Shown here: in pieces, positions 1 to 64,000 of the stretch
Layout: each line of letters opens with the position of its first letter
Numbering within the stretch: the stretch's first letter is position 1
Assembly: GCA_902598125.1 (NCBI GenBank)
Contig: CACKAJ010000001.1
Coordinates: 186,001-250,000 of the forward strand
Source of the DNA: an uncultured Pelagibacteraceae bacterium
GTDB taxonomy: Bacteria > Pseudomonadota > Alphaproteobacteria > Pelagibacterales > Pelagibacteraceae
Length of the DNA stretch: 64,000 nucleotides
Direction of reading: 5' to 3'
The notes under the pieces: model-generated
Databases searched by the model: none
What the model was told of the DNA's origin: nothing
What the model saw: the letters and a program-made list of their open reading frames with translations, nothing else
Translations under genes and position numbers: made by a program

Positions 1-713
1 GCGATCTTGTTAACAAAGTCAGCCAAATTATAAATTATGTTTAAAGCATTTGCATCAACACCACCAGTTAGGTAACCGAAAATATATCCTAAAGGATATA
101 TAGCCCAACCAATAGTTACGATTATTCTCATTGCACTGAATGCTGTAGACATAGCTTTGTTACCAGCTTTTGCCGCCATTGTTCCAGCTTCTCCTGAGAA
201 TATTTCAAACAAGATGTAAATCCATCCAGCCATTCCAATTACGAAACCTACAAATGGTTGAATATAACCAGCTTCACCTAAGTATCCACCGATTAACATT
301 ACTAAAGAACCAATTAATAGCTTCCAGAATATAGAAGTTGGCACCTTTCTTACAGCTGCCAAGATTAGATAGAATTCGATCATTTGAAGTGGCACTGTGA
401 TTAACCAGTCAATATATCTGTATACTGTTGGTGTATCACCTGTAGTCACCCAAACTTCTCTCATATACATGTAGTGAACGAATGCAACACCAGTTACAAG
501 TCCAGCTACTGTTAAAGATGTTCTCCATGACGCAGCTACTGTGTTTCTTTCAGCAAAAAAGAATACTGTAGTTGCAATCATACCCATAGATACAAGCCAG
601 AAAGATATTCCTACGAAATCTCCTGTCTCTAACATAGGGGTAGCTGCATTAGCAGAGCCTGTTAAACCTAATACGGCAACAGTCGCTAGTGCAAACATTT
701 TTAATTTACTCAT
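1..713 (-). CDS. Proteorhodopsin, blue-tuned type (C-terminus cut by window edge)
   Basis: Light-driven retinal-binding proton pump of the inner membrane. The first 237 codons are present; the gene runs off the left edge just after the retinal lysine. The N-terminus (residues 1-24) is a signal peptide ending in SANAA. Key residues, with the usual proteorhodopsin number in brackets: His80 (75), proton acceptor Asp102 (97) in the RYIDWL motif, Gln110 (105) at the colour-tuning site, proton donor Glu113 (108), and Schiff-base Lys236 (231) in LADFVNKI, codon at 6-8. Gln at the tuning site is known to shift absorption to blue. The start is fixed by GGGAGG five bases upstream. It is divergent from the propionyl-CoA synthetase gene; no retinal synthesis gene lies in the window. 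Identification is very secure. Confidence 0.97.
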   Translation of the reverse strand, partial: MSKLKMFALATVAVLGLTGSANAATPMLETGDFVGISFWLVSMGMIATTVFFFAERNTVAASWRTSLTVAGLVTGVAFVHYMYMREVWVTTGDTPTVYRYIDWLITVPLQMIEFYLILAAVRKVPTSIFWKLLIGSLVMLIGGYLGEAGYIQPFVGFVIGMAGWIYILFEIFSGEAGTMAAKAGNKAMSTAFSAMRIIVTIGWAIYPLGYIFGYLTGGVDANALNIIYNLADFVNKI

Positions 714-718
714 GAAAA

Positions 719-724
719 CCTCCC
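719..724 (-). promoter_or_regulatory. Strong ribosome binding site of proteorhodopsin
   Basis: Read on the minus strand the sequence is GGGAGG, then five bases, then ATG at 713. This near-perfect Shine-Dalgarno sequence fixes the start codon. Most genes in the window have weak or no such motif, so this suggests high expression. Confidence 0.8.
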
Positions 725-745
725 TCGTTTGTTTAGTTTTCTATT

Positions 746-763
746 TAGTTTATATATAAACTA
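746..763. promoter_or_regulatory. 18-bp perfect palindrome in the proteorhodopsin promoter region
   Basis: TAGTTTATATATAAACTA is its own reverse complement. It lies 33 bases upstream of the proteorhodopsin start. On the minus strand the TATATA inside it could be a -10 element, with TTACCG 17 bases upstream as a weak -35. It could be an operator for a dimeric regulator, or simply an AT-rich promoter core. The sequence is certain; the role is inferred. Confidence 0.45.
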
Positions 764-812
764 CTCAGACAAACGGTAAATCTAACCGCTACCGAGCAAT
801 TGGAGGGAACAT

Positions 813-850
813 AGTAAAAAAAAAAGTTACAGTGAAGTGTTTTTTTTACT
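813..850. repeat. Inverted repeat between proteorhodopsin and prpE
   Basis: An 11-bp stem, AGTAAAAAAAA (813-823) with TTTTTTTTACT (840-850), encloses a 16-base loop. It sits between two divergent genes. The stem is almost pure A:T, so it is not a normal intrinsic terminator. It may be a bent or structured regulatory segment, or a chance product of A and T tracts. Confidence 0.35.
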
Positions 851-898
851 AAAAACCCGCATTTTTATTGGTTTTTTTATTTTTTTTTGGGGATATTT

Positions 899-2839
899 AT
901 GGAATACTCTCCAAATAACAGAGTTTTTAGGGGGTACAAATTGAATCAAAAATATAACGATATTTATCAAAAATCTATCCAAAGCAGAGAAGAGTTTTGG
1001 AAAAATATATCTGAAAACATTTTTTGGTACAAAAAACCAACAAAAATTTTAAATTCAGATAAACCTCCATTCTATAAATGGTTTGAGGATGGTGTAACAA
1101 ATACTTGTTACAACGCTTTGGATCTTCATATCGATGAAGGAAGAGGTGACAAGCTTGCAATTATCTATGATAGCCCGATTACTGGTACAAAAAAAAATAT
1201 AACTTACAATGAATTAAGAAATAAGGTTTCTTTATTTGCAGGAGCCTTAAAAAATCAAGGTATTAATAAAGGTGACAGAGTAATCATTTATATGCCAATG
1301 ATACCTGAAGCGGTAATTGCTATGCTTGCATGTGGAAGAATTGGAGCGGTTCACTCTGTTGTCTTTGGCGGCTTCGCAGCGAATGAACTTGCAAGTAGAA
1401 TTGATGACTCTAAAGCAAAAATTTTAGTAACAGCTTCATGTGGTTATGAACCTGGTAGAACTGTCCACTATAAACCACTGGTTAATAAAGCTTTAGAACT
1501 TGCAAGTCATAAACCAAATAAATGTATAATTTTTCAAAGAGAAAAAGACAAAGCAGAGCTTGATTCTAAAATAGATATTACTTGGGAAGATGCACATAAA
1601 AATGCAAAACCTGCAGAGTGTGAGAAAATGAACGCTAATGAATACGCTTATATACTTTATACTTCCGGAACTACAGGTTTACCGAAAGGAATTGTAAGAG
1701 ATATAGGCGGGCATATTGTTGCTTTGAAGTGGACTATGAAAAATATTTATAACATTAATCAAGACGATGTATGGTGGTCTGCAAGTGATATTGGTTGGAT
1801 AGTAGGACACTCTTATATCGTATATGCTCCGTTATTTTACGGATGTACTACAGTTTTATTTGAGGGAAAACCAGTAGGTACCCCGGATGCTGGTGTTTTT
1901 TGGAGAGTAATATCAGAGCACAAAGTTAAATCTCTTTTCACAGCTCCTACTGCAATTAGAGCAATTAAAAAAGAGGATCCTAATGGTGAATTTTTTAAAA
2001 AATATGATTTAAGTAAGTTCGACAAATTATTTTTAGCAGGTGAGCGAGCAGATCCTGACACAATTAAATGGTTTGAGAAATTATCTAACTCACCTGTAAT
2101 TGATCATTGGTGGCAAACTGAAACTAGTTGGGCAATCACATCTGATTGCACTGGAATTGAATCTTTCCCTGTTAAATATGGATCTGCATTTAAACCAGTG
2201 CCTGGTTATGATTTGAAAGTTTTAAATTCTGAAGGTAAAGAGGTTGGTCCAGGAAAAATGGGAGATATAGTGGTTAAACTTCCACTTCCTCCAGGAACTT
2301 TTCCAACACTTTGGGGTGCTGATAAAAGATATAAAGAAAATTATATGTCTACTTATCCTGGATATTATCAAACTTATGACGCGGGACACATTGACGAAGA
2401 CGGTTACGTATGGATCATGTCTAGAACTGATGACATTATAAATGTTGCTGGTCATAGATTGTCAACTGGAGCAATCGAGGAAGTTTTGGCTGAGCATAAA
2501 GATGTAGCTGAATGTGCTGTCATAGGTATTGCTGATAAATTAAAAGGGCAACTACCCATCGGCTTACTAGCTTTAAAAGCTGGTGTTACAAAAGATAAGA
2601 AAGATATAATCAGCGAATGTATAAAGATGGTCAGAGAAAAAGTTGGTCCCGTCGCAGCTTTTAAAATAGCTATTGTTGTAAAAAGATTACCTAAAACAAG
2701 ATCAGGAAAAGTTTTAAGAGGGACAGTAAGAAAGATTGCTGATAACGAACCTTATAAAATGCCAGCCACAATAGATGATCCAGCTATCTTAGATGAAATA
2801 AAAGCTGACCTAGTTGATAACAAAATTTTAAAACTTTAA
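899..2839 (+). CDS. prpE: Propionyl-CoA synthetase (acyl-CoA synthetase, AMP-forming)
   Basis: Activates propionate (possibly also acetate or acrylate) to its CoA ester with ATP through an acyl-adenylate. The protein is 646 aa, normal for the ACS/PrpE family. The adenylate motif YTSGTTGLPKG is at about residues 254-264. The hinge and C-terminal domain (TDDIINVAGHRLSTG) and the catalytic, acetylation-type Lys604 in TRSGKVLRG are all present. The ITSDCTGIESFPVKYGSAF stretch and the LPPGTFPTLW segment resemble PrpE more than AcsA. A TTG in frame at 887 would add four residues; the ATG at 899 behind GGGG is preferred. It overlaps the convergent pyrC-type gene by 12 bp. Substrate preference is inferred. 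Confidence 0.88.
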   Translation: MEYSPNNRVFRGYKLNQKYNDIYQKSIQSREEFWKNISENIFWYKKPTKILNSDKPPFYKWFEDGVTNTCYNALDLHIDEGRGDKLAIIYDSPITGTKKNITYNELRNKVSLFAGALKNQGINKGDRVIIYMPMIPEAVIAMLACGRIGAVHSVVFGGFAANELASRIDDSKAKILVTASCGYEPGRTVHYKPLVNKALELASHKPNKCIIFQREKDKAELDSKIDITWEDAHKNAKPAECEKMNANEYAYILYTSGTTGLPKGIVRDIGGHIVALKWTMKNIYNINQDDVWWSASDIGWIVGHSYIVYAPLFYGCTTVLFEGKPVGTPDAGVFWRVISEHKVKSLFTAPTAIRAIKKEDPNGEFFKKYDLSKFDKLFLAGERADPDTIKWFEKLSNSPVIDHWWQTETSWAITSDCTGIESFPVKYGSAFKPVPGYDLKVLNSEGKEVGPGKMGDIVVKLPLPPGTFPTLWGADKRYKENYMSTYPGYYQTYDAGHIDEDGYVWIMSRTDDIINVAGHRLSTGAIEEVLAEHKDVAECAVIGIADKLKGQLPIGLLALKAGVTKDKKDIISECIKMVREKVGPVAAFKIAIVVKRLPKTRSGKVLRGTVRKIADNEPYKMPATIDDPAILDEIKADLVDNKILKL

Positions 2840-4141
2840 CGGTGTTCCTTTAGATTCCACGACCACTTTACCATCAGACATTACCAGATGACCATTTACG
2901 ATTGTAGCTACAGGGAAACCTTTTACTTTATGATTGTTAAAAGGTGTCCATCCACATTTACTTGCTATCATCTCATTTTTGATAACAACCTCTTTATTCA
3001 TATCGGCAATTGTTAAATCTGCGTCGTAACCCTCTTTTAGATATCCCTTATTTTTAATCCCAAAAATTTTACAAGGATTTTCACACATTAGGTTTATCAG
3101 TTGTTGAAGTGTTAATTTCCCATTATTTACATGATCCAGCATAATTGGAAAAATAGTTTGAACTCCTGGCATGCCTGAAGGGGAATTTGGATATTTTTTA
3201 TCTTTATTTTCTTTTAAGTGTGGGGCATGATCGGAACCTAACACATCGACTATATTATTCTTAATTGCTGCCCATAAACGATCATAGTGTTCTTTAGTTC
3301 TTAAAGGAGGATTCATTTGAGCATAAGTTCCAAGTTTGTCGTAACAATCTGGTGCGTACATAGTTAAATGCTGAGGTGTAGTTTCGAAAGTAACATTTTT
3401 TTTGTGCATAGCTAAAAAATCTACCTCGTCTCTCGTCGTAACATGAAGGACGTGAATTTTTTTATTATATCGCTCAGCAATTTTAACTACTCTTCGAGTA
3501 GATGACATTGCTACTTCTACGTTTCTCCACTCAGCGTGTGAGTGAACATCTCCTTTTTTAATAAATTTTTTTCTAAGTTTGATTATATCTTCATCTTCAG
3601 AGTGAATAGAAACAATTCTATCGCTACTGGAAATTACTTTTTCGATATCAGCCTCTTTGTCTACTAATAAGTTCCCTGTTGATGAGCCCGCAAATAATTT
3701 AACACCACAACATCCTTCAACATCTTTTAGTTGAGCAAGTTGCTCGGTATTGTCAGGTGTTGCTCCGAAATAAAAAGCATAATTACTGTGCATTCTGTTT
3801 TTAGCTGCTTGCAACTTTTTATCAAACTCAACCAAATTAGATGTAGGAGGATTAGTATTAGGCATTTCAAATAAAGCAGTAACACCACCTAACACGGCTG
3901 CTCTACTGCCGCTTTCAAGATCTTCTGCATCAGTTGATCCTGGCTCCCTAAAATGTACTTGAGTATCTATAATGCCTGGCAAGACAACTTTATCTGTAGC
4001 ATCATAGACCCTGGAGCTATTGAGTTCAATTTTACCGATCTTTTTTATTTTGTTGCTTGATAAACCAATATCTGTTTTTGTAAGCTTGCCGTTTATGTAA
4101 CAAGCTCCATTTTTTATAATGAGACTAAAATTATCAGACAT
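2828..4141 (-). CDS. pyrC: Dihydroorotase-family amidohydrolase
   Basis: Probably cyclises carbamoyl-aspartate to dihydroorotate in pyrimidine synthesis. It is a 437-aa metal-dependent amidohydrolase (TIM barrel) with the PGIIDTQVHFREPG signature near residues 55-68, the carboxylated lysine Lys148 in GVKLFAGSSTG, metal histidines in IHSED and HVLHVTT, and the SDHAPH loop. The usual HxH pair of the metal site reads QxH here (Gln61, His63). I recall the same QVHFREPG form in a known subgroup of dihydroorotases, so it may be a subfamily trait rather than a defect. It is divergent from ygfZ with only 38 bp between the starts. A hydantoinase-type activity is the main alternative. Confidence 0.82.
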   Translation of the reverse strand: MSDNFSLIIKNGACYINGKLTKTDIGLSSNKIKKIGKIELNSSRVYDATDKVVLPGIIDTQVHFREPGSTDAEDLESGSRAAVLGGVTALFEMPNTNPPTSNLVEFDKKLQAAKNRMHSNYAFYFGATPDNTEQLAQLKDVEGCCGVKLFAGSSTGNLLVDKEADIEKVISSSDRIVSIHSEDEDIIKLRKKFIKKGDVHSHAEWRNVEVAMSSTRRVVKIAERYNKKIHVLHVTTRDEVDFLAMHKKNVTFETTPQHLTMYAPDCYDKLGTYAQMNPPLRTKEHYDRLWAAIKNNIVDVLGSDHAPHLKENKDKKYPNSPSGMPGVQTIFPIMLDHVNNGKLTLQQLINLMCENPCKIFGIKNKGYLKEGYDADLTIADMNKEVVIKNEMIASKCGWTPFNNHKVKGFPVATIVNGHLVMSDGKVVVESKGTPLKF

Positions 4142-4179
4142 GATTTAATAAATATATTATACAATATATATTTACAAAT

Positions 4180-5061
4180 ATGGAAAAAGATCAAATTATT
4201 TTATTAGAAGATCGTGGATTAATCTCAATAACAGGTGAAGATACCAAAAATTTTCTTCAAAACATCATTACAAATGATATTGAAAAAGTAAGTTTTTCCT
4301 CCTCAATTTTTTCAGCTCTTTTTACGCCCCAAGGAAAATATTTATTTGAATTTTTTTTAATACAATCAAAGAATGGTTATCTTTTAGATTGCGATGATAA
4401 ATTTACAAAAGATATAATAAATTACTTGTTGAAATATAGATTAAGATCAAAAATTGAAATAACAGATATTTCCACAGATTATGTAATTGGATTAATAAGT
4501 TCAGAAAAATTTTTAGATATTCAAGAAAGTGAAAATAAAACTGACGATACGATAGAGTTTAGGGATAGCCCTCTTTTTCTAGATCCTCGAAATAAAAATT
4601 TAGGAGCAAGAATATTATCCTCTTTAGAAAAATTACATCTTACTATAAAAAAATTGGACTTAAAAATTGTTAAGCCTGATACATATTTTGCAAAAGCTCA
4701 TTCATTTGGAATTCCAATAAAAGGTATTGAAAATTTAAAAGATCAATTATTTGGTTTAGAAGCAAATTTTGAGGAGCTTAATGCAATTGACTTTAAAAAG
4801 GGATGCTACATCGGTCAAGAAAATACTGCTAGAATGAAATTAAAAGAAAAATTAAGAAGAAGATTATTACCGATTTCTTCTACCGAAAAATTAAATTTAG
4901 GTGAAGAAATTTTTTATAACAAGATCAAAATAGGTAAAATACTAATTGAACAACCTTATCCATTTGGTTTAGTAAAAGTGATAGATCCAAATATTAAAGA
5001 GTTTGAAAATAAAGAACTTTTGGCAAATAACAAAAAGTGTAAAATTTTAAAGAGCGTTTAA
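4180..5061 (+). CDS. ygfZ: Folate-binding protein YgfZ/IBA57 family
   Basis: GcvT-related tetrahydrofolate-binding protein that helps assemble or repair certain [4Fe-4S] enzymes. The 293-aa protein carries the diagnostic KGCYIGQE motif at residues 207-214, with the reactive cysteine at 209, and an N-terminal GcvT-like fold (FLQNIITNDI, followed by ALFTPQGKYLFEF). It is not glycine-cleavage T protein, which is longer and lacks this motif. Iron-sulfur NadA is encoded nearby, but on a separate transcription unit across a tRNA. Confidence 0.9.
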   Translation: MEKDQIILLEDRGLISITGEDTKNFLQNIITNDIEKVSFSSSIFSALFTPQGKYLFEFFLIQSKNGYLLDCDDKFTKDIINYLLKYRLRSKIEITDISTDYVIGLISSEKFLDIQESENKTDDTIEFRDSPLFLDPRNKNLGARILSSLEKLHLTIKKLDLKIVKPDTYFAKAHSFGIPIKGIENLKDQLFGLEANFEELNAIDFKKGCYIGQENTARMKLKEKLRRRLLPISSTEKLNLGEEIFYNKIKIGKILIEQPYPFGLVKVIDPNIKEFENKELLANNKKCKILKSV

Positions 5062-5166
5062 CAATCTTGAAAGAGAAGCTAAAATTCCATAACCGCTCAA
5101 TTCAATAAAAGCTATAACTAAAATTATAAGCACTATTCGTTTATTTTTTTTTAAATAATCAATCAT
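5047..5166 (-). CDS. Possible 39-aa single-span membrane peptide
   Basis: A small reading frame of 39 codons starts at ATG 5166. The peptide begins MIDYLKKNKR, then has a hydrophobic run (IVLIILVIAFIELSGYGIL) long enough for one membrane span with a basic N-terminus. It overlaps the end of ygfZ by 15 bp on the opposite strand and lies just downstream of tRNA-Leu on the same strand, so it could share that transcript. There is no clear ribosome binding site and I do not recognise a family. It may be real or a chance frame in AT-rich DNA. Confidence 0.4.
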   Translation of the reverse strand: MIDYLKKNKRIVLIILVIAFIELSGYGILASLSRLLNAL

Positions 5167-5179
5167 AAATAAGCTTTTC

Positions 5180-5263
5180 TGGTGCGGTCGGAGAGACTCG
5201 AACTCTCACGGGAAACCCACACGCCCCTCAAGCGTGCCTGTCTACCAATTTCAGCACGACCGC
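5180..5263 (-). tRNA. tRNA-Leu(GAG)
   Basis: An 84-nt class II tRNA including an encoded CCA. The acceptor pairs GCGGTCG (5257-5263) with the complement at 5184-5190. The anticodon arm is CACGC-TTGAGGG-GCGTG, giving anticodon GAG, which reads CTC and CTT. A long variable arm, as expected for Leu, is present, and the T loop is TTCGAGT. Confidence 0.95.
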
Positions 5264-5324
5264 AACAATTATGCGACAATAAATGAATGACAATTTAACC
5301 TCAAGTTGATAAATTGGAATTAGT

Positions 5325-6314
5325 ATGTCTGTACAACAACGAAATTTAAACGGTTCTAGCGAGATTTACAAAAAAATCTCAAAATTTGTGCCTGAAAATG
5401 AATGGAAAGTTCATGCACCTTTAATAGAAAAAATCAATAAACTAAAAAAAGAAAAAAATGCAATCATACTCGCACATAATTATCAAACTCCGGAAATTTA
5501 TCACGGAGTAGCTGATATAGCAGCGGACTCTTTAGCGCTAGCAGTTGAAGCCGCAAAGACTTCTGCGGATAAAATCATTATGTGTGGAGTGCACTTCATG
5601 GCTGAAACAGCAAAACTGATGAATCCAAATAAAAAAGTTTTTTTACCGGACATGCAAGCGGGTTGTTCTTTAGCAAATTCAATTACTGGAAAAGATGTAA
5701 GATTATTAAAACAAAAATATCCAGGTGTTCCTGTGGTATCATATGTTAATACCTCAGCCGATGTAAAAGCAGAAACTGATGTTTGTTGTACTTCTGCTAA
5801 CGCTGTTAAAGTAGTTGAGTCTTTAAACGTAGAAAAAGTAATTTTTCTTCCAGACCAATATTTAGCAGATTACGTAGCAAAAAATACAAAAGTAAAAATT
5901 ATTTCTTGGAAAGGAACTTGTATTGTCCATGAACAATTTACTAGTAAAGAGATTGAAGATATCAAAAATCAAAACCCAGGTATCAAAGTCATAGCTCATC
6001 CTGAATGCCCACCAGATGTGATTGAAGCATCTGACTTTGCTGGATCAACATCTGGCATGATTAAATACGTAAAAGATAATCAACCTAAAAAAGTTATGTT
6101 AGTAACTGAATGTTCTATGAGTGATAATGTTGAAGCTGATAATCCCAACGTTTCTTTCATCAAACCGTGCAATCTTTGTCCTTATATGAAAAAAATTGAT
6201 TTAGAAAAAATCTTAGATTGTTTAGAAAATAATACTAATGAAATAATTTTAGATAATAAAACTATAGAAGCTGCAAGAAAATCTGTAATTAGAATGACCG
6301 AAATTGGTCGTTAG
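5325..6314 (+). CDS. nadA: Quinolinate synthase
   Basis: Condenses iminoaspartate with dihydroxyacetone phosphate to quinolinate in NAD synthesis, using an oxygen-sensitive [4Fe-4S] cluster. It is 329 aa. The conserved cysteines are at about 87 (MCGVHFMAETAK), 199 (KGTCIVHEQF) and in the CxxC of CNLCPYMKK (282, 285). Early motifs AHNYQTPEI and DSLALA are present. It is followed 4 bp later by nadC, forming an operon. nadB, which makes iminoaspartate and often lies between them in other bacteria, is absent here. Confidence 0.95.
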   Translation: MSVQQRNLNGSSEIYKKISKFVPENEWKVHAPLIEKINKLKKEKNAIILAHNYQTPEIYHGVADIAADSLALAVEAAKTSADKIIMCGVHFMAETAKLMNPNKKVFLPDMQAGCSLANSITGKDVRLLKQKYPGVPVVSYVNTSADVKAETDVCCTSANAVKVVESLNVEKVIFLPDQYLADYVAKNTKVKIISWKGTCIVHEQFTSKEIEDIKNQNPGIKVIAHPECPPDVIEASDFAGSTSGMIKYVKDNQPKKVMLVTECSMSDNVEADNPNVSFIKPCNLCPYMKKIDLEKILDCLENNTNEIILDNKTIEAARKSVIRMTEIGR

Positions 6315-6318
6315 ATAA

Positions 6319-7149
6319 GTGCAAAAATTAAATCAGTCTTATATTAAAACAATTGTAATGAAAGCTCTAAAGGAAGACTTGAGACCTAGAGGTGACATAA
6401 CTACTGACCTTATAAATTCGAAAAATAAAATAATCGAAGCAAAGATCATAGCTAAACAAGATGGAATAATTGCTGGATTAGAATTCTGCAAAGAAGCCTT
6501 TAAATTGATTGGAAAAGAAACAATCTTTATTAAAAAAATCTCTGATGGTAAAAAAATTAAAAAAAATAAAATTATTGCTGAAATAAGAGCTAAAATTAAA
6601 ACAATCTTAATTGCTGAAAGAACTGCGCTAAACTTTCTTAATCACGCTTCAGGTATCGCAACGTTAACTGATAAATTTGTAAAAAAAACTAGTAAAAAAA
6701 CCAGGATATGTTGCACCAGAAAAACTACACCTAATTTAAGAGCTCTTGAAAAATATGCTGTTAAAAAAGGTGGAGGATATAATCATAGATTTAATTTAAG
6801 TGATGAAATCCTAATTAAAGATAATCATATTAGTGCATCAAATAGCCTTAGGGAATTGGTTAAGAAAGCTATAAAAACAAAAAAAATAGTTACGGTAGAA
6901 ATTGAAAATATTAATCAGCTTAAACAAGTTATTGGTCTAAAATTTAAAAGAATACTTTTTGATAATATGAAAACTTCACAGATAAAAAAATGCTTAAAAC
7001 TTTGTAAAAATAGATACCAAACTGAATATTCAGGAAACGCATCGCTAAAAAATATCAAACAAATATCAAAAACAGGAATTAATAGAATATCTGTTGGGAC
7101 AATTACACATAGCGCAGAATCTTTTGATACAACTTTATTATTTAGATAA
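6319..7149 (+). CDS. nadC: Nicotinate-nucleotide pyrophosphorylase (quinolinate phosphoribosyltransferase)
   Basis: Converts quinolinate and PRPP to nicotinate mononucleotide, the step after NadA. It is 276 aa, normal for the family. It has ERTALNFLNHASGIAT near residue 100, the CTRKTTPNLRALEKYAV and GGGYNHRFNLSD substrate-binding segments near 130-160, and the C-terminal GITRISVGTITHSA-like end. The start is GTG at 6319. It overlaps convergent ppdK by 12 bp at the 3' end. Confidence 0.94.
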   Translation: MQKLNQSYIKTIVMKALKEDLRPRGDITTDLINSKNKIIEAKIIAKQDGIIAGLEFCKEAFKLIGKETIFIKKISDGKKIKKNKIIAEIRAKIKTILIAERTALNFLNHASGIATLTDKFVKKTSKKTRICCTRKTTPNLRALEKYAVKKGGGYNHRFNLSDEILIKDNHISASNSLRELVKKAIKTKKIVTVEIENINQLKQVIGLKFKRILFDNMKTSQIKKCLKLCKNRYQTEYSGNASLKNIKQISKTGINRISVGTITHSAESFDTTLLFR

Positions 7150-9798
7150 CTCTGCTTGAGCAGCGGCTAATCTTGCTACTGGGACTCTGAATGGAGAGCA
7201 GGAAACATAGTTGAGTCCTGTTCTAGAACAAAATTTAATACTCTTTGGATCGCCACCATGCTCGCCACAAATACCTAGTTTAATATTCTTATTTGTTTTC
7301 CTGCTTCTTGAAGAAGCTATTTCCACCAGCTCACCTACTCCATTTTGATCGATACTTACAAATGGATCAACATCAAAAATTTTATTATCAATATAATCGT
7401 TTAAAAATTTTCCTGAGTCGTCTCGGCTTATACCTAATGTTGTTTGTGTTAAATCATTAGTTCCAAAGCTAAAGAAGTCAGCATGTTTTGAAATAGACTT
7501 CGCTTGTAAAGCGGCACGCGGTAATTCAATCATAGTGCCTACCATATATTCAAGTTTAAATTTATTTTCTTTTTCTATTTCTTTAGCTATTTTATTAACT
7601 AAAGCTCTTAGAATTTTTAATTCAGAATCAGTAGACACTAAAGGTATCATAATTTCTACAAAAGCTGCTTTTACTTTTTGTTTTTTTAATTCGACTATAG
7701 CTTCAAATATTGCTCTACATTGCATCTCATAAATCTCTGGGAAGGAAATGCCGAGTCTGCATCCTCTATGCCCTAGCATAGGATTTTCCTCATGAAGTTC
7801 TGCTATTCTATCTTTAACCTCTTTCGCTGATAAATTTAAAGATCTTGCTACTTCCTCTATGTCTTTGTCAGCTTTTGGTAAGAATTCATGAAGTGGTGGA
7901 TCTAACAATCTTACTGTAACAGGTAAACCTGACATAACTTTAAATATTTTTTTAAAGTCTTCTTTTTGATGAGGTAAAAGTTTGTCTAGCGCACTATTTC
8001 TGTCATCTTTCGATTTAGACAAAATCATTTGTCTAACGGATAGAATTCTCTCTTCATCAAAGAACATGTGCTCAGTCCTACATAAACCGATTCCCTCAGC
8101 ACCAAATTCTCTAGCAGTTTTACTATCTGCTTCCGTTTCTGCGTTTGTTCTTACTTTTAATTTTCTAAATTCATCAGCCCATTTCATTATTGTAGAGAAG
8201 TATCCAGAAATTTCCGGTTGGACAGTAGGAACTAATCCTTTCATTACTTTCCCACTTCCGCCATCTATAGTAATAATATCTCCCTCTTTAATAATTATGT
8301 TGCCGGCTTTGAATTGTTTTAGCTCATAATCAATTGTTATTTCACTTGAACCTGAAACACATGGTCTTCCCATTCCTCTTGCTACTACTGCAGCATGGCT
8401 TGTCATGCCTCCTCTTGCAGTAAGAATTCCTTTAGCTGCATTCATTCCATGTATATCTTCTGGTGAAGTTTCTAATCTCACCAATATCGTATCTTGCATC
8501 ATCCCATTTAATTTCTCTGCATCATCGGCAGTAAAAACAACTTTACCGCTTGCAGCACCTGGTGATGCAGGTAAACCCGAAGCAATCACTTCTTTCTCAA
8601 CTTTATCGTCTAAAGTGGGATGTAACAAAGTGTCTAAGGTATTTGGATCAATTCTTTTGATTGCTTCTTTTTTTGAAATTAATTTTTCTTTAACCATGTC
8701 TACTGCAATTTTAATTGCAGCTTTAGCAGTCCTTTTTCCAGATCTTGTCTGAAGCATCCAAAGTTTATTATTTTCAACTGTAAACTCGATGTCTTGCATA
8801 TCTTTGTAATGCCTTTCTAACTTAAGAAATACTTTTGCAAGTTCTTTATAAACTTTTGGCATAGCTTCTTCCATTGAAGGATCTTTAGAACCCGAGTCTT
8901 GTTTTGCTTTTTTTGTAATGTATCGAGGAGTTCTTGTACCCGCTACAACATCTTCACCCTGCGCGTTTATTAAAAATTCTCCAAAAAAAGAATTCTCTCC
9001 TGTTGAGGGATTTCTAGTAAAAGCAACACCTGTTGAGCAATCATCACCCATATTTCCAAAAACCATAGCTTGCACATTTACAGCTGTTCCCCAATGATCT
9101 GGTATTTGATTTAATTTTCTATAAGTTTTTGCTCTTTGACTATCCCAAGACAAAAATACAGCGTTAATTGCTCCTAACAATTGTTCTTTTACATCTTGAG
9201 GAAAATTAATTTTTTTTTCTTTTTTTACCAACTCTTTAAAATTAATAATTAAACCATCCCAATCGCTCTCATCTAAATCTGTATCTAGCAAAACTCCTTT
9301 GGTTAACTTGTAATTATCTATTAGCTCTTCAAACAGGTGTCCTTCTACGCCCAAAACTACATTGCTATACATTTGTATAAATCTTCTATAGCTATCTTTT
9401 GCAAATCTTCCATTAGATGTTTTGTTTTTTAATGACTCAACTGTTTCATCATTAAGACCAAGATTTAAAATTGTGTCCATCATACCAGGCATTGAAATTC
9501 TAGCCCCTGATCTAACTGACACTAGTAATGGATTTTTAAGATCACCGAATTTCTTTTTAGTTTTCTTTTCTATATTTTTTAACTCTGACTCAATATTTTG
9601 AATTACTTTTTTTGTTAATTTTTTTTTATTTTTGTAAAATAGATCACAAACATCTGTAGTAATAGTAAATCCTGGAGGAACGGGTAAACCTAATCTACCC
9701 ATCTCACCAAGGTTTGCTCCCTTTCCTCCCAAAATATTTTTTTTATTCTTTAGCTTTTTGGCGGATTTATCATCAAAGCTAAATACTACTTTTCCCAT
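7138..9798 (-). CDS. ppdK: Pyruvate, phosphate dikinase
   Basis: Interconverts pyruvate, ATP and phosphate with PEP, AMP and pyrophosphate; in this setting it can serve gluconeogenesis or replace pyruvate kinase. It is 886 aa, full length. The N-terminal nucleotide-binding domain begins GGKGANLGEMGRLGLPVPPGF. The swivelling phosphohistidine domain carries His468 in GGMTSHAAVVARG, and the C-terminal PEP-binding barrel has Cys844 in GICGEHGGDP. The start overlaps the glyS stop by one base, so it is likely transcribed with sppA-glyQ-glyS. Confidence 0.96.
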   Translation of the reverse strand: MGKVVFSFDDKSAKKLKNKKNILGGKGANLGEMGRLGLPVPPGFTITTDVCDLFYKNKKKLTKKVIQNIESELKNIEKKTKKKFGDLKNPLLVSVRSGARISMPGMMDTILNLGLNDETVESLKNKTSNGRFAKDSYRRFIQMYSNVVLGVEGHLFEELIDNYKLTKGVLLDTDLDESDWDGLIINFKELVKKEKKINFPQDVKEQLLGAINAVFLSWDSQRAKTYRKLNQIPDHWGTAVNVQAMVFGNMGDDCSTGVAFTRNPSTGENSFFGEFLINAQGEDVVAGTRTPRYITKKAKQDSGSKDPSMEEAMPKVYKELAKVFLKLERHYKDMQDIEFTVENNKLWMLQTRSGKRTAKAAIKIAVDMVKEKLISKKEAIKRIDPNTLDTLLHPTLDDKVEKEVIASGLPASPGAASGKVVFTADDAEKLNGMMQDTILVRLETSPEDIHGMNAAKGILTARGGMTSHAAVVARGMGRPCVSGSSEITIDYELKQFKAGNIIIKEGDIITIDGGSGKVMKGLVPTVQPEISGYFSTIMKWADEFRKLKVRTNAETEADSKTAREFGAEGIGLCRTEHMFFDEERILSVRQMILSKSKDDRNSALDKLLPHQKEDFKKIFKVMSGLPVTVRLLDPPLHEFLPKADKDIEEVARSLNLSAKEVKDRIAELHEENPMLGHRGCRLGISFPEIYEMQCRAIFEAIVELKKQKVKAAFVEIMIPLVSTDSELKILRALVNKIAKEIEKENKFKLEYMVGTMIELPRAALQAKSISKHADFFSFGTNDLTQTTLGISRDDSGKFLNDYIDNKIFDVDPFVSIDQNGVGELVEIASSRSRKTNKNIKLGICGEHGGDPKSIKFCSRTGLNYVSCSPFRVPVARLAAAQAELSK

Positions 9799-11852
9799 TA
9801 AAGACCCTCTAATTTTGAAAAATCAATAAAGTTATCAAAAGTATTACAAAACATTTTTAATAACTCTAATCGATTATTTTTAATATCCTGATTTTCATCA
9901 TTTACTACGACATTGTCAAAAAAATTATCGGTAGATTCTTTCGTATCAGAAAGCTTTATCAACAAGCTTTCGTAGTCCTTATTGTCATCTTTAACTGTGA
10001 AAGCTTTCCGGATCTCATTTATTTTTTCATGAAGTATTTTTTCTTCATCTTTTCTAAATAATACGGCATCAGGTCTACCGGTGATTCTTTTTCCAGCTTT
10101 ATCTAAAATATTTGAAGCTCTTTTATACGAGTTGATTGCATTTAGTCCTATACCTTTATTTTTGTATTTATTCATTAAAAGTGTTTTTGCATAAAGTGCC
10201 AAGAAACTATCTCCAGCATGAGAACTGATTGATGCTTCAATAACATCAGTTTTAATATTTTTTAATTTTAATACGTTTCGCATTCTTTCCTTGATAAATT
10301 CAAGAACTTGTTGTTCGGTTTTTTCATTTTTAATTTCTACGCCTTGTTCTTGGTAAAGTCTTATAGCGTAACTAATTAAATCTCTGAGTTTAAATGATAA
10401 TTTATTTTCAATAATTATTCTAAGTAATCCAATTGCAGCTCGTCTTAAAGCAAATGGATCTTTTGAGCTTGTAGGTTTTTCATCAATAATGAAAAAACCA
10501 ACTAATGTATCTATCTTATCTACAATTGAAATGGAGTAGCTAAATGGTTTTTTAGGTATCTCTGATGTAAGACCTAATGGTAAATAATGATCACTTACTG
10601 AATTTGCCACATCTTCTTCAAAACCTTGTGCTAACGCAAAATATTTTCCCATAACGCCTTGAAGCTCTGGGTATTCTCCAACTAGGTCCGAACATAAATC
10701 AGATTTAGAAATTGAAGCTGCAACTTGAACTTTTTCTTTATTAATATTTAGATCATCTGACAAAAGACCGGCTAATTGTCTTAACCTTTGTGTTTTGTCA
10801 TAAATTGTTCCTAGCTTTTCATAGAAAGTAACTGATTTGAGATTAGCTATTTGTTTTATCAAATTTTTAGATCTATCTTTATCCCAGAAAAATTTGGCGT
10901 CTGCTAGTCTTGCTTCAACAACCCTTTTATTTCCTTGGGTAATTAATTTTTTTTCATCTTTTTTATTTGCTACAACAAAAAAATTATTAGTCAGTCTATC
11001 TCTGCTATCAAAAATTGGAAAATATCTTTGATGTTTCTCTAAAGTAGATATTATAATTTCTTTAGGTATTTTTAAATAATCTTTGTTAAAATTAATATGA
11101 AGTAAATTTGGATCCTCTACAATATTAACGACCTCTTCTAAAAGTTTTGTATTTAAGCTCTCTTTGTATTGTTTAGATTGAGAAAATGAGCTGATCTTTT
11201 TAAGAATGATCTCTTCTCTTTCCTTATGATCGAATATTATTCTATTGCTTTTTAAAAAATTTAGATAATCTTTAAAATCTTTTATTTTTTTAGTTTTAGT
11301 AGTTAAATCTTGTTCTATAATCACTTCATCTGATGCATCAAGATGCTCATAATTAAATGCTAATTTTTTATTGTTATATCTTGCAAAGATTGACCTAAGA
11401 GGCCTTCCCCACATCAAATTATAATCTGACCACTTCATTGATTTTTTCCAGCTGATTGATCCAATTGCTTTTGGAATAATTTTGATTAATAAGTCTTCTA
11501 CTAAGACTGATTGAGATTGTGTTTTAACAAAATAAAATTTCCCTTTGTCAGTTTCTTTTTCACTTAGGTCGCTCTCAGAAACATTTTTGGCTCGTAAAAA
11601 ACCTTGGATAACTTGATGAGGAGATCCTACCTTTGGTCCTTTAATTTCTTTAGCTTCTATTTTAATTTTTTCAACAAGGTTTTTTATAAAAAGCGTTAAT
11701 CTAGTTGGAGAAGAATAAACTGATAATTCTTTAAATTTAATATTCTCTTCTTCAAAAGTGTTTTCAATAAATTGTTTTATTTGAGATCTAGCTGCTATTT
11801 GTAATTGAGGTGGAATTTCCTCACTATATAATTCCAATAATAGTTCTGCCAT
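9798..11852 (-). CDS. glyS: Glycyl-tRNA synthetase beta subunit
   Basis: Beta chain of the bacterial alpha2beta2 glycyl-tRNA synthetase, which binds and positions tRNA-Gly. It is 684 aa with the N-terminal LLLELYSEEIPPQLQ motif, KGPKVG near residue 74, the LEKHQRYFP segment, and the central HD-like region (DLCSDLVGEYPELQGVMGKYFA). It follows glyQ by 3 bp. Confidence 0.96.
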   Translation of the reverse strand: MAELLLELYSEEIPPQLQIAARSQIKQFIENTFEEENIKFKELSVYSSPTRLTLFIKNLVEKIKIEAKEIKGPKVGSPHQVIQGFLRAKNVSESDLSEKETDKGKFYFVKTQSQSVLVEDLLIKIIPKAIGSISWKKSMKWSDYNLMWGRPLRSIFARYNNKKLAFNYEHLDASDEVIIEQDLTTKTKKIKDFKDYLNFLKSNRIIFDHKEREEIILKKISSFSQSKQYKESLNTKLLEEVVNIVEDPNLLHINFNKDYLKIPKEIIISTLEKHQRYFPIFDSRDRLTNNFFVVANKKDEKKLITQGNKRVVEARLADAKFFWDKDRSKNLIKQIANLKSVTFYEKLGTIYDKTQRLRQLAGLLSDDLNINKEKVQVAASISKSDLCSDLVGEYPELQGVMGKYFALAQGFEEDVANSVSDHYLPLGLTSEIPKKPFSYSISIVDKIDTLVGFFIIDEKPTSSKDPFALRRAAIGLLRIIIENKLSFKLRDLISYAIRLYQEQGVEIKNEKTEQQVLEFIKERMRNVLKLKNIKTDVIEASISSHAGDSFLALYAKTLLMNKYKNKGIGLNAINSYKRASNILDKAGKRITGRPDAVLFRKDEEKILHEKINEIRKAFTVKDDNKDYESLLIKLSDTKESTDNFFDNVVVNDENQDIKNNRLELLKMFCNTFDNFIDFSKLEGL

Positions 11853-11855
11853 AAT

Positions 11856-12752
11856 TTAACTTTGTGAACTTAACCATAAGGCGCCACAACCTTTTGCAAG
11901 CTCCCTAATTCTAGTTATATAACCAGTTCTTTCTGCAACACCAATAACACCACGAGCATCTAGTAAATTAAAAATATGACTTGCTTTTAAACATTGATCA
12001 TAAGCTGGTAATGATAGTTTCTTCTCAAGTAAATACTTACATTCATTTTCGGTATTCTCAAAATGCTTAAGCAGAGTATCAGTATTTGCAAACTCAAAAT
12101 TATACGCAGAAAATTCTTTTTCAGCTTGAAAAAAAACTTCTTTATATTTGACTCCCTCATTATTCCAATCGAGATCAAAAACATTATTTTTTCCCTGAAC
12201 AAACATACATAGTCTTTCAAGACCATACGTAATCTCTACTGGTACAGGTTTACATTCTATACCTGTCATTTGCTGAAAATACGTGAATTGAGTAATTTCC
12301 ATCCCATCACACCAAACTTCCCAACCTAAACCTGCAGCTCCTAATGTTGGACTTTCCCAATCATCTTCAACAAAACGAATGTCATGATTTTTTACGTCTA
12401 TTCCAATAGCTGCTAAACTTTTAAGATAAAGTTGTTTAATATTTTTTGGAGATGGTTTAATAATCACTTGATATTGATAATAATGTTGTAACCGATTTGG
12501 ATTTTCTCCATATCTTCCATCTGTTGGTCTTCTTGATGGTTGAACATAAGCTGCTTTCCAGGGTTTTGGTCCAAGAGATCTTAAAGTAGTTGCAGGATGG
12601 AAAGTTCCAGCTCCAATCTCCATATCGTAAGGTTGTAAAATTATACAACCATTTTTTCCCCAGAATTTTTGTAAATTCATTATAATATCTTGGAAAGACA
12701 AAAAATTTAATTTTTTAGATATTTTTTTTGTTACTTTTTTTTTTGCTGGCAT
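11856..12752 (-). CDS. glyQ: Glycyl-tRNA synthetase alpha subunit
   Basis: Catalytic alpha chain that forms glycyl-adenylate. It is 298 aa with the class II signature around [20 protein letters not shown], the [20 protein letters not shown] stretch and the C-terminal [17 protein letters not shown] lysine-rich N-terminal tail of about 15 residues precedes the conserved domain. It starts immediately after the sppA stop with no spacer. The gene pair has the usual alpha-then-beta order. Confidence 0.96.
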
Positions 12753-13565
12753 TTATAAACCAAATTTTTGCCACATCGATTTTTCTTCTAAAATATTAGC
12801 TAATCTATCAACTGGATCTTGGGTTGAAGAAGATAATTTTCTTGCAATAAATCCTTTTGGTTTTTCAAAATTTTTAATAATTACTTTATCACCAAATTTA
12901 TCTTTCAAAACTTGATCAGCATTACCTATTCCATCAATCAATCCAAGGCTTAATGATGTTTTACCTGTCCAAAACTCACCTGTAAAAATATTATTTTTTT
13001 CAGGATCTTTGAGCTTGGAACCTCTACTTGTCTCAACAACTTTAATAAAATCAGCGTGTAGTTCAAGTTGAATACTCTTTAATCTTTTGACGTCTTCTTC
13101 TTTCTCTTCTACAAATGGATCTAAAGTACTTTTGTTTTTTCCTGCAGTATAAACTCTTCGCTCAACACCAATTTTTTTAATCAAATCTTTAAATCCAAAT
13201 GATGCTGAGATCACGCCTATTGATCCGATAATAGAGCTTGAGTTAGCATAAATTTCATCACCTGCACATGAAATTAAATAACCGCCCGATGCAGCCACGT
13301 CCTCAGCAAAAATAATAACTTTAACTTTATTTTTTTCAGCTAATTGTCTTATATAACTATAAATTAAGTGTGATTGGACTGGAGACCCTCCAGGAGAATT
13401 AATCGATATAGCAACATGGGTAATTTTTTTCAAAGAAAATGCTTTTTTTAAAATATCTCTTTGACCAACAAGGTCTATACCTTTATTAAACCGACCGGCA
13501 GAACCAATGACTCCAGTTAGTCTCACATGTGGTACGACTTTTTTCTTTTTAAAAATTGAAAACAT
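12753..13565 (-). CDS. sppA: S49-family signal peptide peptidase-like serine protease
   Basis: ClpP-fold protease with a Ser-Lys dyad, probably degrading cleaved signal peptides or membrane-protein fragments. It is 270 aa, the short single-domain form. Ser93 lies in AEDVAASGGYLIS and Lys145 in AGKNKSTLDPF; the SINSPGGSP motif is at 55-62. There is no obvious N-terminal membrane anchor, only a basic start (MFSIFKKKKVV), so it may associate peripherally. It is first in the sppA-glyQ-glyS-ppdK run. SohB-like is an equally good name. Confidence 0.88.
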   Translation of the reverse strand: MFSIFKKKKVVPHVRLTGVIGSAGRFNKGIDLVGQRDILKKAFSLKKITHVAISINSPGGSPVQSHLIYSYIRQLAEKNKVKVIIFAEDVAASGGYLISCAGDEIYANSSSIIGSIGVISASFGFKDLIKKIGVERRVYTAGKNKSTLDPFVEEKEEDVKRLKSIQLELHADFIKVVETSRGSKLKDPEKNNIFTGEFWTGKTSLSLGLIDGIGNADQVLKDKFGDKVIIKNFEKPKGFIARKLSSSTQDPVDRLANILEEKSMWQKFGL

Positions 13566-13710
13566 AATTTAGATGAATGATAATATTCTTATAACAGTAA
13601 TATACTAAATTTTAATATTAAATTACGCTACTTATAGTTGAATTATAGGTGCGTCACCAAGTTTCCATTTAAAAATTTATTATTTTGAAAATCAATTATA
13701 AATAAAGTTT

Positions 13711-14724
13711 ATGGGATCGGTTATACCACTAAAAAAGTCTGCTAATTCAGCTTATCTAGAACTGAAGAATCTGCTTGGATCAAAACTTCAGAAAGTAGAA
13801 AGCTTAATTGAGCAAAAGCTCAAAAGTGACGTCAACTTAATTGAAAAGATGAGTGAACATCATTTGAAATCAGGTGGTAAAAGATTAAGAGCATTATTAA
13901 CTTTAGAGTCTGCTAAGCTGACGGGTTATAAAGAGGATAAAAGAGATATAAATTTAGCAGCATGTGTAGAGTTGATACATTCAGCCACGTTATTACATGA
14001 CGATGTAATTGATGAAAGTTCATTAAGACGCGGAGTAAAAACTGCAAACTCAATATGGGGGAATCAATCATCAATTTTAGTCGGTGATTATCTTTTGAGT
14101 AGATGTTTTGAAATTATGGTTCAAGATGGTGATCTTGAAGTGTTGCAACTTCTATCATCGACATCAGCAAAAATTGCGCAAGGTGAAGTGCTTCAACTAC
14201 AACACAAAGGTGAAGCAGATCTTTTAGAGGAAACATACATAGATATTATAAGTTTAAAAACTGCAGCGCTTTTTTCTGCAGCAACAAAGACAGGCGCTTG
14301 TATTTCAGGAAGCAATGAAAAAGAAAAAAAAGCATTAGAATCTTATGGAAAAAATTTAGGTCTTGCATTTCAAATAGCAGACGATGCTCTGGATTATTAC
14401 GCTAAAGAAAAATTTTTTGGTAAAGAAATTGGAAAAGATTTTTATGAAGGAAAAGTTACTCTTCCACTTATTACTATATTTCAAAAAGGAAATGGGGAAG
14501 AAAAAGAATTTTTAACAGAAATAATGAAAAAAGAGAAAAGAACTGAGGAAGATTTTAGTGAAGCATTAGCTTTAATATTTAAATATAAAGCGGTCGAGAC
14601 AAGTTTAAAAAAAGCAGAATATTTTGTTAATGTATCTTACGATGCTTTAGCAATATTTCCAGATAACGAAGATAAAAAAATACTACAAAACCTAACTAGT
14701 TTTAGTTTAAATAGATCTTATTAA
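13711..14724 (+). CDS. ispB: Long-chain polyprenyl diphosphate synthase
   Basis: Trans-prenyltransferase that extends FPP with IPP, most likely to make the octa- to decaprenyl tail of ubiquinone. It is 337 aa. The first aspartate-rich motif is DDVID at 97-101 with RRG following; the second is DDALD at 224-228, preceded by GLAFQIA. GGKRLR at 55-60 binds the diphosphate. It is divergent from sppA across a 145-bp spacer and overlaps pdxH by 4 bp at the 3' end. Product chain length cannot be read from the sequence. Confidence 0.92.
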   Translation: MGSVIPLKKSANSAYLELKNLLGSKLQKVESLIEQKLKSDVNLIEKMSEHHLKSGGKRLRALLTLESAKLTGYKEDKRDINLAACVELIHSATLLHDDVIDESSLRRGVKTANSIWGNQSSILVGDYLLSRCFEIMVQDGDLEVLQLLSSTSAKIAQGEVLQLQHKGEADLLEETYIDIISLKTAALFSAATKTGACISGSNEKEKKALESYGKNLGLAFQIADDALDYYAKEKFFGKEIGKDFYEGKVTLPLITIFQKGNGEEKEFLTEIMKKEKRTEEDFSEALALIFKYKAVETSLKKAEYFVNVSYDALAIFPDNEDKKILQNLTSFSLNRSY

Positions 14725-15353
14725 GGATAAAGAAGTTCTTTTTCCCATTTACCATTTTTATTTTTATAATTTAATCTTTCGTGAATTCTTCCTTCGCCAT
14801 CAACCCAAAACTCTATTTCATCTGGTAAAACTCTCCATCCAGACCAATGAGGAGGTCTAGGAACATTTTTCTCGTCAGGATATTTTTTTTCAAATTCTTC
14901 AATTTTTTTTAAAAATGTTTCCCTTTTATCTAAAGTTTTAGATTGTAAAGATGCCCATGCACCTATACGATTTTTGTAAGGTCTTGAATTATAATAATTA
15001 TCAGCTTCTGTTTTCGAAACCTCCTCAACTTTTCCAATTACCCTTACTTGACGTCTTAAACTTTTCCAGTGAAAACACATTGATGCTTTTTGATTTTCTT
15101 TTAACTCTCCACCTTTTTTGCTATTAAAATTTGTATAAAAAACAAATCCTTTATCGCTTAATCCTTTTAATAGAACCATTCTTACGTTCGGTTGATTATT
15201 TTTGTTTGAGGTAGCTACAGCTACTGCATTCGGGTCATTAATTTCAGTCTCTTCAGCCTTAGCAAACCATTTTTTGAATAAATCAATAGGATTGTCTATG
15301 TCTTCAAAACAAATATCAATACCAAGTGAATTTTTGCCATTTTTTTGATTCAT
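14721..15353 (-). CDS. pdxH: Pyridoxamine 5'-phosphate oxidase
   Basis: FMN enzyme that oxidises pyridoxine or pyridoxamine phosphate to pyridoxal phosphate. It is 210 aa, usual length. It shows RMVLLKGLSDKGFVFYTNFNS, SRPYKNRIGAWASLQS, and the C-terminal WSGWRVLPDEIEFW and RIHERLNY segments that bind PLP and FMN. It is divergent from aroC with only 34 bp between the two starts, so both promoters are packed there. Confidence 0.96.
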   Translation of the reverse strand: MNQKNGKNSLGIDICFEDIDNPIDLFKKWFAKAEETEINDPNAVAVATSNKNNQPNVRMVLLKGLSDKGFVFYTNFNSKKGGELKENQKASMCFHWKSLRRQVRVIGKVEEVSKTEADNYYNSRPYKNRIGAWASLQSKTLDKRETFLKKIEEFEKKYPDEKNVPRPPHWSGWRVLPDEIEFWVDGEGRIHERLNYKNKNGKWEKELLYP

Positions 15354-15387
15354 ATCTTTATTAAAATAAACTATACATTAATTATCT

Positions 15388-16470
15388 ATGTCTTTTAATA
15401 CATTTGGAAAAATATTTAGATTTACTACTTGGGGTGAATCCCATGGTCCGGCTATAGGATGTGTAATAGATGGATGTCCGCCAAATATACCGTTAACTGA
15501 AAAAGATATTCAAGCCGATATGGACAGAAGAAGACCTGGTCAGTCTAAATTTACTACCCAAAGAAAAGAGCCTGATAAAGCTATTATTCTTTCGGGTGTC
15601 TTTGAAGGTAAAACAACAGGAACGCCTATTTCAATTATCATTCATAATGAAGATAAAAAATCTAGGGATTATGAGTCTATAAGAAATAAATTTAGACCTG
15701 GACATGCTGATTATACTTATTTTAAGAAATATGGAATTCGGGATTTTAGAGGTGGTGGTCGTCAATCTGCAAGAGAGACAGCTAGTAGAGTGGCGGCAGG
15801 AGCTGTTGCTAAAGTTGTTTTAAAGAATTTTTTAGGAAAAAAATTTAAAGTAATTGGAGCTGTCACACAGCTGGGTTTAATGTCTTGCGATAAAACTAAT
15901 TGGAAAGATGCTGAAATCAGAAAAAACCCTTTTTTCTGTCCTGATAAAAAATCAATAAAACTTTGGGAAAAATATCTTTTAGCTGTAAGAAAAGCTGGAT
16001 CATCTTGTGGAGCAATAATTGAATTAAGAGCCTCTGGAATTCCAGTCGGATTAGGTGCGCCTATTTATTCAAAGTTAGATACTGATATTTCAGCTGCACT
16101 GATGAGTATCAATGCAGTCAAAGGTGTGAATATTGGATCTGGCATGAATGCGGCTTTCTTAAGCGGTGAAGAAAATTCGGATGAGATAAGAAAAAGCTCT
16201 GGAAAAATAAAATTTAAAACAAATCATGCCGGCGGAATTCTAGGAGGTATTTCATCTGGACAAGATATAGTTGCTTCTTTTGCTGTGAAACCTACTTCCT
16301 CTATTTTGACAAGTAGAGAGACAATAGATAAGAAAGGTAAAAACACAAAAATTTCAGTAAGAGGAAGACATGATCCATGTGTTGGTATTAGAGCAGTGCC
16401 TATTGGTGAAGCAATGATAAGTTGTGTGTTGCTCGACCATTTGTTGATGCATAGAGCTCAGTGTAGTTAG
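15388..16470 (+). CDS. aroC: Chorismate synthase
   Basis: Last shikimate-pathway step, EPSP to chorismate, needing reduced FMN. It is 360 aa with the N-terminal [17 protein letters not shown] signature, [36 protein letters not shown] and the C-terminal [16 protein letters not shown]. Overlaps the convergent dxs by 4 bp. Confidence 0.97.
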
Positions 16471-18386
16471 TTTGAAATCTTGTTTTTATTTTTTGCTAAA
16501 ATTATATTTGAATTTAGAGTTTCTTCAACTTTGTTAGCTATAGATAAGTAATCTAAACCAGCTTTTTCATACATTTTTTCAGGTGTATCTTGATCAATAA
16601 AAATATCTGGTAATATCATAGATCTAAATTTTAAACCCCTATCAAAAATACCTCTATCTGATAAAAATTGCATTACATGGGATCCAAATCCTCCTATGGA
16701 ACCCTCCTCAATTGTAATTAATACTTCATGATTAGATGCTATCCCAATAATTAATTTTTCATCTAAGGGTTTTGCAAATCTTGCATCAATTATTGTACAA
16801 TTAATTCCTTTTTTTGAAAGTTGATCAGAAGCTTTTTTGCACTCGTCTAATCGCGTTCCAAAATTAAGTAAAGCCACTTTTTTTCCTTCTTTAATAACTC
16901 TTCCTTTTCCAATTTCTAAGATTTCGTTTATTGAAGGCAAATCAACCCCGATCCCACTTCCCCTTGGATATCTAAAAGCAGAGGGACGGTCATTAATATT
17001 TACTGAAGTATTGATCATTTTGACAAGCTCAGACTCGTCACTTGCTGCCATGACAACAAAATTAGGTAAAGTGGATAGATAAGTAATATCAAAAGAACCA
17101 GCATGAGTTGGTCCATCAGCGCCTACCAAACCAGCCCTATCAATGGCAAATCTTACTGGTAATGATTGTAAAGCTACATCGTGAACCACTTGATCATAAG
17201 CCCTTTGCAAGAAAGTAGAATAAATTGCTGCATAAGGTTTATAACCTTCAGTTGCAAGACCGGCCGCAAAAGTAACAGCATGTTGCTCTGCAATTCCCAC
17301 ATCAAAAGAACGGTCAGGGAATTTTTTCTCAAATAAATTAATGCCTGTGCCTGACGGCATTGCGCCAGTAATGCCAATTATTTTAGTATCTTGTTCTGCG
17401 TGTTTAATTAAAGTCTCTGCAAATACCTTTGTGTAGGATGGAACATTTGATTTAGATTTTGACTGCTCTCCAGTTGAAATATTAAATTTTGATACTCCAT
17501 GGTATTTATCGCCAGAAACCTCTGCAGGCTTATACCCTTTTCCTTTTTGCGTTCTTACGTGAATTAATACGGGTCCTTGATGATTTGAATTTTTCACATT
17601 TTCAAAAATTTGAACTAAATTTTCAACATCATGCCCATCAATTGGTCCTACGTAATAAAAACCTAATTCACTAAATAATGTACCTCCAGTAACAATATTT
17701 CTTAGTAAATCCTCTGCTTTACCAGCTTTTTGACTAAACCTTTTTGAAAAAGAGGAAATAATCATTTTTAACGTTTCTCTTAAACTGAAATATAATTTTC
17801 CTGATAAAAGTTTTGCTAAATACTTACTCATAGCGCCTACGGGTCTTGAAATTGACATATCATTATCATTTAAAATTACTATTAATTTTGATTTTAATGC
17901 TCCAGCATTATTCATTGCTTCATAAGCCATTCCAGCGCTCATAGCGCCGTCACCAATAACTGCAATTACATTGTTATTATTATTAGATAATTTTTTTGCG
18001 ACAGCCATTCCTAGTGTTGATGAAATAGACGTTGAGCTATGTGCTGCCCCAAAAGGATCATATTCGCTCTCACTCCTTTTAGTAAATCCAGATAAACCTC
18101 CACCTTTTCTTAAAGTCTTAATTCTGTCTCTTCTACCCGTAATTATTTTATGAGGATAACACTGGTGACTAACGTCCCAAACTAATTTATCTTTAGGAGT
18201 ATCAAATACGTAATGCAAAGCTACGGTTAACTCTACTACTCCAAGACCAGCTCCCAAGTGTCCGCCCGTTTCGGAAACAACGTCGATTAATTCGTCTCTA
18301 AGTTCATCAGAAATTTGCCGCAAATTATTTTTTTTAAATTTTCTTAAATCTGCGGGAAAATTTATTTGTTTGATAAGTCTACCCAT
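16467..18386 (-). CDS. dxs: 1-deoxy-D-xylulose-5-phosphate synthase
   Basis: Thiamin-diphosphate enzyme that condenses pyruvate with glyceraldehyde 3-phosphate, the entry step of the MEP isoprenoid pathway. It is 639 aa. The ThDP-binding region has [20 protein letters not shown] followed by [26 protein letters not shown] and the [10 protein letters not shown]-terminal domain are present. It starts one base inside the ispA stop, in the alphaproteobacterial order xseB-ispA-dxs. Confidence 0.97.
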
Positions 18387-19261
18387 TAAAATTTTCTCTC
18401 TAAAATAAATTCTATAGTACTAATTAAATCTTTTGTCTTTTTTCCATGTTTTTTTAATTTAAGCAATATATTTTTCTTCAAATTATTTGCATACAAATAA
18501 GCTTTTTTTTCTCCCATCAACTTTAACAAAGTTGATTTTCCTTTTTTATTATCTTTTTTTACAGGCTTACCCACTAATTTTGCCGATCCTTTATTATCTA
18601 AAAAATCATCAGCTAATTGAAATAGTAATCCTATTTCTTCTCCTAAAACACTCAAAAAATTTTTTTCTCTTTTACTTTTTTTAGCTACAGCACCTACTGC
18701 ATATAAGCAAAAGTTGAATAATTTTCCTGTTTTTTTTTTCTGCATATTAATAATTTGATTAATTGATTTTTTTTTGTTTTCAAATTTTAAATCTAATTCT
18801 TGTCCACCTGCAATTCCAGTATGACCTGAACAACTTGCTAAAGACCTAACTATTTCGCTTTTAATATTTGGTTGAATAGGAAACTTTTTATCTGAAATAA
18901 TTTCAAAAGCTAGGGTAAGCAAAGAACTGCCTGCTAACACAGCTGAAGCCTCTCCGAATTTTATATGAGTTGATGGTTTACCTCTTCTTAAAGAATCATT
19001 ATCCATGCAAGGTAAGTCATCATGAATTAAAGAGTAAGAATGAATACATTCCACTGCTGCACAAATATTTAAAAGCTTTTTTTCACTGACATTAAATATT
19101 TTACCAGTCTCCAATATCAAAGTAGATCTGATCTTTTTGCCTCCAGAAATAACCCCGTATTTCATGGGCTTAACAAGAAGGGTATTCTGTTGTCTATTTA
19201 AAAAATTAATTAAAAATTTATCAATTTTAGATGCGTTCTTTTTGAGTTTTTTTTTAATCAT
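18386..19261 (-). CDS. ispA: Farnesyl diphosphate synthase (short-chain prenyltransferase)
   Basis: Makes geranyl and farnesyl diphosphate from DMAPP and IPP. The proposed protein is 291 aa. The first aspartate-rich motif is DDLPCMDND, with the two-residue insertion typical of bacterial FPP synthases, then RRGKPSTH. The second is DDFLD after GLLFQLA. The frame is open further upstream to 19309, but the ATG at 19261 overlaps the xseB stop by 8 bp and gives a normal N-terminus, so it is preferred. Confidence 0.93.
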
Positions 19262-19466
19262 TTTTTTTTTCTGAAATTTCTTTAAATTTTTTTTTAAACA
19301 TCTCATCAATATGTTTATTTAATTGAATTAACCTAAAATAATCGTTTTCAGACTCGTCTAAATTTGTGGTTTGGTTTTCTAATTTGCTTAATATTTCATC
19401 AATTTCATCTCTTGCTTCTTTTATTGATTTACTTTTTATATCAGCTGGAATATTTTCAATTTTCAT
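19254..19466 (-). CDS. xseB: Exodeoxyribonuclease VII small subunit
   Basis: A 70-aa helical subunit that joins XseA to form exonuclease VII. The core shows ARDEIDEILSKLENQTTNLDES, matching the family's helix-turn-helix hairpin in which an ELE-type segment is followed by a short glutamate-rich helix. The C-terminus is lysine-rich. First gene of xseB-ispA-dxs. Its start is only 21 bp from the divergent sua5 start. Confidence 0.88.
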   Translation of the reverse strand: MKIENIPADIKSKSIKEARDEIDEILSKLENQTTNLDESENDYFRLIQLNKHIDEMFKKKFKEISEKKND

Positions 19467-19487
19467 CTAATAAATAATAATTACATT

Positions 19488-20447
19488 ATGAAAAATAGCT
19501 ATTCAAATATATTTCATTTCAACAAAAAAATTATGAGGAAAACGATTAAAAATTTAAAAAATGGTGACATTGTTGGACTGCCCACAGAAACAGTCTACGG
19601 GCTCGGGGGAAATGCGTACAAAAGTAAATCAGTAAAAAGAATATTTAAACTTAAAGGAAGGCCAATTTTTAATCCACTTATAGTACATTACTACAATTTA
19701 GACAGAGCTATAAATGATGTAGAAATTAATAAAAATGTAAAAATTTTATATAAAAAGTTTTGTCCAGGTCCTGTAACTTTTATTCTTAAGAGAAAACTAA
19801 AATCTAAAATTAATCCTTACGTCTACGCGAAATTAGATACTATAGCTATAAGGTTTCCTAAACATAAAATTACAAGAGCAATTTTAAGGAATATAAATTT
19901 TCCTTTAGCAATGCCAAGTGCAAATAAATCTTTTAATGTGAGTCCAGTTAATCCAATTGACGTATATGAGGAATTTAACAAAAAAATTAATATTATAATA
20001 GACGGTGGTAAATGTAGAGTTGGTATAGAGTCGACAGTGATCGATTTAACTCGAACACCAAAAATTTTGCGTCCAGGAATAATATCTAAAAACGCCATTG
20101 AAAAGACATTAAAATTAAAATTGAAGAATAAAATAAATAATAAAAAAATTAGATCGCCTGGAATGTTAGGAAGGCATTACTCACCTGGAATACCTGTGAC
20201 GATTAATCAAAAAAAATATGATGGAAAGAACGCCTTTATATATCTAGGTTGTCGATATAAAAATAAAAAAAATTTTTTTAGCTTAAGTAAAAAGAAAAAC
20301 TTAACTGAGGCTGCATCAAATTTATATAAAATATTAAGAAAGATTAAAAAGAAGGGATATAAGAAAATTCAGATCACTAAAATTCCAAATATAGGTCCTG
20401 GTATAGCAATTAATGATCGCATAAAACGAGCATCAAAATCAAAATGA
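19488..20447 (+). CDS. Threonylcarbamoyl-AMP synthase (Sua5 form)
   Basis: Makes threonylcarbamoyl-AMP from threonine, bicarbonate and ATP for the t6A37 modification of tRNAs reading ANN codons. The 319-aa length and a C-terminal domain make it the longer Sua5 type rather than TsaC/YrdC. LPTETVYGLGG is at 31-41, the KGRP motif near 56, SANKS near 144, and the linker motif SPGMLGRHYSP at 223-233. The start at 19488 gives the expected ~30-residue lead before the PTETVYG motif. It overlaps the downstream ABC ATPase gene by 4 bp (ATGA). Confidence 0.92.
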   Translation: MKNSYSNIFHFNKKIMRKTIKNLKNGDIVGLPTETVYGLGGNAYKSKSVKRIFKLKGRPIFNPLIVHYYNLDRAINDVEINKNVKILYKKFCPGPVTFILKRKLKSKINPYVYAKLDTIAIRFPKHKITRAILRNINFPLAMPSANKSFNVSPVNPIDVYEEFNKKINIIIDGGKCRVGIESTVIDLTRTPKILRPGIISKNAIEKTLKLKLKNKINNKKIRSPGMLGRHYSPGIPVTINQKKYDGKNAFIYLGCRYKNKKNFFSLSKKKNLTEAASNLYKILRKIKKKGYKKIQITKIPNIGPGIAINDRIKRASKSK

Positions 20448-21178
20448 AATTAGAAGTAAAAAACCTTACAAAAAAATTTAATTCTTTGATCGCCGTAAAA
20501 GACATCAGTTTTACAATAGAGAAAAATAAAACTTTAGGTCTTCTTGGTCCGAATGGATGTGGTAAAACTACATCAATAGGGATGATGTTAGGATTAATTA
20601 CTCCCACAAGTGGACAAATTACAATCGACAAAATTTTTCTAAACCCCAAAAATAGAATTGAATTATTAAGTTTAATGAATTTTGCTTCTCCCTACATTGA
20701 GCTTCCAAAAAAATTAACTGTAAAACAAAATCTTGAGGTTTATGCAAGGTTGTATGGAGTGAAAAATGTTAAAGACAGAATTTCTGAAATGTCTGAAGAC
20801 CTAAATTTAATTAGCTTTCTTGACAAAAAAACTGGTGAACTTTCATCAGGACAAAAAAATCGAGTTTCCCTGGCAAAATCTTTAATAAATAAACCTAAAT
20901 TATTATTTCTTGATGAACCAACAGCCAGTTTAGATCCCGATGTCGGTGATTTTGTCAGAGCTTATTTAGAAAAATATAAAGAAGAAAACGAACTGACAAT
21001 ATTATTGGCCTCACATAACATGAAAGAAGTTGAAAGATTATGTGACAGTATTGTTATGATGAAAAAAGGTGAGATTGTTGATAGAGGCACTTGTCAACAA
21101 CTTATCACAAAGCATGGAAGAGAAAATTTAGAGGAAACTTTTTTAAAAATTGCTAGGAGTAAAAATGAACTGGGATAA
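20444..21178 (+). CDS. ABC transporter ATP-binding protein (ABC-2 exporter)
   Basis: The 244-aa nucleotide-binding subunit of an ABC-2 exporter. Walker A GPNGCGKTT is at 35-43, the signature LSSGQ at 133-137, Walker B LLFLDEP at 153-159 with the catalytic Glu, and the switch His191 in ASHNMKE. The class exports drugs, lipids or polysaccharide. The following gene encodes the permease and overlaps by 14 bp. The substrate is unknown; nearby glycosyltransferases suggest a glycan or glycolipid, which is inference. Confidence 0.93.
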   Translation: MKLEVKNLTKKFNSLIAVKDISFTIEKNKTLGLLGPNGCGKTTSIGMMLGLITPTSGQITIDKIFLNPKNRIELLSLMNFASPYIELPKKLTVKQNLEVYARLYGVKNVKDRISEMSEDLNLISFLDKKTGELSSGQKNRVSLAKSLINKPKLLFLDEPTASLDPDVGDFVRAYLEKYKEENELTILLASHNMKEVERLCDSIVMMKKGEIVDRGTCQQLITKHGRENLEETFLKIARSKNELG

Positions 21179-21956
21179 AATTTACGCACTTAGCTTGAGA
21201 CATGTTTACCTTATTAAAGACTCTTTTCCTAGAATATTAGATTTAATTTATTGGCCAACTATTCAAATTTTCCTTTGGGGTTTTATATCAAAATTTTTTA
21301 CATTAACTTCTTCATTTTATGAAAACACAGTTGGAATTATTTTAAGTGCTGCAATACTTTATGATTTTTTATTTAGGTCAAGTATTAGTTATAACATGAT
21401 GTTCTTAGAGGAAATTTGGAGTAGAAATTTTACAAATTTATTTATAGCACCAATTAAATTAAGTGAAATTATCGCATCTTTAACTCTTACAGCAATATTC
21501 AGGACTCTAATTGGTTTAGTACCTGCAACACTTATAGCTATTCCTTTATTTGGTGTTTCAATCTTCAAAATAGGGATCCCACTGATATTTCTATTAATTT
21601 CATTATACGTATTCGGAGTAACATTAGGTCTTTTGGTAACGTCTGGTTTAGTAAGATTTGGGCCTTCTTTTGAAAATATTGCCTGGGCTAGTTTATTTTT
21701 TTTAGCTCCATTGGGTTGCATTTATTATCCATTAGATATTCTTCCTAATTGGCTACAGATTTTTGCCGAACTACTTCCTCTTGTGTACATTTTTGAGGAA
21801 ATGAGAAATATACTTATATATGATATCATAAAAATTTCTCAAATATTAAAAGCGATTTTAATTTCATTTATATATTTTGTATTAGGAGTTATTATCTTTT
21901 ATATGTCTTACAAAGGAGCCAAAGAAAGAGGTAATTTACTTAATATTGGTGAATAA
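21165..21956 (+). CDS. ABC-2 type permease
   Basis: The 263-aa membrane subunit with about six predicted spans (for example IFLWGFISKFF, ILSAAILYDFLF, LIGLVPATLIAIPLFG, IPLIFLLISLYVFGVTLGLLV, IAWASLFFLAPLGCIYYPLDILP, AILISFIYFVLGVIIFYMSYKG). The LDILPNWLQIFAELLPLVYIFEE segment is characteristic of the ABC-2 family (NodJ/DrrB type). The frame could open from TTG at 21150, but AGGAG lies just ahead of the ATG at 21165, which is preferred. Partner of the preceding ATPase. Confidence 0.9.
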   Translation: MNWDKIYALSLRHVYLIKDSFPRILDLIYWPTIQIFLWGFISKFFTLTSSFYENTVGIILSAAILYDFLFRSSISYNMMFLEEIWSRNFTNLFIAPIKLSEIIASLTLTAIFRTLIGLVPATLIAIPLFGVSIFKIGIPLIFLLISLYVFGVTLGLLVTSGLVRFGPSFENIAWASLFFLAPLGCIYYPLDILPNWLQIFAELLPLVYIFEEMRNILIYDIIKISQILKAILISFIYFVLGVIIFYMSYKGAKERGNLLNIGE

Positions 21957-21958
21957 TT

Positions 21959-22666
21959 ATGCATAAACATATTGATCAAATCAAAAAAAATGAATCTGCG
22001 CCTAAAATAATTAGAAATCTCTTTTCTAAAAATGAAATTGATAAATTTATGAATTTATATAATGAACTGCCTATAACTGTGCATAATAAAAAACAAAACG
22101 TAATTAAAAAAAGATGGTTGATTGATTATAGCAGAGAACTGGAAGAGTTGTTTTATAAAAGACTGTCTGATCATATCGGTGACTTTAAATATGATAATCT
22201 TAAAAGTGATGATGGAACAGATATACTTGGTCTATTTCAAGAAAGTTATAATCCAATCGGACTACATATTGATGGCGGGTTTAATTTTGAGGATTTAATT
22301 TATAAACAAAGTCTTATTCCGCTCACACCAGTTGGAAGTACGGTAATTTTTAAAAATAGATTTTATGGACAGTCAACAAACTTCACAACTGACGAAAATG
22401 AGCTTCAAATAAAAAAATTGAATTATGGGCAAAATAAAAGATCATCTGAACATATAGGTCTTTTTGGAAATAAAAAATTTGATGAAGAAATTCATAAAAA
22501 ATATCTAAATCATGAAAAAATTGAGAATCTTGTTGGACTTGAAATTGAACTTGTTTATAAGTGGGAGTTAGGTTCAATGTTAATTTTCGATAGAACAAAT
22601 CTTCACTGTTCATCTTCAGTCATTGAAGGAAAAAAAATTGGTTTAACAACTTTTACTAAGAAATAA
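21959..22666 (+). CDS. Putative 2-oxoglutarate/Fe(II)-dependent oxygenase
   Basis: A 235-aa protein whose second half resembles a double-stranded beta-helix oxygenase. GLHIDGGF gives an HxD pair (His103, Asp105), and FDRTNLHCSSSVIEGKKIGLTTF gives a distal His216 followed ten residues later by basic Lys226, the layout of a 2-His-1-carboxylate iron site with a 2OG-binding basic residue. It follows the ABC permease by 2 bp and precedes a GT17 enzyme. It might hydroxylate a lipid, sugar or amino acid; the substrate is unknown. The family assignment rests on motif spacing only. Confidence 0.55.
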   Translation: MHKHIDQIKKNESAPKIIRNLFSKNEIDKFMNLYNELPITVHNKKQNVIKKRWLIDYSRELEELFYKRLSDHIGDFKYDNLKSDDGTDILGLFQESYNPIGLHIDGGFNFEDLIYKQSLIPLTPVGSTVIFKNRFYGQSTNFTTDENELQIKKLNYGQNKRSSEHIGLFGNKKFDEEIHKKYLNHEKIENLVGLEIELVYKWELGSMLIFDRTNLHCSSSVIEGKKIGLTTFTKK

Positions 22667-22672
22667 TTTTAA

Positions 22673-23479
22673 ATGGCAATATACGATTGTTTTCAATATT
22701 TTAATGAAGACCACATAGTTGACTTAAGACTTAATATTTTAAATGAAAAAGTTGACTATTTTGTTATATCGGAGTCAACCAAAACGCATCAAGGAAAAGA
22801 CAAAAAACTAAATTTTGATATTAAAAATTTTAAAAAATATCAAAATAAAATAAAATATATTGTTGCTGATTTCGAAAAGGAGCACAAATTTCAAAACCAT
22901 ATTGGGGGAGAGTCAATAATTGAACAACATCAAAGAAATACTCTTTCTAATGGATTTAAAAATGCAGATGATAGTGATTTGATCATATTATCTGACTCGG
23001 ATGAGATACCTGACCTAAGTAAACTGAGTCAAATTAAACCAAAAACTAAATACACTGCATTTTCTCAAATGATGTTTATGTATAAAATTAATCTTCAAAA
23101 TATTCAAGAAAGTGGCTGGATAGGATCAAAAGTATGTAAAAAAAAACATTTTCCTACTCCACAAAAATTACGAGATATGAAATTCAAAAACTTTAAATTT
23201 TGGCGTTTTGATAAATTTAATCAACAAATAATTAAGGGTGGATGGCATTTTTCTTTTCTTCAAACTCCACAAGGTATATCAGAAAAAATTAAATCCTATT
23301 CTCATGGAGAATTCAATGTTGAAAGTAATACTAATGAAGAAAAAATAAAAAAAAAAATTGAAGAAGGTCGAGATATTTTTGATAGAGGTTTTGATTTAAA
23401 AAAAATTGAAATTGATAGCTCTTTTCCAGAATATATTGTAAAAAACCAAGCAAATCTTAAAAATTGGATTATCTCATGA
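22673..23479 (+). CDS. Glycosyltransferase family 17-like protein
   Basis: A 268-aa protein resembling GT17, the family of beta-1,4-N-acetylglucosaminyltransferase III. It has the opening IYDCFQYFNEDHIVDLRLNIL, DYFVISESTKTHQGK near 28-42, LSDSDEIPDL at 107-115 carrying the DxD-type metal site (Asp108, Asp110), and GGWHFSFLQTP near 180. No membrane anchor is visible, so it probably acts in the cytoplasm on an envelope glycan precursor. Its stop overlaps the galE start (ATGA). Donor and acceptor are unknown. Confidence 0.8.
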   Translation: MAIYDCFQYFNEDHIVDLRLNILNEKVDYFVISESTKTHQGKDKKLNFDIKNFKKYQNKIKYIVADFEKEHKFQNHIGGESIIEQHQRNTLSNGFKNADDSDLIILSDSDEIPDLSKLSQIKPKTKYTAFSQMMFMYKINLQNIQESGWIGSKVCKKKHFPTPQKLRDMKFKNFKFWRFDKFNQQIIKGGWHFSFLQTPQGISEKIKSYSHGEFNVESNTNEEKIKKKIEEGRDIFDRGFDLKKIEIDSSFPEYIVKNQANLKNWIIS

Positions 23480-24450
23480 ACGTTTTATTGACTGGAGGAG
23501 CTGGATATATAGGAAGTCACATCTGCAACACGATTGTGGATCTTGGTTATAAAGTTTTAACAATAGATAATTTAAGCACTGGGAATAAAAATTTGATACC
23601 ACAAGGTGTCGAACTTATTAATTCAGATATTGCAGATGAAAAAGCTATTAATTCTATTTTAAAAAAGAATAAATTTGATGTTGTAATGCACTTAGCAGCA
23701 TTTACAAGAGTCGGGGAGTCTGTACGAGAACCAGAAAAATATCAATTAAATAACTTTGAAAAAGCAAAAATTTTTGTCGATACTTGTTTAAAAAATAATT
23801 TAAAAAAGTTTATCTTTTCATCTACAGGATCAGTTTATGGAAATTTAGAAAAAAATATAAATATAAAAGAAAATGAACCTACAAAACCCATAAATCCTTA
23901 TTCCGAGTCTAAACTTAAATTCGAAAAATATTTAATTAAAGAAACAAAAAAGAATAATGCCTCTTGTACTATCTTACGTTATTTTAATGTGGCTGGAGCT
24001 GATCTACAAAAAAGAACTGGATTAATATCTAATCCTGATAATTTAATTAAGGCTGTTTGTGAAGTAGCAGTCAAAAAAAGAGAAAAATTAATAATTAATG
24101 GAAACGATTATAAAACAAAAGATGGAACACCAATCAGAGATTTTATTCACGTTTTAGATTTAGCTGATATTCACATCTTAGTAGCTAAATCCTTATCTAA
24201 AATAAAAGAAAATGAAATTTATAATTGTGGATACGGTGTAGGATTTTCTATTATGGATGTAATTAAAGAAATGAACTCAATTATTGGATCTGAAATACCA
24301 ATTGAATTTGGTTCTAGAAGGAAAGGTGATGCTGTTTATTCTGTTGCGGACAACGAAAAATTTTTGCAAAAATTTAATTGGAAACCGAAATATAATAATT
24401 TAAAGATCATTTTAGAGAGTGCTTTAAAATGGGAGCAAAGTTTAAAATAG
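23476..24450 (+). CDS. galE: UDP-glucose 4-epimerase
   Basis: Extended short-chain dehydrogenase that interconverts UDP-glucose and UDP-galactose (or the N-acetyl forms). It is 324 aa from the ATG at 23476; an in-frame TTG at 23464 lies inside the previous gene and is rejected. The NAD-binding TGGAGYIGSH is at residues 6-15, DNLSTG near 35, the catalytic S-x-Y-x3-K set is SSTGSVYG with YSESK, and RYFNVAGAD and GTPIRDFIHV are conserved. It provides the hexose donor for neighbouring transferases. Confidence 0.92.
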   Translation: MNVLLTGGAGYIGSHICNTIVDLGYKVLTIDNLSTGNKNLIPQGVELINSDIADEKAINSILKKNKFDVVMHLAAFTRVGESVREPEKYQLNNFEKAKIFVDTCLKNNLKKFIFSSTGSVYGNLEKNINIKENEPTKPINPYSESKLKFEKYLIKETKKNNASCTILRYFNVAGADLQKRTGLISNPDNLIKAVCEVAVKKREKLIINGNDYKTKDGTPIRDFIHVLDLADIHILVAKSLSKIKENEIYNCGYGVGFSIMDVIKEMNSIIGSEIPIEFGSRRKGDAVYSVADNEKFLQKFNWKPKYNNLKIILESALKWEQSLK

Positions 24451-24451
24451 A

Positions 24452-25267
24452 ATGAGCAATATAATAATTACTCCAGCTATAGGCATGCCGGCAAATGATA
24501 TAGTTTTATTTTTAGCTTCTTTACGTAGATTTTACAATGGTCAAGTGCTTTTTTTTGTAGGTAAAAATGATGTACAATTAAAAAAGAATATTAAATATTA
24601 TGACTCTTCTTATTTGGAGGTAGATTCTCATAAACATGAAATCATTATTAAGAGATATAAAATTCTGATTGATTACTTGAAAGAAAAAAAAAGTATTAGT
24701 AATATTTTTTTTTGCGATAGTAGAGATATTTATTTTCAATCAGACCCTTTTAAATACGGTTATGAAGGCTCTATTAATTTTTTTTCGGAGGAAACAAATA
24801 TTGAAGATTGTGCCATAAATTCACAATGGATGAGAAAAACTCTTGGAAAAGATATTTTTTTAGAACTTAGAAAAAAACATATTGTTTGCTGCGGCACTGT
24901 TATGGGAAAAATTGATGCATTTCTTGAATATGCTATTGAAATGGACACTATGTCAAAAAAATTTCCATATAAAAAAAGATTGAAGTATTTGTTAACATTC
25001 AGGAGAGATAAAGAAGGTAGAGGTTGCGATCAATCTTATGCTGCATATCTAATTTATAAAAAAATTTTGAGAAATATTAAAATTTATAGTAACTCTCAAG
25101 GCCCAGTTGCTACTGTTTATCATCTTAATAGGTATAATTTTAATGATAAGAACCAATTGGTTAATGATAAAAATGAGCCTTATCTTGTTGTCCATCAATA
25201 CGATAAAAGATGGGACGAGTTTAAGAATAGTGTAAACAAACTTAAAAAAGAACTTGATATTAGTTAG
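24452..25267 (+). CDS. Putative glycosyltransferase, DxxD type
   Basis: A 271-aa protein. IFFCDSRDIYFQSDPF (85-100) looks like the metal/nucleotide-sugar site of GT-A enzymes that read D-x-R-D (Asp89, Asp92), and CCGTVMGK and GCDQSYAAYLIY resemble the later motifs of such enzymes. It starts one base after the galE stop, so it belongs to the same run, and ends 17 bp before tRNA-Arg. I could not place it in a named GT family with certainty. Confidence 0.65.
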   Translation: MSNIIITPAIGMPANDIVLFLASLRRFYNGQVLFFVGKNDVQLKKNIKYYDSSYLEVDSHKHEIIIKRYKILIDYLKEKKSISNIFFCDSRDIYFQSDPFKYGYEGSINFFSEETNIEDCAINSQWMRKTLGKDIFLELRKKHIVCCGTVMGKIDAFLEYAIEMDTMSKKFPYKKRLKYLLTFRRDKEGRGCDQSYAAYLIYKKILRNIKIYSNSQGPVATVYHLNRYNFNDKNQLVNDKNEPYLVVHQYDKRWDEFKNSVNKLKKELDIS

Positions 25268-25283
25268 AATAAATTTTTTTAAA

Positions 25284-25357
25284 TGCGCCCGGAAGGAGTC
25301 GAACCCTCAACCTTCTGATCCGAAGTCAGACGCTCTATCCAGTTGAGCTACAAGCGC
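25284..25357 (-). tRNA. tRNA-Arg(TCG)
   Basis: A 74-nt cloverleaf. The acceptor arm GCGCTTG pairs with CGGGCGC with two G:U pairs. The anticodon arm TCTGA-CTTCGGA-TCAGA gives anticodon TCG. The T loop is TTCGACT. CCA is not encoded, unlike the other three tRNAs in this window. It marks the right end of the ABC-glycosyltransferase run, with its 3' end facing that cluster. Confidence 0.93.
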
Positions 25358-25381
25358 ATATGTTATGTTTTAAATAAATAG

Positions 25382-26362
25382 ATGAATAAAACAACTACTT
25401 TTTTTGCTGAAAATAAGGATAATAATTTAAGATTAGATAAATTTCTTACTGCTAAATTGAAAAATTTTACTAGGTCCCAAATTAAAAAGATAATCACTTC
25501 TGCAAATGTAAAAATTAATAATCGTATTGTTACATCTGCATCAGAAAAGATTAAAAAAGGAAGCAAAATTAATGTTGAAATAAAAAAGAGTAAAACTCAA
25601 AAATTAAAGCCATTTAAATTGAGTCTTGACATTATCTTTGAGGATCAAGATATAATAATTTTAAATAAACCAAGTGGCCTAACAGTTCATCCAGGTGCAG
25701 GAAATTTTGAAAAAACATTAGTTAATGCTTTAGTTTACAAATATAAAAATAATTTATCCGATATAAATAGTGAATTGAGACCCGGCATAGTTCATAGAAT
25801 TGATAAAAATACCAGCGGAATTTTGGTAATTGCAAAAAATAATTTTGCTCACTCAGATTTAGGAAAACAATTTAGTAATCATACAATTAAAAGGAAATAT
25901 CAATGTTTAATTTGGGGAGTAATTCGACCCCTTAATGGACGCATAGAAACCCTGATTACAAGAAATAAAAAAAATAGACAATTAATGATGGCAAGTGATA
26001 TCAATGGTAAAAAAGCTGTCACTAATTATAAAACATTAAAAGTTTTTAATATCAAAGATGTTCCAAAAATAAGCTTATTAGAATGTGAATTAGAAACGGG
26101 TAGAACGCATCAAATTAGAGTACATTTAAAATATAAAGGAACATCAATTCTTGGGGATGAACAATACGGAAGAAAAAACTTAAAATTTAAAAAAATAAAA
26201 GATGATTTTCTTAAAAAATTATTAAATCTTAATGGACAGGCCTTGCATGCTAAAACGTTAGAATTTACTCACCCAACTAAAAAGAAATGGGTTAATTTTG
26301 AGTCTAAATTACCTATTGATTTTAAAAAAATGCTAGAATTATTAAATAATCTAAGTAGTTGA
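25382..26362 (+). CDS. rluD: 23S rRNA pseudouridine synthase RluD-like
   Basis: Isomerises uridines in helix 69 of 23S rRNA (family function). It is 326 aa with an N-terminal S4 RNA-binding domain (about 15-75: LRLDKFLTAKLKNFTRSQIKKII) and the RluA catalytic motif GIVHRIDKNTSGILV with Asp141. LETGRTHQIRVHL near 240 is conserved. It is followed 30 bp later by rpoH. RluC specificity cannot be excluded from sequence alone. Confidence 0.9.
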   Translation: MNKTTTFFAENKDNNLRLDKFLTAKLKNFTRSQIKKIITSANVKINNRIVTSASEKIKKGSKINVEIKKSKTQKLKPFKLSLDIIFEDQDIIILNKPSGLTVHPGAGNFEKTLVNALVYKYKNNLSDINSELRPGIVHRIDKNTSGILVIAKNNFAHSDLGKQFSNHTIKRKYQCLIWGVIRPLNGRIETLITRNKKNRQLMMASDINGKKAVTNYKTLKVFNIKDVPKISLLECELETGRTHQIRVHLKYKGTSILGDEQYGRKNLKFKKIKDDFLKKLLNLNGQALHAKTLEFTHPTKKKWVNFESKLPIDFKKMLELLNNLSS

Positions 26363-26392
26363 AAAAAAAAAAATAATATATAATTCTTAATT

Positions 26393-27289
26393 ATGAGTAC
26401 AAAAAATCAGCTTAATAATTTGCCTGTGCCATCTGTAGGTGGTTTATCAGTGTATCTTGCACAAATTAAAAAGTTTCCAATGTTAGATGCGGAAGAGGAA
26501 TATATGTTAGCTAAAAATTGGAGAGAAAATGGAAATCTTAAAGCTGCTCATAAACTAGTTACTAGTCATTTAAGATTAGTGGCTAAAATAGCAATGGGTT
26601 ATAGAGGATATGGTTTACCGGTTAATGAGCTAATTTCTGAGGGAAATTTAGGACTTATGCAAGCAGTAAAAAAATTTGATCCTGACAAAGGTTTTAGATT
26701 AGCAACATACGCAATGTGGTGGATTAAAGCAGCAATACAAGAATATGTATTGAGATCATGGAGTTTAGTTAAAATGGGCACAACAACAGCTCAAAAAAAA
26801 TTATTTTTTAATTTAAAAAAACTTAAAAATCAGATTGCTCCTGGTCAAGAGGGTGATTTAAAAGATGATCAAGTTAATGAAATTTCAAAAAGATTAGACG
26901 TTGACTCGCAAGAAGTAGTTAATATGAACCGCAGAATGATGGGGCAAGAAAAATCTCTGAATGATCCAATTAAAAGCGGAGAAGCAGATGAATGGCAAGA
27001 TTGGTTGGTTGACGATAGTCTTGATCAAGAACTCTTAATTTCTCAAAAACAAGAATACGATGACAAAAAAGAACTTTTGGATAGTGCGATGAAAATACTT
27101 AATGATAGAGAGAAAGAAATAATTAATGCTAGAAGACTTGCAGAAGAGCCAAAGACCTTAGAGGAATTAAGTAAAAAGTATAAAATTAGCAGAGAAAGAA
27201 TAAGGCAAATTGAAACTAAAGCATTCGAAAAATTACAAAAATCAATGATTAACGCAAGTAAATCAAAAAATTTATTACCTGCTAACTAA
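26393..27289 (+). CDS. rpoH: Heat-shock sigma factor sigma-32
   Basis: Alternative RNA polymerase sigma factor for the heat-shock regulon. It is 298 aa. Region 2 shows [42 protein letters not shown] and [22 protein letters not shown]; the RpoH box [12 protein letters not shown] follows, separating it from RpoD. Region 4 helix-turn-helix is [28 protein letters not shown]. The 30-base leader is too short for the folded thermosensor seen in enteric rpoH. Overlaps purA 3' to 3' by 4 bp. Confidence 0.95.
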
Positions 27290-28578
27290 CTGTTAAATGG
27301 ATCTTCTACTAAAATAGTATCTTCTCTTTCCGGGCTAGTTGATATGCTCGAAATTTTTGCACCAACAAAGTCCTCCAATGCATGAATATACTTTTTTGCA
27401 TTGTCGGGTAAATCTTTAAAATTTCTTATTCCTTTAGTTTCAGTTTTCCAACCTGGGAATGATTTATATATTGGTCTGATATTAAACTGATCTTCTGAAG
27501 CCGCGGGTAAATAATTTATTTTTTTACCATTTAACTCATACTCTACACACATCTTAATTTCTTCCATTTCATCCAGAACATCCAATTTAGTTAAAGCAAT
27601 ACCTTTAATGCCAGAGATTTTTATTGTTTGGCGAACCAAAACGCCATCAAACCATCCGCAGCGTCTTTTTCTTGCTGTGACAGTTCCAAATTCTTTTCCT
27701 CTCCTTCCCAGACTTTCGCCTATTTCATCATTTAACTCTGTTGGAAAAGGGCCACTTCCTACTCTTGTTGTGTAAGCTTTTGTAATACCTAAAATATAAT
27801 TTATTTTATTAGGTCCAGAGCCTGATCCCGTCGCTGCCATTGCTGGAACTGTATTTGATGAAGTTACATAAGGATAAGTACCATGATCTACATCTAATAG
27901 TATTCCTTGTGCACCTTCAAATAAGATTTTTTTTCTATCTTTACTATATTGGTCAAGCTTTAACCAGACAGGTTGAGCAAATTTTAAAATTTCAGGAGCA
28001 ATTTCAAGCAATTTTTTTTTTAAATCATCTTTTCTAAATATTTTTTTGTTAAGACCTTTTCTAATTGCATTATGGTGTAAAAGAACATTTTCTAATCTAT
28101 TATCCAGGTTGCTTTCGGATCTTAGATCCATTATTCGTATAGAACGCCTACCAACTTTATCTTCATAACAAGGTCCAATTCCTCTTCTGGTAGTTCCAAT
28201 TTTTTCATTTCCTGCAGCATCTTCCCGAATTTCATCCATTTCTTGATGAAATGGTAAAATTAATGAGGCTGACTCGGAAATCATGAAATTTTGTGGGTTT
28301 ACGTCTATCCCTTGTTTTTTTATTTCTTTGATTTCTTCTAAAAGTGACCAAGGGTCAATAACTACTCCATTACCAAGAATAGAAATTTTACCCTTCCTAA
28401 CAATTCCAGAGGGTAATAATCTAAGTTTAAAGATCTTCTTATCTATAACTAAAGTGTGACCGGCGTTATGTCCACCTTGAAAACGAACTACGATATCTGC
28501 TTCACTTGAGAGCCAATCTACTATCTTCCCTTTTCCTTCGTCTCCCCACTGTGACCCTACTACTACAACATTTTTCAT
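27286..28578 (-). CDS. purA: Adenylosuccinate synthetase
   Basis: GTP-dependent conversion of IMP and aspartate to adenylosuccinate in AMP synthesis. It is 430 aa with [16 protein letters not shown] at 8-23, the catalytic [25 protein letters not shown] and GPFPTEL. The last gene of the leftward cpoB-to-purA run; its start overlaps the thiD stop by one base. Confidence 0.97.
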
Positions 28579-29390
28579 TATTTAAATTTTTTATTCAAAG
28601 TAATTGAGTTTAGATGATTTATTGGCCCGTTTCCTCTTCCTAAATTTAAGTTAGATTTAATTGCTTGATTAACATATTTAATTCCAAGCTCACAAGACTT
28701 AATCAAGTCTTTTCCACACGATAAATGTGTTGTTATTGCAGAGGATAATGTACAACCTGTACCGTGAGTATTTTTTGAATTATATTTTCTATTTTTAAAA
28801 ACCCAAATTATCTTTTTATTAATCAAAATATCTTGCATTTTTTTAGATTTTAAATGGCCTCCTTTAATCAATACATTTTTTGCCCCAAGATCGATCAACA
28901 TCTTTCCAGCTTTGATCATATCGTCAGGAGTTTCTATTTTTGTTTTGGTAAGTATTTCTGCTTCAGGAATATTTGGTGTTATCAATAATGCTTTTTGCAT
29001 TAGTTTTGTTCTTAAATAAAAAATTGCAGTATCGTTAATTAATTTTGCACCCCCTTTCGCTACCATTACAGGATCTAATACAATCTTATTAACTCTTATC
29101 TTTTTAAGAGATTTTATCACTGCTGATATAACACTTTTTGAATGAAGCATTCCTATTTTTACTGCGTCAGGCCTTATGTCTTTAGCTGAAAATTCTATTT
29201 GATTTCTTATCTCTTTGGGTTTTATTGCCACAATAGATTTTACACCCTTTGTATTTTGAGCTGTCACTGCAGTAATAGCGGTCATAGCATAACATCCTAG
29301 AGCAGTAACAGTTTTTAAGTCTGCTTGAATACCAGCTCCACCAGATGAGTCTGAACCTGCAATAATGAGCACTTTTGATTGAGGAAACAT
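28578..29390 (-). CDS. thiD: Hydroxymethylpyrimidine/phosphomethylpyrimidine kinase
   Basis: Phosphorylates HMP and HMP-phosphate for thiamin synthesis. It is a 270-aa ribokinase-fold protein with [17 protein letters not shown] near the N-terminus, the [11 protein letters not shown] motif, and the C-terminal anion hole [10 protein letters not shown]. Together with thiE it is a salvage-type thiamin gene set; thiC, which makes HMP-P, is not in this window. Confidence 0.94.
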
Positions 29391-29393
29391 TCT

Positions 29394-30725
29394 TTAATGA
29401 ATTGTTTTTTTTACTAAATTAATACACTTATTCATTAAAGCAAAGTTAAATGACTCACACATTATTCTAACTTTAGGTTCTGTGCCTGAAGCTCTTACAA
29501 GAAGCCTGCCATTATTTTTTATCAATTTATTTGCAAGTTTGATTGCTTTTTTACATTTTGGTGAAAAAATTATCTTTTTATTTTTAACTTTAATATTTAA
29601 GAGTTTTTGAGGTACTGATCTATATACTTGAAATATTTTGCTAGCTTTTTTGCCTTTTCTAAGAGCAAATAAAGTCTCTAACGCGACTAAAAGGCCGTCA
29701 CCAGTAGTAGCAAATTTACCGAGTATTATATGGCCAGATTGTTCTCCTCCAAGATTAAACTTATTTTTTTTCATCATTTCTTTAACATACCGATCTCCCA
29801 CTTTCGACCGTAAGAAATTAATATTTTCACTTTTGAAAAACCTTTCTAAACCATAGTTTGACATTTGAGTTCCAACAACACCTCCTTTAAGGATTTTTTT
29901 CTTTTTCCATCTTTTAGCGATCATCGCAATAATTTGATCTCCATCAATAATTTGAGATTTTTCATCACACATTATAACTCTGTCGGCATCTCCATCTAAA
30001 GCAATACCTAAATTTGCTCTGAATTTTTTAACATATTTTTTTAAAATTTGTGGATATGTTGATCCACATTTAAGATTTATATTCGTACCATTTGGATTTA
30101 CACCAATTGGGAAAACTTTAGCCCCTAAATCATTTAATATTTTTGGAGCAGATTTGTAACCTGCTCCATTGGCGCAATCAACAACTATTCTCATTTTATT
30201 TAATTTAAAATTTTTTGGAAAATTACTTTTTAAAATTTCGATATATTTTTCGTTACCATCTTCAAGTCTTTTCACCCTTCCAAGTGAATTTGAATTAGAT
30301 AAGTGATTTATAGTTTTTGTATCAATCAAATTTTCAATTTTTTTTTCAATTTGATCAGATAATTTCATGCCATCAGGGCCAAATAATTTCAATCCATTAT
30401 CATGAAAAGGGTTATGTGATGCCGTTATCATAATACCTAGATTTGCTTTCATTTTTTTTGTCAGCATTGCTAATCCATTAGTTGGTAAAGGACCCAATGT
30501 AAAAATATGCATTCCAGCTGAGGCTAAACCAGATACTAAAGCTGGTTCAAGAGTATAGCCAGACAATCTTGTATCTTTTGCAATAATAGCAACTTGTTTC
30601 TTCTTTTTTAGATTTTTAAAATATGTACCAGCTGCAAGACCAAATTTAAAAAATTTTTCACCGTTAATATTTCCTATATTAACTGTTCCACGTATACCGT
30701 CTGTGCCAAAATATTTTTTTTTCAT
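29394..30725 (-). CDS. glmM: Phosphoglucosamine mutase
   Basis: Converts glucosamine-6-phosphate to glucosamine-1-phosphate for peptidoglycan and LPS precursors. It is 443 aa. The phosphoserine Ser103 is in TASHNPFHDNG, metal-binding DGDADR is present, GGEQSGHII is the sugar-binding loop and VRASGTEPKVRIM the C-terminal phosphate site. It overlaps folP by 4 bp, in the usual order ftsH-folP-glmM. Confidence 0.96.
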   Translation of the reverse strand: MKKKYFGTDGIRGTVNIGNINGEKFFKFGLAAGTYFKNLKKKKQVAIIAKDTRLSGYTLEPALVSGLASAGMHIFTLGPLPTNGLAMLTKKMKANLGIMITASHNPFHDNGLKLFGPDGMKLSDQIEKKIENLIDTKTINHLSNSNSLGRVKRLEDGNEKYIEILKSNFPKNFKLNKMRIVVDCANGAGYKSAPKILNDLGAKVFPIGVNPNGTNINLKCGSTYPQILKKYVKKFRANLGIALDGDADRVIMCDEKSQIIDGDQIIAMIAKRWKKKKILKGGVVGTQMSNYGLERFFKSENINFLRSKVGDRYVKEMMKKNKFNLGGEQSGHIILGKFATTGDGLLVALETLFALRKGKKASKIFQVYRSVPQKLLNIKVKNKKIIFSPKCKKAIKLANKLIKNNGRLLVRASGTEPKVRIMCESFNFALMNKCINLVKKTIH

Positions 30726-31780
30726 TCGTTCAAAAGAGTCTCAAAAACTAAAAGACTTTGTTTAACCTCTTCAACATTGTGAACTCTGAAAATTTTAATT
30801 CCTTGAGAAAAAGAAAACATTATAGAAGATATTGTCCCTCCAATCCTTTCTTTCGTATCATAATTTCCAGAAATTTGGTTAATAAATTTTTTTCTAGACG
30901 TACCAATTAATATAGGAAAACCCAATGAATGAAATATAGAAATCTTATTTAATAGCATCAAATTATGTTTCAAGTTTTTTCCAAATCCAATACCAGGGTC
31001 CAAGATTATCTTTTTATTATATTTATATTTTTTAAACTTATTTATCTCTTTCTCAAAAAAATCATAAATATCTAATAACACATGATCATACTTAGGATTT
31101 TTTTGCATGGTTTGAGGTGTTCCTTGCATGTGGTGAATAACCTTCCATAAGTTTTTATTTTTTACAGAATTTATTGACTCATTATCAAATTTAAAACACG
31201 AGACATCGTTTATTATATCTATTTTTTTTTTTATAGAATAATCCATAACTGAGGATTTTCTTGTGTCTATCGATAGTAAAATTTTTGGAAATTTTTTTTT
31301 AAAATTCTCTATAATTTTTTTTACTCTAAGTAATTCGATTTTAGAACTTACAATTTTTGAGCCAGGTCTTGTTGATTCTCCTCCAATATCAATTATATCA
31401 ACTCCAGAACTTTTCATTTTTTTTATTCTTTTAGAAGCTTTTTTTAAAGTATTAAATTTTCCACCATCGGAAAAACTATCTGGTGTCATATTTAATATTC
31501 CCATAATCATATGGGATTTTTTTTTTAAAAATTCTCTTTTTAATGAAATTTTTTTTAAGTCTAAAAATATTTTTTTTCTTATTAATCTTGGTAAATTTTT
31601 CAAATCTTTAAGATTAATAATTTTTGTTTTTATGCTTTTTTTATTCCTTATAAATAATTCAATTTGGTTAAATGATATAGAGTGATCTCCACATAGTGGC
31701 AATGACAATTTTTGCTTAACAAATTTTCTTGAATTAGAACCATAGAAAAAATTACACGCTCTAGTGTAATATTTTCCCAT
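30722..31780 (-). CDS. folP: Dihydropteroate synthase with N-terminal extension
   Basis: Joins p-aminobenzoate to the pterin diphosphate in folate synthesis. It is 352 aa; the catalytic barrel starts at about residue 90 (MIMGILNMTPDSFSDGG), followed by VDIIDIGGESTRPGS, LSIDTRKSSV, INDVSC and LDPGIGFGK. The first 90 residues (starting MGKYYTRACNFFYG) are an extension beyond the common ~270-aa form. I recall such extensions in other alphaproteobacteria, but their role is unknown. Sits 4 bp after ftsH. Confidence 0.93.
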   Translation of the reverse strand: MGKYYTRACNFFYGSNSRKFVKQKLSLPLCGDHSISFNQIELFIRNKKSIKTKIINLKDLKNLPRLIRKKIFLDLKKISLKREFLKKKSHMIMGILNMTPDSFSDGGKFNTLKKASKRIKKMKSSGVDIIDIGGESTRPGSKIVSSKIELLRVKKIIENFKKKFPKILLSIDTRKSSVMDYSIKKKIDIINDVSCFKFDNESINSVKNKNLWKVIHHMQGTPQTMQKNPKYDHVLLDIYDFFEKEINKFKKYKYNKKIILDPGIGFGKNLKHNLMLLNKISIFHSLGFPILIGTSRKKFINQISGNYDTKERIGGTISSIMFSFSQGIKIFRVHNVEEVKQSLLVFETLLNE

Positions 31781-31784
31781 AATT

Positions 31785-33680
31785 TTATATTACTGGTTTT
31801 GGTTTTAATCCTAGTGAACCTAAGGCAGAAGATGTTTTACTATCATCCTCGTCTTCTGGTTTAAAAGATCTTGTTGGTTTAATATTTTTTAGAATTAAAT
31901 CTCTTATTTCATCACCTGATAAAGTTTCGTAAATTAGAAGTGCTTTAGCTAATTTATGTAAATCATCAATCTTTTCGGTTAGAACTTTTTTAGCTCTCTC
32001 GTAACCGGTATCTACTATTTTTTTAACTTCTATATCAATTTTCTTAGCAGTTTCCTCTGACATGTTTTGCTGTTTAGTTACTGATCTGCCTAAAAAAACC
32101 TCTTCCTCATTTTCACCATAAGCTAAAGGACCTAGCTCTTTACTCATTCCGTATTTAGTAACCATATTTTTTGCCATTTTGGTCGCCATATCAATATCTG
32201 ATGATGCTCCCGATGTAACTTTATCATGACCAAAAATAATTTCCTCCGCTATTCTTCCTCCCATAGCTACCGCTATATCAGAATACATTTTTTCTCTTGT
32301 AACGGAAAGTTGATCTCTTTCTGGTAATCTCATAACCATCCCTAATGCCCTACCTCTAGGAATAATTGTTGCTTTGTGTATTGGATCAGAAGCTTTTTCA
32401 TTTAAAGCTACTATTGCATGACCACCTTCATGGTATGCTGTCAATTTTTTTTCATCTTCTGACATTACCATAGATCTTCTCTCAGCACCCATCATTACTT
32501 TATCTTTGGCTTCCTCTACATCTGACATTGTTACCACTCTTTTATTTTTTCTGGCAGCTAGTAAAGCAGATTCATTTATTAGATTTGCCAAATCTGCTCC
32601 GGAAAATCCAGGTGTTCCTCTTGCTATTGTTCTTAATTTAACATCCGGTCCAGTACTTATTTTTTTTATATGTACCTTTAAGATTGCTTCTCTTCCAATT
32701 ATATCTGGGTTTCCTACAACTACTTGTCTATCAAACCTACCTGGTCTTAATAAAGCTGGATCTAAAACATCAGGTCTATTAGTAGCAGCAATTAATATTA
32801 TACCTTCATTAGTATCAAAACCATCCATCTCCACAAGTAATTGGTTTAATGTTTGCTCTCTTTCATCGTTACCACCTCCTAGACCAGCCCCTCTACTTCT
32901 TCCTACAGCGTCTATTTCATCAATGAAAATAATACACGGTGAATGTTTTTTTCCTTGCTCGAACATATCTCTCACCCTAGATGCACCAACACCCACAAAC
33001 ATCTCTACAAAGTCTGAGCCTGAAATAGAAAAGAAAGGTACGTTCGCTTCTCCAGCAATAGCTTTAGCCAATAAAGTTTTACCTGTTCCGGGTGGGCCTA
33101 TTAATAATGCTCCCTTAGGAATTTTTCCGCCTAAACGACTAAATTTTTTAGGGTCTTTTAAAAATTCTACAATCTCTTCTACTTCCTCTTTTGCTTCTTC
33201 TACGCCAGCAACATCATTAAATGTTACTTTTCCTTGAGCTTCGTTTAAAAGTTTAGCCTTGGATCTTCCAAAACCCATAGCACCACCTTTCCCACCCTGC
33301 ATTTGACGCATAAAGAATATCCATACCCCTATAAGTAAAAGCATTGGAAACCATGATAGCAAAATACCTAGAAGTGATGGCATTTTATCCTCTTGCGGTG
33401 AAGCTACAATGCTCACCCCTTTAGATGAAAGTTTATCTACAAGCTCAGGATAATTTGGAGAATAAGTCTTAAAAGTATTACCGTCAGCTAAGACTCCAGA
33501 TATGTTGTTGCCTTGTATTTGAACTTCTACAACTCTACCAGCATCAACCTCATTTAAAAAATTTGAGAATGGCAAAGTACTTTTCTCGGAATTAATTTTA
33601 TTCGGATCTTGAAACATGTTAAATAATCCCACTGAAAGCAAGACTATTATTACCCACATTATTAAATTTTTGACGTTCAT
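31785..33680 (-). CDS. ftsH: ATP-dependent zinc metalloprotease FtsH
   Basis: Membrane-anchored AAA+ protease that degrades unstable membrane and regulatory proteins. It is 631 aa. The first span is at about residues 5-22 and the second near 105-125 ([19 protein letters not shown]). Walker A GPPGTGKT is at 195-202, the SRH region RPGRFDRQ follows, and zinc site HEGGH begins at His417. The C-terminus is charged. It belongs to the run starting at cpoB; a 95-bp spacer before it may hold its own promoter. Confidence 0.97.
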
Positions 33681-33775
33681 ATTCTTTAAATAATCATTAA
33701 TTAGTATTTGACAAGTATAATGTAGCTATTAATAAGTTGTAAATAAGACAAAAAGGGTCTAATTTTACTAAAAGT

Positions 33776-34795
33776 TTACAATTTTTCGACTTTTAGACAT
33801 AAATTTTGACCATTTTTAAAAAAAATACATCCTCCTAAGGTCGTTTTTTTAAAATCTTTTTTGTCTATATTTTTAATTAAATTATCTACCTTTTTAGATC
33901 TTATATCATAATAGTTTTTTTTTAATTTTCTTATAGATTCATTCAAAAGAGCTATTTTAGTATCGTTGTGTAGTTCTTTATATTTTTTAAAATCTATTAA
34001 AATACTCTTAGATACCTTTTTAATTAATGATTTAAAAATCTTATTAAAATGAACATCTAAAATTGCTTTACTTGAAGAAAGATGTTGAATAGATCTATAA
34101 ATCTGTTCGTACTTAATTCCGCTCTTTTCTAAAGGTTTTTTTAAATTTCTTACTTTTGTTCTTAAGAATTTAATATTTTTATTTGAAGGATCTTTTAAAT
34201 ATATACCAAAGACGTTTTTTGAAATTTTAATTAAAAATTTTTTTTTAACGCCAAGTAGTGGCCTATACAAATTAACTTGATTATTAATCTTGGTAAGGTG
34301 TTTCATTGCAGAGAGACCTTTTAGTCCGCTACCTCTGGATAATCTTATAAAGAAAGTTTCTACCTGATCCTCTAAATTGTGGGCTGTTAAAATAGTTCTA
34401 CATTTAATTTTTTTAGAATAGTTAGCAAGTAAATCGTATCTTATATTCCTGGCCTCTGCTTGAATATTTTTTGTTATTTTTTTTTTGTTCAATATTACTC
34501 TTAAATTTATTTTCTTTTTTTTTAATAATTTCTTTACTTGCTTTGCTTCTAAATCTGAATTTTTCCTAATATTATGATCTACTAAAACATAGTAAAACTT
34601 TGATTTTTTGTGGAATGTGTACGCTTTAGTAAGTGCTACTAAACCTAGACTATCAGGTCCTCCTGAGACAGCAACTATATAATTTTTTTTATTAAGTTTA
34701 TCTAGTTTTTTTTTAAAATCTAAAAATATTTTTGATAAGTTTCTGTTATCATCAAAACCGTTTTTAAGATTTACACTTGAATTTTTTTTGCTCAT
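33776..34795 (-). CDS. tilS: tRNA(Ile)-lysidine synthase
   Basis: Modifies C34 of the CAT-anticodon tRNA-Ile to lysidine so that it reads ATA. It is 339 aa, a short TilS. The PP-loop SGGPDSLGL is at 44-52, then TAHNLEDQVETFFIRLSRGSGLKGLSAM and RPLLGVKK. The C-terminal RNA-binding domain is reduced. The N-terminus overlaps cpoB by 32 bp; no better start is visible downstream of the PP-loop. Confidence 0.92.
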   Translation of the reverse strand: MSKKNSSVNLKNGFDDNRNLSKIFLDFKKKLDKLNKKNYIVAVSGGPDSLGLVALTKAYTFHKKSKFYYVLVDHNIRKNSDLEAKQVKKLLKKKKINLRVILNKKKITKNIQAEARNIRYDLLANYSKKIKCRTILTAHNLEDQVETFFIRLSRGSGLKGLSAMKHLTKINNQVNLYRPLLGVKKKFLIKISKNVFGIYLKDPSNKNIKFLRTKVRNLKKPLEKSGIKYEQIYRSIQHLSSSKAILDVHFNKIFKSLIKKVSKSILIDFKKYKELHNDTKIALLNESIRKLKKNYYDIRSKKVDNLIKNIDKKDFKKTTLGGCIFFKNGQNLCLKVEKL

Positions 34796-35723
34796 ACTGA
34801 GCTTTTTGTAACACAGACTTACTTGCTTTTGGATACTCTTTTTTTATACCAGAGATCATTTTGCAACCTTGGTCTTTTTCACCAAGTTGAACCATAGTGA
34901 TACCTAGTTTTAAAAGATTATCAGGAGCTTTTTTACTTTTAGGATAATTTTGATATCCATCAAGATAAGCAGTAGCTGCATCAGAATACAATTGTCTTAT
35001 TCTAAAAGTTTCTCCATACCAGTATTGAGCGCTACCAGCTAAATTATGATCTTTATTCTTGTCTATAAATTCTTTTAAGGCAAATTCAGCTGTTTCATAA
35101 TCACCTATTTTCATAAAACTTACTGCAAACTCATATTGTTCCTCAGCAGATTTTTCAGGTAATAAAGACTCTCTCTTTTCAGGCTGTTCAGCGATTACAG
35201 TTTTTGCACTTTCAACAGAGTTGATTGATTGTTCTTTCGGCAAGTTTGTTGTTTGATAACCTGGGGCAGCGCCAAAATCTTGTGGCTTACTGGAGCCAGG
35301 TAAGACAGCTTGTCTCTCTTTAAGAGGACTTATTTCCCCATTTTCTAAATCTGAAAATCTTAATTGAGTATCCGATTGAATTTTTGTTACACGAGTAGAT
35401 AATTTATCTAACTTAAAATTAACTTCTTCGAATTTATTTGTGAGTTCTCTAAATTGATTTTCAATATCATTGAGCTTAAGCAAATGTTTTGTCATTATAT
35501 CTTCATTCAAATTGTTTGAACTATTATTTGAACTGATAGATGTGATTACATCTGATTTTTTATAAACAGCTTTCTCTAAAGTTTTGAGGTCTTTTGTAAT
35601 TACTTGAATTTGATCAGAAATTGATTTTAAATATATCTCTTCCTCTTCCGCCAAAAGGGGATTAATTAAAGATAAAAAAATTATTGTAAATAAAAATTTT
35701 CTAATTTTAAATTTAGCTAACAT
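34764..35723 (-). CDS. cpoB: Tol-Pal system periplasmic protein CpoB/YbgF
   Basis: Periplasmic protein that links Tol-Pal with peptidoglycan synthesis at division. It is 319 aa with a signal peptide (about 1-25, LFTIIFLSLINPLLAEEEE), a coiled coil near 70-120 (LLKLNDIENQFRELTNKFEEVNFKLDKLSTRV), a linker, and C-terminal TPR repeats (YEFAVSFMKIGDYETAEFALKEFI and following). It is separated from pal by a strong terminator, so it may have its own promoter or rely on read-through. Confidence 0.92.
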   Translation of the reverse strand: MLAKFKIRKFLFTIIFLSLINPLLAEEEEIYLKSISDQIQVITKDLKTLEKAVYKKSDVITSISSNNSSNNLNEDIMTKHLLKLNDIENQFRELTNKFEEVNFKLDKLSTRVTKIQSDTQLRFSDLENGEISPLKERQAVLPGSSKPQDFGAAPGYQTTNLPKEQSINSVESAKTVIAEQPEKRESLLPEKSAEEQYEFAVSFMKIGDYETAEFALKEFIDKNKDHNLAGSAQYWYGETFRIRQLYSDAATAYLDGYQNYPKSKKAPDNLLKLGITMVQLGEKDQGCKMISGIKKEYPKASKSVLQKAQYEQKKFKCKS

Positions 35724-35753
35724 GATTCTTTTTTAATGAGATAAAATGGCAAA

Positions 35754-35795
35754 AAAAAGACCCCTTAATATTTTAAAGTATCAAGGGGTCTTTTT
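35754..35795 (-). terminator. Intrinsic terminator after pal
   Basis: A 13-bp perfect stem, AAAAAGACCCCTT (35754-35766) with its complement at 35783-35795, encloses a 16-base loop. Read leftward it is followed by eight T residues. It lies between the pal stop and the cpoB start. It is the only clear hairpin-plus-T-run terminator I see in the window. Confidence 0.9.
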
Positions 35796-35811
35796 AAATA
35801 AGTTAAATTTA

Positions 35812-36288
35812 TTAATTTACTTTAACTGTTACAGATCTTCTATTTTGAGACCAAGCTAATGGTGTAGAAGCTGGGTTAACAGGTTTTTCTTTACCATAAC
35901 TAATTACAGAAATTCTTTTTCCAGAAATTCCATAAGTCATCAAATAATCTCTAGCGGCATTAGCTCTTCTTTCACCTAATGCTAAGTTATATTCTCTAGT
36001 TCCTCTTTCGTCAGCATGACCTTCAATAGTTACACTAAGATTTTTATTTTTTCTTAAATAAGTCGCTTGTTTTCTTAATGTAGCTCTTGATGCTGTTGTT
36101 AAAGATGATTTGTTCGTTGCAAAAAATATTCTATCTGGAACACCTGATGCTAAGTATTTTACTGTCTCTTTTCCAGTGTATACGTCGCCATCTATATTTC
36201 CTGATTTTTGTGCTGTAGAACATGCACTTAAAATTAAAGTGGCAAATATTACTAGTAATATATTCTTTAAATTCTTATTAAATATCAT
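35812..36288 (-). CDS. pal: Peptidoglycan-associated lipoprotein Pal
   Basis: Outer-membrane lipoprotein that binds peptidoglycan and TolB. It is 158 aa with a lipoprotein signal and lipobox LSAC at 20-23 (lipidated Cys23), and a C-terminal OmpA-like domain: IEGHADERGTREYNLALGERRA near residues 100-120, ending RRSVTVKVN. Last gene of tolQ-R-A-B-pal. Confidence 0.96.
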   Translation of the reverse strand: MIFNKNLKNILLVIFATLILSACSTAQKSGNIDGDVYTGKETVKYLASGVPDRIFFATNKSSLTTASRATLRKQATYLRKNKNLSVTIEGHADERGTREYNLALGERRANAARDYLMTYGISGKRISVISYGKEKPVNPASTPLAWSQNRRSVTVKVN

Positions 36289-36368
36289 TTTTTTCCCCTG
36301 GGTTTATTACAGTGCTTTATTTCAAATTATTTAATGTTATTCAAGTGTATTTTACAAGCATTTTTAGA

Positions 36369-37706
36369 TTATTTTGATAAAAGAGAGGACCAAGATGGGT
36401 CTGAAGCATCAGTTGCTGTTTGCAGCCTTCTTTCATTATAGCCAGTTATATCAATGGACCATAATTTTGCAGAAAAACCCTCTCCTTTTGAACCAGATTT
36501 AGTCTCTCTATAAAAAACTAAAACTCTTCCATTAGGAGACCACGAAGGGGCTTCTTGGTAATAATTTTCGGTCAATAATCTTTCGCCACTTCCATCAATT
36601 CTCATTACTCCAATATAAAATCTTCCTTTACGCATTTTTGTAAAAGCAATTAAATCGCCTCTCGGTGACCAAACAGGAGTTCCGTAAATTCCGTTTCCGA
36701 AAGTAATTCTTTTCACTCCACTTCCATCACTTCTCATAACATATATCTGCTGCAAACCACTTCTATCTGAATTAAATGCAATAAATTTACCATCAGGTGA
36801 AAATGAAGGAGAGGTATCGATAGAAGAGTGATCAGTAATTCTTTCAACAACTCGAGAGTCTAAGTCCATAGTATAAATATCTGAATTGCCATCCTTAGCA
36901 AAACTCATAACAATTTTTTTTCCATCAGGGGAAAATCTTGGTGCAAAGGTCATTCCAGGAAAGTTTCCAACCACCTCTTGGGTTCCAGTCTCAATATCTA
37001 GTAAATAAACTCTAGGCATATTTCTAAAATATGACATATAAGTAACCATTTGATTAGTTGGATTGAATCTTGGAGTTAAAACTAATTCATTTCCTAATGT
37101 TAAATATTTTGTGTTGGCACCATCTTGATCCATTATAGCAAGTTTTTTTACTCTTTGATTTTTTGGACCGCTTTCAGCCACATAAATTATTCTTGTATCA
37201 AAATAACCTTCTTCACCAGTTAATCTTTCATAAATCTTATCTGATATGATGTGAGCAACTCTTCTCCAGTTTGAAGGTGTTGTAGTAAAAGCTAAAGCAG
37301 TCATCTCTTTTGCTGCTGCTAGATCCCATAGTCTAAACTCAACTTTTAACTTTCCATCTTTTACAAGAAGTTTACCTGTCACTAAGGCTTGCGCTTTAAT
37401 TAGCCTCCAGTCTTCAAATCTTGGTTTTAAATGGGCAATATCAGGTTTTTGAACAAAAGCATCTTTTTTTAGTGGATTAAACAATCCTGTGGCTCTAAAA
37501 TTAACTTCAATTATTTTAGAAATATCCTCACCTAATTTTTTGATTTTTATGCCTTCATAATTTTCAGATTTAATATCAACATGCAAAGGGGATACTGCTA
37601 TAGGTAGTGGATCTAAATTTCCTCTAGTAATATCAATTTCTATTAAAGCGAAAGATTTATTTATTAAAAATAATTTAAAAAACAATATTATCAAAATTTT
37701 TTTCAT
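36369..37706 (-). CDS. tolB: Tol-Pal system beta-propeller protein TolB
   Basis: Periplasmic protein connecting TolA with Pal. It is 445 aa with a signal peptide (1-20), an N-terminal alpha/beta domain (residues ~25-160, including [20 protein letters not shown]), and a six-bladed propeller with repeats of the type [44 protein letters not shown] and [14 protein letters not shown]. It follows tolA by one base. Confidence 0.96.
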
Positions 37707-37707
37707 T

Positions 37708-38517
37708 TTAGCCTTTTAACATTTCTGTTGGGTTAAAGTTTAATTGTAAATCCTTCCATTTGTCATAACCTGTTGGTGGAACTTTTAACGGTTGGCATAA
37801 TCTTACAGCCCTTAAGGCGCTTTCGGCTAAAACTTTATAAAATTTTTGTCCAGGTCTATTCATTCGTTGGTGATCTAAAATTTCCGATTTCATTATTGTA
37901 CCATCTTTTTTTAATTTAAGTTTTATTCTAACAAGCAAATCTTCATCATAAGGTAGCCCTAAAGGAACGCTCCAACAACCGAATATTTGGGCTCTTAATG
38001 CGTCTTCTTGTGATAGAGTCAAACCTGTAGCAAAAGAATTTTTTTTGCTACTTTGAGTTACTTTATCAGTTTTTTTTTGAGCAACAGCCTCAATTTCTTT
38101 TGCCTTATCAATAAGGGCGGCAATTTCGTTTGTATCAACTATTTCTTTTTTTTCAAATTCTGAAGCCTGTCTTATTTGAGGTTTTATTTCTTCGGGATTT
38201 TGTTTTTTCTTAATAATTTGTTTTTCCTCTTTTTTCTCATTAGGAAGGGGAATTCGGTCAGGTTTCTCTTTAGCTTTAGCTGCTGGAGGAGCCTGTTCAG
38301 AAACCAATCTCTTTTCTTCTTTTTTTTTCGTCTCTTCAATAATTTTTCTTACTTTTGGAGCAAAAGGAATATTTGTCTTATCAGAAATTTGAATTAATTC
38401 TACTGATACTATTGGTGGAAGATCTATTGGTTCTCTAAGCATAAATGGCAAACTAAGGACAGTAAGTAAAACTAATATTGAATGAAATGTAATCGAGTAA
38501 ATTAGACTTCTTATCAT
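37708..38517 (-). CDS. tolA: Energy-transducing protein TolA
   Basis: Inner-membrane-anchored protein that spans the periplasm. It is 269 aa with one N-terminal span (about 4-26), a long Lys/Glu-rich helical region (about 60-170) and a C-terminal globular domain with [27 protein letters not shown]. It is identified by this architecture and by its place between tolR and tolB. Confidence 0.9.
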
Positions 38518-38525
38518 AATTCATC

Positions 38526-38939
38526 CTAATTTTTATAGGGCTCAGAGATTAATGCCACTTTTGAAAAACCTGCTCCTGAAAGAGTGCCCATGACCTCAAG
38601 AACTCTCCCGTAGTTAATATTTTTATCACCTCTCACATATATTCTAGTATCGGTTCTATTTTTAGCAATTGCTAATAATTTAGGTATCATTTTTTGATAA
38701 GTTACCTGGTGCTCTTGAATATATATTTCACCTTTGGAGTTAATGCTTAAAGTCAAAGGTTCTTGGTCGTCTGGTAATGAGTCTGCGGCTGACTCTGGAA
38801 GGTCAACCTGAACGCCAACTGTTAATAAAGGCGCTGTTACCATAAAAATAATTAAAAGAACTAACATTACATCTACAAACGGTGTCACATTTATCTCACT
38901 CATTGGATCTTTTTTTGAGCGATTGAATTTAAATGCCAT
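38526..38939 (-). CDS. tolR: Tol-Pal motor protein TolR
   Basis: ExbD/TolR-family inner-membrane protein, part of the proton channel with TolQ. It is 137 aa with one span (about 22-42) carrying the proton-handling Asp23 in the PFVDVMLVLLIIFMV motif. The C-terminal periplasmic domain ends around GRVLEVMGTLSGAGFSKVALISEP. Confidence 0.95.
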   Translation of the reverse strand: MAFKFNRSKKDPMSEINVTPFVDVMLVLLIIFMVTAPLLTVGVQVDLPESAADSLPDDQEPLTLSINSKGEIYIQEHQVTYQKMIPKLLAIAKNRTDTRIYVRGDKNINYGRVLEVMGTLSGAGFSKVALISEPYKN

Positions 38940-38941
38940 TA

Positions 38942-39622
38942 TTAAATGATAGATAAAAATCTTTTTGAAAAGTTTTCTATTCTTGAAAAATATTTTTGAG
39001 AGTCGTTATTGAATTTATTGTAAGCCACTACTGCAGGAATAGCCGCTAATAATCCTAGGGCTGTTGCAAACAATGCCTCTGCGATACCCGGTGCAACTAT
39101 TGCTAAACTAGTATTTCTCGAAATAGCTATTGATTGAAAGGAATTCATTATTCCCCAAACAGTTCCGAATAAACCTATAAAAGGTGCTGTAGAACCTACT
39201 GTCGCTAGAAAAGTAAAATTTTTCTCAACTTTTCTCATTTCATTGTCAGTTGATATTTCAAGAACTCTGCTAACTCTCGCTGCTTGAACAGCAGCAGACT
39301 GTCGTTTTGTTTTAAGCAACTCATTCATAGCAGATTTAAAAATTAATATAGCTGGGTCTTTTGAATTTACTGGTAAACTATTATTAAAACTTTCAGCGGA
39401 TTTTGCTTTCCAAAACTTTTTTTCAAAATCTTCAATTGAACTATTAATATTTTTAAATAATTTAAATTTATCAAATATTAATGCCCACGAGAATATAGAG
39501 CAAATAATAAGTAAAATGATTACAAATTTTACTACAAAATCAGCCCTTAAAAAAAGTTTCCACAATGAAAAGTCTGTGGCGCCACCTAAACCAACCACTT
39601 GAGTTGCTATATCTTGTTCCAT
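38942..39622 (-). CDS. tolQ: Tol-Pal motor protein TolQ
   Basis: MotA/TolQ/ExbB proton-channel subunit. It is 226 aa with three spans: near 30-50 (FVVKFVIILLIICSIFSWALIF), 135-155 (FLATVGSTAPFIGLFGTVWGIM) and 175-195 (GIAEALFATALGLLAAIPAVVAYN). First gene of tolQRAB-pal. The ybgC thioesterase gene that often precedes tolQ is missing; ruvC lies 58 bp upstream. Confidence 0.95.
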   Translation of the reverse strand: MEQDIATQVVGLGGATDFSLWKLFLRADFVVKFVIILLIICSIFSWALIFDKFKLFKNINSSIEDFEKKFWKAKSAESFNNSLPVNSKDPAILIFKSAMNELLKTKRQSAAVQAARVSRVLEISTDNEMRKVEKNFTFLATVGSTAPFIGLFGTVWGIMNSFQSIAISRNTSLAIVAPGIAEALFATALGLLAAIPAVVAYNKFNNDSQKYFSRIENFSKRFLSII

Positions 39623-39680
39623 TACGATTGATTACTTTTAGAATGTGTCATGAATTTGGCGCAATTATTTAAATTGGGTT

Positions 39681-40172
39681 TTATTTATCATTTTTTAATC
39701 TTGTTTCACTGTAAAATCTTGCAATTAAAATTGCATCTGATTTATTGACGTCTTTTTTTTTTGAAAGTTGATCAGACAATTTTGGATACATTTCTATTGC
39801 TTTTGTTCTACTTGCGTCTTTTGATGAATTTATTAATTCAAAATGTTTTTTCCATTTTGAAGGTCTTACGAAGAAAATCGGAAACCTTAAAGCAGCACAA
39901 ATGCCTTTAATAGCACCGAAAGTTTGACCAAAATTAAACATACTTGTAACTCCTTGACCAGGCATAGCGTTGACTTGTTCAACTACTATCGCCACTTCCT
40001 CATTATTTTCAACATTTTCCTTTAAAAGACTCACTAATAAAGCACTATTTAATTGTCTCTTGTTTTTTTTACCCTCTGACATTACTGGTATATCAAATAT
40101 TTTTAAAACCTTGTTATTTTCAAGTACCGCTATTGCCCCGCTCAAACCAGGATCTATTCCTATGATTTTCAT
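39681..40172 (-). CDS. ruvC: Holliday junction resolvase RuvC
   Basis: Endonuclease that resolves four-way DNA junctions. It is 163 aa. The first catalytic acid is Asp7 in GIDPGLSGAIAV, the second lies in VVEQVNAMPGQG, and the C-terminal pair is in KKKDVNKSDAILIA. It follows yebC by 2 bp, the usual order, but ruvA and ruvB do not follow it here. Confidence 0.93.
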   Translation of the reverse strand: MKIIGIDPGLSGAIAVLENNKVLKIFDIPVMSEGKKNKRQLNSALLVSLLKENVENNEEVAIVVEQVNAMPGQGVTSMFNFGQTFGAIKGICAALRFPIFFVRPSKWKKHFELINSSKDASRTKAIEMYPKLSDQLSKKKDVNKSDAILIARFYSETRLKNDK

Positions 40173-40174
40173 TA

Positions 40175-40900
40175 TTATAAGTTTTTAAGTTTCGCGTTAG
40201 TAAAAATATTTTGGACATCATCCAGCTCTTCTAGTGCAGTTAATAGATCAATTATCTGCTTGCTTCCATTTTCATCCAAATCTACATAATTTAAAGCTCT
40301 CCATTCTATTGAAGAGTAAATAAATGTTTCAATTCTTTTTTCAAGTTCAGTTTTAATCTTATAAAAATCCTCTTTTTCAGTTATTATTTCAAAAATATTT
40401 TTAATAATAATGCAATCTTTTGCTCCCGCATTAATTGCTATTTCAAATATTTCCTCTTCTTTGATTTTACTTTTATCAATATGGATAATCCCACAATTGG
40501 AAAACATATGCTTAGTTGAACCAGACTCGCCTAATCTTCCACCTTTTTTTTGTAAAACAGTTCTAATACTGGATGCAGACCTATTTTTATTATCGGTTAA
40601 TGTTTCTATTATTAAAGCAATATTTAATGGTCCAAAACCCTCATATCTTAAATTTTCGTAAATTTTATCACCACTCAATTCTGATTTGCTAATAGCTCTA
40701 GTAATATTATCTTTTGGCATATTGGCTTGTTTAGCAGCTTGTATTGCTGTTCTTAATCTTGGATTCATATCGGGATCTTTGTCTCCCAACTTTGCAGCTA
40801 CGGTTATCTCTCGTGATATTTTTGAAAAAATTTTAGATCGCTCTTTGTCGGCTCTTCCTTTTTTATGCTTAATACCTGCCCAATGAGAGTGTCCTGCCAT
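40175..40900 (-). CDS. yebC: YebC/PmpR family protein
   Basis: Conserved protein of the TACO1/YebC family, described as a transcriptional regulator and, more recently, as a translation factor acting at proline stretches. It is 241 aa with the signature MAGHSHWAGIKHKKGRADKE at the start, NMPKDNITRAI, and YEGFGPLNIALIIETLTDN. Start is 2 bp after the ymdB-type stop. Confidence 0.95.
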   Translation of the reverse strand: MAGHSHWAGIKHKKGRADKERSKIFSKISREITVAAKLGDKDPDMNPRLRTAIQAAKQANMPKDNITRAISKSELSGDKIYENLRYEGFGPLNIALIIETLTDNKNRSASSIRTVLQKKGGRLGESGSTKHMFSNCGIIHIDKSKIKEEEIFEIAINAGAKDCIIIKNIFEIITEKEDFYKIKTELEKRIETFIYSSIEWRALNYVDLDENGSKQIIDLLTALEELDDVQNIFTNAKLKNL

Positions 40901-40902
40901 GA

Positions 40903-41712
40903 CTAATTAGCTAAACTACCTCCATAAATTAATCTAGTAATTTTTTTTGCTAAGCCAGTTTCGGAATTGGTTTCAACGATGACGCCGGATAAGGTTCCCT
41001 CGCCTTCTGCAGGAAAATGACTTATCGCATCTTTTTCCCCTAAAAATCTTTTTATTGAATTTTCTTTGTTCATTCCAATTACAGAATTATAATCTCCACA
41101 CATACCTATATCTGTTTGGTAGGCTGTACCTTTACTCAATATTCGAGTATCAGCTGTTGGTACATGTGTATGTGTCCCTACTACACAAGTAGCTAAACCG
41201 TCAAAAAAATGTCCCGCTGCCATTTTTTCACTTGTGATCTCTCCATGAAAATCTACAACCAAAAAATCTACATCTTTTTTAAGTTTTAATTTTTTACAAA
41301 TTTCTCTAGCTGTTTTAAATACATCCTCTGTCTTTCTCATAAAAACATTTCCCATGAGATTTACTACTCCAATTTTAAATTTTTTGTTTTTTGAAAAATA
41401 TATTTCATAGCCTCTCCCTGGAGAACCATTAACGAGATTTGCTGGCCTTAAAAGTCTCGTTTCTTTTTCTATGAAATCAGTTGTTTCTTTTTTATCCCAA
41501 ATATGGTTTCCAGAAGTAATAACATCAACTCCAATTTTAAAAAACTCTTGCGTTATTTCTTTTGTAATACCTCTTCCATCATCAGAAGCATTTTCTCCAT
41601 TCACAATAACAAAATCAATTTTGTGGGTTTGAATTAATTTAGGTAATTTTTTTGATAAAGCTTTTCTCCCAGAAGCTCCCATAATATCTCCTAAAATTAA
41701 TAAGTTCATCAA
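40903..41712 (-). CDS. YmdB-family metallophosphoesterase
   Basis: A 269-aa member of the YmdB/TIGR00282 family, a dinuclear-metal phosphoesterase reported to act on 2',3'-cyclic nucleotides. It has LILGDIMGASGRKAL, VNGENASDDGRGITKE, ITSGNHIWDKKE and VDFHGEITSEKMA, then GTHTHVPTADTRIL. It overlaps the fau-type gene by 4 bp. Confidence 0.9.
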   Translation of the reverse strand: MMNLLILGDIMGASGRKALSKKLPKLIQTHKIDFVIVNGENASDDGRGITKEITQEFFKIGVDVITSGNHIWDKKETTDFIEKETRLLRPANLVNGSPGRGYEIYFSKNKKFKIGVVNLMGNVFMRKTEDVFKTAREICKKLKLKKDVDFLVVDFHGEITSEKMAAGHFFDGLATCVVGTHTHVPTADTRILSKGTAYQTDIGMCGDYNSVIGMNKENSIKRFLGEKDAISHFPAEGEGTLSGVIVETNSETGLAKKITRLIYGGSLAN

Positions 41713-42260
41713 ATAATTCCTTTTTCGGTGACAATAAAATCTAACTTTACATCATTATTATTTATTGGAAGTTTATGATGTCTTTGAAACGAAAAAGCAA
41801 CACCAACAGTTAAAATATTCTTAAATTTTTTTAAGTATTTGTTAAGATAGCGATCGTAAAATCCTTTACCATATCCCAATCTATATTTATTTTTATCAAA
41901 AGCTAGCATTGGTATTAATATAATATCTGGAACTTTTTCTTGACTTTTTAACGGCTCCAAAATTCCAAATTCATTTACATTTAATACTTCATTTTTTCTC
42001 CAAGAGAAAAAACTCATTAGACTTTTTTTATCAACAACTGGCAGCAAAGTATCTTGTGTAGAGATATGTTTGAATTCTAATAATTTAAGAATATTTAATT
42101 CATAATTTGAAGGATAATATAAAGCTATCTTGATAAATTTTTTTTTAAATTTAAATTGAATTAATTTTAACAATGGTAAAAAAAAATTTTTATCGACCTC
42201 GTAATATTTTTTTTTTCTTAAAATAAAATATTTTTTTCTTAATTGAATTTTTAGTTGCAT
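41709..42260 (-). CDS. 5-formyltetrahydrofolate cyclo-ligase
   Basis: Converts 5-formyl-THF to 5,10-methenyl-THF with ATP. It is 183 aa. The substrate-binding LIPMLAFDKNKYRLGYGKGFYDRYL stretch and the C-terminal VGVAFSFQRHHKLPINNNDVKLD are typical. It starts directly after zapA with no spacer, so the 6S RNA gene often found between these two genes in proteobacteria is not here. Confidence 0.92.
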   Translation of the reverse strand: MQLKIQLRKKYFILRKKKYYEVDKNFFLPLLKLIQFKFKKKFIKIALYYPSNYELNILKLLEFKHISTQDTLLPVVDKKSLMSFFSWRKNEVLNVNEFGILEPLKSQEKVPDIILIPMLAFDKNKYRLGYGKGFYDRYLNKYLKKFKNILTVGVAFSFQRHHKLPINNNDVKLDFIVTEKGII

Positions 42261-42707
42261 CTACTGTATTTTAGACAGCGATTCTGTATTTGAGATTATT
42301 TTTTCTAGTGATTGAGTAGTTTTATCAAGCATTGACTCATATAAAGTATTATTTTTTTCTATTATTTTTTTAAAATTATCTAATTCTTTATTTAAATTTT
42401 TAATCTCGATATCTTTTCCGTCCTTATATTTAATTGCCAAAGATCTAATTTCTTTAAATTTATTAGAAATATCATCCAATTTTTTTTTTTGATCTGTGAC
42501 TTTTTGTTTTAAATCAAAATATTCATCAATTAATTGTATAGTGGTTATCAATAAAAGCTTATTTTCGCCAATATTTCCAAGTTTATCTTTTAATTCTGAA
42601 TATTTTTTATCTAAAAACTTTGTTAATTTTTTCAAGGATTCTTCTTGGCCATCATCACATGAAAGCAAATAATCTTTATTATTAAATTTTATATTTACAT
42701 TTGCCAT
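42261..42707 (-). CDS. zapA: Cell division protein ZapA
   Basis: FtsZ-ring stabiliser. It is 148 aa, with an N-terminal domain ([32 protein letters not shown]) typical of ZapA and a long C-terminal coiled coil (about 80-140). It is coupled by a 13-bp overlap to an upstream coiled-coil gene. Confidence 0.88.
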   Translation of the reverse strand: MANVNIKFNNKDYLLSCDDGQEESLKKLTKFLDKKYSELKDKLGNIGENKLLLITTIQLIDEYFDLKQKVTDQKKKLDDISNKFKEIRSLAIKYKDGKDIEIKNLNKELDNFKKIIEKNNTLYESMLDKTTQSLEKIISNTESLSKIQ

Positions 42708-43018
42708 TTATCTATCTCACTGACTAAGTTTTCGGTTTCTTGACTTAATTCCTCAATATCTTGGTTGAATTTTTCTTCCAACTCAAGTTTTTTATTTATG
42801 TCGGATTGAAGTTTTTCTATTTTTTCTTTTAAATATCTGTGTTCTCTCATTAATTCCTCATTTTTTTTTTCAATCTCTTTTTTTTGATAAACTAATTCAT
42901 TTTTTTCAGTTCTAATTTTTTCTAATTCATAATTTGGCTGTGAATAACTTAAAGAAATTGAATTTAATTTATCAATAAGTTGGTTTAAATTTTGTTCTTT
43001 CTTTTCAAAACTGCTCAT
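42695..43018 (-). CDS. Coiled-coil protein upstream of zapA (DUF4164-like)
   Basis: A 107-aa protein that is almost entirely coiled coil (about residues 25-105: long runs of E, K, L with heptad spacing). Alphaproteobacteria often carry a short coiled-coil gene in this position, annotated as DUF4164. By position it may be a ZapB-like partner of ZapA; this is inference. Its start lies 57 bp from the divergent tkt start. Confidence 0.72.
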
Positions 43019-43075
43019 ATAGATTTATACCATATTATTGATATAGTGAGTTTAAGTCTATATACGTTATTAAAA

Positions 43076-45061
43076 GTGACTGTAAAATTTAACCAATTAT
43101 CAAACGCAATAAGATTTTTGTCAATTGATGCTGTGCAAAAAGCAAATTCAGGACACCCTGGAATGCCCATGGGAATGGCTGATGTTGCAACTGTGTTATT
43201 CAAATACCACCTTAGGTTTAATCCCAAAAATCCTGATTGGGTCAACAGAGATAGATTTATTTTATCCGCAGGACATGGTTCAATGCTTCTTTATTCTTTA
43301 CTTTATCTTTGTGGTTACAAAAGCATATCCCTCGGAGATATAAAAAATTTTAGACAGTTAAATTCTATTTGCGCTGGGCATCCGGAATACAAAAAAGGTT
43401 CTGGAATTGAGACGACTACTGGTCCTTTAGGACAAGGGTTAGCTAATTCGGTTGGAATGGCAATAGCTGAAGAAATATTTAAAAAAAAATTTGGTCCCAC
43501 TGTCATTGATAACAAAACATATGTGATTGCTAGTGATGGAGACTTAATGGAAGGAATTAGTCATGAAGTAATGAGCTTAGCAGGACACCTAAAATTAAAA
43601 AATTTAATCGTATTTTTTGATAACAATAAGATTTCAATTGATGGTTCTACTTCATTAAGTGTATCTGACAATTATAAAAAAAGATTTGAGTCATATGGTT
43701 GGAACTTCTTAGAAGTAAATGGCCATAATGAAAAACAAATTTCAAAAGCAATTACAAAAGCATCGAAATCAAAAAAGCCCACTCTAATATCCTGTAAAAC
43801 CATTATAGGATTTGGATCACCAAATAAATCTGGCAAGGCTTCATCTCATGGCTCCCCTTTAGGAGATGATGAAATAGCTTTAGTGAGAAAAAAACTAAAA
43901 TGGAACAACCAGCCATTTGAAGTTCCTCAAGAAATACTGGATGAATGGAGAAATATAGGTAACAAGGGCGAACAAATAGAAAATAAATGGCTTGAAACAG
44001 TCAATAAAAAAAATCCTAAAATTAAAAGTGAATTAAACGGAGCATATGAGAAATTGGATTTGAAAAGTTTAGAAAATTTAATTCGTCAAGAAAAAGATAA
44101 ACATTTTGAATCAAAGCCAAGTTTAGCTACACGACAATGCTCGATGGCCGCTATAGAAAAAATTTCTGCTTTTCTTCCTGAATTAATAGGTGGGTCTGCA
44201 GATTTAAGTGGTTCTAATAATACAAAAACAAATAATTCTAAAATTATAAACTCTAAAAATTTCAATGGAAATTATATTCATTACGGAGTTAGAGAACATG
44301 GTATGGCAGCAGTTATGAATGGTTTAGCGCTTTATGGAGGTATAATACCTTATGGTGGAACATTTTTAATATTTTCAGATTATTGTAAACCCTCTATAAG
44401 ACTCTCTGCTTTAATGGGTCTTAAGGTAATTTATGTTTTTTCACACGACTCGATTGGTCTTGGTGAAGATGGTCCTACTCACCAACCTATAGAACAACTT
44501 ACTGGGTTAAGAGCAATTCCGAATTTAAATGTCTTCAGGCCAGCAGATATTAATGAAACATTTGAATGTTGGGAAATAGCCTTAAAAAGTGAAAATACCC
44601 CAAGTGCGATTGCTTTATCGAGACAAAAAGTTCCTTACATTAATCCAAGCAATTCTAAAGAGAATAAATGTGAAAAAGGAGCCTATGTAGTTAATATAAC
44701 TTCGCATGAGAGCAATGTAACATTGGTTGCTTCAGGTACTGAGGTAGAACTTGCCTTAAAAGTTCAAGATAAACTTAAAGAAAACAATATCCACTCAAAA
44801 GTAGTTTCAATGCCATGTATGGAGCTTTTTGATAAGCAACCTGAAGATTACAAAAAAGATATTTTAGAAGAAAACTCATTGATCATCACATTAGAAGCTG
44901 GAAGTGTAATGTCTTGGCAAAAATATATTAAAAATAAAGGTGCTAATTTAGGTATAAATAAATTTGGTGAAAGTGCTCCTTATAAAGAAGTTTATAAACA
45001 TTTTAAATTATCAGAGGAAGATATAACAAATTTTATTCAAAAAAAATTGAGAGAGAAATAG
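43076..45061 (+). CDS. tkt: Transketolase
   Basis: Thiamin-diphosphate enzyme moving two-carbon units between sugar phosphates. It is 661 aa from GTG at 43076, giving [20 protein letters not shown]. The frame extends upstream to an ATG at 42992, but that lies in the divergent gene and adds a non-family tail; GTG at 43046 is a second alternative. Motifs: [40 protein letters not shown], and the pyrimidine domain with [16 protein letters not shown]. Confidence 0.95.
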
Positions 45062-45067
45062 AAGTCG

Positions 45068-46258
45068 ATGGGTGAAATAAATTTCTTTCCTGACGATTTA
45101 GAAATCAAAGATCAAAAGATAATTCTTAGATTAGATTTAAATGTTCCAATTAAAGACAAAGTTATAAAAGATGATACAAGAATAACTTTATGTTTACCTT
45201 TTATAAATAGACTAATTGAAAAAAAAGCAAAAATTATAATTATTAGTCATTTAGGTCGACCAAAAGGAATTAATGTACCTGACCTATCTTTAATACCTGT
45301 CTACAAATATCTCAAAGATGCGCTTAAAACTAATGTTTATTTTTTTAGAGGAATTTTTGATGGTGAAACTAAAGAAAAATTTTCTCACCTAAAAGGAGGT
45401 GAGGTAATATTAATTGAGAATATAAGATTTTTTAAAGAGGAAACCGAAGATGGCCAAGATTTTTCAAAAAAGTTAGGTGAACTTGGGGACATTTATATTA
45501 ATGATGCATTTTCATGCTCTCATAGGAAACAAGCTTCTGTGCATAGTATAACAAAATTTGTAAAAAAAAGTTATGCTGGTCCATTATTAAAAAAAGAAAT
45601 AACGGCAATAAATTTTGTTATAAAAAATAAAAAAAAACCAGTCACTTGCATTATCGGAGGATCAAAAATTTCTACAAAGATTAATGTTATTACTAATCTT
45701 TTAAAAAAAGTAAATAATATAGTAATTGTTGGGGCGATGGCTAATAATTTCTTCGTTCATAAGAATTTAAAAGTTGGTAAATCTTTAATTGAAAAAAATA
45801 CAAAAGAGATAATAGCAAATATTTATAAAAAAGCAGAGAAACACAATTGTAAAATATTAATACCTGAAGATTGTATGGTAGGAACAAACTTTGAAGGAAC
45901 TGGTAAAAATAAAAATCTTGACGAGATTCAAGAAAATGAAATAATTTTAGATATTGGCTTAAATACAATCAAAAAAATTAAAAAAAAGATTAACGAGTCA
46001 AATACTGTTTTGTGGAATGGACCAGCCGGGTATTTTGAAAATAAGAACTTTTTAAAAGGTACATTATCGATTGCAGAAAATATCTCTAAAAATACTATTG
46101 AAAAATCTTTAATATCTATTCTTGGTGGTGGAGACACTCTTGCAGCAATAAATAAAAGTAATGACAAACTTACTTTCTCTCACTTATCAACAGCAGGAGG
46201 AGCATTTTTAGAGTACTTAGAAGGAAAAGACTTGCCTGGTATAAGTGTTTTAAAATAA
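45068..46258 (+). CDS. pgk: Phosphoglycerate kinase
   Basis: Interconverts 1,3-bisphosphoglycerate and 3-phosphoglycerate. It is 396 aa with RLDLNVP near the N-terminus, ISHLGRPKG, the IENIRFFKEE segment, NDAFSCSHRKQASVHS, and the C-terminal nucleotide site LWNGPAGYFE and ILGGGDTLAA. It starts 6 bp after the tkt stop; the gap gene often found between the two in relatives is absent. Confidence 0.96.
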   Translation: MGEINFFPDDLEIKDQKIILRLDLNVPIKDKVIKDDTRITLCLPFINRLIEKKAKIIIISHLGRPKGINVPDLSLIPVYKYLKDALKTNVYFFRGIFDGETKEKFSHLKGGEVILIENIRFFKEETEDGQDFSKKLGELGDIYINDAFSCSHRKQASVHSITKFVKKSYAGPLLKKEITAINFVIKNKKKPVTCIIGGSKISTKINVITNLLKKVNNIVIVGAMANNFFVHKNLKVGKSLIEKNTKEIIANIYKKAEKHNCKILIPEDCMVGTNFEGTGKNKNLDEIQENEIILDIGLNTIKKIKKKINESNTVLWNGPAGYFENKNFLKGTLSIAENISKNTIEKSLISILGGGDTLAAINKSNDKLTFSHLSTAGGAFLEYLEGKDLPGISVLK

Positions 46259-46267
46259 ATAATCGCT

Positions 46268-47284
46268 ATGACATTAAATGAAATTGCTAAAAAAATGTGC
46301 GCTAAAGGAAAGGGTATCCTTGCTGCAGATGAAAGTACTGGGACAATAGCTAAAAGATTTAAAAGTATAAATGTTGAAAATATAGAAAAAAATAGACTAA
46401 ATTTTAGACAAACTCTTTTTAATTCAAGTGCAATGAAAGATTTTATTGGGGGGGTAATTTTATTTGATGAAACAATAAGACAAAAAACTACCTTGGGTCC
46501 ATCAATTCCTGCATTAATTTCTAATCATGGAGCTGTACCAGGAATAAAAGTTGATAAAGGTGCTAAACCTCTTGCTGGATCTAGTGATGAAACTGTAACA
46601 GAGGGTTTAGATGGTTTACGCGAAAGATTAAAAGAGTATTATGATTTAGGTGCGAGATTTACGAAATGGAGGGCTGTCTATAAAATTTCAGATAAATTTC
46701 CATCTGCCCAATCTATTAAGTCTAATGCACACGCATTAGCAAGATACGCTGCTTTAGTTCAAGAAGCTAAAATGGTACCGATAGTTGAACCAGAAGTTTT
46801 GATGGATGGTTCACATAATATTGATAAATGCTACCAAGTTACAACAAATGTACTTAATGAGTGTTATAACGAACTAGAAATACATAACGTTGATTTGAAA
46901 GGAACTGTTCTTAAACCTAATATGGTTATACCTGGCTCGGAGTGCAAAGATAAATCTAATGCAGAAGAAATTGCAAAAAAAACTTTAGATTGTTTAAAAA
47001 AAAATGTTCCATCTGAAGTACCAGGCATAGCTTTTTTATCTGGCGGGCAGTCGGAAATAGAGTCTAGTAAAAATCTTAATGAAATAAACAAAATAAATGA
47101 TAGTAATTTTTTAATTACTTTTTCTTATGGAAGAGGATTGCAAGCAAGTGCATTAAAGGAATTTGGAAAAAATCAAGAAAATACAGAAAATATTCAAAAA
47201 GCCTTTAACCATAGAGCTAAAATGAATGGTCTATCATCTAAAGGGGAGTGGTCTGAAGAATTAGAGAAAGAATTTGCGGCCTAA
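46268..47284 (+). CDS. Fructose-bisphosphate aldolase, class I
   Basis: Schiff-base aldolase of glycolysis and gluconeogenesis. It is 338 aa with the class I signature GILAADESTGTIAKRF, GVILFDETIRQKT, FTKWRAVYKI, VEPEVLMDG and the Schiff-base region GTVLKPNMVIPG. It follows pgk by 9 bp. It is the animal-type class I family, not the zinc-dependent class II form. Confidence 0.95.
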   Translation: MTLNEIAKKMCAKGKGILAADESTGTIAKRFKSINVENIEKNRLNFRQTLFNSSAMKDFIGGVILFDETIRQKTTLGPSIPALISNHGAVPGIKVDKGAKPLAGSSDETVTEGLDGLRERLKEYYDLGARFTKWRAVYKISDKFPSAQSIKSNAHALARYAALVQEAKMVPIVEPEVLMDGSHNIDKCYQVTTNVLNECYNELEIHNVDLKGTVLKPNMVIPGSECKDKSNAEEIAKKTLDCLKKNVPSEVPGIAFLSGGQSEIESSKNLNEINKINDSNFLITFSYGRGLQASALKEFGKNQENTENIQKAFNHRAKMNGLSSKGEWSEELEKEFAA

Positions 47285-47289
47285 AACAT

Positions 47290-47892
47290 TTGAAGAAATT
47301 AGTATACTTAATTTCACCTAATAAAATTGATCATAATTTTTTCGCTAGTTTAGATAAAGTATTGTCGTTTAAGAATGTGGAATTTTTTCAATTAAGATTA
47401 AAAAATTTGAGCCAAAAAAAACTTCTTAATTTCTCTAAAAGAATTAAAAAAATCACCACTAAGCATAAAGTTAAGTTTATCATTAATGATAATTTTATTT
47501 TAGCTTCTAAAATTAAAGTTGATGGTTGCCATATGGGTCAACTTGATGGTTCTTTTAAAATTGCAAGAAAAAAACTTAAAGGAAAGATTTTGGGAATTAC
47601 ATGTCATAATTCAAAAATCCTCGCAAATAATGCTGTTGAGAATAAAGCGGATTATGTTGCTTTTGGATCTTTTTTTAACTCTGGACTTAAACCAAATGCT
47701 AAAAAAGCAAATTTTAATATAATAAAATGGGCAAATAAGAACATTAAGATACCAATTGTTGTAATTGGTGGAATTAATAATTTGAACTATAAAAAATTAA
47801 TGAAAGCAGGAGCCAATTATATTGCAATATCAAGTTTTATTTGGGATAACCCAAAATTAAAACCTGAATTAGCAATTAGATTATTTAAATGA
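47290..47892 (+). CDS. thiE: Thiamine-phosphate synthase family protein
   Basis: Probably couples HMP-diphosphate with the thiazole phosphate to make thiamin phosphate. It is a 200-aa TIM barrel with FFQLRLKN, FIINDNFILASKIKVDGCHMGQLD, GITCHN and VVIGGINNLNYKKLMKAGANYIAI. The usual pyrophosphate loop reads FGSFFNSGLKPNAKK instead of the more common FxPTxTK form, so activity is less certain; a TenI-like role is possible. The start is TTG at 47290; no other start fits. Its stop overlaps the efp start by 4 bp. Confidence 0.78.
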   Translation: MKKLVYLISPNKIDHNFFASLDKVLSFKNVEFFQLRLKNLSQKKLLNFSKRIKKITTKHKVKFIINDNFILASKIKVDGCHMGQLDGSFKIARKKLKGKILGITCHNSKILANNAVENKADYVAFGSFFNSGLKPNAKKANFNIIKWANKNIKIPIVVIGGINNLNYKKLMKAGANYIAISSFIWDNPKLKPELAIRLFK

Positions 47893-48452
47893 AAATTTTA
47901 GCAAACGAAATAAAGCCTGGAATGATAATTGAGCATAAAAATGATTATTGGAATGTTCTAAAAACTCAACATGTTAAACCTGGAAAAGGTGGTGCATTTA
48001 ATCAGGTTGAACTAAAAAGCGTAATAAAAGGCACAAAGTTAAACGAAAGATTTAGATCAAGTGAAACTGTAGAAAAAGCAGAAGTTGATGAAAAAAAATT
48101 TAATTTTTTATACATAGATGGTGATAATTGTCATTTTATGGACAACAAAACTTTTGAACAAGTAGAAATTTCTAAATCTTTGGCAGGTGAACAACATAAA
48201 CTCTTAAAAGAAAATTTAGAGGTCACTATCTCTTTTATGGAAGGAAAACCAATTTCAATAGAACTTCCTAATAATATTGAATGCACTATAAAAACAACTG
48301 ATGCCGCCATAAAAAATCAGACTGCTTCATCATCCTATAAACCAGCTTTATTAAATTGCGGTATCAAAATAAATGTACCACCATTTATTGAAAGCGGAGA
48401 AAAAGTCATCGTAGATACTCGAACATTGGAATATGTAAAAAGAGTAAATTAA
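47889..48452 (+). CDS. efp: Elongation factor P
   Basis: Relieves ribosome stalling at proline runs. It is 187 aa with the three-domain EF-P layout. The tip lysine that is normally beta-lysylated is Lys33 in HVKPGKGGAF; the epmAB genes are not in this window. The C-terminal SGEKVIVDTRTLEYVKRV is diagnostic. It overlaps suhB by one base. Confidence 0.96.
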   Translation: MKILANEIKPGMIIEHKNDYWNVLKTQHVKPGKGGAFNQVELKSVIKGTKLNERFRSSETVEKAEVDEKKFNFLYIDGDNCHFMDNKTFEQVEISKSLAGEQHKLLKENLEVTISFMEGKPISIELPNNIECTIKTTDAAIKNQTASSSYKPALLNCGIKINVPPFIESGEKVIVDTRTLEYVKRVN

Positions 48453-49252
48453 TGAGATTAAATTCACCTCAAATTAATTTGATCACCAAAGCTTGTATGA
48501 AAGCTTCAAGATCTTTAATTAGAGATTTCGGGGAAATAGAAAATCTACAAGTTTCAACTAAAGGTCCTGGAGATTTTGTTTCATCTGCTGACAGAAGAAC
48601 TGAGAAAATTTTAATTGATGAACTCCAAAAAGCTCATCCAGATTACGGTATAGTAACAGAAGAGTCAGGAATAATTAATAAAAGTAATAAACAAAATAGA
48701 TGGATTATTGATCCGATAGATGGGACTATGAATTTTTTGAATGGTATACCTCAATTTGCTATTTCAATTGGTTACGAGGAAGACGGTGAAATAAAATCTG
48801 GTGTAATATTTAATCCGATTATGAACGAAATGTTTTGTGCAGAAAAAGGTAATGGTGCATACCTTAACAATTCAAGAATAAGAGTTTCTAATAAGAAAAA
48901 AATTAAAGATGCCTTAATAGTAACAGGCGGACCAAAAGGAGCGAGTAAAATTAAAGACAGAATTTTTTCTGAATATATTAATGTTTCAAAAAATGTTTCT
49001 AACGTTAGAAAATTTGGAAGCGCAGCTTTAGACATAGCTTATGTGGCTTGTGGAAGATTTGATGGTTATTGGCAAAGAGAACTAAATTATTGGGATATAG
49101 CTGCAGGTATTATATTAATTAAAGAGGCTGGTGGGTTTGTTGATTTTTTTGAGAATGATGAAAACCTGCCTTTAAAAAAGAATATTTTGGCAACTAACTC
49201 CAATATTCACAATGAATTAAGAGATTTGATCAATAAAAAAGATATTGAGTAA
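48452..49252 (+). CDS. suhB: Inositol-1-monophosphatase family protein
   Basis: Mg-dependent phosphatase of the IMPase/SuhB family. It is 266 aa. The metal ligands are Glu70-Glu71 (TEESG) and Asp87, Asp90 in [11 protein letters not shown]; the C-terminal site is [16 protein letters not shown]. In other bacteria SuhB also acts on rRNA transcription complexes. Its real substrate here cannot be read from the sequence. Confidence 0.92.
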
Positions 49253-49281
49253 AAACTATTAATCATATAAAACTCCGTGAA

Positions 49282-49506
49282 ATGAAAAAAAATATTCATC
49301 CAAATTATCACAAAATTAAAGTTGTAATGACTGACGGTTCTGAGTTTGAAACTAGGTCGACTTGGGGAAAAGAAAATGATGTACTGAAATTAGATATCGA
49401 CCCTAAATCCCATTATGCTTGGACCGGTGGAACTCAAAAAATTTTAGATAAAGGTAGAGTCAGTAAATATAATAAAAAATTTAGTAACCTAAGATCAAAA
49501 AAATAA
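49282..49506 (+). CDS. rpmE: Ribosomal protein bL31, zinc-free form
   Basis: A 74-aa large-subunit protein. The start [20 protein letters not shown] and the [19 protein letters not shown] segments match bL31. The protein has no cysteine at all, so it is the C-minus form that does not bind zinc. It starts 29 bp after suhB and is followed 3 bp later by the DUF1013 gene. Confidence 0.95.
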
Positions 49507-49509
49507 TTT

Positions 49510-50094
49510 ATGACTGAAAATCCATTTATGCCAAAAGCTACAGCAGTTTGGCTTGTAGAGAATACAACTTTAACATTTAAGCAGATCGCAGAATTTTGCA
49601 ATTTACATGAGCTTGAAATAAAAGGTATTGCGGATGGTGACGTAGCTAAAGGTATAAAAGCTTATAATCCAATTCTTGCTGGCCAACTGTCAAGGGAAGA
49701 AATAGAAACTTGCTCAAAAAATCCTGATAAGAAATTAAAATTATTAAAAAAAATTGAAGAAGTAGAAATTAAAGAGAGAAAAAGACCAAAATATACTCCA
49801 CTATCCAAGAGACAAGATAGACCAGACGCAATTTTATGGTTGTGTAAAAATGCCTCTGAATTAACAGATGGTCAAATCTCAAAGCTAGTTGGCAGCACTA
49901 AAGGTACAGTTTCTTTAATTAGGAAAAGAAGTTATTGGAATTTTTCTAATTTAAAACCAAGAGACCCTGTAATATTAGCACTATGCACGCAGGAGGCTTT
50001 CCAAAAAAGCTTGGATAAAGCTAAAAGACGAGTGGAAAGAGAGAAAAAAGCCAAAATTAGAGAGGAAAAAAAAGCTCAAGCCGCTTCTCTATAG
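49510..50094 (+). CDS. trcR: DUF1013 family cell-cycle regulator TrcR
   Basis: A 194-aa protein typical of alphaproteobacteria, annotated as the cell-cycle transcriptional regulator TrcR (DUF1013). It starts MTENPFMPKATAVWLVENT, and has two helix-turn-helix-like parts: LTFKQIAEFCNLHELEIKGIADG near residues 22-45 and LTDGQISKLVGSTKGTVSLIRKRSYW near 118-143. The C-terminus is a charged helix. Function in this lineage is not established. Confidence 0.88.
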   Translation: MTENPFMPKATAVWLVENTTLTFKQIAEFCNLHELEIKGIADGDVAKGIKAYNPILAGQLSREEIETCSKNPDKKLKLLKKIEEVEIKERKRPKYTPLSKRQDRPDAILWLCKNASELTDGQISKLVGSTKGTVSLIRKRSYWNFSNLKPRDPVILALCTQEAFQKSLDKAKRRVEREKKAKIREEKKAQAASL

Positions 50095-50134
50095 ACAAAA
50101 AGATTTTCTAATGTTAACTACCTTGAAAATTAAC

Positions 50135-50140
50135 GGGAGG
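50135..50140 (+). promoter_or_regulatory. Strong ribosome binding site that fixes the ATT start of rpsU
   Basis: GGGAGG, five bases ahead of ATT at 50146. The spacing is identical to that of the proteorhodopsin site. An in-frame TAA lies just upstream (50131-50133), so no start codon further upstream is possible. Confidence 0.8.
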
Positions 50141-50145
50141 TTTTT

Positions 50146-50340
50146 ATTAAAATAGACGTAAAAGATAATAATGTGGAACAAGCAATAAGAGTTCTAAAAC
50201 GAAAACTTCAGAAAGAGGGTTTTTTTAAAGTTATGAAAATGAAAAGTACTTACGAAAAGCCTTCTGAAAAAAAAAAGAGAGTTCAAACAGAAAATCTTAA
50301 AAGAATAAAAAAACTCCAAAAATTAAAAAATAGGTACTAA
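50146..50340 (+). CDS. rpsU: Ribosomal protein bS21 with apparent ATT start codon
   Basis: A 64-codon frame that ordinary ORF calling misses because it lacks ATG, GTG or TTG at the start. Translated with Met for ATT it begins MKIDVKDNNVEQAIRVLKRK, the bS21 N-terminus, followed by LQKEGFFKVMKMKSTYEKPS and a basic tail. The homology begins right at the ATT. GGGAGG stands five bases upstream and an in-frame TAA lies before it, so ATT is the only sensible start. bS21 acts in small-subunit initiation. It lies between trcR and the cold-shock gene on the same strand. Confidence 0.9.
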   Translation: MKIDVKDNNVEQAIRVLKRKLQKEGFFKVMKMKSTYEKPSEKKKRVQTENLKRIKKLQKLKNRY

Positions 50341-50365
50341 AATTATTTAAATGAGAGGATTAACA

Positions 50366-50569
50366 ATGCCATCTGGTAAAGTAAAATGGTTTAATGCCAA
50401 AAAAGGTTACGGGTTTATAACCGATGATGAAACCCAAAAGGATATTTTTCTTCATGTATCAGCATTAGAAAACTCAAAATTAAGAGTTTTGAAAGAAGAG
50501 CAAACAATTTTTTACGATATAAAAGAAGAAAAAGATAAACTTCAAGCAATAAACATTAAAAAAAAATAA
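50366..50569 (+). CDS. Cold-shock domain protein
   Basis: A 67-aa single-stranded nucleic-acid-binding protein. GKVKWFNAKKGYGFITDD contains the RNP1-type KGYGFI, and KDIFLHVSALE carries the RNP2-type motif. The frame opens at ATG 50351, but GAGAGG lies just before the ATG at 50366, and the family's usual N-terminus starts there. It follows rpsU by 25 bp and precedes tRNA-fMet by 5 bp, so these may share a transcript. Confidence 0.93.
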   Translation: MPSGKVKWFNAKKGYGFITDDETQKDIFLHVSALENSKLRVLKEEQTIFYDIKEEKDKLQAINIKKK

Positions 50570-50574
50570 TTTAT

Positions 50575-50651
<77 letters not shown>

Positions 50652-50653
50652 GT

Positions 50654-52477
50654 ATGACAGATACTATCAGAAATATCACTATTATTGCTCATGTTGATCA
50701 TGGAAAGACAACTCTGATTGATAGCTTAATGAAACAAAGTGGTACATTCAGAGACAATGAAAATGTCGAAGAAAGAATAATGGACTCTGGCGAATTAGAG
50801 AGAGAAAGAGGTATAACCATCTTAGCTAAACCTACCTCTATAAATTGGAAGAACTCTCGAATTAATATTATAGATACTCCTGGTCATAGAGATTTTGCAG
50901 CTGAAGTTGAAAGAGTTTTACATATGGCTGATGGTGCTTTGTTATTAATTGACTCTGCTGAAGGAGTTATGCCTCAGACCAAATTCGTACTCTCTAAAGC
51001 TCTTAAACAAGGCTTAAAGCCTATAGTGATTATAAATAAATTAGATAAGCCAGACCAAAGGGCTAACGAAGTTTTAGATGAAACTTTTGATTTGTTTGTT
51101 AGTCTTGATGCTAATGAAGATCAGTTAGATTTTCCAGTTTTATATGCTAGTGGTAGGTCTGGATGGGCTTCGAAAGAAATTAACGGACCCAAAGAAAATT
51201 TACAACCTCTTTTAAATTTAATAATTGACCATGTAAAACCTTCTAAGTTTGATAAAACAAAACCATTTGCTATGCTTTCCACTCTTTTATATGCCGATAG
51301 TTTCCTAGGTAGAAGTCTTGTAGGGAGAATAGCTCAAGGAACTGCAAGAGCTAATCAACAAATTAAAGCAATAAATCTTGAAGGAAATAAAGTTGATGAA
51401 GGTAGACTAACAAAAATTTTTAGATACGAAGGCACCAAAAAGGTTCCGATTGAAAAAGGTGAAGCTGGAGATATTGTAATAATAGCTGGATTGGAAAAAG
51501 CTAATGTCGCAGATACTATTTGCGATTTAACTGTAAATAAACCCATCAGTGCAACTCCAATTGATCCCCCTACAATGTCAATTACGATTACAGTAAATAG
51601 TTCACCACTCGCAGGAAAAGAAGGTAAAAAACTAACTAGTACTCAAATAAGAGAGAGGCTTATACTAGAGGCAGAAAATAATGTAGGTATAAATTTTGCG
51701 GAAAACGAAAATAAGGATGCTTTCGTAATTAGTGGTAGAGGTGAGTTAATGCTGGAAATTCTTTTGACACAAATGAGACGTGAAGGATTTGAAATGACCG
51801 TAAGTCCGCCAAAAGTTTTAATTCAAAAAGATCAAACAGGCAAAAAATTAGAGCCCATAGAAGAAATTACAATGGATTTAGATGAAGAATTTTCTTCAAA
51901 AATTATTGATTCTATGAATAGAAGAAAAGGAAAACTAATTGACCTTAAAGATACTGGCAAAGAAAAAAAAAGACTAATATTCCATGCTCCAACAAGAGGA
52001 TTAATGGGTTACACTAGTAGATTTTTAACTCTTACAAAAGGCACTGGTGTAATTAATAGAATCTTTCATTCATACGGTGAATATACAGGAGATATGGAAG
52101 GACGAAGAAATGGAGCATTAATTTCTATGGAGAATGGAAAAGCAGTAGCATTTGCAATTTTTAACCTACAGGCAAGGGGTGAAATGTTTATTACACATAA
52201 TGACCCAGTTTATGAAGGAATGATAGTTGGTCTGTCATCAAAAAGTGGAGATCTAGAAATTAACGTTTTAAAAGGCAAAAAATTAACTAACATGAGAACT
52301 CAAGGCACAGATGAAAATGTAGTTTTAACTCCAGTAAGAAAAATGGCTATAGCTGAACAATTAAGCATGCTAAACACAGATGAAGCATTAGAAATTACTC
52401 CAAAATCTTGCAGACTTAGAAAGCTAATTTTAAACCCGCATGAAAGAAAAAGGCTATTAAGATCCAAGGTCTCATAA
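50654..52477 (+). CDS. typA: Ribosome-associated GTPase TypA/BipA
   Basis: Translational GTPase involved in ribosome assembly and stress response. It is 607 aa with G1 AHVDHGKTTL at 12-21, G2 RGITILAK, G3 DTPGHRDF, G4 NKLDKPDQ, then EF-G-like domains III and V and the BipA-specific C-terminal domain (RGEMFITHNDPVYEGMIVG, NVLKGKKLTNMRTQGTDEN). The start codon is two bases after the tRNA-fMet CCA end, so there is no room for its own ribosome binding site. Ends 4 bp from the convergent GT2 gene. Confidence 0.96.
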   Translation: MTDTIRNITIIAHVDHGKTTLIDSLMKQSGTFRDNENVEERIMDSGELERERGITILAKPTSINWKNSRINIIDTPGHRDFAAEVERVLHMADGALLLIDSAEGVMPQTKFVLSKALKQGLKPIVIINKLDKPDQRANEVLDETFDLFVSLDANEDQLDFPVLYASGRSGWASKEINGPKENLQPLLNLIIDHVKPSKFDKTKPFAMLSTLLYADSFLGRSLVGRIAQGTARANQQIKAINLEGNKVDEGRLTKIFRYEGTKKVPIEKGEAGDIVIIAGLEKANVADTICDLTVNKPISATPIDPPTMSITITVNSSPLAGKEGKKLTSTQIRERLILEAENNVGINFAENENKDAFVISGRGELMLEILLTQMRREGFEMTVSPPKVLIQKDQTGKKLEPIEEITMDLDEEFSSKIIDSMNRRKGKLIDLKDTGKEKKRLIFHAPTRGLMGYTSRFLTLTKGTGVINRIFHSYGEYTGDMEGRRNGALISMENGKAVAFAIFNLQARGEMFITHNDPVYEGMIVGLSSKSGDLEINVLKGKKLTNMRTQGTDENVVLTPVRKMAIAEQLSMLNTDEALEITPKSCRLRKLILNPHERKRLLRSKVS

Positions 52478-52481
52478 AAAA

Positions 52482-53390
52482 CTACAAATTTTCTACTATT
52501 TTTTTGGGTAAAAAAAGTATTATTAAATATTTTAGATTATTAAAATTAAATGGTTTAGAAAATAGTTCTTTGAGAGCTTTAAGAATATTTCCAGAAATAA
52601 ATTCCTTTTTTATTTTTAAAGATTTAATTATATGAATAAAATTTTTAAAATGGTAACTTTTAAAGTTTTTTTTGTTTTTATTTTTTTTAAACCAATGTTC
52701 AAGCTCTTGAATATTTAAATTTATTTTTTTTTTTGTCATATTAGCATCATGAACCCTGTAATACGCAAGTGGTTTTTGTATTGAAAAAATTTTTTCTTTT
52801 AAACTTATTCTAATGAATAAATCAAAGTCACCAATTATGTTATATTTCTCATCAAATCTATTTTTTAAGAAAATTTTTTTTCTTATCATTGTTGTCAAAA
52901 TTGGCATTTTAAAATTATCTAGTAATTCTTGCGTAATTAGTCCGTTATATAATTTTTTTTTTGAGAATATTTTAGTTATATTTTTTTTATCGTAAAATAA
53001 AAATAAATTTGAATAAATAATATTTTGATTTTTATTTTTTTCCATAAATTCAACTTGAATTTTGAGCTTATTTTTTGTCCACCAATCATCTGCATCAACA
53101 AAAGTAATTAACGAGCCCTTAGATTTTTTAATTGCTAGATTTCTAGCATTATAAAGATTAAGTAATTTTTTTGATCGAAAATATCTTATTTTCTTATTAT
53201 TTAAATATTTTTTTATTTCAATTTTTGTATTGTCTTTGGAACAATTATCAAAAATTATTAGTTCCCACTTTTTGTATGATTGGTCTACTACACTAGAAAT
53301 ACTTTTTTTTAAAAAATTTGCTGAATTATGACAATTTAGTATTACAGATACTAAGGGAAATTTTTTATTTTTATTTTTTTTTTTTATCAT
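52482..53390 (-). CDS. Family 2 glycosyltransferase
   Basis: A 302-aa GT-A inverting transferase. It has PLVSVILNCHNSANFLKKSI at 12-31 and the metal-binding FVDADDWW at 97-104, with GDFDLFIRISL and the YYRVHDANMT tail. The C-terminus has a short hydrophobic stretch (LKYLIILFLPKKI) that may attach it to the membrane. It is very lysine- and AT-rich and sits in a two-gene insert between typA and tal, an accessory-looking position. Probable role in surface polysaccharide. Confidence 0.88.
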   Translation of the reverse strand: MIKKKNKNKKFPLVSVILNCHNSANFLKKSISSVVDQSYKKWELIIFDNCSKDNTKIEIKKYLNNKKIRYFRSKKLLNLYNARNLAIKKSKGSLITFVDADDWWTKNKLKIQVEFMEKNKNQNIIYSNLFLFYDKKNITKIFSKKKLYNGLITQELLDNFKMPILTTMIRKKIFLKNRFDEKYNIIGDFDLFIRISLKEKIFSIQKPLAYYRVHDANMTKKKINLNIQELEHWFKKNKNKKNFKSYHFKNFIHIIKSLKIKKEFISGNILKALKELFSKPFNFNNLKYLIILFLPKKIVENL

Positions 53391-53443
53391 TAGTGTATAA
53401 ATATTAATTAACTAACCAGTGTTATATTAAAAAAAGATATAAA

Positions 53444-54172
53444 GTGAAAATACTTATTAGATTTGATGACATAGCTGAAAATATGAATTGGCACTTAATG
53501 GATAAGTGTGAAAAACTATTTGATAAATATGAAATTAAACCAGTTTTAGGAGTTATTCCGAATAACCAAGATCTTGAATTAAAATCATATCCCAGGAAAG
53601 AAAATTTTTGGCAAATTGTAAAATCATGGCAATTAAAAGGTTGGGAAATTTCAATGCATGGATATAACCACTTATATCATAAAGACACGAATAAAAATGA
53701 TTATTTTAAATATGGTGGTAAGTCAGAATTTTTTGGAGATACTTTAGAAAACCAAATTAGTAAAATTAGAAAGGGTTTAGAAATCTTTAAAAAAAACGGC
53801 ATAAATATAAGATGTTTTTTTGCTCCCAATCACACTTATGACAAAAATACTTTTGAAGCTTTAAAAAAATTAGGTATTTATGAAGTGATAGATGGTTATG
53901 GTTTTAAACCTTACCATGAAAAAGGTATTAAATTTATACCACAATTGTTTTATAAACCTATTCTGTTACCGTTCGGTCTTCAAACAACTCAGATACATCT
54001 GAACTACATGGATGAAAAAGAATTTAATAAATTTCAAAATTTAATTGAAAAAAATCATAAAAAAATTATTTCTTATGACGAAGCTTTGAATTTACTGACA
54101 GATAACTTATCTAATAAGTTAATAAATAAATTATTATATTTTTTTTTAATTTTAAAAAGAAAGATAATTTAA
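53444..54172 (+). CDS. NodB-like polysaccharide deacetylase (DUF2334-like)
   Basis: A 242-aa protein starting at GTG 53444. RFDDIAENM (6-14) gives the paired acids Asp8-Asp9, and MHGYNHLYH (71-79) gives His72 and His76, the metal triad of carbohydrate esterase family 4 relatives. FFAPNHTYD follows as the next motif. No signal peptide; a hydrophobic stretch (LLYFFLILKRKII) ends the protein. It is divergent from the GT2 gene with 53 bp between, and abuts tal tail to tail. It may deacetylate a sugar intermediate. Confidence 0.78.
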   Translation: MKILIRFDDIAENMNWHLMDKCEKLFDKYEIKPVLGVIPNNQDLELKSYPRKENFWQIVKSWQLKGWEISMHGYNHLYHKDTNKNDYFKYGGKSEFFGDTLENQISKIRKGLEIFKKNGINIRCFFAPNHTYDKNTFEALKKLGIYEVIDGYGFKPYHEKGIKFIPQLFYKPILLPFGLQTTQIHLNYMDEKEFNKFQNLIEKNHKKIISYDEALNLLTDNLSNKLINKLLYFFLILKRKII

Positions 54173-54871
54173 TTAAATTTTAAATCTTGATTTTTTACTA
54201 TCACTTAGAAAGCCCCTTACAGTATCAAGTGTCATTGATTTGAAGTTTTTGCCAAATCTACTAATCTGATTTATTACCTTAGGTGGCATAGTAATTATAT
54301 TACAATTAATTTGCTTAGCTTGAGTATAATTATAGGCTTCTCTAGTGCTGGCCCAAAGAATTTCAAAATTTTTATTTTTTTTTGTTAAAGAAATACTTTT
54401 TTTAAATATTGGGAGTGGATCTTTTCCTTTGTCGGCCATCCTTCCAGCAAATATGGATATAATAGATTTAGTTTTTTTATTTAATTTCTTGTAAATCTTT
54501 AAAGTTTGCTCAAATGTATATACTGCTGTTATGTTAAGTTTTATCCCTTTGTCACTTAACTCCTTAATAACTGCTCCAGTAAAAATTCCTTTTGAGTTAA
54601 CAACTGGTATTTTAACATAAACATTTTTTCCCCAAGAATTGATCTCATAAGCTTGCTTAAGCATATCTTGAGTATTATCTGCAAATACTTCAAAAGAAAT
54701 AGGTTTTTTTTTACAAATCTTTAAGATTTTAATTGAATAGTCTTTATAATTTTTAGCTCCTGCTAATCTCATTAAACTTGGATTAGTGGTAAAACCATCG
54801 ACTAAAGAATTTTTATTATAAAATTTTATTGTCTTAAAATCGGCTATATCACAAAATATCTTTGTTCTCAT
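54173..54871 (-). CDS. tal: Transaldolase (short form)
   Basis: Transfers a dihydroxyacetone unit between sugar phosphates. It is 232 aa, the short TalC/fructose-6-phosphate-aldolase-like subfamily. Motifs: FCDIADFKTIKFYNKNSLVDGFTTNPSL, the Schiff-base Lys87 in VYVKIPVVNSKG, LNITAVYTFEQ and ISIFAGRMADKG. The start overlaps the pntB stop by one base, so it is probably transcribed with pntAaAbB. Complements tkt in the non-oxidative pentose pathway. Confidence 0.9.
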   Translation of the reverse strand: MRTKIFCDIADFKTIKFYNKNSLVDGFTTNPSLMRLAGAKNYKDYSIKILKICKKKPISFEVFADNTQDMLKQAYEINSWGKNVYVKIPVVNSKGIFTGAVIKELSDKGIKLNITAVYTFEQTLKIYKKLNKKTKSIISIFAGRMADKGKDPLPIFKKSISLTKKNKNFEILWASTREAYNYTQAKQINCNIITMPPKVINQISRFGKNFKSMTLDTVRGFLSDSKKSRFKI

Positions 54872-56274
54872 TAGTCTAAATTTTTAACAATATCTTCCGT
54901 CATTTTTTTTGCATCAGCAAATAACATCAAGGTATTATCTTTATAAAAAAGTTCATTATCTATTCCAGCATACCCAGGTGATAAACTTCTCTTTACAAAT
55001 AAAACAGATTTACATTTTTCTACATCAAGCACCGGCATACCAAATATTGGGCTTTTGGGATCAGTTTTTGCTATTGGATTTGTCACATCATTTGCTCCAA
55101 TTACAAATGCAACATCAGAGTTAGCGAAGTCATTATTAATATCTTCAAGTTCAAAAACTTCATCGTAGGGAACGTTTGCCTCTGCTAACAATACATTCAT
55201 GTGGCCAGGCATTCTTCCAGCAACTGGATGAATTGCATATGTAACTTTAATATCATTTTTTTTTAGTTTATCTACCATTTCTCTTAAGGCATGTTGAGCT
55301 TGAGCAACGGCCATACCATAGCCAGGAACTATGATCACAGATGAAGCGTTTTTCATTAAAAAGGCTGCATCCTCTGCGTTTCCGCTTTTTACTGGTTTTG
55401 CCTCTTTCTTATCTTTTTTATCTTCAGCGGAGTTGTCCGCACCAAAACCACCAAGTATTACACTCACAAAAGATCTGTTCATGGCTTTGCACATTATATA
55501 TGAAAGTATTGCTCCAGAAGATCCAACAAGAGCACCTGTTATTATCAGAGCACTATTTTCTAATGTGAAACCTATCCCGGCTGCAGCCCACCCAGAATAA
55601 GAATTAAGCATAGAAATGACCACAGGCATATCTGCTCCGCCAATAGGTATGATTAATAAAACACCAACAAGAAATGAGATAAAAATTACTGTCCAAAAAA
55701 TATTTGTGGCCTGAGTTTTACACAAGAAAAAAATTAAAGCAAAAATTCCTATTCCAAATATCAAATTTAATATGTGTTGGCCACTAAAGGTAATCGGAGC
55801 ACCAGACATAATTCCTCTTAACTTTAAAAAAGCTATTATAGAACCTGAAAAAGTTATCGCTCCTACAGATGCTCCAATAGACATTTCAATAAGGCTTGCC
55901 AATTTTATGTTACCTACATTTCCTAGATTAAAAGCTGCAGGATTTAAAAAAGCAGCTATTGCAACAAAAACAGCTGCTAAGCCAACTAAACTGTGAAAAC
56001 CTGCAACTAATTCTGGCATTGCAGTCATAGGAATTTTAAAAGCTATAAAGGCACCGATTGCTCCACCGATAACTAAAAGTATTATCACATAAACTAATGA
56101 TGTAGAAAAATTACCAATTGATAAGAATGTCACAACAATTGCTATTATCATTCCAGCAATTCCTAAATAATTTCCTTGTCTTGATGTATCTGGTGAGGAT
56201 AATCCCCTCAATGCAAGAATGAATAATATTCCAGATACTAAGTAAAAAATCGCTGCTAGATTTGCATTTATCAT
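54871..56274 (-). CDS. pntB: NAD(P) transhydrogenase subunit beta
   Basis: Membrane subunit of the proton-translocating transhydrogenase, carrying the NADP-binding domain III. It is 467 aa with about eight or nine spans in residues 1-270, and domain III with [49 protein letters not shown] and [16 protein letters not shown]. It overlaps pntAb by 4 bp. It would make NADPH using the proton gradient that proteorhodopsin can also feed. Confidence 0.96.
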
Positions 56275-56582
56275 TTTTTCTTATCTTTTTTTTTTTTGTA
56301 CATTTGAAGCATTCTTTGAGTCACTAAGAAACCCCCAAAAATATTTATCGCTGCTAAAATAATAGCTATAAATCCAAAAATACTTGACGTATTAAAAAAA
56401 CTCTCGGAAGTTCCTGCTAAAGCTGCAATGATAGCGCCTACAATAATAACTGATGAAATGGCATTAGTAACTGACATCAGCGGAGTATGTAGAGATGGTG
56501 TAACGCTCCATACCACATAGTAACCAACAAAAATTGATAAAATAAAAATACTTAATCTAAATATAAACGGATCTATTTCCAT
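56271..56582 (-). CDS. pntAb: NAD(P) transhydrogenase subunit alpha, membrane part
   Basis: A 103-aa membrane polypeptide with three spans (about 7-27, 37-58 and 65-90), matching the C-terminal membrane portion of PntA in organisms where PntA is split. [23 protein letters not shown] is conserved. Lies between pntAa and pntB. Confidence 0.93.
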
Positions 56583-56584
56583 AA

Positions 56585-57679
56585 TTAAATTTTTTTAATC
56601 AATGATTTTTCTATTATTTCGTCCTCTAAATTAATATTAAAATCTCTTTTTTCTTTACTATATAGGTTACGTATAAAACTAAATAAATTTTTAGCATATA
56701 AACTTGAAGCAGTAAGTGGTAGGCTATTCATCAAATTTTTAACACCTATTATCTTTATCCCATCAATGGAATTGATCTTACCTGCCTCTGAAAATGCAGA
56801 GTTTCCTCCGTTTTCTGCTGCTAAATCATAAATAATTGACCCTGGTTTCATAAGTTTTACTAAGTCCTCAGTTAAAATTCTAGGAGCAGGTTTTCCAGGA
56901 ATTAATGCAGTGCATATTACTATATCATTTTTTTTAAGAGCCTCTTTCATCATTTCAGCTTGCTTTTTTTTATAATCATCTGATGCTTCTTTTGCATATC
57001 CCTCCGCAGTTTCCATATCTTCATTTTGTTCAACTGTTAAAAATTTTCCACCTAAACTTTCTACTTGTTCTTTTGATGCAGCTCTTACGTCTGTTGCTGA
57101 AACGATAGCGCCTAATCTTTTAGCGGTCGCGACAGCTTGTAAACCTGCTACACCTGCTCCAATGACTAAAACTTTAGCCGCTGGTACAGTACCTGCAGCT
57201 GTCATCATCATAGGTACAGCTTTTTCAAATTCTGCAACACAATCAATCACTGCTCTATATCCAGCTAAATTTGATTGTGAAGATAAAACGTCCATTGATT
57301 GAGCTCTTGTAATTCTAGGAAGTAATTCTAAAGAAAAAGGTTTAATCTTTTTGCCAATAATTTTATCAATTTGATTTTTATTTTTTGATGGATTAAGCAT
57401 ACCAATTAAAATTGTATTATCTTTTAAAATTCCAATTTCATCTTCTGAAGGGCAATTAACTTTCGTAATAAGATCGCTTGAGTTGAATACCTCTTTTGAA
57501 GACGCTTTAATCTCCACTCCAATATTTTTATATTCATTATCATTAATTCCAAGGTGAAGTGCATATCCTGTTTCAACACATACTTTTAATCCAAGTCCAA
57601 TTATATTCTTCGCTGACTCTGGAGTTAAAGAAACTCTTTTTTCTAAGTTTATGTTTTCTTTAATTGAACCAACTATCAT
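56585..57679 (-). CDS. pntAa: NAD(P) transhydrogenase subunit alpha, NAD-binding part
   Basis: Soluble NAD(H)-binding domain I, related to alanine dehydrogenase. It is 364 aa from ATG 57679. The frame is open up to 57754, but that overlaps the coxIV gene, and the family begins at MIVGSIKENINLEKRVSLTPE. The nucleotide site VLVIGAGVAGLQAVATAKRLGA is near the middle, with RAQSMDVLSSQSNLAGYRAV before it. Confidence 0.95.
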   Translation of the reverse strand: MIVGSIKENINLEKRVSLTPESAKNIIGLGLKVCVETGYALHLGINDNEYKNIGVEIKASSKEVFNSSDLITKVNCPSEDEIGILKDNTILIGMLNPSKNKNQIDKIIGKKIKPFSLELLPRITRAQSMDVLSSQSNLAGYRAVIDCVAEFEKAVPMMMTAAGTVPAAKVLVIGAGVAGLQAVATAKRLGAIVSATDVRAASKEQVESLGGKFLTVEQNEDMETAEGYAKEASDDYKKKQAEMMKEALKKNDIVICTALIPGKPAPRILTEDLVKLMKPGSIIYDLAAENGGNSAFSEAGKINSIDGIKIIGVKNLMNSLPLTASSLYAKNLFSFIRNLYSKEKRDFNINLEDEIIEKSLIKKI

Positions 57680-57696
57680 TATTTTATTTTTTGATT

Positions 57697-57807
57697 TTAA
57701 AGCAATGTAATTGCCAGAATTACCAATATTAAAATGACTACAATTGTTCCCCACAATACGAACTTTGTGAAACCGTCATAAGTTTTTTTAAAATCGTTAT
57801 CACTCAT
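57697..57807 (-). CDS. aa3-type cytochrome c oxidase subunit IV (small)
   Basis: A 36-aa peptide, MSDNDFKKTYDGFTKFV and then one membrane span (LWGTIVVILILVILAITLL). The pattern acidic start, T-x-x-GF-x-KF, W-G-T, hydrophobic helix is that of the alphaproteobacterial COX4_pro_2 family. It lies 17 bp upstream of pntAa on the same strand, a pairing I recall from other alphaproteobacteria. It stands next to the transhydrogenase rather than the oxidase genes. Confidence 0.85.
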   Translation of the reverse strand: MSDNDFKKTYDGFTKFVLWGTIVVILILVILAITLL

Positions 57808-57809
57808 CT

Positions 57810-57935
57810 TTAACCTTGACGAGCTTTAAATTTTGGATTTTTTTTATTAATTACGTAAAGTTTACCTCTACGCTTAACCAGTTTTGAATTAAGGTCTCTT
57901 TTTTTAAGGGATTTTAAAGAACTAGCTATTTTCAT
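57810..57935 (-). CDS. rpmJ: Ribosomal protein bL36, zinc-free form
   Basis: A 41-aa protein: [40 protein letters not shown]. It is bL36 of the alphaproteobacterial longer type, with no cysteine, so no zinc ribbon. It starts only 9 bases after the 3' end of the 5S rRNA on the same strand and has no ribosome binding site. Ends 2 bp before the coxIV start. Confidence 0.95.
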
Positions 57936-57944
57936 AATTTTTAA

Positions 57945-58060
57945 GCCTGGCAACGTCCTACTCTCCCATATCTTAAGACAAAGTACCATCGGCGCTGAAG
58001 GACTTAACTTCCGAGTTCGGAATGGGATCGGGTGTGGCCCCTTCGCAATAATTACCAGGC
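57945..58060 (-). rRNA. rrf: 5S ribosomal RNA
   Basis: About 116 nt. The ends GCCTGGTAA and TTGCCAGGC pair to form helix I. Internal sequences CCACACCCGATCCCATTCCG, AACTCGGAAG and GATGGTACT match the bacterial 5S consensus. No 16S or 23S sequence is adjacent: tRNA-Val and glycan genes lie upstream. Ends may be off by a base or two. Confidence 0.95.
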
Positions 58061-58132
58061 AGAGATTTATAGTGTTTTTGGAGATTTATGTAAAGACCAA
58101 TTATGTAGCAAGATTGCATGAATATTTAATCA

Positions 58133-58207
58133 TGGTGGGACCAGCAAGGATCGAACTTGCTACCCCTTCGATGTCAACGAAGTGCTCTACCAATGAGCTA
58201 TGGTCCC
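58133..58207 (-). tRNA. tRNA-Val(GAC)
   Basis: A 75-nt tRNA with encoded CCA. Acceptor GGGACCA pairs with TGGTCCC. The anticodon arm is CTTCG-TTGACAT-CGAAG, anticodon GAC. T loop TTCGATC. Located 72 bp upstream of the 5S gene on the same strand and 10 bp after the last glycan gene's stop codon. Confidence 0.95.
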
Positions 58208-58217
58208 ATTAATAAAT

Positions 58218-59144
58218 TTAAAGGATTTTATTATCAAAATTATTTAATTTTTTATAATACTTTATAGTCTCATCTAATCCCTTAACAAAATTTATCTTAG
58301 GAAACCAATTCAAAGTTTTTTTAGCTTTAGAAATTTTAGGATATATTTTTAAAATTTCATCCTTTCGAAGTTTTATTTTACCAAACATTGGTTTTCCACC
58401 TTTAATTTTCTTTACAAGAATATTTATCAAATTTTTAACTTTTTTTGGTTTTGCTGAGCCGATATTTATTATTTGCCCTAATGCTTTTTTGTTATTTAAA
58501 GATTTTACAACAGCGTTTACTACATCTTTTACATGAATAAAGTCTCTAAATTGTTTTCCGTCAGAACAAGGAAAATTTTCATCTTTCAAACAAGAATTTA
58601 TAACAATTGGAATTAATCTATTTTTATCTTGTCTTGGCCCATATGCTTGGTAAAGCCTTAAAATAACAACTGGAAATTTTTTCTTTTTGTGTAATTTAAG
58701 AAGATGATTTGTGGCAAAAAGCTTTGCTTTAGAATAAACTGACTGAGGATTTCCAAAAGAAGTTTCTTTGTGTGGAGACTTTAAACGACCATATTCTCCG
58801 CTACTTCCCATTTGAACAAATTTTTTAATATCTTTGTTTAAAAAAAAATTACTTAAATTTTTGCAACCTTTAAAATGACTATTGAATGTTTTTGTTTTAT
58901 TAGTGTGATCAACATAACCTCCTAAATTAACTACATAATCAAATTTTCCCTTTATTTTTTTAAGATCCTGTTTTTTTGAAAGATCTCCATTTATATATTT
59001 TACTTTTTTTAAGAATCTTACTTTTTTTGGTGGATTTTTTGAAAAACTCACTACCTCCCATTTTTTTTTTAAACAATAATTAATAAGATGAAAACCAATA
59101 AAACCTGTTCCACCGACTATAAGAATTTGAATTTTTGGTTTCAA
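58218..59144 (-). CDS. NAD-dependent epimerase/dehydratase
   Basis: A 308-aa extended short-chain dehydrogenase. NAD-binding VGGTGFIGFH is at 10-19, the catalytic set is GSSGEYG with YSKAK, and RLYQAYGPRQDKNR and DFIHVKDV are conserved. It follows the cytidylyltransferase gene with a 4-bp overlap, so it may act on a CDP-sugar; nucleotide-sugar specificity cannot be read directly. Last gene of the cluster before tRNA-Val. Confidence 0.85.
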   Translation of the reverse strand: MKPKIQILIVGGTGFIGFHLINYCLKKKWEVVSFSKNPPKKVRFLKKVKYINGDLSKKQDLKKIKGKFDYVVNLGGYVDHTNKTKTFNSHFKGCKNLSNFFLNKDIKKFVQMGSSGEYGRLKSPHKETSFGNPQSVYSKAKLFATNHLLKLHKKKKFPVVILRLYQAYGPRQDKNRLIPIVINSCLKDENFPCSDGKQFRDFIHVKDVVNAVVKSLNNKKALGQIINIGSAKPKKVKNLINILVKKIKGGKPMFGKIKLRKDEILKIYPKISKAKKTLNWFPKINFVKGLDETIKYYKKLNNFDNKIL

Positions 59145-59869
59145 TTGAATTTATTTTTTTTATAAATTTTCTCTAACACTTCTTTATCACGAAGAGTATC
59201 CATGCACTTCCAAAAACCTTTATGTTTAAATGCGTATAATTGATTATTTTTAGAAGCTTTCTCGAGAGGTTCTTTCTCCAAGATAGTTTTGTCGTTTTTA
59301 ATTAATTTAAAAAAATTATAATTTGAAATAAAAAATCCACCATTTATCCATCCAGTGGTTACTTGTGGTTTTTCTTTAAAAGTGTTCACACGATTGTTTT
59401 TTATTGTAATCTCTCCAAACCTTGCTGGAGGCCTAACTGCTGTGACTGTAATAAGTTTTTTACTATTTTTATAAAATTGAACTAATTTTTTTATATTCAC
59501 ATTTGAGACACCGTCACCGTAAGTAAACATGAAATCTTCATTTTTATTTATAAATTTTGCCATTCTTTTAATTCTTCCTCCAGTAAGTGTATTTTCTCCT
59601 GTATAAGATAGTGTTATTGAAACATTAAAATTTTTAGTTTTGTAATTAAAGGCTTCGTCTAATTTTTTAAATTTTTTAAAATAATTTTTTACTACCTGAC
59701 TTTTGTGACCTAAGGCAATAAAAAAATCTTTGTGACCATATTTTGAATAATGTTCGATAATATGAATAAGTATTGGTTTATTTCCAATTTTAATCATTGG
59801 TTTTGGAATGGTCTTAGTGTACTCAGAAATTCTTGTTCCTTTGCCGCCTGCTAAAATTATTGTTTTCAC
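59141..59869 (-). CDS. rfbF: Glucose-1-phosphate cytidylyltransferase-like nucleotidyltransferase
   Basis: Likely makes CDP-glucose from CTP and glucose-1-phosphate for deoxysugar synthesis. It is 242 aa, slightly short for RfbF. LAGGKGTRISEYTKTIPKPMI (6-26) is the nucleotide-binding signature, then YTGENTLTGGRI, FMFTYGDGVS, VTAVRPPARFGE and GGFFISNYNFF. The usual partner, CDP-glucose 4,6-dehydratase, is not seen in this window unless the adjoining epimerase-like protein fills that role. Confidence 0.85.
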   Translation of the reverse strand: MKTIILAGGKGTRISEYTKTIPKPMIKIGNKPILIHIIEHYSKYGHKDFFIALGHKSQVVKNYFKKFKKLDEAFNYKTKNFNVSITLSYTGENTLTGGRIKRMAKFINKNEDFMFTYGDGVSNVNIKKLVQFYKNSKKLITVTAVRPPARFGEITIKNNRVNTFKEKPQVTTGWINGGFFISNYNFFKLIKNDKTILEKEPLEKASKNNQLYAFKHKGFWKCMDTLRDKEVLEKIYKKNKFN

Positions 59870-60630
59870 TAGTTAAGTTTTAAAATTTTTGTGTTCACTA
59901 CTCCTTCAAAACCTTTTATTTTTTTTGGTCGAATGTTGCAAACATCTTTTACCTCAATAACTTTTAGATTAAACGGTTTCGCTAATAAATCCACACCACT
60001 TTTTTTATCTAAACGAATAAAAGGCCCAGTTACTATATCAATGTTTGGTTCAAATATTTTATTATCAGGCAGATGTTCTGTTAATACTAAATATTTATAT
60101 TTTCCTTTAATAAGTTTAATGAAATTTTTTATCAAATCATTCGATAGGTGTTGTAAAACTTGACGCACAAAACATATATCACTTGAAGGGAGCGCGTCTC
60201 TAGCAATATCTAAAACTCTAAAATCAACATTTAGAGAAGAAAATTTTTTTTTATTTTGTTCAATTAATTCATTAAATATGTCTACTGCTATATAATTACC
60301 ACAGTGTTCCCTTAATTTTGAACCAATAGAAAAATCTCCACAGCCAAGATCTACAACAGAAGGTTTTAGAGAAAATGAATTTAAAAATTCTTTCATCTTT
60401 TCCAAATAGGTTTCAATAAATTCATCGTGATGTGATCCTATTCCTGAATAAAACCTGTGGACCTTTTTTTCTTTTTCTGGGCTCCAAATTTTTTTATTAT
60501 AAATTTCTGCGAAAATTTGTTCATTTTTCATTTTTTTAAATTTATTTTTTTGAATATTTATCAAAAAATTTTTAAGAAATCGTATTACAAAAAGAGGAAG
60601 TATAAATTTTAAAATTTTTTTCACAATCAT
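59869..60630 (-). CDS. SAM-dependent methyltransferase
   Basis: A 253-aa class I methyltransferase. The SAM-binding motif VVDLGCGDFSIG starts at residue 92, followed by acidic IAVDIFNELI and the FVRQVLQHLSND segment. The first 25 residues are hydrophobic and basic (VKKILKFILPLFVIRFLKNFLI), possibly a membrane contact. The substrate is unknown; the context suggests a sugar or glycan. Overlaps the next gene by one base. Confidence 0.8.
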   Translation of the reverse strand: MIVKKILKFILPLFVIRFLKNFLINIQKNKFKKMKNEQIFAEIYNKKIWSPEKEKKVHRFYSGIGSHHDEFIETYLEKMKEFLNSFSLKPSVVDLGCGDFSIGSKLREHCGNYIAVDIFNELIEQNKKKFSSLNVDFRVLDIARDALPSSDICFVRQVLQHLSNDLIKNFIKLIKGKYKYLVLTEHLPDNKIFEPNIDIVTGPFIRLDKKSGVDLLAKPFNLKVIEVKDVCNIRPKKIKGFEGVVNTKILKLN

Positions 60631-61851
60631 CTAACTATTAAATTCCCAGGTATTTATTATTTTTCTTCTTTTCTTTATTATTTCAAAAAATTGGTTGAAC
60701 TCTTTATTTTCATCCACAGACTCCAAAATTTTTTTACCGTTAAGTAATAATTTTTTTTTAGTATTTTCATTATTAAGTATTTCTTTCAAACCATTAACCA
60801 TTGTCATTGGTTTAAATGGATCGATATAAAGTACAGCTTCTTTATAAACTTCTTTTACGTTGTGAATGTCAGAATATAAGACAGGGACATTAAGCATGAA
60901 CGCTTCCCATGGAGGAATGTTTGTAGGTCCACTGAATGTTGGCATCGTTAATGCAACAGAATTTAAATATAAATAAGGAAGATATTTGTCCTCCACAAAG
61001 TCCAAAAAGAAAGAATTTTCTTGTTGACCTGTTTCTTTTGAGTAATTTTTAATTTTATTTAAATACCCTTTATCGCTTCCACAAAATACAGCTGACATTT
61101 CTATATTGAGTTCATTATTTAGAATCTTGATTACATCAATGATATACTTATGATTTTTATGCGGTAAGTACATTGCAGGATAAAAAATATACTTTTTTGG
61201 TAAATTATATTTTTTTTTTAATTCTTCAAAAAGTTTTGGTTCATAATTTCTGTATTTAGAAATTCCTAAGGAAGGCCTATGATTAATTACGTAAATTCTA
61301 TTTTTTTCAACGGAATAAATTGAAGAGATTTTATCTTTAATAATGTTAGCGTTAGTGATTACTGCTATAGCTTTTACCGTTGATTTTGAAATAATTTCAT
61401 CTCTTCTTTGGAATTCAGATGATTTCGTCCATTCTGGAAACTCGAGATCTTCTCTGTGTGACAAATCTGGAATAGTAATAATAAAATCTGTATTTTCTAA
61501 ATACAAAGAATATTGGGAAGGACCAGTAAAATATACTAAATCTATATTCAATTTTTTTAGTAAATTTTCAAATTTATTGCTAAAGAAAAAATATTTTTTT
61601 AGACGCCTTATTGTAGGATCATAATTCCGTAAAAAAGCTATGTGTCTCTCAAAAAAATTCATTGAGAGGTAATAAGTTTTCAAATTAAGCTTATTTGACT
61701 CGATTTTTAGATTTGGGGAAGTAGAGATAATTGATATATCAAGCTTGTCTTGAAATTTAGAACTTATTTTTTCAAGCATATACGCCAATTCTTGGTAGGC
61801 TCCACCAGAATTTTTCCTGGTGTCTAAAAAAATAGCAATTTTTTCTTTCAT
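60631..61851 (-). CDS. Family 4-like glycosyltransferase
   Basis: A 406-aa GT-B transferase. The C-terminal half has YIFYPAMYLPHKNHKYIIDVI and AVFCGSDKGYLNKI, then the donor-site motif PTFSGPTNIPPWEAFMLNVP, similar to the EX7E region of GT1/GT4 retaining enzymes. The start KIAIFLDTRKNSGGAYQEL is a typical first strand with a glycine-rich loop. Donor and acceptor are unknown. Confidence 0.85.
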   Translation of the reverse strand: MKEKIAIFLDTRKNSGGAYQELAYMLEKISSKFQDKLDISIISTSPNLKIESNKLNLKTYYLSMNFFERHIAFLRNYDPTIRRLKKYFFFSNKFENLLKKLNIDLVYFTGPSQYSLYLENTDFIITIPDLSHREDLEFPEWTKSSEFQRRDEIISKSTVKAIAVITNANIIKDKISSIYSVEKNRIYVINHRPSLGISKYRNYEPKLFEELKKKYNLPKKYIFYPAMYLPHKNHKYIIDVIKILNNELNIEMSAVFCGSDKGYLNKIKNYSKETGQQENSFFLDFVEDKYLPYLYLNSVALTMPTFSGPTNIPPWEAFMLNVPVLYSDIHNVKEVYKEAVLYIDPFKPMTMVNGLKEILNNENTKKKLLLNGKKILESVDENKEFNQFFEIIKKRRKIINTWEFNS

Positions 61852-62813
61852 TAAGATGAATAAATAAATTCAATCATTTTCATGATTTCTAAACCATCCT
61901 TGGCTGAGGGAGAAATTTTCTTTTTATTTTTTACATTTGAAATAAAATTGTCGATTTCTAATAAATATGAATTTGGTTTAATATGACTAAAATCTTTTGA
62001 AAAAACTTTTTTTTCTTTAATATTTGACCAAAAGATTTTATCTCCGCCGTGGGTATCGAATCTCCCATCAACATTTATGTATCCATCAGTCCCATTTATT
62101 TCAAAAAAGAAATATCCTGATAACAGTCGCCACGAACAATATATAGTTGCAGTTCTATCATCCTCTGTTTTAAATATACCGCTTGCAGTATCCTCAACTT
62201 CTATATTTTTCCAATAAACATTTGAGATTAATCCTTTACCAGAAATAAAATTTCCTACAAACAATCTGGACAAATCAAGCAAATGACACCCATTATCTAA
62301 AAGAGTTCCTCCACCACTTATGTCTTTTTTCCAAAACCACGAGTCTTTCAATCTTTCTCCGTTATGACCTATTCTTCCATTAAAACTCAGAACTTTTCCA
62401 ATAGTTCCTTCTTCCACTAATTTTCTTGCATACATAACACTTTCAAAAAACCTATGGTTTGAAGCAAGTTGTAAGACACCTTTTGAATTTTTAGTAACTT
62501 CAAGAATTTCTTTCGCTTCTTCGACATTTCTAACGTAGGGTTTTTCACAAAAAACATTCTTACCTTCATTCAAAGAGTCTAAAATTATTTTTTTATGGAA
62601 TTTATTCGGCGTACAAATGCAAACAGTATTAATTGTTTCATCTTTAAGAATCTCTTCGTAGCTTTTCACCGGAGCACCTAAATCTTTTGAAGCTTTTTTT
62701 GCATTCTGATCATTCAAATCAAATAAGCATTTTAAATTAGCGTTTTTCGAGTCATTAATCGCTTTAGCTCTTTTAACGCCGAAAGATCCTAATCCTATTA
62801 CAGCAAAGTTCAT
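61851..62813 (-). CDS. Gfo/Idh/MocA family oxidoreductase
   Basis: A 320-aa NAD(P)-dependent sugar dehydrogenase-like protein. The Rossmann motif VIGLGSFGVKRA is at 5-16, CICTPNKFHKKII near 65-77, the family's EKP at 90-92, and a C-terminal domain with GGTLLDNGCHLLDLSRL carrying the catalytic His. With the DegT aminotransferase next door it fits oxidation of a sugar before amination; this is inference. Confidence 0.87.
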   Translation of the reverse strand: MNFAVIGLGSFGVKRAKAINDSKNANLKCLFDLNDQNAKKASKDLGAPVKSYEEILKDETINTVCICTPNKFHKKIILDSLNEGKNVFCEKPYVRNVEEAKEILEVTKNSKGVLQLASNHRFFESVMYARKLVEEGTIGKVLSFNGRIGHNGERLKDSWFWKKDISGGGTLLDNGCHLLDLSRLFVGNFISGKGLISNVYWKNIEVEDTASGIFKTEDDRTATIYCSWRLLSGYFFFEINGTDGYINVDGRFDTHGGDKIFWSNIKEKKVFSKDFSHIKPNSYLLEIDNFISNVKNKKKISPSAKDGLEIMKMIEFIYSS

Positions 62814-62816
62814 ATA

Positions 62817-63761
62817 TTAATATCCAATAGCATTTTTTCTTATATCTGACCATTCCTCAAGAGAATAAGTAATTTTTCTCTCTTTATCTAATTCATCAAT
62901 ATTTTTAATTTTTCTTGCAAGAATTATGTGATGATTACGCAAGTGTGAAAACAAAAAACCTGTATTTTTGACAAGCTCATATATTAAATTTTTTAAAGTT
63001 TTTTTTATTTTATGTTTCTTAATTTTTTTTTTATTATCATCAATATAAAAATCACCCTGCTTTCTATCAAAAAATTCATGTTTAACTACCTCAAAACCAC
63101 TTCTGTTTAGAATAAATATAAGCTCTTCTTTACTAAATTCCCTATGATGAGGACGATGATTTCCTCTATAAACCATTGAGGATAATACTGGATGTACGTT
63201 AGGGCTTTTTCCTTTTCTAAGCATATTAGAGATATATAAAAAATTTGTTATATTATCGGTAGTAATCAATAAATGACCATTGGTTTTTAGGGAATTATTT
63301 ATTTTATCTAAACAATATATCGGGTCAACTAAATGTTCAATTGTATCAAGAAGGTAACAAACATCAAAGTTTTTTAATTTCCAATCTACAGACTCTTTAG
63401 ACTCAACAAATTGAGGGTCAATTTCAGTGTTAATACAATTTACATTGTATTCTTTCATTTTCGTTTTAAATTCATCATTTAAATCTAAGCCGATTGAATA
63501 GTATTCAGAAATATTATTAAATATTCTTTTACTTAAAAAATACATGTTCCCAGGAAATGAACCCACATCAATAATTTTTGGATTTTTTAAATTTTCCTTT
63601 TTAAGGATTAAATCTAAATAATTGTTAACTTTAAAAAATCTTATGAAACTCATGATGAAACTATGTTTAGATTTCATTTTATCTCTAAAATCATAGTCTC
63701 TTATTTCCCATTTGAATGGTTTATAATTAATTACAAACTGTTCATAGTCTTTATAATTCAT
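62817..63761 (-). CDS. SAM-dependent methyltransferase
   Basis: A 314-aa protein with a class I methyltransferase core: KIIDVGSFPGNMYFL from about residue 62, DVCYLLDTIEHLVDP near 135 and the GHLLITTDNI strand. HHREFSKEELIFILNRSGFEV follows. The C-terminal 80 residues are basic and do not match the core. Substrate unknown, presumed glycan-related from the neighbours. Confidence 0.8.
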   Translation of the reverse strand: MNYKDYEQFVINYKPFKWEIRDYDFRDKMKSKHSFIMSFIRFFKVNNYLDLILKKENLKNPKIIDVGSFPGNMYFLSKRIFNNISEYYSIGLDLNDEFKTKMKEYNVNCINTEIDPQFVESKESVDWKLKNFDVCYLLDTIEHLVDPIYCLDKINNSLKTNGHLLITTDNITNFLYISNMLRKGKSPNVHPVLSSMVYRGNHRPHHREFSKEELIFILNRSGFEVVKHEFFDRKQGDFYIDDNKKKIKKHKIKKTLKNLIYELVKNTGFLFSHLRNHHIILARKIKNIDELDKERKITYSLEEWSDIRKNAIGY

Positions 63762-63773
63762 TTAAAGTTCTTT

Positions 63774-64000
63774 TTAAGATGCTTTTTTTATAACATCACA
63801 AACAAAATCGATTTCTTCATTTGTTATAGTATTTCCTGAAGGTAAATATAATCCATTATCCATAATATAATTTGCGTTTGGACAATCATCTTCTTTAAAC
63901 ATTTTATATTTATCAATTAAAATTTTTTGTTGGTTAATAGGAACAAATGCATCCCTGGTATCAATATTATTATCTTTTAATTTTTTTGTTAACTCGTCTC
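63774..64000 (-). CDS. DegT/DnrJ/EryC1 aminotransferase, C-terminal fragment
   Basis: The last 75 codons of a PLP-dependent sugar aminotransferase; the rest lies beyond the window. IDTRDAFVPINQQ and DNGLYLPSGNTITNEEIDFV match the C-terminus of this family, in which a stretch like YLPSGxxLTxEEID is diagnostic. The PLP-binding lysine is not in view. It is 12 bp upstream of the methyltransferase and likely provides an amino-sugar for the cluster. Confidence 0.85.
   Translation of the reverse strand, partial: DELTKKLKDNNIDTRDAFVPINQQKILIDKYKMFKEDDCPNANYIMDNGLYLPSGNTITNEEIDFVCDVIKKAS

Follow-up and report, generated by a model that had tools for sequence, protein, structure and literature searches.

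A glycan gene cluster between 23S and 5S in a SAR11 genome: a predicted promoter for the separated 5S rRNA gene and exchange signals at the adjoining tRNA-Val

The window, i.e. the whole stretch of 64,000 nt analysed here from a contig of an uncultured Pelagibacteraceae bacterium, carries the sole 5S rRNA gene detected in the assembly (57945..58059, minus strand; Rfam RF00001, 95.5 bits, cut-off 38), and position 58061, where the first-pass annotation started, lies just upstream of it. On this side, a tRNA-Val(GAC) gene of sequence type B (58133..58207, minus strand; ARAGORN and type comparison) sits 10 nt past the last ORF of a glycan gene cluster, hereafter the island. Seven glycan-type ORFs, all on the minus strand, run from 58218 to the window end: i28, the island's last gene, for a NAD-dependent sugar epimerase/dehydratase (58218..59144; PF01370, 156 bits); i27, for an rfbF-like sugar nucleotidyltransferase (59141..59869; PF00483, 90.7 bits; TIGR02623 at 275 bits, under the cut-off of 300); the methyltransferase gene i26 (59869..60630; PF13649, 33.2 bits); i25, for a group 1 glycosyltransferase (60631..61851; PF00534, 78.4 bits); i24, for a GFO/IDH/MocA oxidoreductase (61851..62813; PF01408, 93.6 bits); a second methyltransferase gene, i23 (62817..63761; PF13489, 39.9 bits); and i22, for a DegT/DnrJ aminotransferase (63774..64000; PF01041, 365 bits), which crosses position 64000 and continues beyond the window. 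5S and tRNA-Val thus terminate a co-directional glycan cluster, as had been read from the sequence alone, and the accompanying remark that 23S is absent upstream of 5S extends to the entire window, which holds neither 23S nor 16S.

Beyond 5S, on the same strand, follow rpmJ, encoding ribosomal protein L36 (57810..57935; PF00444, 61.2 bits, cut-off 26.1), which begins 9 nt beyond the annotated 5S end, an ORF of 36 aa resembling aa3-type cytochrome oxidase subunit IV (57697..57807; PF07835, 38.4 bits, cut-off 22), and the first conserved pnt gene (56585..57676), which we take to be pntAA, in keeping with the pntA neighbour in PMC2704228.

The source assembly totals 1.02 Mb in 10 contigs, is 87.7% complete and yields one 5S, one 23S and one 16S rRNA gene, all on the window's contig and strand. 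Further along the contig, where the first-pass annotation had advised looking for them, 23S occupies C1:273175-275925 and 16S C1:276368-277841 (both minus strand), each the sole copy detected, and the rRNA half to the left of the island reads 16S-tRNA-tRNA-23S. The gap between 23S and 5S is 29,115 bp, and the island reaches the 23S end at window-scale position 87175 (C1:273175). A complete 16S-23S-5S operon elsewhere, which would speak against a split, was not detected in this 10-contig, 87.7% complete assembly, nor was any second rRNA operon. Among 37 genomes of the same genus (the window's own included, one genome per species), 5S was detected in 24 and 23S in 13; the two share a contig in five genomes, with gaps of 24.0, 27.5, 29.1, 45.7 and 57.2 kb, and lie on separate contigs in four. 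The sister family carries these rRNA genes in an identical order; however, its operon is linked, with 5S 88-96 bp past 23S in all 15 of the 24 genomes that gave both genes, no promoter ahead of 5S, and complementary 5S flanks in the single example folded. The separation of 23S and 5S is therefore no chance arrangement. Its left border is sharp: past the 23S end, conservation lasts only ~16-18 nt (13/13), leader-trailer pairing of the 23S is seen, and the island starts directly after the short 23S processing stalk. Such a border on the 23S side was not met in the published SAR11 literature searched.

The island comprises 28,967 bp with a GC content of 24.9%, is 98% coding and has all 29 of its ORFs on the rRNA strand. 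A Pfam scan of 28 of these matched 20, mostly to sugar-gene families, and left eight unmatched. Nine of the 29 are without a relative in 31 other sequences; of the remaining 20, 17 show medians of 28-52%, whereas four core proteins show 86-98%. Hence gene content varies among the compared genomes, and the conserved interval that would have contradicted a hypervariable region is not seen. The one-strand order is not universal either, since the rRNA strand holds 16 of 23 ORFs in genome G006 and 26 of 28 in G018, and in G015 glycan genes are also present beyond 5S, which is therefore no strict border. At the head of the island, ORF 1 is MarR_EPS (TIGR04176, 137 bits against a cut-off of 88). ORF 2 has no match among Pfam or NCBIfam families, but is nearest in predicted structure to RfaH/NusG-like proteins, with RfaH as the top Foldseek match (E 9.5e-5, TM 0.41) for a model of mean pLDDT 68 whose C-terminal part falls below 50. 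The pairing of MarR_EPS with a candidate RfaH/NusG-like ORF at a cluster start was not met in the published literature searched.

SAR11 is among the most abundant marine bacterial groups. Since the closest named PntAA loci among the matches listed (at most 92%) are Pelagibacteraceae, the host belongs to this clade; the named loci are a sample, the best 80 of the 574 stretches that were confirmed, and 11 of the 104 sequences gave no 5S match. Position, sugar-gene content and variability against a conserved flank all agree with the glycan-rich hypervariable region between 23S and 5S to which the locus had been likened, and the island is a further example of this published system, i.e. SAR11 hypervariable region 2 (HVR2) or the O-chain cluster. 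The split SAR11 rRNA operon has been known since 2007, when HVR2 of Candidatus Pelagibacter ubique HTCC1062 was described as a large surface-sugar region between the sole 23S and 5S genes, as here, but of 48 kb rather than 29 kb and with a different gene set (PMC2217521); rRNA genes were already proposed there as recombination sites. Likewise, the O-chain biosynthetic clusters of Pelagibacterales have 16S-23S on the left and 5S on the right, span 10-90 kb and are low in GC (23.8%; PMC11898729), and HVR2 of freshwater SAR11 (LD12) also lies between 23S and 5S, measuring 54.8 kb in LSUCC0530 against 29 kb here (PMC6018831, PMC4053759). Genomospecies Ib.4 differs in that its cluster ends near tRNA-Val and tRNA-Met while 5S is located elsewhere (PMC11898729), whereas here tRNA-Val and 5S stand together. 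The tRNA-Val beside 5S is a trait of the window's genus that sets it apart from HTCC1062-type HVR2; among 51 named, mostly PntAA-distant SAR11 loci having 5S (from the best 80 of 574), none showed it.

The separated 5S gene seems to carry a promoter of its own. The candidate site (58066..58094, minus strand) has the -35 hexamer TTTACA (58089-58094), a 17-nt spacer and the -10 hexamer TATAAA (58066-58071). Scored as matches out of 12 to sigma-70-type -35/-10 hexamers lying 16-18 nt apart at a fixed place ahead of the gene, all 23 same-genus 5S loci with enough upstream DNA reach at least 9, position-locked directly before 5S, with a 17-nt spacer in 22 and a 19-nt spacer in one. Their mean is 9.65, against 7.43 in shuffles, and 15 reach 10 (2% expected), although the compared relatives are not independent and z values for the promoter are therefore overstated. 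G005, where 44 nt precede 5S, was left out of the scoring, with the motif visible by eye; L071, L075 and L079 duplicate G018, G009 and G030 and were dropped from the scoring, having identical upstream sequence, and from the rpmJ-distance counts below. In 65 other named loci (from the best 80 of 574) the mean is 9.66, 61 score at least 9 and 47 reach 10, whereas the 15 linked 5S genes of the sister family average 5.87 and none reaches 10. The site remains with 5S in the eight genomes where tRNA-Val and 5S are 0.5-9 kb apart, and is weaker where rpmJ is at least 0.86 kb from 5S (10/21 reach 10, versus 53/68). A generic promoter scan does not list it, and lists eight other sites in 800 bp (3.8 expected).

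Alternatively, 5S could be transcribed by read-through across the glycan genes, from the 16S-23S promoter or as part of an island operon, with the promoter-like site being incidental. The uniform strand of the 29 ORFs would fit this. Nor did a search of the stretch from the last glycan gene to 5S give any terminator-like site, so that read-through may add to 5S expression. Yet the fixed position of the site in the separated loci, its low scores in the linked ones and the opposite-facing island ORFs (7/23 in G006, 2/28 in G018) make read-through as the sole source improbable, and among other SAR11, one genome with ~880 kb between 23S and 5S (PMC12421898) and one clade with 5S elsewhere (PMC11898729) are reported. 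A promoter before the separated 5S is the reading we retain; we did not meet a position-locked one in the published SAR11 literature searched.

The tRNA-Val lies on the variable side of the border, occurring in three dissimilar types at varying positions and orientations, and 8 of the 22 same-genus genomes have genes separating it from 5S. Types B and C, groups named after the data had been seen, are found in only three genomes each among 33 distinct loci. On the pnt tree, whose genes adjoin the island, the types require six changes, the maximum possible, and holding B or C to a single clade is rejected. Type B, the window's, accompanies the closest i26-i28 in each of its three genomes, the core lineages of which do not group, and forms one group in the i27 tree, as do 47 of 500 label shuffles (six rows only); type C does not follow that tree. 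Old within-lineage variants, randomly lost or misread through a recombining pnt tree, could produce such a pattern unaided by exchange with the island: the types are rare and grouped post hoc, the pnt genes adjoin the island, and type C departs from i27. The six changes and the consistent type B pairing make this unlikely. As judged from gene sequences and trees, the tRNA-Val types speak for an exchange of the cluster's right end between lineages. Neither this variability nor the pairing of type with sugar genes was met in the published literature searched.

Alternatively, tRNA-Val might serve a phage or an integrase as attachment site, with site-specific integration rather than homologous recombination shaping the right edge. 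This would be in line with the genes found between tRNA-Val and 5S and with a prophage in tRNA-Val of a subclade IIa.B cell (PMC7542561). The candidate was not supported and is improbable: the tRNA 3' end is repeated in 1 of the 33 loci, where single-base shuffles would give ~2, five tRNA patterns gave no exact match in viral contigs, and 3'-end integration alone would leave the 5' half unchanged. Separately, type C, which we likened to staphylococcal tRNA-Gly, was at first suspected of being a non-protein-making tRNA owing to its unusual D- and T-loops. The idea was dropped: the neighbours, by eye, are glycan-type or other ordinary genes, among which no aminoacyl transferase was recognised, and tRNA-Phe of the same genome has a similar loop change.

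If tRNA-Val is exchanged with the island, crossovers of such right-end exchanges would fall to the right of it, i.e. within the short spacer and the promoter, within 5S itself or among the conserved genes farther on. Of the first-pass proposal that 5S is a recombination anchor for surface-antigen exchange, the exchange between lineages is supported, while a crossover at 5S itself is not established and one inside the gene is at most suggested by sequence. The promoters of type B genomes are more alike (identity 0.786 versus 0.710 for triples overall; 0.018 of triples are as high, or 0.015 when matched on pntAA) and the similarity of their 5S, rpmJ and pntAA is not raised, in a post hoc comparison of three genomes; type C behaves oppositely (0.667; 0.93 of triples as high). 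Between HTCC1002 and HTCC1062, PMC4033161 places SNP peaks immediately ahead of 16S and past 5S, i.e. outside the rRNA genes, with pntB holding the most, and infers that the rRNA genes were exchanged together with the cluster. The odds are about even that crossovers fall outside, before 16S and within pnt, with the rRNA genes riding along rather than serving as anchors; the type B promoters lean, weakly, to a crossover near 5S. It is tempting to speculate that 5S-rpmJ is a self-promoting block, and that crossovers in or near 5S swap glycan module, tRNA-Val and promoter, the tRNA being traded between species as a passenger, but this stays tentative and doubtful. Swaps of whole clusters are rare (14, ~7% of shared clusters; PMC11898729).

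Taken together, we consider it about 75% probable that HVR2, or the O-chain cluster, splits the operon into self-contained halves, drives itself, and exchanges the tRNA-Val at its right edge as part of the exchanged segment. The 29-kb, 29-gene, one-strand cluster is probably one operon lying between the 16S-tRNA-tRNA-23S half and 5S, and is probably driven through the MarR_EPS regulator and the candidate RfaH-like elongation factor at its head. On the left, the island would begin right after the 23S processing stalk; on the right, the predicted promoter is so placed that transcription should begin at the 5S 5' end, or right beside it, and continue into rpmJ and pnt. That each rRNA half is self-contained in this way probably explains why the split is tolerated. 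Our data suggest how the cell survives the split, i.e. with a promoter for 5S and an island border set sharply behind the 23S stalk, and offer the tRNA-Val type as a marker for tracking exchange of the cluster's right end. Should the passenger scenario be true, a tRNA gene would have been repeatedly traded between species alongside the exchange of surface antigens.

The 5S rRNA gene (57945-58059, minus strand) and the tRNA-Val(GAC) gene (58133-58207, minus strand) lie apart from the other rRNA genes, and the interval that the first-pass annotation had described as a glycan cluster begins just upstream of 5S. Following the contig rightward, as it had proposed, led to 23S and 16S: the sole 23S found lies past the window, 29,115 bp from 5S, and next come tRNA-Ala, tRNA-Ile and the sole 16S found; these genes share one strand with 5S. 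A second rRNA operon is unlikely rather than strictly excluded, since the assembly (1.02 Mb, 10 contigs) is 87.7 % complete. The nearest named relatives of PntAA, encoded in the conserved pnt flank beyond 5S, are Pelagibacteraceae, i.e. SAR11 (at most 92 % identity, among the best 80 of 574 confirmed stretches). We surveyed 61 genomes, i.e. 37 of the same genus, including the window's own, and 24 of a sister family, in which genomes without an rRNA match may merely be incomplete. Within the genus, 5S was recovered in 24 and 23S in 13 of the 37 genomes; both lay on one contig in five (gaps of 24.0, 27.5, 29.1, 45.7 and 57.2 kb) and on separate contigs in four. In the sister family both were present in 15 of 24 genomes, with a gap of 88-96 bp in 15/15. 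Unsplit operons are also described for HIMB59 and clades IV and V in passages of PMC3815206 and PMC7318151, and a SAR11 genome with a translocated 5S in part of PMC12421898.

From 23S to tRNA-Val the island measures 28,967 bp, with a GC content of 24.9 % and 98 % coding sequence in 29 ORFs (picked by script, at least 60 aa; numbered from the 23S side, with i28 as the last). All 29 lie on the rRNA strand; the same count gave 16/23, 43/43, 26/28 and 58/58 in the relatives G006, G015, G018 and G019, respectively. Of 28 ORFs scanned against Pfam, 20 had a match, mostly to cytidylyltransferases, NeuB-like synthases, glycosyltransferases, methyltransferases, epimerases, an aminotransferase and an ABC transporter, and eight had none at E 0.01. 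In a comparison with 31 other sequences, nine of the 29 ORFs lacked a relative at the applied threshold, 17 of the remaining 20 showed median identities of 28-52 %, and three were higher (69 %; 83 % and 64 %, the latter two each from one match only), versus 86-98 % for four core proteins beside 5S. This variable gene content agrees with the earlier suggestion that the locus fits the hypervariable region between 23S and 5S, i.e. HVR2 or the O-chain cluster, known from marine (PMC2217521, in part) and freshwater SAR11 (portions of PMC4053759 and PMC6018831).

The first island ORF encodes a MarR_EPS regulator (TIGR04176, 137 bits vs a cut-off of 88). The second (165 aa) matched no family; modelled with AlphaFold (mean pLDDT 68, falling below 50 in the C-terminal part), it came nearest to RfaH (E 9.5e-5, TM 0.41). 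Relatives of ORF 1 and ORF 2 occur in 10 and 8 of 13 left-hand sequences, respectively, and we infer that the cluster carries a regulator and an elongation factor of its own. By eye, in G000, G034, G031 and G019 the DNA just ahead of the MarR_EPS gene (L005:9727-10029) holds inverted repeats of the type TTCAA...TTGAAC, possibly an operator for self-regulation. At the left border, conservation past the 23S end lasts around 16-18 nt before the sequences diverge (13/13). Because the stretch after 23S pairs with the 23S leader in the window's genome (-21.0 kcal/mol over about 24 nt, without a shuffle baseline), the island start seems to adjoin a 23S processing stalk.

Directly before 5S lies a candidate promoter. 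Among 23 same-genus loci the -35 is TTTACA or TTTACT, the spacer is 17 nt in 22/23, and the -10 is TATAAA or TATAAG in 22/23, mostly ending 6-7 nt ahead of the aligned 5S start. On average these loci match the consensus at 9.65 of 12 positions, vs 7.43 when shuffled (z 10); all 23 score at least 9, and 15 at least 10, against an expectation of 2 %. For 65 other named loci the mean is 9.66 (z 20.6), with 47 scoring at least 10. By contrast, the 15 linked 5S genes, i.e. those of the unsplit sister-family operons, average 5.87, under their own shuffles (7.29), and none reaches 10. While the z values are overstated because relatives are not independent, the contrast is plain. A generic promoter scan, which requires T as the last -10 base, misses the site and returns eight others in 800 bp vs 3.8 expected. 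The 5S flanks are complementary in the one linked example folded (-16.2 kcal/mol) and not in the window (-2.0 kcal/mol).

The tRNA-Val gene belongs to the variable side of the right border. Among 22 same-genus genomes having it near 5S, it lies 50-144 bp away in 14 and 0.5-9 kb away in eight, two of these inverted; in these eight the promoter motif stays with 5S, being weakest in G003. No second tRNA-Val(GAC) was found among the 31 tRNAs of the window's genome, in which tRNA-Val(TAC) is present. Over 13 near relatives, tRNA-Val is preceded by 200 bp that resemble each other no better than shuffled sequence does (0.578 vs 0.588), with 5S at 0.974 and pntAA at 0.859. The 33 distinct loci fall into three dissimilar tRNA-Val types: type A accounts for 27, type B is that of the window's genome, G028 and L080, and the loci of G003, G036 and L077 have type C. 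On a tree of three pnt genes (36 rows), which adjoin the island and may themselves recombine, the types need six changes, the maximum possible, and constraints keeping B or C together were rejected (p 1e-38 and 1.4e-5, respectively). On the i27 tree (23 rows) type-B genomes form one group (94/90), which 47 of 500 label shuffles also attain in a count confined to six rows, and type-C genomes do not form one. Likewise, i26-i28 of G028 and L080 are 62-74 % identical to the window's, and i27 and i28 of other genomes mostly 45-60 %. The window's tRNA-Val type therefore tracks the neighbouring genes, not the core, with groups named post hoc and three genomes each for types B and C. By eye, type C (L024/G003, L031/G036, L077) has a D-loop without the usual GG, the T-loop AGCGTTA in 3/3 and paired T-stem changes; a glycosyltransferase ORF terminates within the tRNA in G003 and L077. 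A prophage within tRNA-Val of a IIa.B cell is mentioned in part of PMC7542561.

The idea of an rRNA anchor was proposed from HTCC1062 and HTCC1002 (PMC2217521, in part). Sections of PMC4033161 report that SNPs peak ahead of 16S and past 5S, with more in pntB than in any other gene, and infer that rRNA and cluster were exchanged together; a portion of PMC11898729 counts 14 likely recent swaps, around 7 % of shared clusters, most clusters being vertically inherited. Since the tRNA types have little common sequence, right-hand crossovers would fall right of tRNA-Val. As to the proposal of 5S as the recombination anchor, the tRNA data do not tell 5S and pnt apart, and the promoter comparison leans towards a 5S crossover for type B, not for type C.

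Beyond 5S, rpmJ begins after a gap of 9 nt (57935-57945, minus strand); in the loci where it directly follows 5S the distance is 6-27 nt. The 9-nt gap implies a shared transcript, cut between the two, so 5S and the L36 message are probably transcribed together. In 21 loci (including L091, L098, L099, L101 and L102) rpmJ lies 0.86-2.4 kb from 5S, and in most of these, by eye, an epimerase-like ORF, i.e. a sugar gene, directly follows 5S. The candidate promoter is weaker in this set, 10 of the 21 scoring at least 10/12 vs 53/68 loci with rpmJ near (Mann-Whitney p 0.02). Between rpmJ and pntAA, a 36-aa ORF with a COX4_pro_2 match (57697-57807, minus strand) is present in 74 of 90 loci with 5S and varies in a coding manner (mean entropy 0.69, 0.28 and 1.29 by codon position). 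In the corresponding gap of HTCC1062, part of PMC2704228 lists the pntA element as a putative structured RNA; likened by position, this element may be coding rather than RNA, judging from sequences of the window's relatives. In G015 (L014, L173), 5.4 kb with glycan genes separate 5S from pntAA, so the island border can shift; genes there are related to i22 (86 %) and i24 (83 %), far over the usual island identity, which may reflect recent transfer beyond 5S.

A separate promoter for 5S, tRNA-Val exchange and an RfaH-like island ORF did not turn up in our searches, whose scope was open-access papers, with subscription papers outside it. The kind of locus is already known, the window's being of the same kind as HVR2 or the O-chain cluster, and these three features, as proposed here, would add details of its mechanism.
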